From positions 1 through 35,374 of IMG/VR virus record IMGVR_UViG_3300021197_000949: DNA of 35,374 bases; one strand, given 5' to 3'. The notes under the pieces were generated by a model, which did not search any database, was not told where the DNA came from, and was given only the letters and a program-made list of their open reading frames with translations. Every line of letters begins with the position of its first letter. The stretch's first letter is position 1. This document shows positions 1-35,374 of the stretch, in pieces. This stretch comes from a virus. The position numbers and the translations under genes were made by a program.

Positions 1-1
1 C

Positions 2-112
2 TGGCTATCGGGTTCCAATGTTGATGTGATGGCGGGGCTCACTACTATTCCTATTTCTAGAGTAAGCGGCTCCACTGGCCCTAGCTTCTCAGGCTCTGCC
101 GGGGTGGGCTGA
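2..112 (+). CDS. 3' end of an upstream fibre-like gene (partial)
   Basis: An open frame enters from the left edge and ends at TGA 110-112, immediately followed by an in-frame TAG. The visible 36 residues are rich in Gly, Ser, Thr and Val and include ISRVSGSTGPSFSG, similar in flavour to the N-terminal RLSGST of the fibre protein at 1878. The next gene starts 3 bases later, so the two are probably cotranscribed and translationally coupled. Too little is visible to name the protein; a fibre or baseplate-associated protein is the natural reading from the neighbours. Confidence 0.6.
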   Translation, partial: WLSGSNVDVMAGLTTIPISRVSGSTGPSFSGSAGVG

Positions 113-115
113 TAG

Positions 116-769
116 ATGGCTCAATTTAGATGGGCATATGTAAATTGTACAGAAGAGACAAACGTAACGATTGCTGGTCCAACTGGCTCACTTCAATTTT
201 TGTCAACCTCAAGTGGATTAAGTGGATCGCATAATTTAATTTACAACACCTCCAGTAATACTTTGTTTATTACTGGAACTTTATTGGTTTCTGGTACAAT
301 CAGTGCCAGCTCGTTTGTTGTAAATCAGACCGACACCATATCTGGTTCAACAATTTTTGGTAATAGCAGTGGCGACACTCACTTATTTACGGGTAGCGTG
401 TTTGTGGGTGCCGGAGGTGCAAACGATTCTACTTTTCAAGTTGATGTTTCTAATGAGCAGTCCATAACACTTGGTATGAGATATGCTTACAGGACTGTTG
501 CTTCATCTGGCTTGACATCATCAACTTCTGATTATATAATCGGCTTCGGTGGAAGTGGCAATTTAGAGTTTAGATTGCATTCTGCCTCAGTTCACAACTC
601 TGGTGCTATCCTAGTAATCAAAGATGAGAATTCTTCAAGAGGCGCCAATGCCGTAACGATCTCAGCCTCTACTGGGGACACTATAGATAACAACGGAGCC
701 TATATTCTCACCGGTTCTAATCCAGCTATTTCACTCTATTCCAACGGTGCTAACTGGTTCGTATTCTAA
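116..769 (+). CDS. Putative tail-fibre protein (217 aa)
   Basis: Low-complexity Gly/Ser/Thr/Asn-rich beta-type protein with no charged helices, as expected for a phage fibre. The segment around residues 75-95 (SGSTIFGNSSGDTHLFTGS) is nearly repeated in the next gene (SGSTSFGDTNDDTHHFTGS), so the two are paralogues. The C-terminus (DTIDNNGAYIL, then a YSNGANWFVF end) matches the closing module of three downstream proteins. Starts at ATG 116 directly after the upstream stop codons and is separated from the next gene by 15 bases holding a GAAGGGG ribosome site. Fibre role is inferred from composition, paralogy and position; which fibre it is cannot be told. Confidence 0.7.
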   Translation: MAQFRWAYVNCTEETNVTIAGPTGSLQFLSTSSGLSGSHNLIYNTSSNTLFITGTLLVSGTISASSFVVNQTDTISGSTIFGNSSGDTHLFTGSVFVGAGGANDSTFQVDVSNEQSITLGMRYAYRTVASSGLTSSTSDYIIGFGGSGNLEFRLHSASVHNSGAILVIKDENSSRGANAVTISASTGDTIDNNGAYILTGSNPAISLYSNGANWFVF

Positions 770-784
770 CGAAGGGGTTATTTA

Positions 785-1780
785 ATGGCTTATAACCTTC
801 TCTCCGGTACAGTTGTCGCAAACGAATCTGTTGTCTTTGAGCCATCCACGAATGGCGGCGAGTTTAGCAACGCAATCGTTGGTGAGTTCCACGGAGATGG
901 TCAATTCCTTCAGAACGTCACAAGAATCGTATCTAACGGCACGACCGACTATATGATTACGGTCGGCAATAATGCCGATAGTTTGGTTGGTGAGCCTAAT
1001 TTACAATTTAACGGATCTCGTTTATATGTAAACGGAAATGTTACTGCTTCCTCCTTACACCTGACCTCACTATCAGCAGGTCAAGCAACCACATCATCAT
1101 TCCTTGCTCTTGATGAAAACAATAACATAGTCTTAACATCTTCTGCTGGTGGTCCTGACGATGCAGTTGCCCAGGGTCCAGTTAATTCTATACAATTCAA
1201 TTCCCCCGATGGTGACCTTGCAGGCTCGGGTAACCTCACATTTTCCAATGGGACAATGTTCGTCACAGGCACACTAATTGTTTCTGGTGCCATTGAGGCA
1301 AACACATTCGACATTATCTCTACAACCATAACAGAGATAGATCAATCAGGCTCTACATCGTTTGGAGACACAAACGATGACACCCATCATTTCACGGGTT
1401 CTTTATCTGTGTTCTCGTCTAGTACCGATTTATTCGCTATTGATGTCGAGAACAAAACAACTAAAATCAAAACAGGGTTGACCTATAATAGAGTGTCCGT
1501 TGTGTCCGATTACACAGTTCTTAAATCAGACTATTATATAGGTATAAATACGGCATCTCCCAGTGCTATAATTACAGCCAGCTTACCAAACGCAAACACC
1601 CTGAACGATGGGCAGACCTTCGTTTTCAAAGATGAGGGAGGATCGTCTAACACCTACAATATTGTGATTTCTGCTAGTTCTGGACAAACAATCGACAATC
1701 AAAATAAAGTAATTTTAGAGTCACCTTATTCATCTTTGACCATTTACTCTGATGGTGCGTCAAAATTCTTTATTACCTGA
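785..1780 (+). CDS. Putative tail-fibre protein (331 aa)
   Basis: Begins MAYNLLSG, the same start as the fibre gene at 3371 (MAYNVLKG). Contains one GEFHGDGQFLQNV unit (around residues 33-45) of the kind repeated in the 3371 product, a GTLIVSGAIEANTF block also seen in the 116 product (GTLLVSGTISASSF), and the SGSTSFGD...HHFTGS block. It closes with QTIDN ... LTIYSDGASKFFI, the shared C-terminal module. These repeats of short beta strands around Gly/Asn turns are typical of trimeric fibre shafts. Lies in one transcription unit with the 116 gene and is followed by a hairpin terminator at 1817-1857. Exact fibre identity unknown. Confidence 0.75.
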   Translation: MAYNLLSGTVVANESVVFEPSTNGGEFSNAIVGEFHGDGQFLQNVTRIVSNGTTDYMITVGNNADSLVGEPNLQFNGSRLYVNGNVTASSLHLTSLSAGQATTSSFLALDENNNIVLTSSAGGPDDAVAQGPVNSIQFNSPDGDLAGSGNLTFSNGTMFVTGTLIVSGAIEANTFDIISTTITEIDQSGSTSFGDTNDDTHHFTGSLSVFSSSTDLFAIDVENKTTKIKTGLTYNRVSVVSDYTVLKSDYYIGINTASPSAIITASLPNANTLNDGQTFVFKDEGGSSNTYNIVISASSGQTIDNQNKVILESPYSSLTIYSDGASKFFIT

Positions 1781-1816
1781 TTTCTCTATGTTGTCCGAGA
1801 AACTAGATAGTAGTGT

Positions 1817-1857
1817 AATGAGGGGTGTATTTGTATGCCCTCCTCATTGTCATTTTT
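1817..1857 (+). terminator. Hairpin terminator after the first fibre genes
   Basis: AATGAGG (1817-1823) pairs with CCTCATT (1842-1848); an inner GGTGTA/TATGCC stem with two wobble pairs closes a TTTG loop, and a run of five T follows at 1853-1857. No copy of the ACTATTTA motif is found between this hairpin and the next gene, although TATTTGT sits at the hairpin tip. Confidence 0.6.
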
Positions 1858-1877
1858 CCATAGGAGGATTTTTATAA

Positions 1878-3260
1878 ATGGCTTACAAATTTCAAGTTGG
1901 ACCCGCTAGGTTAAGCGGCTCCACTGTATTCGAGGAGGCAGTCTCTGCTGCTTCTGTTACTTCTGTCGGTGCTTCTACCGCTGCAACCCTTTCTGCTTCT
2001 GCTGGTGTTTCTGGTGCTTCCGTCTCTGCTGACGGTAATGGTTCTTTCGGTGATCTCACCGTAGGCACAGACAAGCTTCTAGTTGCCAGTAATGGTGTCA
2101 TTACACTCGGCGGTGCTGCTGATACGGCTGTTGATATCGCTGCTGACAGCTTCTACTTCCGTGATGCTGATGGTTCTATGAAGCGTGACACCTTGGTTGA
2201 TTACGCCACCGCAATTGCTGGCAACGGTCTTGCCGCTTCTGGCGGTTCTCTTGCTGTTGTTCCCGATGAGTCATCCATCGAAATCAACGCTGATGCTCTA
2301 AGAGTCAAGGCTCTCGGTATCACTAATGCCATGCTTGCTGCTGATGCTGTTGATGGCTCTAAACTTGCTGACGATTCTGTTGATTCAGAGCACATCGTTG
2401 ACGGCTCTATTGATACAGCCCACATTGCCGACAACGCTGTTACTCTAGCCAAGATGGCTGGTCTATCTAGAGGCTCTTTGATCCTTGGCGATGCTTCAGG
2501 TGATCCATCTGCTCTCGCAAAGGGTAGTGCTGCCCAGTTCCTTCAGTCTGACGGAACCGATCCATCATATGTCTCAGTTTCTGGTGATGCTACCGTCGCT
2601 GCTGGTGGTGCTCTCACTATCGCCGACAACGCTGTTAGTCTAGCTAAGATGGCTGGTCTAGCTCGTGGCTCTATCATCATTGGCGATGCTTCAGGTGATC
2701 CATCTGCTCTCGCAAAGGGCGGTGCTAACACCTTCCTTCAGTCTGACGGTACTGACACATCTTATGTCGCTATGAGCGGGGATGCTACTTTAATTGGTGG
2801 CGCTCTTACCATCGCCGACGACGCTGTTGAAGACTCTATGCTTAATGACAACGTTATTTCGGGTCAAACTGAACTTGCGGCTGGTGATATTGCTGACGCC
2901 GATGAGCTTATGATTTCTGATGGTGGTACCTTGAAGAAGGTTGGTGTCGATAGTCTTGCAACCTTCATCCGTGGCATGAGTGTCCAGGCTATTGGTGACG
3001 AGGCTGGTACTCTCGCCGAGGGCTTGAACTTCGGTACTGCTGCTATTACCGCTGACCGCGCTTGGACTCTTCCTGCATCACCCGCCGTGGGCGATCAGGT
3101 CGTAGTAAAGGCTGGACCAGTTGGTGATGGTGTTGCGATTGTTGTTACAAGAGCAGGTTCTCAGCTAATTGATGGTAGCCTACAAACCGTTAGTCTAGAA
3201 GAGGACGGTTCTTCTGTCACTCTAGTTTACGCGGTAGCCGACCGTTGGGTCATCGTTTGA
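1878..3260 (+). CDS. Large tail-fibre protein with tandem 65-aa repeats (460 aa)
   Basis: Starts MAYKFQVGPARLSGS, like its fibre neighbours, after a strong AGGAGG site (1863-1868). The body is Ala/Ser/Gly/Asp-rich; residues about 150-190 hold short DxSIDTxHIADNAV-type strands common in marine phage fibres, followed by two tandem copies of a 65-residue unit (LAKMAGL ... GDASGDPSALAKG ... FLQSDGTD). It ends with QLIDGSLQTVSLEEDGSSV and VADRWVIV, the C-terminal module shared with the other three fibre proteins. Codon use (GCT, GAT, CTC, GTC rich) resembles the capsid gene rather than the AT-rich flanking fibre genes, suggesting high expression or a separate origin. Hairpin terminators lie on both sides, so it may be its own transcription unit. 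Confidence 0.8.
   Translation: MAYKFQVGPARLSGSTVFEEAVSAASVTSVGASTAATLSASAGVSGASVSADGNGSFGDLTVGTDKLLVASNGVITLGGAADTAVDIAADSFYFRDADGSMKRDTLVDYATAIAGNGLAASGGSLAVVPDESSIEINADALRVKALGITNAMLAADAVDGSKLADDSVDSEHIVDGSIDTAHIADNAVTLAKMAGLSRGSLILGDASGDPSALAKGSAAQFLQSDGTDPSYVSVSGDATVAAGGALTIADNAVSLAKMAGLARGSIIIGDASGDPSALAKGGANTFLQSDGTDTSYVAMSGDATLIGGALTIADDAVEDSMLNDNVISGQTELAAGDIADADELMISDGGTLKKVGVDSLATFIRGMSVQAIGDEAGTLAEGLNFGTAAITADRAWTLPASPAVGDQVVVKAGPVGDGVAIVVTRAGSQLIDGSLQTVSLEEDGSSVTLVYAVADRWVIV
2430..2816 (+). repeat. Two tandem in-frame repeats (195 and 192 bp) inside a fibre gene
   Basis: Copy 1 runs 2430-2624 and copy 2 runs 2625-2816; each begins at GACAACGCTGTTA and contains GGCGATGCTTCAGGTGATCC. 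The copies are nearly identical over about 100 bases and encode a 65/64-residue fibre unit. A third partial start (GACGACGCTGTT) follows at 2817. Such repeats can expand or contract by recombination and so alter shaft length. Confidence 0.85.
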
Positions 3261-3290
3261 TATAAACTTCTGGTTTTTATCAGAATCTCT

Positions 3291-3326
3291 GGGGTGCCCT
3301 CCTATACGGGGGGCATCCTTTTTTCT
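3291..3326 (+). terminator. Hairpin terminator after the repeat-bearing fibre gene
   Basis: GGGTGCCCTCC pairs with GGGGGGCATCC (all pairs Watson-Crick except two G-T wobbles), loop TATAC, followed by six or more T at 3319-3324. The late-type motif lies 5 bases further on. Confidence 0.8.
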
Positions 3327-3330
3327 TGTG

Positions 3331-3340
3331 ACTATTTACT
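3331..3340 (+). promoter_or_regulatory. Putative late promoter motif ACTATTTACT
   Basis: One of a family of ACTATTTA(C/A) motifs found in intergenic spacers ahead of virion genes, here between a terminator and the fibre gene that starts at 3371. Spacing from motif to ATG is 30 bases. Promoter function is inferred from recurrence and placement, not demonstrated. Confidence 0.6.
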
Positions 3341-3370
3341 GAGAATACAAAAATAAAGAGGTTTTCTTAT

Positions 3371-5014
3371 ATGGCTTATAATGTCCTCAAAGGCAACGTA
3401 CAATTCATCAACTCAGATAGTGGCTCAATTGAGAGTATGGTTGATGATCACAGCAATCAAACTATCGCAGGAATAAAAACATTCTCTGGAGTATTAACAG
3501 CTTCTCTTGGGGTTTCCTCTAGTGCTTATTATGGCGACGGTTCAGGGTTGAGCGGATTAAATGTCGCTGTCACAACCTTCGACAACGCCACCATAAATAC
3601 AATAATTGTAGCGAAAGCCGATAATAACATCTCTGGGGCAGTAGGTCTCACATACAACGGAGCCGTGATGGCTGTCACAGGAAATGTGTCAGCGTCAGCA
3701 AACATATCTGGTAGTGGCTTCTATGGTTCTGGTGTTGGGCTCACAAGTATACCAGTAAACCAATTCAATGGCAATATATCTGCCGCAAGTTTATCTCTTG
3801 GGCAATCCACACGAAACGATAGCGGCAATTTAGTTGTCAAATTATCTGGCTCCAGCGGACTTGAGAGCACCGCAGATGGATTAAAAGTAAATCCATCCGT
3901 TGCTGTTCAGAAAACTTCTCCGGTAGACGCAGATAAATTTGTTATAGCAGATTCCGCAGCATCAAATGCTACAAAATATATAACATACCAGAATCTCGCT
4001 TCTGGCATTACAGGTGGAATTACAACATTCCCGCCGGCAGGAAACAACGGTAATGTTCAAATCAAAAACGGCTCTGCTTTTCAAGGTGTAAGTGAACTAA
4101 ATTTTGATACAACAGCTAATACTCTAACTGTTACTGGGCAAATTACAGCCTCTGCTCTTGTTTCTTCATCGTTCTATGGAGATGGAAACAATTTGACAAA
4201 CTTGCCCGCTGCCGAATTGTCTGGAAATGTCAACGCTGGAAACATAAACATTGGAAACGGCTTGTTCAATAGTTCTAATGCCCTCGCGGTCTCTGCTTCT
4301 TATGGATTGACCGTGAGTGCTCAAGGGTTAGAGGTTACAGCAAGTGCCATAAGTGGCTTGAACGTTTTAGTATCAGAAGGACTGGTTGTTTCTCCAATCC
4401 GAGCCAACACAACAGGGTCTGTCGCCGATGGTGACCTCTTCTTGATAACAGATGTAAGCGATTCTAACCAAACAAAGAACGCCACAATGACAACATTGGC
4501 AGCATATATGCAAAGTGAATTAACATTTACTCCCGCCGGAGGATCAAATACCCAGGTGCAATATAACAATAGTGGTCAGTTTGCGGGCTCTTCGACATTT
4601 ACATTTAATTCAGCTACGAACACTCTCGCTGTAACATCGGTTAGTTGCTCAGCAAATGTATCAGCTTCGAGTTTCTACGGCAGTGGACTCAATTTATCTA
4701 ATGTAAACAAGATTGCCTTTGCAACATTCTCTGCTAGTTTTAATGTAACAACGCAGCAAAGCATCGCTGCCATCAACACTTCTGGTTCTATTGTTACAGC
4801 CTCACTGGGTGCGGCTAATGGCTATGACATAGCACAGCCGATCACCTTCAAAGACATAGCAGGTAGCGCCTCTGTTAATAATCTTGTTATAGAGCCATCT
4901 GGATCTCAAACAATTGATGGAAGCAATAATGGAGTCAAGGTAGAATTAGATTATGGCTCAGTAACAATCGCTTCAGATGGTGTGTCTTCCTTCTACATAA
5001 TAGGAACAAACTAA
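3371..5014 (+). CDS. Tail-fibre protein with FYG(D/S)G repeats (547 aa)
   Basis: Starts MAYNVLKG after its own late-type motif. Four copies of a short shaft repeat are visible: SAYYGDGSGLSGL (about nt 3518-3560), SGFYGSGVGLTSIP (3710-3753), SSFYGDGNNLTNLP (4164-4208) and SSFYGSGLNLSNV (4664-4704), a pattern common in trimeric beta-structured fibres. Other paired blocks include LSGNVNAGNINIGNG and FNGNISAASLSLGQS. The end (QTIDG ... VTIASDGVSSFYII) is the shared C-terminal module. Its TAA overlaps the next ATG by one base, so the downstream tip-like protein is translated with it. This is likely the main shaft subunit or one arm of the long fibre; the exact T4 counterpart cannot be assigned. 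Confidence 0.78.
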   Translation: MAYNVLKGNVQFINSDSGSIESMVDDHSNQTIAGIKTFSGVLTASLGVSSSAYYGDGSGLSGLNVAVTTFDNATINTIIVAKADNNISGAVGLTYNGAVMAVTGNVSASANISGSGFYGSGVGLTSIPVNQFNGNISAASLSLGQSTRNDSGNLVVKLSGSSGLESTADGLKVNPSVAVQKTSPVDADKFVIADSAASNATKYITYQNLASGITGGITTFPPAGNNGNVQIKNGSAFQGVSELNFDTTANTLTVTGQITASALVSSSFYGDGNNLTNLPAAELSGNVNAGNINIGNGLFNSSNALAVSASYGLTVSAQGLEVTASAISGLNVLVSEGLVVSPIRANTTGSVADGDLFLITDVSDSNQTKNATMTTLAAYMQSELTFTPAGGSNTQVQYNNSGQFAGSSTFTFNSATNTLAVTSVSCSANVSASSFYGSGLNLSNVNKIAFATFSASFNVTTQQSIAAINTSGSIVTASLGAANGYDIAQPITFKDIAGSASVNNLVIEPSGSQTIDGSNNGVKVELDYGSVTIASDGVSSFYIIGTN

Positions 5015-5766
5015 TGTCAAACCTCAGTTTAGTAAATGGCACTTGGGTTCTTGGACAGGCTGCCGGCTTTCCAGATTGGCGGGTCGTCAACCTAAGTGAT
5101 GGAACTTGGTCGAGTAGCGACCCTGGCGGAAATGCACGAACTTCGGGGGTCGCTACCCTTGGAACAACCACGACTGTAACATGGAACGCCTTTACTGGTG
5201 CCTCTAATGATTCTGTTGATGGGGCGACCTTTGATGGATTACGTTATTACATCCCCCTTACTTACAGCGACGGAACTGCGGTACAAGTTTCCGATGCTGG
5301 CGCTACGATTGAAATGTGGGTAGACACCCCTAGAGTAATAGGTTCAGCGAGAACTCAATTTTCTCTTGGGATCTCTGAGGATCCAACCAACACTAGCAAC
5401 AACACGAGCAAAATGAGTGGATTATACTGGTCACCAGACCAAACTAATAGCTATGTTTACATAGGACAAATAAGAACCAGCGCCAGCCCCCTTACTGTTT
5501 TCAACACAGACAATCAATACGGCTATGGACGCTGTGGTTTAGTCAAGGGAAACGGAGGCTACGCAGCAGGCTGGGCTATCAAGACAGATGGAACAGAATC
5601 TGGAATCAACCAGAGAGGTTTGGTAGACTACACTGGAACCCTTTATATGCAGATTAATATGGGCGCCCCTTCATCGCGCGCCATAAGCAGCGGTCAGACA
5701 AATGTTTGGTCTGCTTTTTATCGAGTCTTGAAGACTCCCATAGGACCAGAAGGAAATAGACCATGA
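5014..5766 (+). CDS. Putative fibre tip or receptor-binding protein (250 aa)
   Basis: Not recognised at family level. The sequence is rich in Trp, Tyr, Gly, Thr and Ser with few Lys or Glu and has no coiled coil, which suggests a globular beta-sandwich such as a carbohydrate-binding or lectin-like tip domain. It lacks the N-terminal MAYN start and the C-terminal TIDG module of the four shaft-type fibre proteins beside it. Start ATG 5014 overlaps the stop of the fibre gene (TAATG), and the stop overlaps the next start (ATGA at 5763-5766), so the three are translationally coupled. A receptor-binding role is inferred from position and composition only. Confidence 0.55.
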   Translation: MSNLSLVNGTWVLGQAAGFPDWRVVNLSDGTWSSSDPGGNARTSGVATLGTTTTVTWNAFTGASNDSVDGATFDGLRYYIPLTYSDGTAVQVSDAGATIEMWVDTPRVIGSARTQFSLGISEDPTNTSNNTSKMSGLYWSPDQTNSYVYIGQIRTSASPLTVFNTDNQYGYGRCGLVKGNGGYAAGWAIKTDGTESGINQRGLVDYTGTLYMQINMGAPSSRAISSGQTNVWSAFYRVLKTPIGPEGNRP

Positions 5767-5975
5767 CAATAAACAACAACAACATAGAAAAATCTCAAGC
5801 AATTAGTGAAAGCGAAGAAGTTCTGCTCGTCAGAACAGAGTGGAATAAAACAGTCTGGGATAGTGTCAAAGCTGAAATTCTAGAACGAATCTCCAACGGA
5901 CAGACTCCTGTTTTAGAAACACACTTACAACAGTTGGGTCTATTTGAGGTTGTTGAGTTCCTAGCAACAGAATAG
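5763..5975 (+). CDS. Small protein coupled to the fibre-tip gene (70 aa)
   Basis: Acidic 70-residue protein, mostly predicted helical after an Asn-rich start (MTINNNNIEK). It contains VRTEWNKTVWDSVKAEIL and ends HLQQLGLFEVVEFLATE. The ATG overlaps the previous stop (ATGA), so it depends on translation of the tip candidate. Size, acidity and placement straight after a putative receptor-binding protein would suit a fibre-folding or assembly chaperone, but no family was recognised and this is speculation. It ends the fibre transcription unit; 106 bases without a gene follow, holding the tandem late motifs. Confidence 0.6.
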   Translation: MTINNNNIEKSQAISESEEVLLVRTEWNKTVWDSVKAEILERISNGQTPVLETHLQQLGLFEVVEFLATE

Positions 5976-6027
5976 ATAGCATAAAATCTGCTCTATTGAT
6001 GTCGTTTAGTTAAAAACGATGTCTTTT

Positions 6028-6050
6028 ACTATTTACAGTTACTATTTAAT
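6028..6050 (+). promoter_or_regulatory. Tandem late promoter motifs ahead of scaffold and capsid
   Basis: Two copies 13 bases apart: ACTATTTAC at 6028-6036 and ACTATTTAAT at 6041-6050. This is the only spacer with two copies, and it serves the scaffold-capsid unit, whose products are needed in the largest amounts. A weak stem (TCGTTT 6002-6007 with AAACGA 6014-6019, then TTTT) just upstream may terminate the fibre unit. Confidence 0.6.
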
Positions 6051-6081
6051 TTGAAAACCATCATCATAGGAGTTTTTGTTA

Positions 6082-7404
6082 ATGTCCTCGTTATTAGAAC
6101 AAGCAATCGTAGACGCCAAGGCGTTGAAGGAAGCCGCAATGAAAAATGCGGAAGCCACAATCATAGACAAGTATTCAGAAGAAGTCAAGTCAACCCTCAA
6201 CCAGCTATTAGAGCAGGATGAGCTTGCAGACCTCATGGGTGGAGAAGACGCACCTTCTCCCGACGCTGAAGCCACAATGGACGAAGAAGTCGAGAAAGAC
6301 GAAATCGCTGAGGGTGTCCCTGATGCCTTTACAGAAGATGTCGCAGAACTAGGTGGAGTAAACGAGGGCGACGACGCCCAAGTAACAATCGACTTTGCAG
6401 AGCTTGCTGAAGCTCTCAAGGAACTCCGCGAGGGTGTTGAAGAAGAAGAAACTCTAGACGAGGAAGAAGAGAAAGAAGAAGAGCCGATGGATGAAGAGAT
6501 GGAAATTGACGAAGACTCCATTATGGAAATGGTCGCTTCTATGCTCTCCGATGATCCTTCTGCCGCAGAAGAAGAGGCTGACGCCGACCAGATGCAAATG
6601 GCTGGTCTTGAAGAGGCAGGCGCAGAAGGAAGAATAGATTGGGATGGTTTCCGATTCGCACTTCAGCGCGGCTCCGGTGGAGCTTGGATGAGAGAAAACA
6701 TGCCCGATCTTGATCACGATGTGATGATGAAGCTCAGGGACATGATCGACGCAGGAGCCGCTGATAGTTCGTTACAAGACACTTATGAAAGAGCATCTGG
6801 TGGTCTTGAAGAAGGCGAAGAAGAAGAGCTTTACGAAGAACTCTCCGACGATCTCCTTGACGCAATCGTAGAAAAACTTACCGTAGATATGGGTGCTTCG
6901 CTCTCTGGTTGGGCTGGTCGTTCCTCCGAGGACACCAAACACCAGATGGAGCTTGAGTTGGCGAAACGCCGCAGCACCGACATGGAAGAGGAACTAAAGG
7001 CGCTAAAGCAAGCGCAAGAAGAACTAGTCTTCGAGAACAAGAAATTAAAAGAAACACTTTCCAACTACCAACAGGTAGTAGGATCCCTTAAGGAGAATGT
7101 GCAGGATGTAAATCTTAGTAATGCACGACTCCTTTACACCAACCGCACGCTAGGAAATACCTCCCTGAATGAGCGACAAAAACAAACAATTGTCGAAGCG
7201 ATTTCTAAGGCTGCTTCGGTTGAGGAAGCAAGGACAATCCACGAGACACTTCAAAGCACAGTGTCGGCTGCTCCCAAGAGCAGACCACAATCACTAAGCG
7301 AAGCCATCAACCGTCCCACTTCCATTATCCGTGCATCTCGCAAGGAAGAGCCAAAGGCTGATCCACTTACTGCGAGAATGCGTAAACTAGCAGGTATTAA
7401 TTAA
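6082..7404 (+). CDS. Prohead core scaffold protein, T4 gp22-like (440 aa)
   Basis: Forms the internal core around which the capsid assembles and is then degraded by the prohead protease. Evidence: position directly upstream of the major capsid gene; extreme acidity (Glu/Asp runs at about residues 115-145, 165-180, 245-260); a long coiled coil at about 285-350; and a C-terminal block ARLLYTNRTLG ... LNERQKQTIVEAI ... ASVEEA followed by LTARMRKLAGIN, a pattern I associate with gp22-type proteins of marine T4 relatives. Start set at ATG 6082, with AGGAG at 6068-6072 nine bases upstream, rather than the in-frame TTG two codons earlier. Much longer than T4 gp22 (about 270 aa) because of the acidic N-terminal half. 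Cotranscribed with the capsid gene. Confidence 0.82.
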   Translation: MSSLLEQAIVDAKALKEAAMKNAEATIIDKYSEEVKSTLNQLLEQDELADLMGGEDAPSPDAEATMDEEVEKDEIAEGVPDAFTEDVAELGGVNEGDDAQVTIDFAELAEALKELREGVEEEETLDEEEEKEEEPMDEEMEIDEDSIMEMVASMLSDDPSAAEEEADADQMQMAGLEEAGAEGRIDWDGFRFALQRGSGGAWMRENMPDLDHDVMMKLRDMIDAGAADSSLQDTYERASGGLEEGEEEELYEELSDDLLDAIVEKLTVDMGASLSGWAGRSSEDTKHQMELELAKRRSTDMEEELKALKQAQEELVFENKKLKETLSNYQQVVGSLKENVQDVNLSNARLLYTNRTLGNTSLNERQKQTIVEAISKAASVEEARTIHETLQSTVSAAPKSRPQSLSEAINRPTSIIRASRKEEPKADPLTARMRKLAGIN

Positions 7405-7430
7405 ATCAAATTTAAGGAGGATTTATTATT

Positions 7431-9236
7431 ATGTCTAATATTGTTGAAAGACTCACCGAGGGTGTAGTCAACCGTGATATGCGTGCTGAGTCCCACGCTC
7501 TTCTATCTAAGTGGAAGAAAACTGGTCTTCTAGAGGGCATCGAGACTGAGCGCAAGCAAAACTCTATGGCTCGTCTACTTGAGAACCAAGCCAAAGAGCT
7601 TCTCCGTGAGAGCACCACTCTTGCTGGTGGCTCTGTCGAAGGCTTCGCTGCTGTTGCCTTCCCCATCGTCCGCCGCGTTTTCGCTGGTCTTATCGCCAAC
7701 GACCTCGTCAGCGTCCAGCCAATGAGCCTTCCCTCTGGTCTCATCTTCTTCCTTGACTTCACCTTCACTGGTGATCTCGGCGGTGTCCCTGGAACTGGTA
7801 GTCGCTTTGGCAACGCAGATGCTAAGTCAATCTACGGTACTGATCAGGTTGGTAAGGGAGTCATCGACGGTGTTGACCTCGTAGGCTCAAGCAAGCAGGA
7901 TCTCTCTGGTCCTCGCTCATCTGCCCGTGGTTACGCTTACGCTTCCCCATCTGGTAGCTCTGGTGTTGTTGCACAAGCAAACTTTGCTGTCAAAGCTGCT
8001 TTTGATCTTGATGGCGCAGTTTCTGTTGCTAACAAGAAGCTCATTGAGTTCGATCCCGATCTGCTCTCTAGCACCGATACTTCTTTGGGTCTTGTTGTTC
8101 TTGACATTACGGAAGCAAACCTTGCTTCTACTTTAGGGGATCTTGATCTTGACAACCTTTCGGCTGTCGCAGTGCTTGATCTTGCTGATCTTGACACTGC
8201 ACTCACTGCTCTAACTGCCACTCCTACTGACATCATCAGAAGGCTCACTCGTCCAGTTTCTGCTACCGAGTCTGCAACAGGTGTTGCCGCAATTCGATTT
8301 ACCATCGTAGCTGCTGCTGGTAATGTTACCGCTGGAGAGACTGGTAAAGGCGCTGACATTTCAGCAGGCACTTTCCAGCTACCAATTCGTGACACCATCG
8401 ATGCTGTTTCTGGTGTCGCTGGCGCAGTTGCTGGTGCCCTCTTCCCACTAGAAGGCAACGCCGACATCCCTGAGATTGACATCAAGGTTGATTCAACCGC
8501 AGTTACCGCTCAGACCAAGAAGCTCAAGGCTAAGTGGACTCCAGAACTCGGTCAGGACCTCAACGCATACCACAACTTGGATGCCGAGGTTGAGCTTACC
8601 TCAATCCTCTCCGAGCAGATTGCTCTTGAGATTGACCGTGAGATCCTCGCTGACCTCGTGAACGGCGCTACCGCCGCCACACGCTACTGGTCACGCGCTC
8701 CCGGTCTCTTCGTTGACGTTAACGGTAACGAGCTAGGCGCTGCTTCTGCGGCTCCTGACTTCACCGGCACCGTCTCCGAGTGGTACGAGACTCTCGTTGA
8801 GACAATCAATGATGTCTCCGCACAGATTCACCGCAAGACTCTACGTGGTGGTGCTAACTTCGTCGTCTGCGGACCTGAAGTTGCCAACATCCTTGAGTTC
8901 ACCGCTGGCTTCCGTGCTGCTGTCACTCACGACGACGAGAAGGGTTCCATCGGCGCTCTCAAGACTGGCTCACTAAGCAAGAAGTTTGATGTCATCGTTG
9001 ACCCCTACTTCCTCCGCAACGTGATTCTAATCGGTCGCCGTGGTTCTAGCTTCCTAGAGTCTGGTTATGTCTACGCACCTTACGTGCCGCTACAGACTAC
9101 ACCCACAATCTTTGGACCGGAAGACTTCGTTCCGCGTAAGGGTGTTATGACCCGTTACGCCAAGAAGATGGTCCGTCCAGATATGTACGGTCTAGTCGTC
9201 GTTCGTGGTCTCCTAGGTGAGTCTGGCGCTTCCTGA
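7431..9236 (+). CDS. Major capsid protein, T4 gp23-like (601 aa)
   Basis: HK97-fold shell protein. The stretch at about residues 75-110 (FPIVRRVFAGLIANDLVSVQPM, then LPSGLIFFLDF) is the well-conserved gp23 N-arm signature, and the C-terminal half has ATRYWSRAPGLFVDVNG and GGANFVVCGPEVANILE, as in other gp23 relatives. Residues 58-61 read LRE-S, fitting the (I/L)xE cleavage rule of the T4 prohead protease near the T4 cut after residue 65. It is longer than T4 gp23 (521 aa), with an extra Asp/Leu/Thr-rich stretch around 205-300. A strong AAGGAGG site lies at 7414-7420. Codons are strongly biased to C-ending forms, consistent with very high expression. Unit ends at a near-perfect terminator. Confidence 0.95.
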   Translation: MSNIVERLTEGVVNRDMRAESHALLSKWKKTGLLEGIETERKQNSMARLLENQAKELLRESTTLAGGSVEGFAAVAFPIVRRVFAGLIANDLVSVQPMSLPSGLIFFLDFTFTGDLGGVPGTGSRFGNADAKSIYGTDQVGKGVIDGVDLVGSSKQDLSGPRSSARGYAYASPSGSSGVVAQANFAVKAAFDLDGAVSVANKKLIEFDPDLLSSTDTSLGLVVLDITEANLASTLGDLDLDNLSAVAVLDLADLDTALTALTATPTDIIRRLTRPVSATESATGVAAIRFTIVAAAGNVTAGETGKGADISAGTFQLPIRDTIDAVSGVAGAVAGALFPLEGNADIPEIDIKVDSTAVTAQTKKLKAKWTPELGQDLNAYHNLDAEVELTSILSEQIALEIDREILADLVNGATAATRYWSRAPGLFVDVNGNELGAASAAPDFTGTVSEWYETLVETINDVSAQIHRKTLRGGANFVVCGPEVANILEFTAGFRAAVTHDDEKGSIGALKTGSLSKKFDVIVDPYFLRNVILIGRRGSSFLESGYVYAPYVPLQTTPTIFGPEDFVPRKGVMTRYAKKMVRPDMYGLVVVRGLLGESGAS

Positions 9237-9259
9237 TAAGTAAGCCACTTACTAAACCT

Positions 9260-9294
9260 AAGCCCCCCTACTTCGGTAGGGGGGCTTTTGCTTT
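9260..9294 (+). terminator. Strong intrinsic terminator after the major capsid gene
   Basis: A 12-bp perfect stem, AAGCCCCCCTAC (9260-9271) with GTAGGGGGGCTT (9276-9287), closes a TTCG tetraloop and is followed by TTTTGCTTT. This is the strongest terminator in the window, suited to the end of the most expressed unit. Confidence 0.93.
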
Positions 9295-9300
9295 GAGAGT

Positions 9301-9310
9301 ACTATTTAAA
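9301..9310 (+). promoter_or_regulatory. Putative late promoter motif ACTATTTAAA
   Basis: Member of the ACTATTTA family, 6 bases past the capsid terminator. It is 128 bases from the next ATG, much farther than the other copies, so the transcript would have a long leader. Confidence 0.6.
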
Positions 9311-9438
9311 GTAACTTGAAATATTCTCCTCTGGGCGAGGCCACTGCCCTTAGAAAGTTTTGATTCCGAAGTGGCTGGAATCAATTCATTGAATAAAACA
9401 AGTTATTGCAATAATATAATCATAAAGGAGAAAATATT
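9311..9438 (+). other. Long structured 5' leader of the 188-aa virion-type gene
   Basis: No gene is seen in these 128 bases. They contain a perfect 8-bp stem TTGATTCC (9360-9367) / GGAATCAA (9377-9384) with a 9-base loop, a 12-base palindrome TTATTGCAATAA (9403-9414) and an AAGGAG ribosome site at 9425-9430. A TATAAT at 9415-9420 has no matching -35 and is probably chance. Role unknown; transcript stabilisation or translational control are possible. Confidence 0.45.
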
Positions 9439-10005
9439 ATGGGAAATAGAAGAATAGGACGTAAAAGACTTTTTGCTTTAGATAAGCTAGGGCAGAAGCA
9501 AACTAAGACTGCGGGAGCAGCAATGGTTGATTCTCTTGGCAACCAGACTGGAACCAGAAACGCTTCAGAGATATTGACTGAAATTGAAATTGACCTCAAT
9601 CCAGCAGCAGGCGCTGCACACAGTTTTGCTACTGATACAGCAATTGGTGTCTCATCATCAAGCGGCACGCATGGGTCAGCAACCATTGTTAAGGTTGATG
9701 TGGCTGTACATGGTGCAGTTACTGATATGGAACTTATCTGCCTTGAAGTGCCGACTGGAGGCAATGCAGACATCGATCTCTATACTAACGGCGCTGCGGT
9801 TCTCGCTAGCGGCAGCGTAGCGGGCACTAAGTTAATTAACAACGGAGCCTGGACCTATGTTGGTCAAAGTAATTCAGCCGCCCTCGCCGCAGCTTCAGAC
9901 GATCTATTTGTCTACATAGCAACAGGGGCTGCTACTAATGCAGATTACACCGCTGGTAAATATATTCTTAGGCTTTACGGTCACGAAATTTTTAGTGATC
10001 TATAG
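9439..10005 (+). CDS. Putative virion protein, possibly head decoration (188 aa)
   Basis: Basic N-terminus (MGNRRIGRKRLFALDKLGQ) followed by an Ala/Gly/Thr-rich beta-type domain with no Cys-based metal site and no membrane segment. I recall similar GNRR-GRKRL starts in uncharacterised proteins of marine phages but cannot name a family. Its own late-type motif, long leader and bracketing terminators indicate a separately controlled late gene between capsid and neck genes, where head decoration or stabilising proteins often lie. Role is inferred from location. It shares its transcript with the Pro-Ala-Lys peptide 8 bases downstream. Confidence 0.6.
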   Translation: MGNRRIGRKRLFALDKLGQKQTKTAGAAMVDSLGNQTGTRNASEILTEIEIDLNPAAGAAHSFATDTAIGVSSSSGTHGSATIVKVDVAVHGAVTDMELICLEVPTGGNADIDLYTNGAAVLASGSVAGTKLINNGAWTYVGQSNSAALAAASDDLFVYIATGAATNADYTAGKYILRLYGHEIFSDL

Positions 10006-10013
10006 GATTTACA

Positions 10014-10172
10014 ATGAGTAAAAAAAGAATTTTAAGAAATAGACAGTCTTCTGCTCCAGCGGCTCCCGCCAAGGCACCAGCTAAGGCACCAGCTAAAGCT
10101 CCCGCAAAGGCAAAGGCGCCCGCCAAACCCCGCGCGAAGCCCGCTAGAAAAAAGGTTGCTAAGTCCGAGTAA
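10014..10172 (+). CDS. 52-aa Pro-Ala-Lys repeat peptide, histone H1-tail-like
   Basis: ATG 10014 is preceded by AGGA at 10004-10007, six bases away, and the frame runs to TAA 10170-10172. The peptide starts MSKKRILRNRQSS, then has at least four (A)PAK repeats and a basic tail ending KPARKKVAKSE. Charge is very high (Lys/Arg about 17 against one Glu), with no hydrophobic core, so it should be disordered and nucleic-acid binding, like the C-terminal tails of histone H1 or bacterial PAKK-tailed proteins. It follows a virion-type gene in a late unit and is closed by its own terminator. A role in DNA condensation in the head or as a packaged protein is inferred. The repeat could be shrunk or expanded by slippage. 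Confidence 0.8.
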   Translation: MSKKRILRNRQSSAPAAPAKAPAKAPAKAPAKAKAPAKPRAKPARKKVAKSE

Positions 10173-10190
10173 ATCAAACTAACGTTTGTT

Positions 10191-10230
10191 GCCCCCCTCA
10201 TCTAACAAGGTGAGGGGGGCTTTTGTTTGT
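10191..10230 (+). terminator. Intrinsic terminator after the Pro-Ala-Lys peptide
   Basis: GCCCCCCTCA (10191-10200) pairs perfectly with TGAGGGGGGC (10211-10220) over a 10-base loop, followed by TTTTGTTTGT. A late-type motif follows at 10237. Confidence 0.9.
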
Positions 10231-10236
10231 TCTTTC

Positions 10237-10246
10237 ACTATTTACT
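10237..10246 (+). promoter_or_regulatory. Putative late promoter motif ACTATTTACT
   Basis: Reads CACTATTTACTAC, identical over 13 bases to the copy at 31027-31039. Located between the terminator at 10191 and the neck gene, with AGGAGG at 10253-10258. Confidence 0.65.
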
Positions 10247-10266
10247 ACGAACAGGAGGCTCCATGA

Positions 10267-11544
10267 ATGCCTACAAACTTACAACCACTTTCAGAAACTA
10301 GTGCGATAATCTTATCATCCACGGGGACTCCTTCCGCAGTTGCAGCCGCCGTCCCTTTCGGAGTCTACAATAGCTCAGATTACTTCTTAAGCGGTGCAGC
10401 AAAACAAGTAGACTTTGTTTACAAAAGATTGGGCGGCGATGTTGTAGACATCGAACTAACAGATTCGAATGTTTATGCTGCTTATGAAGAAGCAGTCCTA
10501 GAATATTCTTACATCCTTAATATGCATCAAGGCAAAAACATTCTGACCGATGCTCTTGGAAAACTTACAGGCACATTCGATCACAAAGGTGATTCCTTGT
10601 CTGGTCCTGCTGGAACCAACTTACAGTATTCCAAAATTACACTATCTTACGCAAATAAGATAGGAGATGCTGTAGCAACAATGGCTGGATTCGGTGGAAC
10701 AACCCCGATCTATTCCGCATCATTCACAACCGTCAAAAATCAACAGGATTATGACCTACAATCTATCATCTCTGGCGCGTCCGCAACAGGATTGGACGAC
10801 GACGGCAATGCTGTGCCTTATGCTGGAAAAGTTGGAGACTCCAGAGTCATAATCGATAAAGTTTTTTATCGCTCCCCAATCGCTATGTGGCGCTTCTATG
10901 GCTACTATGGCGGCATCGGTGTCGCAGGCAACGCCTCCACCTACGGTCAGTATGCTGATGACTCTACTTTCGAGATTATTCCAACTTGGCAGAACAAACT
11001 ACAAGCAATAATGTATGAAGATGCTCTCTACACAAGAACATCTCATTACTCATTTGAGATTCTAGATAACAAGCTTAGACTCTACCCCACACCCCGAGGA
11101 CACGACAACTTCGCTGGTTACCTCAACCGCATCTGGGTCCGCTTCCGCGTAGCCGATAACTCTTGGGGCGAGACTGGCGATGTAAACACAGGTGTAGAAG
11201 GCGTCAACAACATCAACACGCTACCATTTGACAACATTCCCTACGAGAACATTAACTCTATGGGTAAGCAATGGATTCGCAACTATGCTCTCGCTCTCTG
11301 TAAAGAGATGCTGGGACAGATTCGTGGTAAGTTCCAGACCGTCCCAATCCCAGGCGAATCCGTCACTCTCAACTACTCTGCGCTTCTATCCGAGGCACAA
11401 AAAGAAAAAGATGATCTCCGACAAAAACTAACAGACATGTTGAAAGAGATAGAATACACCGAGTTGGCTAAGAAAGATCAAGAGAAGGTCACGGCAGCAG
11501 AAGAAACTCTTCGTCGCTCTCCGCTACCCATCTTTGTAGGATAA
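10267..11544 (+). CDS. Neck / head-completion protein, probably T4 gp13-like (425 aa)
   Basis: First gene of a neck operon that continues with gp14- and gp15-like genes, the T4 order. Residues about 55-85 (VDIELTDSNVYAAYEEAVLEYSYIL) resemble the helical start of head-tail connector proteins; a Lys/Glu-rich helix lies near the C-terminus (QKEKDDLRQKLTDMLKEIEY). It is longer than T4 gp13 (309 aa). Start: ATG 10267 is in frame and 8 bases from AGGAGG; the ATG at 10263 runs into an early stop. Only the position and the connector-like helix support the assignment, so the gp13 name is an inference. Confidence 0.65.
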   Translation: MPTNLQPLSETSAIILSSTGTPSAVAAAVPFGVYNSSDYFLSGAAKQVDFVYKRLGGDVVDIELTDSNVYAAYEEAVLEYSYILNMHQGKNILTDALGKLTGTFDHKGDSLSGPAGTNLQYSKITLSYANKIGDAVATMAGFGGTTPIYSASFTTVKNQQDYDLQSIISGASATGLDDDGNAVPYAGKVGDSRVIIDKVFYRSPIAMWRFYGYYGGIGVAGNASTYGQYADDSTFEIIPTWQNKLQAIMYEDALYTRTSHYSFEILDNKLRLYPTPRGHDNFAGYLNRIWVRFRVADNSWGETGDVNTGVEGVNNINTLPFDNIPYENINSMGKQWIRNYALALCKEMLGQIRGKFQTVPIPGESVTLNYSALLSEAQKEKDDLRQKLTDMLKEIEYTELAKKDQEKVTAAEETLRRSPLPIFVG

Positions 11545-11548
11545 TTAA

Positions 11549-12040
11549 ATGTCAGATAATGAATGGTCCAGACCAGCATCACCTCCTCCTCCACTCTTTC
11601 TTGGTAAGAAGGAACGCGATCTTGTAAAGCAAGTCAATGATGAACTTGTAGAAAAGGTTATTGGACAACAGATCCTTTACTACCCTATTGATCTGGAAAC
11701 AACCAACTTTCACGAACTTTATGGTGAGGCAGTAGAGAAAACTTATTTACCACCCGTAAGAGTTTACGCCCTAGTTAAGTTTGATGAAGACAATACTTCT
11801 TATCTAGATTCAGTAGGGGTAGACAATGTCTCAAAGATCACCGTCCACTTCCACAAGCGCAGACTTACAGAAGACCAAGATCTATTTGTCCGCGAAGGAG
11901 ACTTTGTTCTTTATGGAGATCTCTACTATGAGATTATGGGCTTATCTTCTGCTAGAAGATTATTCGGCCAAGTAAACCAAACATTTGAAATCTCTGCTAC
12001 ATGCAAGAGAGCACGCAAAGGACTATTCGATGCTACCTGA
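11549..12040 (+). CDS. Neck protein, T4 gp14-like (163 aa)
   Basis: Head-tail connector that closes the portal channel. The C-terminal half resembles the gp14 core: KITVHFHKRRLT, then REGDFVLYGDLYYEIMG and a RLFGQVNQTFEISATC strand, matching the T4 pattern of a beta domain with a GDLIYF...LFEI block followed by a Gln-rich YQLGQ strand. Shorter than T4 gp14 (256 aa), lacking its C-terminal tail. It starts 4 bases after the gp13-like gene and its end overlaps the next gene by 11 bases. The N-terminus is Pro-rich (ASPPPPLFLG). Confidence 0.7.
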   Translation: MSDNEWSRPASPPPPLFLGKKERDLVKQVNDELVEKVIGQQILYYPIDLETTNFHELYGEAVEKTYLPPVRVYALVKFDEDNTSYLDSVGVDNVSKITVHFHKRRLTEDQDLFVREGDFVLYGDLYYEIMGLSSARRLFGQVNQTFEISATCKRARKGLFDAT

Positions 12041-12917
12041 TAACTTTGATTTCGCGCAACTACCCGAAGATAAAAAAGACTTTACTCTACAAGAGATAGG
12101 GATGTTGGGTTCTCGCATAGAAGACATAGACTATGCGATGATGTCTTGGATCAAAGAAGATCTAGACCTTTCTACAATAACAAATGAAGGCTACAAGCGC
12201 GTTCCTGTTTTATGGCAAACTCCCGAGCGAGCATTTCAAATTAAGAAGAACAGAGATCTTAGGGTGCCTGATGATCATAGTTCGGGCGCTATCATTCTTC
12301 CTGTTGTTACAGTTGAGAGAACAGCGATAACCAAAGATCCATCAAGAAAGGGCGGCTACCAAGCACAGATTTTCTCAAATCAGCGCAACGGCAGAGTAGG
12401 TCGAATGACTATCGCCAAGAGAATCAAGCAAGACAAGACGCGCAACTTCGCAGTAGTCGGCAACACACGCACAAACACATCAGGGGATAGGCAGAAATAC
12501 TTCCCGAGAGTAAACAAAAAAGTTGTTGTCGAAACATTATCTATTCCTATTCCAATCTACGTCAATCTTGATTACAAGATAATAGTAAAGACCGAATACC
12601 AACAGCAGATGAATGATCTAACCCAGCCCTTTATGACGAGAACAGGTCAGATAAATTCTTTTGTTATGCGCAGAAATGGTCATCTTTATGAGGCGTTCAT
12701 CGACCAGGGCTTCGCCCAGTCCAATAATGTCGCAAATCTAGGCGAAGATGAGAGGCAGTTCACAAGCGAAGTAAGCATCAAGGTTCTCGGCTATCTAATC
12801 GGCGAAGGCAATAGCGATGATAGACCAATTGTTACCAAAGAAGAAAGCATAGTAGAGATAACTTATCCACGAGAAACCGTCGTCCCAGCAGGCAACGATA
12901 ACTTTTTAATGGACTAA
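12030..12917 (+). CDS. Tail completion / sheath stabiliser, T4 gp15-like (295 aa)
   Basis: Terminates the tail tube and sheath so the head can join. The architecture follows gp15: a KRVPVLWQTPERAF segment, an IILPVVTVERTAI strand, then IPIPIYVNLDYKIIVKTEYQQQM and QPFM, a FVMRRNG...EAFIDQGF block and a SEVSIKVLGYLIGEG strand near the end, parallel to T4's MIYELSIFTRYEDD...PYFQPHF...RRIEWSLTFEVNGW. Start chosen at ATG 12030 (MLPDNFDF) because AAAGGA sits 8 bases upstream; a longer frame from 11985 would overlap the gp14-like gene by 56 bases and adds a poor sequence. Ends the neck operon. Confidence 0.75.
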   Translation: MLPDNFDFAQLPEDKKDFTLQEIGMLGSRIEDIDYAMMSWIKEDLDLSTITNEGYKRVPVLWQTPERAFQIKKNRDLRVPDDHSSGAIILPVVTVERTAITKDPSRKGGYQAQIFSNQRNGRVGRMTIAKRIKQDKTRNFAVVGNTRTNTSGDRQKYFPRVNKKVVVETLSIPIPIYVNLDYKIIVKTEYQQQMNDLTQPFMTRTGQINSFVMRRNGHLYEAFIDQGFAQSNNVANLGEDERQFTSEVSIKVLGYLIGEGNSDDRPIVTKEESIVEITYPRETVVPAGNDNFLMD

Positions 12918-12949
12918 ACACATCCTGAAGTCTCTTTGGAACTAGTACT

Positions 12950-12958
12950 ACTATTTAC
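12950..12958 (+). promoter_or_regulatory. Putative late promoter motif ACTATTTAC ahead of the sheath gene
   Basis: Family motif, 54 bases from the sheath ATG. The leader holds a small hairpin (ATGCT 12972-12976 with AGCAT 12981-12985) followed by TATTTTT, which might attenuate or stabilise the transcript. No clear terminator separates it from the gp15-like gene. Confidence 0.6.
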
Positions 12959-13012
12959 ATTATGATTGAAGATGCTATCTAGCATTATTTTTACAAAAGA
13001 GAGGTTTCTAGA

Positions 13013-15808
13013 ATGTCAGTTAAAAGCTTTAAGTTTGTGTCTCCCGGCGTGTTTATCAACGAGATTGATAACTCTTTTCGCCCCCGCACACCAGAAAACA
13101 TCGGACCAGTAGTCATTGGACGTGCTGCTAGAGGTCCTGCCATGCAACCAATTAGGGTTGAGTCATACTCTGAGTTTGTCGAGGTGTTTGGCGATACAGT
13201 ACCCGGAAATGCGGGCGGTGATGTCTACCGAGGCGGTAATTATCAGTCCCCAATGTACGGAACTTATGCAGCCAAGGCTTTCTTAAATTCTAACGTTGCG
13301 CCCCTTACTTATATTCGCTTACTAGGTACACAAAACACAAATGCCACAAGCGACGGATATGCAGGCTGGGAAACAACCGACTCTCCTGCTGCCACACTTG
13401 CAAGTAACGGTGGTGCTTACGGTCTTTGGGTATTTAAAGATTCTGATAAGACTGACAACGTTTTGGGAACTGGGCAGTTAGCTGCTATTTGGTATCTTGA
13501 CGATGCATCTACAATTCTTCTATCGGGCGCTTTTTCAGGTGACTCAGGAAACACGACTGCTTCTGTTGGCGCTGTTATCAGCACTAACAGTAGCAAAAAC
13601 TATGTGGTAGAGGTTGCTTCATCAGGCGTATCTGAAAAGTTTGAGTTCAACTTCCGACTTGGCGATAGTAAGTTCGCTAGAGGTGTATTCAATACTAATC
13701 CACAACTTGGAAATGTAAACGCTAGTAGCTTTTACGATGCTACACTAGAAAAGAAGTACTTCCTTGGTGAAACTTTCGAACAAGAATTAGTAGATGCCGG
13801 ATTAACAGATGCTGGCACCAGCGCCATTGTTCTACCAATAGCACAAGCAGATGCGACCACTATTGGACCACACAAGAATCGCTTTGGAACCCTAGAAGCA
13901 GAAACTGGATTTATCCTTGGTCAAGATCTCGGCGCGGCAGCATCCTATAGTGCTCAGAGCGCACAACAATTGTTCCGCTTTATCGGTCGCGGTCATGGCG
14001 AGTGGCTAAACAAGAATGTCAAAATTTCAATCGAGAATGTGAGACCATCGACCACCAGAACTTCTGATTATGGATCCTTCTCGGTTGTCCTTAGATCTCT
14101 AAATGATACTGATTCTAAAGTTTCTGTTATTGAACGATTTGATAATCTAAATCTAGATCCAACTTCCGAGAACTTTATTGCAAGAAAAATTGGTAACATG
14201 TACATGGAGTGGAATGAATCTGAACGCAGAATACGTCACTATGGTGAATACCCGAACCTATCTAAATTTGTTAGAGTAGAGATGAACGAAGCCGTCGAAG
14301 ACGGTGCGGCAGATGCCAAATACCTTCCGTTTGGTTACCAAGGTCCCAAAAAGTATGCTGATGTTTCAAGCTGGTCTGGTGATGCGTTGACCGCCTCTGA
14401 TTACATTTACTCTGGTACTGTTTATGGTCTACCAACTGGGGGCTATCTTGCCACTAGTAGTGCCGGCGCCAATTCAACTACTGCTTCTTTTGCCTTCCCA
14501 AGCGTAAGATTGCGTGTTAGTTCTTCTGACGGAGGACTACCAGACCAGAAGAACGCTTACTTTGGTATGCAAACTACTCAAACTTCTGGAGGGTCACGTC
14601 CTGATGCTTCCGTTTCAGATCCACACAGATATTGGCCCGGCACTACTGAAGTTTCTTATTACTTCAGTCTTGATGACGTTATTGTAAATGCTGATGGCTC
14701 AGCTTACTACGAAAGCGGTTCTCGCGCGGCAGGTACTAGTCGTACCGCGACAAGTGGCTCTGATTTCTTAATTGAGGACGATAGCTACAATCGCTTTACT
14801 ACCCCATTATACGGTGGATTCGACGGGTTTGATATCTTTAAGCCCGACCCGATGTATAATGATGGTATGGGAAGCAACCAGCTTACAGATTATCGCCAAA
14901 ACACTTATCGCCGCGCCATTGATACAATCGCAGATCCTGAGTTTGTTGACATGAATCTTCTATCAGTCCCCGGTCTTACTAATACCGGACTCACTACCCA
15001 TATGATTGACGTTTGTGAAGAACGAGCAGACGCAATGGCAGTTATAGACCTACCAAATGTCTACAAGCCATTCGCCGAAGGCAATGTAAGTAACCGCCGC
15101 GACAGAGTAACAGGCAATGCTACTCAGGCTGCCCAAGATCTTCGCACAAGGCAGATTGATTCTTCTTACGGTGCCACTTTCTTCCCTTGGGTACAGACAC
15201 TGGACGCCCCAAGTGGGCAGTTACTTTGGATTCCGCCCTCTGTTGCCATGATGGGCGTACTCGCAAGCTCTGAAAGACAATCTCAGGTATGGTTCGCACC
15301 CGCTGGCTTCAACCGTGGAGGTCTTTCTGACGGTGCTGCCGGTATTCCGGTCTCTAATGTCACTCAGAGACTAACTTCTAAGGAAAGAGACACACTCTAT
15401 GAGGCTCGCATCAACCCGATTGCCAGCTTCCCAAGCTCCGGCATCGTAGTGTTCGGTCAGAAGACCCTACAAGAGCGCCCCTCTGCTCTAGACCGCATCA
15501 ACGTGCGTCGTCTAGTCATCTACCTCAAGAAGCAGATTTCCATCCTATCTACACAGATTCTCTTCGAGCAGAATGTGCAGGCAACTTGGAACCGTTTCAA
15601 GGGTCTAGTCGAGCCGCTCCTAGCCAACGTCAAGGTTCAGTTCGGTATCTCTGATTACCGTCTCATCCTCGACGAGAGCACAACAACCCCTGACCTAGTT
15701 GATCAGAACATCATGTATGCAAAGATCATGGTCAAACCAGCCCGCGCCATTGAATACATCGCAATTGATTTTGTGGTGGCTTCTACCGGCGCATCATTCG
15801 ACGATTGA
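13013..15808 (+). CDS. Tail sheath protein, T4 gp18-like (931 aa)
   Basis: Contractile sheath subunit. N-terminus SPGVFINEIDNSF and GPVVIGRAARGP are the classic sheath start that leads into the linker handshake. The C-terminal domain (RLVIYLKKQISILSTQ ... QNVQATWNRF ... VKVQFGISDYRLILDEST ... ARAIEYIAIDFV) is the conserved core of gp18-type sheaths. At 931 aa it is much longer than T4 gp18 (659 aa); the extra length is in the middle (about residues 120-600), where surface domains are usually inserted. An AGAGAGG ribosome site precedes the ATG. It is followed by a GC stem-loop and then the tube gene. Confidence 0.93.
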   Translation: MSVKSFKFVSPGVFINEIDNSFRPRTPENIGPVVIGRAARGPAMQPIRVESYSEFVEVFGDTVPGNAGGDVYRGGNYQSPMYGTYAAKAFLNSNVAPLTYIRLLGTQNTNATSDGYAGWETTDSPAATLASNGGAYGLWVFKDSDKTDNVLGTGQLAAIWYLDDASTILLSGAFSGDSGNTTASVGAVISTNSSKNYVVEVASSGVSEKFEFNFRLGDSKFARGVFNTNPQLGNVNASSFYDATLEKKYFLGETFEQELVDAGLTDAGTSAIVLPIAQADATTIGPHKNRFGTLEAETGFILGQDLGAAASYSAQSAQQLFRFIGRGHGEWLNKNVKISIENVRPSTTRTSDYGSFSVVLRSLNDTDSKVSVIERFDNLNLDPTSENFIARKIGNMYMEWNESERRIRHYGEYPNLSKFVRVEMNEAVEDGAADAKYLPFGYQGPKKYADVSSWSGDALTASDYIYSGTVYGLPTGGYLATSSAGANSTTASFAFPSVRLRVSSSDGGLPDQKNAYFGMQTTQTSGGSRPDASVSDPHRYWPGTTEVSYYFSLDDVIVNADGSAYYESGSRAAGTSRTATSGSDFLIEDDSYNRFTTPLYGGFDGFDIFKPDPMYNDGMGSNQLTDYRQNTYRRAIDTIADPEFVDMNLLSVPGLTNTGLTTHMIDVCEERADAMAVIDLPNVYKPFAEGNVSNRRDRVTGNATQAAQDLRTRQIDSSYGATFFPWVQTLDAPSGQLLWIPPSVAMMGVLASSERQSQVWFAPAGFNRGGLSDGAAGIPVSNVTQRLTSKERDTLYEARINPIASFPSSGIVVFGQKTLQERPSALDRINVRRLVIYLKKQISILSTQILFEQNVQATWNRFKGLVEPLLANVKVQFGISDYRLILDESTTTPDLVDQNIMYAKIMVKPARAIEYIAIDFVVASTGASFDD

Positions 15809-15813
15809 TAAAC

Positions 15814-15829
15814 GGGGGCTTTTGCCCCC
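15814..15829 (+). other. GC stem-loop between sheath and tube genes, without a U-tract
   Basis: GGGGGC (15814-15819), TTTT loop, GCCCCC (15824-15829). Unlike the other intergenic hairpins it has no following T run on either strand. It may be a weak terminator or a processing/stability element that sets the sheath-to-tube ratio. Confidence 0.55.
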
Positions 15830-15836
15830 ACCAACT

Positions 15837-15846
15837 ACTTATTTGT
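15837..15846 (+). promoter_or_regulatory. Variant late promoter motif ACTTATTTGT
   Basis: A divergent relative of ACTATTTAC in the expected place (after a hairpin, 22 bases before the tube ATG). A similar CTACTTAT occurs at 17590-17597 ahead of the tape measure gene. Weaker than the other copies. Confidence 0.35.
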
Positions 15847-15867
15847 GAACACAGGAGAACCTAACAA

Positions 15868-16455
15868 ATGCCATTCTGGTCAACCAACTTCGGTCAAGAT
15901 ACAACACTAAAAGATCCAAAGCGTAAACATCGCTTTACTGTGGAGTTCCAAGGAATTAACGCAGCCCAAGGCGGCGCACTCCTTTGGTACGCCAAAACAG
16001 CCACAAAGCCCGGCTTCAGCGTAAATGCTGCTGAGCATAAATACCTTGGTCACACTTTCTACTACCCAGGTAATGTCACTTGGGACCAAGTAACAGTCAC
16101 TCTTGTTGATCCTGTTGATCCAGATGTTACAGCTACTTTCTCTGATATTGTGGTTGCTGGAGGCTATACTCCACCGACTGATGCCAACTCACTTGGAACA
16201 ATCTCCAAAGCAAAGGCAACAGGCGCTCTTGGAACCGTCCTAATCACTCAGCTTGATGGTGACGGCAACCCAGTAGAGTCTTGGACCCTATGGAATGCTT
16301 TTATTATGAGCATGAAGCAGGATGACCTTGACTACACAAGCGATGAGCTTTCTACAACAACCGTAGAACTTCGCTTTGACTGGGCGAGAGTTGAGACTCT
16401 CACCAACTCTTCTGCTGTCAACGGTTCCGGTGGCAACGAATTCTTCAAAGCCTAA
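15868..16455 (+). CDS. Tail tube protein, T4 gp19-like (195 aa)
   Basis: Forms the rigid inner tail tube. Follows the sheath gene as in T4. The body is a beta barrel typical of tube proteins: KHRFTVEFQGI near residue 20, then KTATKPGFSV, YYPGNVTWDQVTVTLVDP, and the C-terminal WTLWNAFIMSMKQDDLDYTS and TTVELRFDWARVE strands. The KPGF and YPG...W...VT blocks are widely conserved in myovirus tubes. Slightly longer than T4 gp19 (163 aa). AGGAG lies at 15852-15856. Confidence 0.92.
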   Translation: MPFWSTNFGQDTTLKDPKRKHRFTVEFQGINAAQGGALLWYAKTATKPGFSVNAAEHKYLGHTFYYPGNVTWDQVTVTLVDPVDPDVTATFSDIVVAGGYTPPTDANSLGTISKAKATGALGTVLITQLDGDGNPVESWTLWNAFIMSMKQDDLDYTSDELSTTTVELRFDWARVETLTNSSAVNGSGGNEFFKA

Positions 16456-16484
16456 TAAGACAATAACTAAACGCGAGGTGTAAA

Positions 16485-17315
16485 TTGTCAAGAAATCAGG
16501 ATCGCCTAGGCGGCGCTCAACAGCCTGATACGAGCCCTCCACCCCAACAGGGTGGCGGGGGTTTCTCGTTTGTAGTCCCCACAGAGTTTGTGGATCTGCC
16601 CTCCCAGGGGCGCTTCTATGCACAGGGACATCCGTTACACGGACAAGACTCTATCGAAATCAAGCAAATGACTGCCAAAGAAGAGGACATTCTCACTTCG
16701 AGAACGCTTCTAAAGAAAGGTGTTGCATTAGAAAAATTAATAGAAAGTCTTATTGTAGATAAATCTATTAGACCATCCAGCCTCCTTATTGGTGATCGGA
16801 ATGCTATTATTATCGCTGCTAGGGTATCTGGTTATGGTAACGACTATACCACGACCGTACAATGCCCTTCATGCGAAACAAAACAACAATACGAATTCGA
16901 TTTAAACGATGCAGATGTTGACTATGGGAATATCTCAGAAGAGATTGGTATTACTGATTATGGAGATGGAACAATCGGCTGTATTCTTCCAAGAACTCAA
17001 GCAGAAGTTAGAGCAAGATTGCTTACTGGACGCGAAGAGATCGCTTTAACAAACAAGAAGAATTCCGAAGGCTTAATCTCTAAGCAGCTACGCTCTATTG
17101 TTGTTAGTGTAAATGGTGACTCTACACCCCAAGCGATCAATTATTTAGTTGAGAATATGCCGTCAAGAGATTCCCGCCATCTTCGCGCTATCATTCGCCA
17201 AGCAACTCCAGATATTGATCTAACACAGCATTTCTCTTGCACCGAATGTGGACACACGCAAGAGATGGAGGTGCCGCTCACTGCGGACTTTTTTTGGCCT
17301 GACCGACGAGTATAA
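16485..17315 (+). CDS. Baseplate hub assembly protein, T4 gp26-like, with zinc-ribbon cysteines (276 aa)
   Basis: Starts at TTG 16485 with GAGGTG at 16474-16479; no ATG is in frame before residue 62. After a disordered Gln/Pro/Gly start, residues 30-90 (VPTEFVDLPSQGRFY, then KQMTAKEEDILTSRTLLKKG and LIESLI) match the gp26/T4 baseplate family (PF12322). Two CxxC pairs, C127/C130 and C252/C255, could form one zinc site; they frame the C-terminal half. In the T4 family this protein helps assemble the central hub and in many myoviruses acts as a tail-assembly chaperone. The stop comes just after a T7 run where ribosomes may shift into the downstream frame. The rare start codon fits a low-copy assembly factor. 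Confidence 0.8.
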   Translation: MSRNQDRLGGAQQPDTSPPPQQGGGGFSFVVPTEFVDLPSQGRFYAQGHPLHGQDSIEIKQMTAKEEDILTSRTLLKKGVALEKLIESLIVDKSIRPSSLLIGDRNAIIIAARVSGYGNDYTTTVQCPSCETKQQYEFDLNDADVDYGNISEEIGITDYGDGTIGCILPRTQAEVRARLLTGREEIALTNKKNSEGLISKQLRSIVVSVNGDSTPQAINYLVENMPSRDSRHLRAIIRQATPDIDLTQHFSCTECGHTQEMEVPLTADFFWPDRRV

Positions 17316-17547
17316 TGAGGGGGTTTATGAAGAAATTTTCTTCCTCAAGTATAATAGTGGCTGGAGTTTTTCAGAAGCTTATAGTCTGCCTCTAGGGTTG
17401 AGAAGGTGGTTTGTTCAACGGACTATTAAACAGCTTGAGATGGAATCACAAGCGATTAAGAAAGCCTCGAAAGGAAACTCAAATTCTTCTTATCAAGAAC
17501 TAACTCCCTCCAATCAACCACCAATTCCAAAAGAATACGCTAGATAG
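17248..17547 (+). CDS. Tail-assembly chaperone-like protein, probably made by frameshift
   Basis: The frame begins formally at GTG 17248, but that start lies inside the zinc-ribbon region of the gp26-like gene and has no ribosome site; the protein-like part begins at about 17296 (GLTDEYNEGVYEEIFFLKY). The core YEEIFFLKYNSGWSFSEAY followed by LPLGLRRWFVQRTIKQLE is a pattern I associate with short tail-assembly chaperones found just before the tape measure gene in marine T4 relatives; normal homologues start near DEY. The C-terminus is Ser/Asn/Gln/Pro-rich and disordered. Most likely expressed as a C-terminal extension of the gp26-like protein through the T7 run (fusion of about 353 aa). Terminator follows. 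Confidence 0.7.
   Translation: MDTRKRWRCRSLRTFFGLTDEYNEGVYEEIFFLKYNSGWSFSEAYSLPLGLRRWFVQRTIKQLEMESQAIKKASKGNSNSSYQELTPSNQPPIPKEYAR
17289..17295 (+). other. Candidate programmed frameshift site (T7 run)
   Basis: The zero frame reads GAC TTT TTT TGG, then four codons further CGA GTA TAA. The next frame stays open from here to 17547 and encodes the chaperone-like protein that has no credible start of its own. A +1 or -2 slip on the Phe codons would fuse gp26-like residues 1-270 to 83 or 84 new residues. A Shine-Dalgarno-like GGAGG (17267-17271) lies upstream and could stimulate backward slipping. Confidence 0.55.
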
Positions 17548-17551
17548 TTTT

Positions 17552-17579
17552 AAGGCTCCTTCAGGAGCCTTTGCTTTTT
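17552..17579 (+). terminator. Intrinsic terminator before the tape measure gene
   Basis: AAGGCTCC (17552-17559) and GGAGCCTT (17564-17571) form a perfect 8-bp stem around TTCA, followed by TTGCTTTTT. Confidence 0.9.
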
Positions 17580-17615
17580 ATGGGCGTGTCTACTTATAGA
17601 GAGAGGTATTTTTGC

Positions 17616-19811
17616 ATGACTCCAGAAGAAGCAGCCGCACTAGCAGCAAAAAACAGAACTAATAGCTTAGAAAACGAATTAAAAATAAGAAGAGAATTGG
17701 CTGATTTGGATAAGAAACAGCTAGAATATTTACAAAGCCTTGATACCTTGTCAACAAAACAGAATTTCGCTATTCAACAGCTAAAAATACAATTGCAGAC
17801 CACTGTTGATCTAGAAAAGGCTGAAAAAAACAGACTCGAAACGGCGATGTCCTTAGCCAACACAAGTAGAAAAAGAGCCGATGCGGAATTAAAAATAGCC
17901 GAGCAGGAAATAGAACTAGCCAAAGCTAAATTAAAAAATGGAGAAATTGAAAAAGCTGCCCTTGATGAAAAAATTGAAAAACTCAAAGAACTAGAAGAAC
18001 AGATTGATAAAGCAGAAGAATCCGCACAAGGTTTAATGGACGGGTTTGGAAGTTTATTGAAAGGTGATCTTACAGGTGGTTTGAAAAAAGTTGGAAAAAC
18101 ACTACTCAAAACTTTTGCTGGTGATGCAGCTAAAAGCGCAATTGGGAAACTTAAGGATTCTTTGTTTGATCTTTCTAAGAAGGCAATTGGTGGCTCCAAA
18201 GGGGCGATGGCTGCCCTGGGTGGATTATCAGCATCACTTATCTTGATAGGTGTCGCCGTCGCTATAGCAATGAAGGTCGTGAAACTCGCAATTGCTGTAG
18301 CGGACGCAAGTTTCGAATTCCAGAAAATTACTGGCGCAAGCAAAGAGTTTGCATCAAGTTTGGGAAATGTGGCAAATGAAGTACGAGCCTTTGGTGGAAC
18401 AGTCAAAGAAGTAAGCGCATCCTTCCAATCTCTCTTTACAAATGTTTCAGATTTTACAATGATGTCAAAGACTTCTAGAGAAGAATTAATCAAAACTAAC
18501 ACCGTTCTTTCTAAATTAGGCATCTCAAACGATGATTTATCGAAAAGCCAACAAACACTAACCAAGTCTATGGGTCAAACTGGTGAGCAAGCAGCTAGAA
18601 CTTCTTTGGAAATGGCGGCGCTAGCAAGAGACATCGGTGTCGCTCCATCTAAGATGGCTGCTGACTTTGCTGCCGCAGGTCCTCAACTTGCGAAGTTGGG
18701 TCGTGATGGCGTCAAGGCGTTCAAAGACTTAGCTGTCGCCTCCAAGATTACAGGTCTTGAGGTCAACAGGCTTCTTGCTATTACTGAAAAATTCGACACC
18801 TTTGAGGGCGCAGCAGAACAGGCTGGTAAGCTAAACGCAGCATTGGGCGGTAACTTTGTTAACGCTATGGAATTGATGACCGCGACCGATCCTGCCGAAC
18901 GCTTCGGGATGATTAGAGATTCTGTTCTTGATGCTGGTTTGGCTTTTGACGATATGTCTTACTATCAGCGCAAGTTTTATGCTGACGCAATGGGGCTACA
19001 AGACGTAAGCGAGTTGGCTCTAGTGATGTCAGGTAACATGAGTTCACTAAACGGAGAAATAGGCAAGACATCTGCTGATTACGAGAAAATGGCTGAACAA
19101 GCCGCAAAAGTTCAAACTTTCCAAGAAAAGTTAAACACGCTTATGGCTCAGTTGATTCCCATTGTTACGCCTCTGGTTGACGGACTAATGGCAATTTCAG
19201 ACTGGATGATGGAAAACTTAGAAATGGTAAAGATTGGGTTTTCTATAATGGTTGGCTCCCTGATGGCTGTGGCAGCAGCTTTAACAATTGCTGGAATTGC
19301 GTTTATAACAGCCACTCTGCCAATTAGCGGTACAGTTTTGGCGATAACAGCTTTGGTTGGTGCTCTTGCTGGTTTGGCTTCACTGCTGTTTATTGAATCT
19401 TTTGCTTCCTCGTTTTTGGAAGGTTTATTTAAAATTGGCAATGGTTTCGATTTTATAAAAGAAAATGCCATAATGTTATTAGGTCCAGTGGGAATGCTGA
19501 TAAAGGGTTCACAAATGCTAGCAGATCATTTATTTGCCGGCGATGGGGTTAAAGTTGGCGCTGAGATGACCACAAAATCAATCCAACAAATGGATATGAC
19601 AACAGCAGACGCAGCCGCAACTTCAAGAGCAGCAGCTCCAGTGATTGCCAACAACAAAATAATGTCGAGCGCAGTCGATAATGCTGTGACAAATACAACA
19701 AACAACATGCAGAGCCAGCAACAGGATCGCAACATCATCGTAGAACTCGACGGCAAGAAAGTCGGTGAAGGCGTGATGGGTAAGTTCGCTAGAAGCTCGG
19801 CTATGGTATAA
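17616..19811 (+). CDS. Tail tape measure protein (731 aa)
   Basis: Sets tail length and lines the tube. N-terminal residues 20-140 are a nearly continuous Lys/Glu/Leu coiled coil; hydrophobic segments follow at about 202-229 (SASLILIGVAVAIAMKVV) and about 538-592 (two adjacent helices), as usual for tape measures, which interact with the host membrane. The middle is Ala/Lys-rich helical (DLAVASKITGLEVNRLL) and the C-terminus (NIIVELDGKKVGEGVMGKF) is the common end of myovirus tape measures. Start at ATG 17616 (MTPEEAAALAAK), 8 bases after AGAGAGG; an upstream in-frame extension lies in the terminator tail. Length is a little above T4 gp29 (590 aa), so the tail should be roughly T4 length or somewhat longer. 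Confidence 0.85.
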   Translation: MTPEEAAALAAKNRTNSLENELKIRRELADLDKKQLEYLQSLDTLSTKQNFAIQQLKIQLQTTVDLEKAEKNRLETAMSLANTSRKRADAELKIAEQEIELAKAKLKNGEIEKAALDEKIEKLKELEEQIDKAEESAQGLMDGFGSLLKGDLTGGLKKVGKTLLKTFAGDAAKSAIGKLKDSLFDLSKKAIGGSKGAMAALGGLSASLILIGVAVAIAMKVVKLAIAVADASFEFQKITGASKEFASSLGNVANEVRAFGGTVKEVSASFQSLFTNVSDFTMMSKTSREELIKTNTVLSKLGISNDDLSKSQQTLTKSMGQTGEQAARTSLEMAALARDIGVAPSKMAADFAAAGPQLAKLGRDGVKAFKDLAVASKITGLEVNRLLAITEKFDTFEGAAEQAGKLNAALGGNFVNAMELMTATDPAERFGMIRDSVLDAGLAFDDMSYYQRKFYADAMGLQDVSELALVMSGNMSSLNGEIGKTSADYEKMAEQAAKVQTFQEKLNTLMAQLIPIVTPLVDGLMAISDWMMENLEMVKIGFSIMVGSLMAVAAALTIAGIAFITATLPISGTVLAITALVGALAGLASLLFIESFASSFLEGLFKIGNGFDFIKENAIMLLGPVGMLIKGSQMLADHLFAGDGVKVGAEMTTKSIQQMDMTTADAAATSRAAAPVIANNKIMSSAVDNAVTNTTNNMQSQQQDRNIIVELDGKKVGEGVMGKFARSSAMV

Positions 19812-19822
19812 GAGGATAAAAG

Positions 19823-20851
19823 ATGGCACAAAAACTATTTGATGTAAGAAAATACCAAGATGAATTACCAACACTCGTAGATGGTTCCGATTCGCTCGCA
19901 AACCAAAGAGAAATGGTGGTCTCATTTTATCATGTCCCTTCTGGGAGAAGCGTATTTTTCAAGGCTTTTATAGTGGCTTTTACTGAAACTTATAATTCCA
20001 ACTTCACCTCAACAGAAGCATTTGGTAGAACAGATCCGATCTATCAGTACAAGAACACAACAAGAAAAATCTCATTGACTATTGATGTCCCCGCTGCGAG
20101 TGAGGGCGAAGCTTACGAAAATCTTGGAAGAGTCTCAGCCCTTGAACAAATGCTCTATGCTTCTTACACTGGAGACTCCAGCAACGCCTTAAACATGACC
20201 CAGTCACCTCTTATAAGAATGAAAGTGATGAACTTGTTGCAGAAAAGTTCTACTTCAGACGAAATCGACGCCCACCTCGCAACAGCTTACCCCGAGGATG
20301 CTGAAGAAATGTTCTTTATTGAATATCAATCAACTTCGGAATCAGATAGGGGATTACTCGGAATTATTGATAACCTTTCAGTTGATCATAGCATTGCTGG
20401 TGATGATGGTGTTTTTCATAAAGGAGTCAACACGATTCTTCCCAAAAACATTCAACTAAGCCTTGGGTTTTCTCCCATCCACGAAACAACTATAGGATGG
20501 GGAGATAATAATCAACAAACAAATAATCTATTTCCTTACGGAGTCAAAACAACCGAAAACATTCTACTTGGCTCTCCGGCTAACGCCCTACCAGCTTACA
20601 AAGAACAAGTTGAAAAAGAAAAAGCCGAAGAGCAAGCAAGAAAAGTAAGACAGCAACACATTGATAATGCAAAAGCACGCTATGGTGGCGTCTTAGGAAA
20701 TATGAGAATGAACGCAGATGTTCGCAGAGCAGGGAGAGGTAATGATAAGGCTTTGGTTAGATTGGGCGAAGGCTCAATGGCTGGCATTGAAGGAGCTGAG
20801 GCGGCATTTGAAGAAGGTTTAGAAGGATACATTGAGGATTTCATAGAATGA
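19823..20851 (+). CDS. Baseplate tube-initiator / tail tube cap protein, gp48/gp54-like (342 aa)
   Basis: Follows the tape measure as baseplate initiator genes do. Residues about 35-110 (PSGRSVFFKAFIVAFTETYN ... EAFGRTDPIYQYKNTTRKIS ... LTIDVPAAS) show the pattern that I associate with the tube-like domain of marine T4-relative baseplate proteins; later SPLIRMKVMNLLQ and GIIDNLSVDHSI, KNIQLSLGFSPIHE complete a tube-type beta domain. The C-terminus is a charged helix (KEQVEKEKAEEQARKVRQQ) and a Gly/Glu-rich end. Such proteins cap the hub and nucleate tube growth. Assignment to gp48 versus gp54 is not possible by eye. Overlaps the next gene by ATGA. Confidence 0.68.
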   Translation: MAQKLFDVRKYQDELPTLVDGSDSLANQREMVVSFYHVPSGRSVFFKAFIVAFTETYNSNFTSTEAFGRTDPIYQYKNTTRKISLTIDVPAASEGEAYENLGRVSALEQMLYASYTGDSSNALNMTQSPLIRMKVMNLLQKSSTSDEIDAHLATAYPEDAEEMFFIEYQSTSESDRGLLGIIDNLSVDHSIAGDDGVFHKGVNTILPKNIQLSLGFSPIHETTIGWGDNNQQTNNLFPYGVKTTENILLGSPANALPAYKEQVEKEKAEEQARKVRQQHIDNAKARYGGVLGNMRMNADVRRAGRGNDKALVRLGEGSMAGIEGAEAAFEEGLEGYIEDFIE

Positions 20852-21189
20852 GCGACATCAAAAACTTTACATCACAAACAATCATAAACGACACAGACTT
20901 TTACAGAGAGTTGCGTGAGCGCAGAGGTCTAAAGCAAATAGAACAATTCACAACACCACGCTTAAGACAACCAACAGTCTCCGACAGAATGAGACTAAAA
21001 ACCTCCACACACATCTGGAAATACGGAGATAGATTTTACAATCTTGCACATCAATACTACGGCGACGCTCGCTACTGGTGGGTTATTGCTTGGTTTAACG
21101 GCATTCCGACAGAAGCCGAAGCAAACACAGGCGATGTGCTTGAGATTCCATTAAACATCAGCGAAGCTTTGCTGGTCTTGGGGGCGTGA
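20848..21189 (+). CDS. Baseplate wedge protein with LysM domain, T4 gp53-like (113 aa)
   Basis: Residues 55-103 form a LysM-type unit: HIWKYGDRFYNLAHQYYGD, then YWWVIAWFNGI and GDVLEIPLN, the canonical order of a short strand, helix, WW and closing GDxLxIP strand. T4 gp53 carries the same fold and joins wedges to the hub region. It is shorter than T4 gp53 (196 aa), lacking the C-terminal part. The gene overlaps the preceding one (ATGA at 20848-20851) and is 3 bases from the next, so the three baseplate genes are coupled. Confidence 0.85.
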   Translation: MSDIKNFTSQTIINDTDFYRELRERRGLKQIEQFTTPRLRQPTVSDRMRLKTSTHIWKYGDRFYNLAHQYYGDARYWWVIAWFNGIPTEAEANTGDVLEIPLNISEALLVLGA

Positions 21190-21192
21190 TAA

Positions 21193-24100
21193 ATGTCTGA
21201 TTGTCCGTTTACATCACGCAATCCAGATATGCTAGAGGAAGTTTCTTCTTATGTTGAAGAACACTGTTCGGAGCTTGTCAGTGGCTTTACTCAATTGGGC
21301 AATAAGTCACCTCAACTGGATTTGTTACGAGGACGACTTAAGGATGAGATCGATGATTTAAACCCCGATGTTAAAGAAATTTTCGAGGCGAACGTTTATA
21401 AATTACAAAACAATTATCTTTTTATTGGTTACACTTACGAAGAATTAAACCTAAATGAGAGCTGGGCGGACGTCCGCCGAATAAACGATAGAATAGATAG
21501 TGATCCAATGTATATGCCAAATTTCTTAGAATTGGCAACAAAAATTAAAGAAGTTGAAACCCTTATTAATAACTCTGGGGATTATAAAGAAGATTTAGAA
21601 AAATTAAAGAAAATAAAAAAAACATTTGCACTATTAAATCCTTTAACCCAGTCCATCAAGATATTGGTGGAGAGGCTTACTGAGCTTTATAAAGAATATA
21701 AGAAATTAACAAAAGAACAAACCGGGTTCGTAGCCACCGGAAGAAACCAGGGTGTTTTAGAAAACTTAGCTAATACCTTTAATGATGAAAATGCGAGGAA
21801 GAGAGCCAGACAAGGCGGAGCCGTCATCAAAGAGAGCAGAAGCCCCGGAGGTCAATTTGATAACGTAGACAAAGCAATCTACCAAGAACAGTGTTTTCTC
21901 CTTTCACAACTAAAGTCTTTGGTCGCGCTCAAAAGAAAAAACCACAGACCACGGCTCCCTTATGTCTTAGCCAACTCTCCTGTCAAGGGCACCTCTGAAG
22001 AAAATGGCACCGGACAAAAAACTGAACCGATAAATAGCAATGCGCCAATTTTAATCTACGACGAGCCATTTGGATTTATTAACAGACTCACACAGGCGCC
22101 ATACTCAAGAGAGTTGTTTAATCTCACAACAGATAAACTGTCCTCTCTTGTTCCAACAATAAAGCTTTATAAAGTTCAAACTGACCCAGCCAGCGGCGAG
22201 GATGTTGGTTATGTTGAGATAAAGTTTGATACAAACCCTGCCGTCAAATCCTATGCCGGCGAAAAGAGCGCCCTTGATTTATTTAGAAACAGCAAGAAGC
22301 GTGGTGTTGGCGTTGGACTCAAAGACTTTAATTTTACTTTCCACGGCTCTGATCCATTCGCAGCCAAGAAAGCAATTCAAGCGAAACTAAGTATCTTTGC
22401 TACAAGCTTCGGAGACTTAATCCAAGATAGAAGAGGAGATTACACAGGGCTGACTCAAGCGTTTAGTAAAAAAGCACCATTGGCAAATTACAAGTTTGCC
22501 GATCTTGCTCTTAAAACCGGTCGGACACCCGAAGACTTGAGAACAAACATGACTGCTATTCAAAAAGACAATATTGATAAGTTGAATTTTAGACTAAAAA
22601 TTGTTATGGGGTGGGCAATACCTCAAAACTATCTCTCAACTTTTACCGAACAAGAAAAACAAGCGGTAAATGATTCTTTTATAAACATAAACCTAACTCC
22701 AACAACGCACGAATTTTCTTTTGATGAGATGGGAGGGGTTTCTTTTGACATCAATTATCTTGCTTACATAGAAGATTATTTCAACAATTCAATGTTTAAC
22801 ATTTTTAGTTCTAAAGGAGTTGAGGGTAACAGAATAGGTAGAAAACTGTTTTATGAATTCCTCGCTAATGAAAAGTGTGAGTCTGATGAAATCTCCAAAG
22901 CAAAAGAAGTAGATGCCAGTTTGATCCAACAAGAGAAAGCACAAAGCTTCGCAAGAATAATATCACAGCTAAGTGGAAAAAAGAAAATTCTTTATTATAG
23001 TCTGGACTATGAACAGATTTCTAATTTTTTGCGAAATGGAGTGCCGCCTGGAGGAATTCCAAATCCCACTAATGATAGTGGACCGAATATTCAAAAACTA
23101 AGAAATTCTTTCAAAAGCGCACTCGAAAGAGCCGGAACAGAAGACAAGGGCACCATAGAGGCACTACAAGCATCTCTCGTTTCTACCTCAAGAGACACAA
23201 ATAAAGTTTCTTTTTTCTATATTTCTGATTTAATTGATGTCATTATGCAAAACATCGAAGAGTCGCTAGAAAAACTCACAAGTGACCTAAAGAAAGGGGA
23301 CAAAAGTGTATTAAATTATTATGACAAAATTCCGGGTAGCGGACCTAATTTTGTTAAAATTAAAAGTGCATACAGAAGATTTTTAAGGAACGAAATCTCT
23401 TTTGAAGCTGTAAACTATGATGATGGTTCACGAGCGATCATAGCAAAAAAGACTTCTATAGCCAAAGAAATTGAAAAGCTAATGAAAGCCAGAGAACAAT
23501 TTAAAAAAATAAGAATTGTTCTTGGACCAATGGAGATCAAAGATCCATTTAATCAAGGTAAAATGAGCTTTTGTTCTATTGGGGATATTCCAATTTCCCT
23601 TAATTATTTTACAGAATTCTTGACAGAAAAAGTCTTAAGCAAAGAGCAAGCTTATTACCCCATAACAAGTTTTATAAAAGACATTACAAATGAATTAATT
23701 CGTGATTTTATAAACAATGATAGCTGCTTTTCTTTTAATACTAAGCAAAGAGTAAAATTCAACAGTTCTGTGATAACCGGCTTCAATAGAAGAATAAATA
23801 CAATGGGAACTGACGACATTACCTTTTTTACTAAAAGCAATCCAAAAACCTATGGTGCCGGCAACGTATTCAATTTAAGCAATCCTTTAGCAAGAAGTTT
23901 AAAACCAGTAATAAATGTCTCAGGACCATCGCGTCTCCCAATTGATGTCGCACAGCCAGATAGAGAGATTAACTACTATGTCTTTTATGCAGGTCGTTCT
24001 TATCCAGTAGGAAAAATGCAGGGAAATGAAGAGCAAGATGCAAAAGATGGAATCTTTCATTACATCTTGGGCAAGGATCGAGGCATTGTGAAGAACATCT

Positions 24101-24597
24101 CTCTTGACAGAACAGATATGACTGGACTGAAGGAACTTCGTTTTGAGCAAGAAGGCTTTGATGGTCTAACACAATTGCGAGAAGTATACAACGCCAACAT
24201 CGATTGTCTATTAAATATGCATACATTCCCTGGAACCTATATTTATGTAGATCCTAGAGGATTTTCACCCGAGATGAGAAAAGATGAGAATGGCAATGAT
24301 TTTACACAATTTGGTATTGGTGGTTATTATATGATTACTAGATCAGAACATTCAATAGGTCCCGGCAAAGCAGACACCAAAATCACTGCTAAATGGGTTG
24401 CTGATACTGGTGGTGGAAACGAAGATGCTAATAGTAAAAAACCAATTATAGATGATGCTGAAGACAAACCAAAGAAGTGCGGCAGCTCCAGACGAATAGA
24501 ATCGTTAAAAGAGGATAGTCTTTTGATGATGGATGATACTGTGCTTGATTTTTGGGCTAAAGCATCATATGATAATGGCTTTTTTATAGGAGATTAA
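21193..24597 (+). CDS. Large baseplate/hub-like structural protein (1134 aa)
   Basis: Not named with confidence. N-terminal 200 residues are helical and coiled-coil-rich (LEKLKKIKKTFALL, RLTELYKEYKKLTKEQ); residues about 280-520 hold APILIYDEPFGFINRLTQ ... SLVPTIKLYKVQ ... VGLKDFNFTFHGSDPFAAKK, and the last 250 residues contain VKNISLDRTDMTGLKELRFEQ, FPGTYIYVDPRGF and IGGYYMITRSEHSI, followed by a disordered tail. The C-terminal strands resemble hub proteins of the gp27/gpD kind, where a final beta domain follows a long insertion. Position directly after the gp53-like gene supports a baseplate hub role. Gene is AT-rich in codon use compared with the capsid genes. It could be a tail lysozyme-lacking hub fused to a wedge component. 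Confidence 0.6.
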   Translation: MSDCPFTSRNPDMLEEVSSYVEEHCSELVSGFTQLGNKSPQLDLLRGRLKDEIDDLNPDVKEIFEANVYKLQNNYLFIGYTYEELNLNESWADVRRINDRIDSDPMYMPNFLELATKIKEVETLINNSGDYKEDLEKLKKIKKTFALLNPLTQSIKILVERLTELYKEYKKLTKEQTGFVATGRNQGVLENLANTFNDENARKRARQGGAVIKESRSPGGQFDNVDKAIYQEQCFLLSQLKSLVALKRKNHRPRLPYVLANSPVKGTSEENGTGQKTEPINSNAPILIYDEPFGFINRLTQAPYSRELFNLTTDKLSSLVPTIKLYKVQTDPASGEDVGYVEIKFDTNPAVKSYAGEKSALDLFRNSKKRGVGVGLKDFNFTFHGSDPFAAKKAIQAKLSIFATSFGDLIQDRRGDYTGLTQAFSKKAPLANYKFADLALKTGRTPEDLRTNMTAIQKDNIDKLNFRLKIVMGWAIPQNYLSTFTEQEKQAVNDSFININLTPTTHEFSFDEMGGVSFDINYLAYIEDYFNNSMFNIFSSKGVEGNRIGRKLFYEFLANEKCESDEISKAKEVDASLIQQEKAQSFARIISQLSGKKKILYYSLDYEQISNFLRNGVPPGGIPNPTNDSGPNIQKLRNSFKSALERAGTEDKGTIEALQASLVSTSRDTNKVSFFYISDLIDVIMQNIEESLEKLTSDLKKGDKSVLNYYDKIPGSGPNFVKIKSAYRRFLRNEISFEAVNYDDGSRAIIAKKTSIAKEIEKLMKAREQFKKIRIVLGPMEIKDPFNQGKMSFCSIGDIPISLNYFTEFLTEKVLSKEQAYYPITSFIKDITNELIRDFINNDSCFSFNTKQRVKFNSSVITGFNRRINTMGTDDITFFTKSNPKTYGAGNVFNLSNPLARSLKPVINVSGPSRLPIDVAQPDREINYYVFYAGRSYPVGKMQGNEEQDAKDGIFHYILGKDRGIVKNISLDRTDMTGLKELRFEQEGFDGLTQLREVYNANIDCLLNMHTFPGTYIYVDPRGFSPEMRKDENGNDFTQFGIGGYYMITRSEHSIGPGKADTKITAKWVADTGGGNEDANSKKPIIDDAEDKPKKCGSSRRIESLKEDSLLMMDDTVLDFWAKASYDNGFFIGD

Positions 24598-24598
24598 G

Positions 24599-25777
24599 GT
24601 GTCAACATTTTATAAAGAAAGCAACAATGAAACCACGGTCGAGTTGTTTAACAAAAAAATTATCTATAAATCTGATGTGTTAACTTCGGGTTATTCAAAT
24701 CTTATAGATTTCAATCTTGCAGAAAAAGCGCTTTATGGAAAAGTAGGCAGAATCTATATTCCAATAGTTACTAGTCCAAACTTGGTTAGATTTAAAAATT
24801 TTATAAGCTCAGGTAATCCAAGACAAAACTTGCAGGCAATAGGGTTTGTTGTGGATGCATTTGAGGCACTAGCTCAACAGTTTAAGAAAGCAGAACAATC
24901 AGGCAAAATTTATTCTAACGATCCTAATCTTACTAACTTAAAAGTTTATAAGAGTTATAAAGATAATAATATAAGCTATAATGAATATCAAATTAATTTT
25001 ATTAAAGCTTTAAAAACAAATATGAATATTAATAATATTCATAATTTTCAAACATTCATAAAAGAACTCCTAGCTACTGTTAGTATTGTAACAAGAACTT
25101 ACCCGTTGTCAATGCCTGCTTACACAAAAAGTAAACTAAATAGCCTGACCAATAGTGGGCTTGCTCTTGAGATTGCCGACGCACCCTATGATAATGATGA
25201 TCAAAAAATAAATGATTTCGTAAACAGTAAGAACTGGGAGTTCTATGTAAATGCTTGTAACTCTTATGGCTTCATGATCGACATCAATGCTCCTTGGAGA
25301 TTAATAGCCGACCTTGACTCTGAAGCCATGATGGGTTATGCTAGTGCTTATGACTTTACAAGCACCGATGAAATCTTGGCTTTGGGGTTCTCAACAACTC
25401 ATAATAGATTTTACAACCAATTACCACAGCAGCTATTGAGACTCTACAACGAAATGGTTCCAACACACATTTCATCATTTGATGAATGTGGTTCTAAGAT
25501 TATAACTACAGAACGTTACACTCTTCAGTCCCTACAACAAAAATTCTCAAACGATTTCTTCATGAAGTTCTATTTTGATCTTCGGTTCTCGGAAGAAGAG
25601 AACACATTCAGTGTAGCCGAAAAACAGAGGATCATCAAGGATTGCTTGCAACTATCAAGGTCTTCAGATAACCGCACTGCTCTGGGAACTTTTGAGCGTT
25701 ATATCAACCAACCATTTGACTACAGAGGATCCTTGAGTTATCTTATAGAAGCACAGAGACTCAGAGAGGACACATGA
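24599..25777 (+). CDS. Conserved-looking protein of the baseplate operon, function unknown (392 aa)
   Basis: GTG start at 24599 with AGGAG at 24588-24592. The protein is not recognised functionally. Visible features: N-terminal KALYGKVGRIYIPIV, a run of Asn/Tyr/Lys-rich helices, and NWEFYVNACNSYGFMIDIN followed by PWRLIADLDS, a pattern I recall from uncharacterised proteins of large marine myoviruses. No signal peptide or membrane segment. It is the most AT-rich gene in the window (ATA, TTA, AAT codons abundant). It lies between the hub-like gene and polA, and its stop overlaps the polA start. A structural role is plausible from context; a head- or tail-associated enzyme cannot be excluded. 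Confidence 0.65.
   Translation: MSTFYKESNNETTVELFNKKIIYKSDVLTSGYSNLIDFNLAEKALYGKVGRIYIPIVTSPNLVRFKNFISSGNPRQNLQAIGFVVDAFEALAQQFKKAEQSGKIYSNDPNLTNLKVYKSYKDNNISYNEYQINFIKALKTNMNINNIHNFQTFIKELLATVSIVTRTYPLSMPAYTKSKLNSLTNSGLALEIADAPYDNDDQKINDFVNSKNWEFYVNACNSYGFMIDINAPWRLIADLDSEAMMGYASAYDFTSTDEILALGFSTTHNRFYNQLPQQLLRLYNEMVPTHISSFDECGSKIITTERYTLQSLQQKFSNDFFMKFYFDLRFSEEENTFSVAEKQRIIKDCLQLSRSSDNRTALGTFERYINQPFDYRGSLSYLIEAQRLREDT
25314..25342 (+). promoter_or_regulatory. Possible internal sigma70-type promoter ahead of polA
   Basis: TTGACT (25314-25319), 17 bases, TATGCT (25337-25342), lying within the coding sequence of the 392-aa gene and about 430 bases before polA. polA otherwise has no visible promoter. 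Could be chance; weak -10. Confidence 0.25.
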
Positions 25778-26964
25778 TTTTTCAGACACTTGACGACAAG
25801 TCAGAGTGTGTCGGCATCTACTCCAACGGAGCCCTTCATTTTGAGGGCATCCCTGGTGGGCTGACCAAGACTTGGAAGTATACTGGATCCATTCAGGATC
25901 CTGAAATTAAGTATGCTTGGCTTTACACCGGAGGCAAGAATCTTCAGGAAGCTTGTCCTGAAAGCCTAAAAGAAGAATTGAGCGAGGTTCAGAAAACCTT
26001 CAAGGCTTATCTACTTTCGTTTAAGATAGCTCGCATAGACTTGCGACAGAACTGCTTCTTTGATCTCGTCCCATCGGACTTTTTGATGCAGTTTTGTGAG
26101 GTCCGTAACAAGATCACCGAGCACGTTTTTGACACCTGTAATCAACCAGATAATTATGATCATTTAGATAAGGTCTACAAGCTAATCCACAAGATAAGCT
26201 ACCAGAAGCTCAACATCAACATAGATGGCTGCCGTCACTTGATGACCTCTACAAGCGACCGAGAAGACATCAAGATGCTTGTAAAAAACAAGTCGCACTA
26301 CGTGAGCTATAACCTTTTTGGAACGGTCACAGGGCGTCTTACAACCCAGAGAGACAGCAATCCGATCCTAACTATGAAGGCGAAGTTCCGAGAACTCATT
26401 AAACCAACAAACGACTGGCTTGTGTCTCTGGATTACAATGGGGCAGAGGTCAGGACTTTCTTATCTCTCTCAGGACACGAACAACCACAGGAAGACATTC
26501 ATAGCTGGAATATGAGACACCTCTACGGAGGATCTCCCGTAGATCGTGATGAGGCAAAGGTGAGATTCTTCTCCACCCTCTACAATGTGAACGATATGTC
26601 GCTCAACGGCTCTGTTTACAGCCGCGAAGGCGTGCTTTCTGAGTTCTATAAGGGCGGAAAGGTCAACACTCCGACAGGAAGGCAGATTGAAGTAGAACAG
26701 CGTAAGGCACTGAGCTACTTGATTCAAAGCACGACATCGGACTTGACCCTAGACCGCGCCGTGGCGCTGGATAAAGCCCTGGAAGACACAAGATCAAAGG
26801 TAGCGTTCATCGTTCACGACGAGGTGGTGTTAGACATAGCGGAAGAAGATAAAGAGAGAATCCCAGAACTGAAAGCTATGTTTGAGAACAATAGTTTAGG
26901 TAAATTTATGGCTAATATCAAGGCAGGCAAGGACTATGGGAACTTGAAAGAGTTGAAGCTATGA
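25774..26964 (+). CDS. Family A DNA polymerase, minimal polymerase domain (396 aa)
   Basis: Template-directed DNA synthesis. Seen: TVTGRLTTQRDSNP (184-197), motif A VSLDYNGAEVR with catalytic D220, DIHSWNMRHLYG, motif B with R258, K262, F266 and Y270 in the exact Pol I spacing, TGRQIEVEQRKAL, a conserved Gln near 318, and motif C HDE at 348-350. Phe at the position of E. coli Pol I 762. Only about 180 residues precede the TGRL motif and no 3'-5' exonuclease motif is visible there, so the protein is polymerase-only; the segment between motifs B and C is about 35 residues shorter than in Klenow. T4 itself uses a family B enzyme. RM378, a distant T4 relative, has PolA split from its exonuclease. 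ATGA overlap with the preceding and following genes. Confidence 0.92.
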   Translation: MIFQTLDDKSECVGIYSNGALHFEGIPGGLTKTWKYTGSIQDPEIKYAWLYTGGKNLQEACPESLKEELSEVQKTFKAYLLSFKIARIDLRQNCFFDLVPSDFLMQFCEVRNKITEHVFDTCNQPDNYDHLDKVYKLIHKISYQKLNINIDGCRHLMTSTSDREDIKMLVKNKSHYVSYNLFGTVTGRLTTQRDSNPILTMKAKFRELIKPTNDWLVSLDYNGAEVRTFLSLSGHEQPQEDIHSWNMRHLYGGSPVDRDEAKVRFFSTLYNVNDMSLNGSVYSREGVLSEFYKGGKVNTPTGRQIEVEQRKALSYLIQSTTSDLTLDRAVALDKALEDTRSKVAFIVHDEVVLDIAEEDKERIPELKAMFENNSLGKFMANIKAGKDYGNLKELKL

Positions 26965-27824
26965 TTTCGCTAATAGGCATAGGCGAAGCTGGCTGTAATG
27001 TGGTCTCTCTGTTTGAGAACCACAGAGAATACAACTGCTTTTTGTTCTCGGAAGATCAAGAGAACACAAAATACACACGCAAACTATCAAAAGTAGAAAA
27101 AGCAGAGGATTGTGAGGGAAAGGCACCCAAACTATCTTCGTATAAGACAAAAGAAGCAATACAAGACAGAGTGCAGGTGTTCCTCTGTGGTTCATCTTTT
27201 TCGGCAAACTACACACTTGCAATTCTACAGCAGATAAGAGACAGAGAGATGGACATCTTCTACATCAAACCAGATGTAGACCTCTTGATCGGCAATTCAA
27301 AGCTACAAGAGCGAGCAATCTTTGGCATCTTACAGGAGTATGCCCGCTCTGGTTTATTCAAGAGCTTCACAATTTTGTCCAACCCTTCAATTGAGAAGAC
27401 AATAGGCGAAATCCCAATAAAAAAATACTTTGACACAATCAACAAAAGCATCTACTATGCGGTTCATTACCTAAATGTGTTTGATCATACGACACCGCTT
27501 GTAGGCAATCTTTCCAAGCCCTCAGATGTCCAGAGAATCCGCTCCGTAGGCATAGTCTCAGTTGATAAATTAACTGAGAATTGGTACTACAAATTAGAGG
27601 AAGATCGTGACGTAGCATACTACTTATGTATAGCAAATGAGCGCTTGGAAACGGACGGAAAACTCCACTCCCGAGTGGTCGAGAGCCTAAAAAACAAACC
27701 CCGAAACGCATTCAAAAATGTGACCTATGGAATCTATGAGTCGCCTTACGAAACGGACTTCGGATTCTGCGTGGCTCACACAAATTTCGTTCAAGGACAA
27801 AAACTACTTGACAGCAAAGGCTGA
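26961..27824 (+). CDS. Degenerate FtsZ/tubulin-superfamily-like protein (287 aa)
   Basis: The N-terminus ISLIGIGEAGCNVVSLFE matches the first strand, nucleotide loop and helix of FtsZ (IGVGGAGxNAV). YNCFLFSED stands where FtsZ has the second strand ending in NTD. VQVFLCGSSFSANYTLAIL aligns with the strand carrying the FtsZ signature GGGTGTG, but that glycine box is replaced by SSFSANY; MDIFYIKPDVDLL, QERAIFGILQEYARSG, SFTILSNPSIEKTIGE and TPLVGNLSKPSDVQRI follow in the order of FtsZ TVAVVTKPF, helix, ITIPNDKLLK and TPGLINLDFADVR. The fold is therefore likely but GTPase activity is doubtful. ATG overlaps the polA stop (ATGA). Function unknown; a replication-linked or positioning role is speculation. 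Family assignment by eye only. Confidence 0.6.
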   Translation: MISLIGIGEAGCNVVSLFENHREYNCFLFSEDQENTKYTRKLSKVEKAEDCEGKAPKLSSYKTKEAIQDRVQVFLCGSSFSANYTLAILQQIRDREMDIFYIKPDVDLLIGNSKLQERAIFGILQEYARSGLFKSFTILSNPSIEKTIGEIPIKKYFDTINKSIYYAVHYLNVFDHTTPLVGNLSKPSDVQRIRSVGIVSVDKLTENWYYKLEEDRDVAYYLCIANERLETDGKLHSRVVESLKNKPRNAFKNVTYGIYESPYETDFGFCVAHTNFVQGQKLLDSKG

Positions 27825-27886
27825 TCACGTTACTTTATAGATGAGCAAGGGAGAAGCTCACAGACATCCTCCCAAAATAAATACTC

Positions 27887-27915
27887 TTGACAGGCTATGA
27901 TCAGAGTGTTACATT
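27887..27915 (+). promoter_or_regulatory. Sigma70-type promoter for the gp32-like gene
   Basis: TTGACA (27887-27892), 17 bases, TACATT (27910-27915), with TGT just before the -10 (extended -10). Predicted start about 27922, leader about 45 bases. Lies in the 142-base gap after the FtsZ-like gene, in which no other gene was seen. Confidence 0.75.
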
Positions 27916-27966
27916 AAGATGGTAAGGAACGCTTACTATACTATACCCAACAACAAGGAGACTACA

Positions 27967-28734
27967 ATGGGAATTAACATGGAGCTAATGCGGAAGAAGC
28001 TCGCCGCACTACGAGGAAATGGAAAGAGCGACAGGGCAAGTGTCTGGTTCAAGCCAGAAGAAGGCGACACTGATGTGCGAATTGTCCCTGCCTCAGATGG
28101 AGATCCACTTAAGGAAGTTTTCTTCCACTATAACATTGAAGGACACCGCGGCGGCGTTATGTGCCCTAAGCGTAACTTTGGTGAGGCGTGCCCAATCTGT
28201 GATTTCGCTTCACAGCTATGGAAGGACGGCACCGAAAACAATGACGAGGAGACCAAGAAGCTTGCTAAGTCTCTCTTCGTTCGTAATCGTTACTTCTCAC
28301 CAGTAGTGGTGCGAGGACTTGAGAGCGAGGGCGTGAAGGTTTATGGCTACGGCAAGCAGGCTTATGAGCTTCTGTTGGGCTACATCCTAGACCCCGAGTA
28401 TGGCGACATCACCGACCCACAGGGCGGCACTGACATCACTATCACCTACACAAAGCCGACTGCTCCGGGTGCTTACCCGAAGACAAACATGAAGATGCGT
28501 CGTAACACCAGTTCGCTTCTACCGGACGCCGATGCTATCCCCGGTCTGCTACAGAACATGCCCGACATCGATGGACTATTCACACGTCACACTCCTGATG
28601 AGGTGTCAGCAATTCTTGATAGTATGCTCTCTGGCGATAAGTCGGCAGAGGGTCGGTCAAGAGAGACAACCCAGTACAACCAGGGCGGTAAGTCCAGTGT
28701 TGATAAGGCATTCAACGATCTAATGGCTGGCTAG
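27967..28734 (+). CDS. Single-stranded DNA-binding protein, T4 gp32-like (255 aa)
   Basis: Coats single-stranded DNA during replication and recombination. Residues 60-78 hold a zinc site pattern H60-x5-C66-x8-C75-x2-C78 (CPKRNFGEACPIC), like the His/Cys3 site of gp32. The surrounding OB-fold region contains VWFKPEEGDTDVRIVP and FVRNRYFSPVVV. An acidic, flexible end (DKAFNDLMAG) corresponds to the partner-binding tail. Start: ATG 27967 with AAGGAG at 27955-27960; the frame extends upstream to 27919 but without support. Promoter at 27887 and terminator at 28758 make this a single-gene unit. Confidence 0.9.
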   Translation: MGINMELMRKKLAALRGNGKSDRASVWFKPEEGDTDVRIVPASDGDPLKEVFFHYNIEGHRGGVMCPKRNFGEACPICDFASQLWKDGTENNDEETKKLAKSLFVRNRYFSPVVVRGLESEGVKVYGYGKQAYELLLGYILDPEYGDITDPQGGTDITITYTKPTAPGAYPKTNMKMRRNTSSLLPDADAIPGLLQNMPDIDGLFTRHTPDEVSAILDSMLSGDKSAEGRSRETTQYNQGGKSSVDKAFNDLMAG

Positions 28735-28757
28735 TAAAAGCTCCAAGCTCCAGTCTG

Positions 28758-28785
28758 CCCCCACCCCTAAAAAGGTGGGGGTTTT
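28758..28785 (+). terminator. Intrinsic terminator after the gp32-like gene
   Basis: CCCCCACC (28758-28765) pairs with GGTGGGGG (28774-28781) around CCTAAAAA, followed by TTTT. Confidence 0.88.
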
Positions 28786-28788
28786 CTG

Positions 28789-28817
28789 TTGCGCCTTTGA
28801 CGCTTCTGTGTTATAAT
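28789..28817 (+). promoter_or_regulatory. Sigma70-type promoter for uvsX
   Basis: TTGCGC (28789-28794), 17 bases, TATAAT (28812-28817) with extended TGT. The better-looking TTGACG at 28797 is only 9 bases from the -10. Overlaps the T-run side of the preceding terminator. The leader is A-rich (about 60 bases) and ends in AAGGAG. Confidence 0.65.
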
Positions 28818-28886
28818 TACTAATGGGCTTTGTCCCAAAATTAAATAAAAATAAAGAAAAGAAAAGTTAAAAACAAGGAGAACTTA

Positions 28887-30017
28887 ATGGCTAAAGCAAA
28901 AGCTAAGGCTGGACGTGTATCTATGTCCGATCTTAGAGCGATGATAAATAAAAAGGCAGGTCGCAATGTCGCTCACGACCTCCGAGAAGATAATCCCACA
29001 GAAGTAAAGCAGTGGATCCCAACAGGATCCCGATGGCTTGATTCTATCGTTTGTAAGGGAAAATACGCTGGCATTCCTGTCGGCAAGGTAACAGAGTTGG
29101 CTGGCTTAGAAGCGACAGGCAAGTCGTTCTTGGCAGCCCAGTGCGCAGCAAACGCACAGAAGATGGGGATTGGAGTAATCTACTTTGATTCCGAGTCCGC
29201 GATTGATCCAACCTTCTTGGAGAAGGCTGGGTGTGATATTGGGGCTATGATGTATGTTCAGGCTCAATCAGTAGAGTTTGTGCTTGAGACCATAGAAGAG
29301 CTATTGGGAGCAGCCGACGAGCAACTGCTATTTATTTGGGACTCTCTGGCATTCACCCCGTCAGTTTCAGATGTAGCAGGCGACTTCAACCCTCAATCAT
29401 CAGTAGCAACCAAGGCTCGCATTCTTGCGAAGGCGATGTCAAAGTTGGTTATTCCACTCGCAGACAAGAAGGCTACGTTCCTTGTTCTCAATCAGTTGAA
29501 GACTAACATCCCACATGGACCCATGGCACGCCAGATTGCGATGACCACGCCTTACATCACCCCAGGCGGAAAGGCTATGCACTATGCTTACTCTCTCCGC
29601 ATCTGGCTTACAGGTCGTAAGAGCAAGGCAGCCTATGTGCTTGATGATAATGGTTTCCGAATTGGTTCAGAAGTCAAGGTCAAGCTTGAAAAGTCTCGTT
29701 TCGGAACACAGGGTAGAACTTGCACATTCCGAATCTTATGGGGAACAGAATCAATTGGTGTGCAGGACGAAGAGTCGTGGTTTGAGGCTCTGAAGGGCTT
29801 TATGACTGTTGCAGGCTCTTGGTATACCTTGACACGCGGAGAGTACTCTAAAAAGTTCCAGCCCAGCAAATGGGTTGAGATCCTACAGAATGATCCAGAG
29901 TTTAAGCAGCACGTTATGGATTTTATGGACGAAGTAGTAGTCCAGAAGTTCGACAAGCGTGAAGGCGAAGCATCAGATTTCTATGAAGTAGATGCTGGGG
30001 TAGACAAAGCCTCTTGA
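28887..30017 (+). CDS. uvsX: RecA-like recombinase, T4 UvsX-like (376 aa)
   Basis: Strand-exchange ATPase for recombination-dependent replication and repair. Walker A GLEATGKS at 73-80 (K79), Walker B LLFIWDS with D152, a VLNQLKTNIPHGP loop 2-type region, then ITPGGKAMHYAYSLRIWL, the RecA-family core strand. The N-terminus is basic (MAKAKAKAGR). Length is near T4 UvsX (391 aa). It has its own promoter. The stop codon overlaps the -35 element of the next promoter (TTGACA at 30014). Works with the gp32-like protein next to it. Confidence 0.93.
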   Translation: MAKAKAKAGRVSMSDLRAMINKKAGRNVAHDLREDNPTEVKQWIPTGSRWLDSIVCKGKYAGIPVGKVTELAGLEATGKSFLAAQCAANAQKMGIGVIYFDSESAIDPTFLEKAGCDIGAMMYVQAQSVEFVLETIEELLGAADEQLLFIWDSLAFTPSVSDVAGDFNPQSSVATKARILAKAMSKLVIPLADKKATFLVLNQLKTNIPHGPMARQIAMTTPYITPGGKAMHYAYSLRIWLTGRKSKAAYVLDDNGFRIGSEVKVKLEKSRFGTQGRTCTFRILWGTESIGVQDEESWFEALKGFMTVAGSWYTLTRGEYSKKFQPSKWVEILQNDPEFKQHVMDFMDEVVVQKFDKREGEASDFYEVDAGVDKAS

Positions 30018-30042
30018 CAGACAGCCTCCAGCCCGTTATATT
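30014..30042 (+). promoter_or_regulatory. Near-consensus sigma70 promoter for the FEN gene
   Basis: TTGACA (30014-30019), 17 bases, TATATT (30037-30042): the best promoter in the window. The -35 includes the uvsX stop; the -10 lies in the loop of the inverted repeat at 30025-30054, so the expected start (about 30049) falls in its 3' arm. Confidence 0.85.
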
Positions 30043-30054
30043 ATGGGCTGGAGG
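30025..30054 (+). promoter_or_regulatory. Inverted repeat enclosing promoter -10 and ribosome site
   Basis: CCTCCAGCCC (30025-30034) and GGGCTGGAGG (30045-30054) pair perfectly over a 10-base loop. The 3' arm contains the FEN ribosome site GGAGG (30050-30054), six bases from ATG. In a transcript read through from uvsX the site would be paired; in one begun at the embedded promoter the 5' arm is absent. No T run follows, so it is not a terminator. Confidence 0.7.
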
Positions 30055-30060
30055 TAATCT

Positions 30061-31026
30061 ATGAAGCGTGTACTCGTAATCGACGCCCTCAATATGTTTT
30101 TGAGGGCGTTTATTGTTGATCCCAGTCTATCTAACCACGGACAGCCAATTGGCGGGATCAAGGGATCTATCAAGATCCTACAGAAACTGGTTAGAATGAC
30201 AAATCCAAATGAGATTGTGATTTGTTGGGACGGACCAAACGGATCTCAAAAGCGCAAGGCTATGAATTCGTCTTATAAGGAGGGTCGGAAGCCCCTACGC
30301 CTGAATCGTTCTGTTCACAATCTAACAGAGAACGAAGAGATACAAAATAAAGTCTGGCAGCAAATGCAGATTATCGAGTATCTAAACCAGATGCCCATCA
30401 TCCAGCTTATTCTTGACAGAGTTGAGGCTGATGACATCATCTCTTATGTCTGCAATTCATCGCACTACAAGGGTTGGCAGAAAGTGATTGTCTCAAATGA
30501 TAAAGACTTTTTACAGCTTTGTGACGAAGAGACTGTAGTTTATCGCCCGACCACAGATAAGATCGAAACCAAGAAGACTGTGATTGAGTCTATGGGAGTC
30601 CATCCCACCAACATGGCGCTCGCACGCGCTATGGATGGAGACGCCAGCGACAATCTTCCTGGCGTCAATCGTGTTGGGATGAAGACGATCGCCACCAAGT
30701 TGCCGTTTATGAAAGACGAGCGAACCATCACGATCGATGAGCTACTTGATTACTGCGAGAGCATTGATTCAAAGCTGAAAGTCTACAAGAACATTTCAGA
30801 GTCAAAAGAACTAATTGAACATAACTACCAGATGATGCAGTTGTATTCTCCCCTCATCTCTGTCCAGGGCAAGCAAACCATTGACTATGCCCTTGAGAAC
30901 TTTGAGTGCGAGTTCAACAAAACCGAACTGCTAAGGCTTATGATGAACGATGGGTTCGGAGAACTCAACTGGGAAGAACTAAAGGGATTCCTTAATAGAA
31001 TTTCTAGGGAATGTAAAGAGAAATAA
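30061..31026 (+). CDS. Flap endonuclease / 5'-3' exonuclease, T4 RNase H-like (321 aa)
   Basis: Removes RNA primers and 5' flaps. Metal-binding acidic residues are in place: D8 (VLVIDALNM), D57 (VICWDGP), E122/D124/D125 (VEADDII), D147/D149 (SNDKDF), D194/D197 (GDASDNLPGVNRVG), and the last begins the helix-hairpin-helix that grips duplex DNA. SQKRKAMNSSYKEGRKP fits the helical arch region. Length is close to T4 RNase H (305 aa). It supplies the exonuclease that the minimal PolA lacks on the 5' side. Expressed from a strong early-type promoter in a hairpin; the late motif for the next gene follows directly after its stop. Confidence 0.9.
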   Translation: MKRVLVIDALNMFLRAFIVDPSLSNHGQPIGGIKGSIKILQKLVRMTNPNEIVICWDGPNGSQKRKAMNSSYKEGRKPLRLNRSVHNLTENEEIQNKVWQQMQIIEYLNQMPIIQLILDRVEADDIISYVCNSSHYKGWQKVIVSNDKDFLQLCDEETVVYRPTTDKIETKKTVIESMGVHPTNMALARAMDGDASDNLPGVNRVGMKTIATKLPFMKDERTITIDELLDYCESIDSKLKVYKNISESKELIEHNYQMMQLYSPLISVQGKQTIDYALENFECEFNKTELLRLMMNDGFGELNWEELKGFLNRISRECKEK

Positions 31027-31027
31027 C

Positions 31028-31037
31028 ACTATTTACT
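31028..31037 (+). promoter_or_regulatory. Putative late promoter motif ACTATTTACT inside the replication region
   Basis: Part of CACTATTTACTAC, identical over 13 bases to the motif ahead of the neck operon. It is the only late-type motif downstream of 15846 and sits 2 bases after the FEN stop, ahead of the two basic Cys-rich proteins. It implies that these are made late with virion genes. Confidence 0.6.
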
Positions 31038-31053
31038 ACCGAGGTGTAGTAAA
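31032..31053 (+). promoter_or_regulatory. Inverted repeat over the late motif, ribosome site and start
   Basis: TTTACTAC (31032-31039) and GTAGTAAA (31046-31053) are a perfect 8-bp pair with loop CGAGGT, which carries the ribosome site; the last A is the first base of ATG 31053. The 5' arm overlaps the late motif, so late-initiated RNA would lack it, whereas RNA read through from FEN would fold. Confidence 0.6.
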
Positions 31054-31805
31054 TGGAAAATCAATTCTCAAAGTTTGTAGATAAGAAAGACTTCTTCTTT
31101 CAGCTAGGTCAAAAAGATGCCCAGGACGGAAAACATAGATCTCGTGAAGAGATTTCTATGCTTGCTGATGTCGGTCAGATCTCAGAAGATCATTACCAAG
31201 AGTATCTATCAGGTCGTCAGGCTGGAGAAGAAGATTCCCATTACTATGAAGACTTATACGAACTTGATGAAGAAAACCTTCTAAACTTTGTAAATGAAGA
31301 AGAGGTCGAGCTAGACGAAAAGAAGAAAAAGAAATCAAAAGGCAAGAAAGACGCTTGCTACCACAAGGTTCGCGGTCGTTATGATGTGTGGCCTTCTGCT
31401 TATGCAAGCGGGGCTCTCGTTAAGTGCCGCAAAGTCGGCGCTGCAAACTGGGGCAACAAGTCAAAGAAAAAAGAAGGCTTGGAGTTAGATGACAAGCTTC
31501 TTCAAATCATCAAAGAAGAGTATCAGACAGTTCTATCCGAAAAAAAAAAGCTAACGGCTAAACCTTCTTCCGAGAGTAGCCTTAAAGACTGGTTCGGTCG
31601 CAAAGGTGCTCCCGGTAAGAAGGGCGGCTGGGTTGATTGCAACACTTGCCGCAAGGATAAGAAGACAGGAAAGAAGAAATGCTCACCCTGCGGTCGTTCA
31701 GGTGACGAAAAGAGATCAAAATACCCTTCATGTAGACCCACCCCCGGCGCATGTGGCAAGAGAGGAAGTTGGGGCAAAAAGTCTAAGGGAGGCAAGAAGG
31801 GATGA
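31053..31805 (+). CDS. Lys/Cys-rich protein with DUF5872-like domains, candidate internal head protein (250 aa)
   Basis: Residues 1-89 are acidic and helical and end EVELDE; a basic module then starts KKKKKSKGKKDACYHKV and contains GRYDVWPSAYASGALVKCRK (about 108-127), a DUF5872-type marine phage sequence. A second acidic helix (LLQIIKEEYQTVLSE, ending at 163) is followed by KKK and a second basic module with GWVDCNTCR, KKKCSPCGR and KYPSCRPTPGAC. Both acid-to-base junctions (LDE-K at 89/90, LSE-K at 163/164) fit the (I/L)xE rule of the T4 prohead protease. The Cys pairs could bind zinc. Function unknown; packaging with DNA in the head is inferred, supported by the late-type motif. Overlaps the next gene by ATGA. 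Confidence 0.7.
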   Translation: MENQFSKFVDKKDFFFQLGQKDAQDGKHRSREEISMLADVGQISEDHYQEYLSGRQAGEEDSHYYEDLYELDEENLLNFVNEEEVELDEKKKKKSKGKKDACYHKVRGRYDVWPSAYASGALVKCRKVGAANWGNKSKKKEGLELDDKLLQIIKEEYQTVLSEKKKLTAKPSSESSLKDWFGRKGAPGKKGGWVDCNTCRKDKKTGKKKCSPCGRSGDEKRSKYPSCRPTPGACGKRGSWGKKSKGGKKG

Positions 31806-32113
31806 AGTTAACAGAATCATATATCAAACAGGTTATTAGAGAAGAGTACGAAGCTCTTATGGCTGAGAAAAAGAAGAAAGCCTGTAAGCCTGCGAAGGGC
31901 AAACGCTTTGCTAAGCGCGTAAATGGTAAGTGCCGCTCATACGGACAATCAGGTCAAGCCAAGGGAGGCGGTGATCGCATTCGTCCAGGCACAGCCAAGG
32001 GCGATGCTTACTGCGCACGATCCGCAAAGATCAAGAAATGTAAGAATCCACCTTGCGCCAACGCACTATCACGAAAGAAGTGGAAGTGTCGCGGTTCTAA
32101 GTCTATGAAATAA
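31802..32113 (+). CDS. Small Lys/Cys-rich protein, paralogous targeting helix (103 aa)
   Basis: Residues 10-28 (QVIREEYEALMAEKKKKAC) closely copy residues 151-169 of the preceding protein (QIIKEEYQTVLSEKKKL), so the two share a helix-KKK cassette. The rest is basic with seven Cys and contains DAYCARSAKIKKC, NALSRKKWKCRGSKS, a pattern recurring in marine phages. As in T4 internal proteins, the N-terminal helix could be a head-targeting segment removed by the prohead protease (IRE-E at 14/15, or the KKK junction after E22, where MAE deviates from the rule). ATG overlaps the previous stop. Alternative: a small DNA- or RNA-binding regulator made early. Confidence 0.68.
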   Translation: MKLTESYIKQVIREEYEALMAEKKKKACKPAKGKRFAKRVNGKCRSYGQSGQAKGGGDRIRPGTAKGDAYCARSAKIKKCKNPPCANALSRKKWKCRGSKSMK

Positions 32114-32153
32114 GTTAGGCAGCGTCAAGAGTAAAAATAAAGCGTAACTCGCC

Positions 32154-32181
32154 TTGACTTTTTATCTAGGTGTGTTATATT
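32154..32181 (+). promoter_or_regulatory. Sigma70-type promoter for the helicase gene
   Basis: TTGACT (32154-32159), 16 bases, TATATT (32176-32181), preceded by TGTGT. Lies in the 93-base gap after the 103-aa gene. No terminator separates the two units. Ribosome site AAGGAG at 32197-32202. Confidence 0.75.
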
Positions 32182-32206
32182 TAGTAGTGCGAGACCAAGG
32201 AGTGTT

Positions 32207-33604
32207 ATGCTTGCACACAAGGCAGACTTTGGAAGGTACGGAAAATCCTTCCAAGAGGGGTTGGTTCAACTTATTTTTGAGGACCGACCCTTCGCAGATC
32301 AAATAACCGAAGTTCTAGATGTTGAGTTTCTAGAACTTGAATACCTACGCACATTTGTTGCGAAGATAGTTCATTACAGGACAAAGTACGGGAAACATCC
32401 ATCCACAAATGCGATGATCTCTATCTTGCGGACAGAACTTGACCGCGAGAGCGAAGTAACACAGCAACAGGTTCGTGATTACTTTGCGAGAGTCCATACA
32501 AATGAGATAGCAGACGACATAGATTACATCAAAGAGACCTCCTTGGACTTCTGCCGCAAGCAGAAACTAAAGGAAGCTATGATGAAGTCTGTTAACCTTC
32601 TACAGACCTGTTCTTTTGATGAGATCTCAAAGGTAATTAACGATGCCCTAAAGCTGGGCTCTGAGAATAACTTTGGTCACGACTTTATCGCAGACTTTGA
32701 AGAGCGCTACAAGCCTAAGTTCAGGCTTCCAGTTACAACAGGATGGAAAGAGATTGACACTATCACAAGTGGCGGACTTGGTAGAAATGAGCTTGGCGTC
32801 GTTATTGCCCCTACTGGCGCAGGTAAGTCTATGGCTCTTGTTCACCTTGGATCTCAAGCTATTAAAGAGGGCAAGACTGTTGTTCACTACACTCTGGAGT
32901 TGCAGGATACGGTTGTTGCTTGTCGCTATGACTCTTGCATCACACAGTATCCTTTGTCCGATCTCACAAACTTCAAAGACGAGATCTTTGAAGAGATTAA
33001 GAATCTTGACGGAACTCTAATCGTCAAGGAATACCCAACCAAGTCAGCTTCTACGAACACCATCAAGGCACACCTTGCCCGTCTAGTAAAGAGGGGCATA
33101 ACGCCCGGTCTAATCATCGTAGACTACGCAGATTTGTTGAGACCCATCGTAGTGCGGAAAGAAAAAAGAACGGAACTGGAGTCAATCTACGAGGAGCTAC
33201 GAGGACTCTCTAACGAGATGAACTGCCCTGTCTGGACTGCCTCGCAGACCAACCGCTCTGGTCTAAATGCTGAAGTTGTTACAATGGAGCAGATCTCTGA
33301 GGCATTCAACAAGTGCTTCGTCGCTGACTTCATCTGCACACTATCTCGCACGATTGAAGACAAGCAGAACAACAAAGCAAAAATGTTTATTGCTAAGAAT
33401 CGTAACGGACCCGATGGAATCGTTTACGATCTCTTTATGGACACTTCCAGCGTAAACATCAAGATGTTGCCTAAGCCGATTGTTCCAGCAGGCATAGGAC
33501 CACAAATAGCAACCAGCCCGGTCGCCATTGATGCTAAGGGACAAAAAGAAATACTAAAAAACAAATATGATAAATTCAGAAAGCTAAGGAGTAAAGCAAA
33601 ATGA
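32207..33604 (+). CDS. Replicative DNA helicase, DnaB / T4 gp41-like (465 aa)
   Basis: Ring helicase that unwinds DNA at the fork. The N-terminal 150 residues are helical and would be the primase-contact domain. The RecA-like core starts TTGWKEIDTITSGGL, with Walker A APTGAGKS (201-208), TVVHYTLEL (H1a with the catalytic Glu), Walker B GLIIVDYADLL with D306, and NCPVWTASQTNRSG (H3, with the sensor Gln), followed by the arginine region FIAKNRNGPDG. The C-terminus is a basic, disordered tail. Length agrees with T4 gp41 (475 aa). Stop overlaps the nrdJ start (ATGA). No primase gene is in the window. Confidence 0.92.
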   Translation: MLAHKADFGRYGKSFQEGLVQLIFEDRPFADQITEVLDVEFLELEYLRTFVAKIVHYRTKYGKHPSTNAMISILRTELDRESEVTQQQVRDYFARVHTNEIADDIDYIKETSLDFCRKQKLKEAMMKSVNLLQTCSFDEISKVINDALKLGSENNFGHDFIADFEERYKPKFRLPVTTGWKEIDTITSGGLGRNELGVVIAPTGAGKSMALVHLGSQAIKEGKTVVHYTLELQDTVVACRYDSCITQYPLSDLTNFKDEIFEEIKNLDGTLIVKEYPTKSASTNTIKAHLARLVKRGITPGLIIVDYADLLRPIVVRKEKRTELESIYEELRGLSNEMNCPVWTASQTNRSGLNAEVVTMEQISEAFNKCFVADFICTLSRTIEDKQNNKAKMFIAKNRNGPDGIVYDLFMDTSSVNIKMLPKPIVPAGIGPQIATSPVAIDAKGQKEILKNKYDKFRKLRSKAK

Positions 33605-35374
33605 AAACACACATTCGTAGATTTAAGTTATCAGACACATTTATTGAGCAATACCGAGAGCGACAAGTTCCCTGGGGACCTCTCGGCTATGTTACATTCA
33701 AGCGCACCTATGCACGCCGCTTGAGTGAGTTTGACGAGGAGGCAACCGGAACAGAAGAGTGGTTCCAGACCTGCCGCCGCGTTATTGAGGGAATGTTTGA
33801 GATGCAGAAGCAGCACGTTTACAAGCTAGGTCTTGAATGGAACGATGCTAAATCACAAGCGACAGCGAAGGATGCCTATGAGCGTCTATTCACCCTCAAA
33901 TGGACACCCCCCGGTCGTGGCTTGTGGATGATGGGCACCAAGTTCGTAAATGATCGCACCGCTGCTGGTCTATTCAACTGCGCCTTCCGTTCAACCCGAG
34001 AACTAAACACCAAGGGTGGCTACTTGTTCTCTTGGATGATGGACGCCCTTATGTTGGGCATCGGCGTTGGATTTGACACCCTCGGTGCTGGAACACTCAC
34101 AGTCCAGAGACCAGAGTTTACAAATGAAACTTTTGTGATTCCTGACTCTCGCGAGGGCTGGGTAGATTCAGTCAAGATCCTCCTAAATGGTTTCTTCTAT
34201 GGCGCCAAAGTTCCTACTTTTGACTACTCTGCGATTCGCCCCTATGGGGCACCTATCCACGGCTTCGGCGGAACATCAAGCGGCTCTGGACCTCTTGAAG
34301 AGCTACACGCAAGCCTAGCTGAACTCTACACAGCGCGTTTTGGAAACCCAATCACATCCGTAGACATCGTAGACACCGAGAACCTGATCGGTCGCTGCGT
34401 TGTCGCAGGAAATGTTCGTCGTTCTGCCGCTCTTGCGCTTGGAAACCACGAAGATCTTGATTACCTACAGATGAAGAACGATCCAGAAAAGCTTGCTCAC
34501 CATCGCTGGGGTTCAAACAACTCTTTCCACGCTATCGTTGGTCAGGACTACACTTGGCACGCCGAGCAGTCACAGAAGAACGGAGAGCCCGGCTACATTT
34601 GGCTAGACAACGCTCGCACCCGTGGTCGCTTTGCTGATCCTCCGAGAGATGATGATAAAAACGTTATGGGTTTCAACCCGTGCGTTGAGCAGCAACTAGA
34701 AGATGCCGAGCTTTGCTGCCTTGTTGAGACTTTCCCGGCTAAGCACGAGACTTACGAGGATTACCTCGCAACTCTCAAGATTGCCTACCTTTACGGAAAG
34801 ACAGTTACGCTCGCCAACACACATTGGGCTGAGACTAACGCAAAGATGTTAAAGAACCGCCGCATCGGACTTTCCCAGTCTGGTGTCGTTCAAGCATTCA
34901 ACAAGTTTGGTCGCCGTAAGCTAATGGAATGGTGTGATAGTGCTTATGAGCACGTAAAAGGACTTGACGCAAAGTATTCTGATTGGCTTTGTATTCCAAA
35001 GTCTGTCCGAATGACGAGCATCAAGCCTTCCGGCACAGTCTCTCTCCTAAATGGTTCAACTCCAGGCATTCATTATCCCGAAGATGAGTTCTACATCCGT
35101 CGCATTCGCTTTGCGGCTGATAGCGACATGCTGCCTGCTCTTGAAGAAGCTGGCTACAAGATTGAGCCAGACCATTACTCACCAAACACTATGTGTGTTG
35201 AGTTCCCGGTCCACGAAGAGCATTTCGTCAAGGGCAAGAGAGAGATTACGATGTGGGAGCAGCTTGAAATTGCCGCACAATACCAGCACTACTGGGCTGA
35301 TAACTCTGTGTCTATCACGGTTACTTTCAAGCCAGAAGAAGCAGAGCACCTCAAAACTGCTCTTGAAATGTATG
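33601..35374 (+). CDS. nrdJ: Class II (adenosylcobalamin-dependent) ribonucleoside triphosphate reductase, partial
   Basis: Makes deoxynucleotides from ribonucleotides, using cobalamin rather than an iron centre or glycyl radical. 591 codons are present and the frame runs off the right edge; about 150 residues are probably missing. Seen: a WTPPGRGLWMMGT block at 101-113 typical of monomeric RTPRs, redox Cys C127 (LFNCAF), the NPCVEQ box with the thiyl-radical Cys C361, partner Cys at 372/373 (ELCCLVET), and the KPSGTVSLL loop at 475. No allosteric ATP cone is visible at the N-terminus. The gene overlaps the helicase stop (ATGA). A B12-producing or B12-importing host is implied. Confidence 0.93.
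   Translation, partial: MKTHIRRFKLSDTFIEQYRERQVPWGPLGYVTFKRTYARRLSEFDEEATGTEEWFQTCRRVIEGMFEMQKQHVYKLGLEWNDAKSQATAKDAYERLFTLKWTPPGRGLWMMGTKFVNDRTAAGLFNCAFRSTRELNTKGGYLFSWMMDALMLGIGVGFDTLGAGTLTVQRPEFTNETFVIPDSREGWVDSVKILLNGFFYGAKVPTFDYSAIRPYGAPIHGFGGTSSGSGPLEELHASLAELYTARFGNPITSVDIVDTENLIGRCVVAGNVRRSAALALGNHEDLDYLQMKNDPEKLAHHRWGSNNSFHAIVGQDYTWHAEQSQKNGEPGYIWLDNARTRGRFADPPRDDDKNVMGFNPCVEQQLEDAELCCLVETFPAKHETYEDYLATLKIAYLYGKTVTLANTHWAETNAKMLKNRRIGLSQSGVVQAFNKFGRRKLMEWCDSAYEHVKGLDAKYSDWLCIPKSVRMTSIKPSGTVSLLNGSTPGIHYPEDEFYIRRIRFAADSDMLPALEEAGYKIEPDHYSPNTMCVEFPVHEEHFVKGKREITMWEQLEIAAQYQHYWADNSVSITVTFKPEEAEHLKTALEMY

Follow-up and report, generated by a model that had tools for sequence, protein, structure and literature searches.

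An insulator hairpin, with the promoter of the FEN gene nested in its loop, probably occupies the junction between uvsX and FEN in an uncultured virus with a T4-like contractile-tail phage gene set. The DNA analysed here, hereafter the window, is a 35-kb fragment (35,374 nucleotides) that encodes a major head protein, tail sheath, gp32-like protein, uvsX/RecA, FEN and DnaB-like helicase. In the window, we read the insulator, on the basis of folding models, as acting mainly on translation. For the clade as a whole, we give roughly even chances to a more general design, a nested promoter insulator kept at one fixed boundary, after uvsX. Its spacer would be selected for complementarity to the promoter's own leader; any stem could be replaced provided that the logic is kept (RNA from upstream ends or cannot be translated, the promoter's own RNA is free), and the terminator and ribosome-site modes would switch.

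A promoter nested in a hairpin between uvsX and FEN

The uvsX gene (RecA-like recombinase, 28887..30017, + strand; Pfam RecA, 2e-31) is followed on the same strand by the gene for a DNA-repair nuclease, the FEN or 5'-3' exonuclease gene (30061..31026; Pfam 5_3_exonuc_N, 7e-29), whose ATG lies at 30061. All elements between them are on the + strand. The -35 hexamer TTGACA (30014-30019) overlaps the uvsX stop TGA (30015-30017) and is separated by a 17-nt spacer, GACAGCCTCCAGCCCGT, from the -10 hexamer TATATT (30037-30042), which we assign from sequence and its pattern of conservation. Within the spacer lies the 5' arm of the hairpin, CCTCCAGCCC (30025-30034), an anti-Shine-Dalgarno (anti-SD) sequence supported by covariation. 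The 10-nt loop GTTATATTAT (30035-30044) encloses the entire -10, and the 3' arm GGGCTGGAGG (30045-30054), supported by covariation and the folding model, carries the FEN ribosome site: its outer half is the SD sequence GGAGG (30050-30054). The arms form a perfect 10-bp inverted repeat. An earlier note on this DNA had described a TTGACA-17-TATATT promoter with its -10 in the loop of such a repeat, which is correct to the base, and had put a GGAGG ribosome site within the 3' arm, where we also find it.

TTGACA-17-TATATT ties for the top promoter match between 20 and 35 kb of the window (11/12). With sigma-70, transcription begins 6-8 nt past the -10. Applied to the window, this rule predicts that the local RNA starts at 30048-30050, so that its 5' end would fall almost exactly at the SD. 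RNA from 30005-30090 has a folding energy of -33.7 kcal/mol, compared to -18.8 ± 3.0 for shuffles (z -4.95). The window has seven perfect stems that are 10 bp or longer and have loop sizes of 3-15; shuffled versions have 0-2. Taken alone, the inverted repeat is only moderately rare and is not decisive. What places the element beyond chance is its position around a near-consensus promoter and a ribosome site, together with its conservation. An Rfam covariance-model search of the window at gathering score gave no family match.

Gene neighbourhood and promoter class

TTGCGC-17-TATAAT (28789..28817, + strand), in which TGT precedes the -10, is the likely promoter of uvsX and would be the source of read-through RNA; our scan found a terminator-like hairpin just upstream of it (28757-28782). 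The same scan called no terminator-like site on this strand from the uvsX promoter to FEN, from which read-through into FEN would be expected. A separate terminator-like hairpin lies inside FEN, in codons 8-17 (30082-30110, GACGCCCTCAA..TTGAGGGCGTT followed by a T-rich tail); it is retained in many, not all, relatives, and might form when FEN is untranslated, adding polarity.

A DNA search for a cultured close relative of the window virus found none, and the FEN protein shares at most about 36% identity over most of its length with those of cultured or assembled phages. The nested promoter was absent in all three cultured or assembled phages with a related FEN in which we looked for it. A 191-kb relative has, on its + strand, 34 TTGAC promoters that are each accompanied by a ribosome site and a start; 33/34 lie outside 60-175 kb, and 12/17 of the CTATTTA late-motif sites lie inside that interval. 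Judged from this distribution of TTGAC sites, the FEN promoter is a member of a real promoter class.

Predicted effects on FEN translation

We propose that RNA from the uvsX promoter, running through the junction, would carry both arms, and that the 10-bp stem would then pair CCUCC with the FEN GGAGG and shut off FEN translation. The nested sigma-70-type promoter would start RNA about 7 nt past the -10, inside the 3' arm; such RNA would lack the 5' arm, leaving the ribosome site free. FEN output would thus be set by its own promoter, independently of the uvsX unit. A likely purpose would be to separate a nuclease needed in small amounts from a recombinase probably required in large amounts. 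From sequence comparison we have the promoter, the pairing, its conservation and the position of the arms relative to the -10 and SD; we infer the start site, the read-through, the translation block and the purpose.

Energy models, which are set at 37°C and ignore co-transcriptional folding, put the energy needed to open the window's SD at 16.9 kcal/mol for read-through RNA versus 1.6 for RNA started at 30049. In the modelled read-through RNA of the window, the probability that the SD is unpaired is about 0, and the modelled read-through opening cost is 11-18 kcal/mol in most lineages.

Two features of the layout count against a switch of this kind. The predicted local leader is just 11-12 nt long, with the SD at its extreme 5' end. 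Moreover, the uvsX stop lies 8 nt upstream of the 5' arm, and a ribosome terminating on uvsX could open the stem base, permitting some translation of read-through RNA. The same proximity, with the stop overlapping the -35, would suit translational coupling, in which ribosomes finishing uvsX open the stem and translation of FEN on read-through RNA scales with that of uvsX. We regard coupling as highly improbable: a ribosome should cover no more than roughly half of the 5' arm, the nested promoter would be superfluous, and the hairpins of other lineages are found hundreds of bases past uvsX or in front of unrelated inserted genes.

Conservation among close relatives

From FEN relatives and a pattern scan we assembled a close group of 25 distinct hairpin sequences. 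TTGACA is unchanged in 23/23 gap-free haplotypes, and the five bases that follow are free to vary. In L047 and L052, uvsX ends upstream of the -35 and TTGACA is nonetheless intact; it is therefore not kept merely as coding sequence. In the -10, the first T, the A and the last T are invariant while the three middle positions vary (TAnnnT), which we read as a sigma-70 -10 signature.

The arms vary together. Three pairs have changed on both sides (A-U/U-A, C-G/G-C and C-G/U-A), and the pair at the loop end varies between U-G, U-A and C-G. Among 22 haplotypes, 97.3% of cells are paired versus 93.0 in shuffles, the covariation score is 0.155 versus 0.074 shuffled (0/500 shuffles reach it), and slid-partner controls pair at just 50-61%. 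The check that the earlier note had proposed, conservation of pairing, has therefore held, through these compensatory changes and through repeated replacement of the whole stem, as described below.

Symmetric changes in the arms would suit a palindromic DNA site equally well, and the dyad spans the -35/-10 spacer through the start region, where a repressor, perhaps phage-encoded, could bind the palindrome and cover the promoter. The earlier note had held such an operator to be equally possible. We now disfavour it and think it very unlikely, since internal loops and a G-T pair break DNA symmetry in the majority of haplotypes (14/22), so that G-U pairs and internal loops are evidently tolerated, and since arm sequences are unrelated between lineages. 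An operator has a conserved half-site, usually at several sites; here the arms turn over, the full dyad occurs once per genome examined, and half-sites are at about chance level.

Conservation beyond recognisable sequence

Evidence for the insulator hairpin extends to more distant loci, in which we located the uvsX stop, took the promoters between it and FEN, and grouped their spacers into 16 clusters at <65% likeness. The spacer pairs with bases 3' of the -10 better than shuffled spacers do (p<0.05) in 15/16 clusters, and 14/16 beat about 95% of other-gene spacers from the same phages; as these sequence clusters need not each be a separate lineage in the strict sense, the counts make the cases look somewhat more independent than they are. 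At the first promoter after uvsX the 5' arm again sits in the -35/-10 spacer, with stem sequences that are unrelated between lineages: GCCCTCCT/AGGAGGGC in locus L057, AACCCCCTGATCG/CGATCAGGGGGTT in L246, ACCCCCTCAA/TTGAGGGGGT in L264, GCCCCTT../..AGGAGGGGC in L080 and CCTTTGA/TCAAAGG in L052. Three loci (L048, L387 and L397) are weak or negative for a nested hairpin at the uvsX junction.

Many of these hairpins resemble terminators. A T-rich tail (at least 5 T in 8 nt) is present in 13/18 representatives examined, most strongly in L060, L246 and L264, as would be expected if the hairpin mainly terminates uvsX RNA, with the promoter nested in a terminator and the SD inside it through lack of space. 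In L069 the SD falls outside the hairpin, and in a cultured phage of Microcystis, Mel-JY01, recA/uvsX and FEN are separated by an ordinary hairpin of terminator-like form; both fit termination. However, the tail in the window and close group is TAATCTAT or similar, without a U-tract, and the terminator scan omits the site. L052 and L057 likewise have no U-tract, and pairing is nevertheless kept. An intrinsic terminator is a GC-rich stem followed by a U-tract, a combination that we find in other lineages and not in the window. Termination as the main role seems unlikely to us.

T-rich tails in most other lineages do bear on the insulator itself, because they indicate that the common denominator is insulation and not translation control only. 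Translation control may be neither the ancestral nor the main role, which counts against the switch as first proposed. The idea that read-through RNA hides the SD and local RNA frees it has thus gained conserved pairing and a conserved promoter, but translation control is not the sole common role.

One further nested promoter was seen on the minus strand of G013 at 35116 (the same place in L069), after uvsX. Here TTGACA-18-TATAAT occupies the loop of a terminator-like hairpin rich in G, ACCCCCCCGACAC/GTGTTCGGGGGGGT, followed by TGCTTTT.

Specificity to the uvsX junction

We compared the junction with control promoters drawn from primase and UvsE relatives. Nested pairing is found in 17/20 clusters after uvsX versus 5/31 elsewhere (Fisher p 1.4e-6), where "elsewhere" comprises primase promoters and those UvsE promoters that are placed elsewhere. 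Within the UvsE set, two of the positives, L392 and L400, directly follow uvsX, as do two negatives, L387 and L397. Genome-wide, mean spacer pairing barely exceeds that of permuted spacers (p 0.002, outlier-driven), and the count of strong spacer duplexes does not differ significantly from that in permuted spacers. We rejected the notion that the whole genome uses anti-SD spacers, given the outlier-driven mean and the non-significant duplex counts. We also considered whether the promoters of the DnaB-like helicase, gp32 and UvsE have conserved hairpins, and rejected this, as conservation was lacking.

Inserted genes separate the hairpin-promoter from FEN in L012, L058, L057 and L066, and the hairpin-promoter stays put. 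The inserted gene is a GIY-YIG homing endonuclease in L012 and L058, and apparent remnants are found in L039 and L047, again downstream of the hairpin-promoter. After insertion, the FEN start either shares an ATGA with the stop codon of the inserted frame or closely follows it. L028 also has an endonuclease-like gene, on the side towards uvsX; its hairpin still adjoins FEN. The position of the hairpin despite inserted genes ties the element to the boundary between units that follows uvsX.

The inserted GIY-YIG gene has its own late motif and ribosome site (L058 about 2105-2200, L012 about 2073-2240), set within a CCCGACT..AGTCGGG repeat that is clear in L058. This insert resembles the control of T4 homing endonucleases.

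In L248, L252 and L256, where FEN lies 13 nt past the uvsX stop and the junction is promoter-less, we saw no promoter-hairpin over the ribosome site. Its absence there is unexplained if the hairpin instead protects or processes the 3' end of uvsX mRNA, as a barrier to exonucleases or a site for RNase III, and hardly affects FEN. A stable hairpin immediately 3' of uvsX in the window group would serve such a role. Protection also leaves unexplained why the loop contains the -10 and why the 3' arm nearly always contains the SD, and we give it hardly any weight.

Other hairpins and dyads

Ahead of the next gene in the window lies a late-motif hairpin, ACTATTTACTACCGAGGTGTAGTAAATG (31031-31054), which is kept in about 28 sequence variants, some with G-U changes. 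In the 191-kb relative, CTATTTA followed by a ribosome site is found mainly at 60-175 kb, a distribution to be expected of a T4-like late promoter. The earlier note had suggested a regulatory strategy shared between this hairpin and the one at FEN. The late-motif hairpin is real and conserved, but a shared strategy does not extend genome-wide, as most promoters of these phages have no such hairpin. It is a weaker device, of another kind and with a promoter of a different class.

Elsewhere, a GroES-like co-chaperonin promoter is nested in an 18-21 bp hairpin with the ribosome site outside (G002 143899-143985, in L157; G004 97502-97585, in L171). In G001, G007, G008 and G009, the promoter before a gene of roughly 140 aa (for example G001 19405, in L140) has a terminator-like hairpin, AACCATCTAGG..CCTAGGTGGTT plus a T-run, at the expected transcription start, and CTCC in its spacer is able to pair with the ribosome site; judged from its sequence, this hairpin looks like an attenuator. 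In G001 and G002, the -10 and the first part of the transcribed region are spanned at many TTGAC promoters by a small dyad (GTTAC-N9-GTAAC or GTTAT-N9-ATAAC), which could be the site of a phage regulator.

Discussion

External transcripts of the IS10/Tn10 and IS50/Tn5 transposase genes fold back, silencing read-through. The FEN element, as we read it, shares with them that RNA arriving from outside occludes the ribosome site by folding, and that RNA from its own promoter leaves the site free. It differs in that theirs is protection of a mobile element, and we know of no conserved nesting of a -10 in a loop in IS10 or IS50. With an intrinsic terminator overlapping the next promoter it has in common a GC-rich hairpin at an operon boundary, T-tailed in many lineages, although the U-tract is missing in the window group.

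There is a close likeness to phage T4 and to Aeh1 mobE: hairpins sequestering the ribosome binding sites of T4 e (lysozyme), soc, 49, I-TevI and segB, and of mobE, are relieved by an internal promoter (PMC3014915, PMC2988022). As in the gene e type, the SD is hidden in a longer RNA started upstream, here according to the folding model and covariation. A promoter in the region coding for the 5' strand likewise yields a translated RNA that lacks this strand; in the window the -10 lies in the loop between the arms, and the predicted start would leave the 5' arm out. In T4 the nested promoters are of the late type (TATAAATA) and serve late genes or genes of homing endonucleases. Here, by contrast, the promoter is bipartite and of the sigma-70 type, its 17-nt spacer contains the 5' arm, and it serves FEN, a DNA-metabolism gene. 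This nested promoter is also apparently of the same class as that of the upstream gene, and in relatives the hairpin is terminator-like too.

The hairpin and promoter trick itself is known from T4 late genes; what sets the present case apart is its use with an ordinary bacterial-type promoter and its retention, in a group of uncultured T4-like bacteriophages, through many complete changes of stem. The T4 late-gene trick is thereby extended to ordinary sigma-70-type promoters and a DNA-metabolism gene, and the deep comparison shows selection on pairing and not on sequence. In this compact design, a promoter spacer that doubles as the anti-SD arm would insulate a gene from upstream transcription, in a form that can be tested with reporters in E. 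coli.
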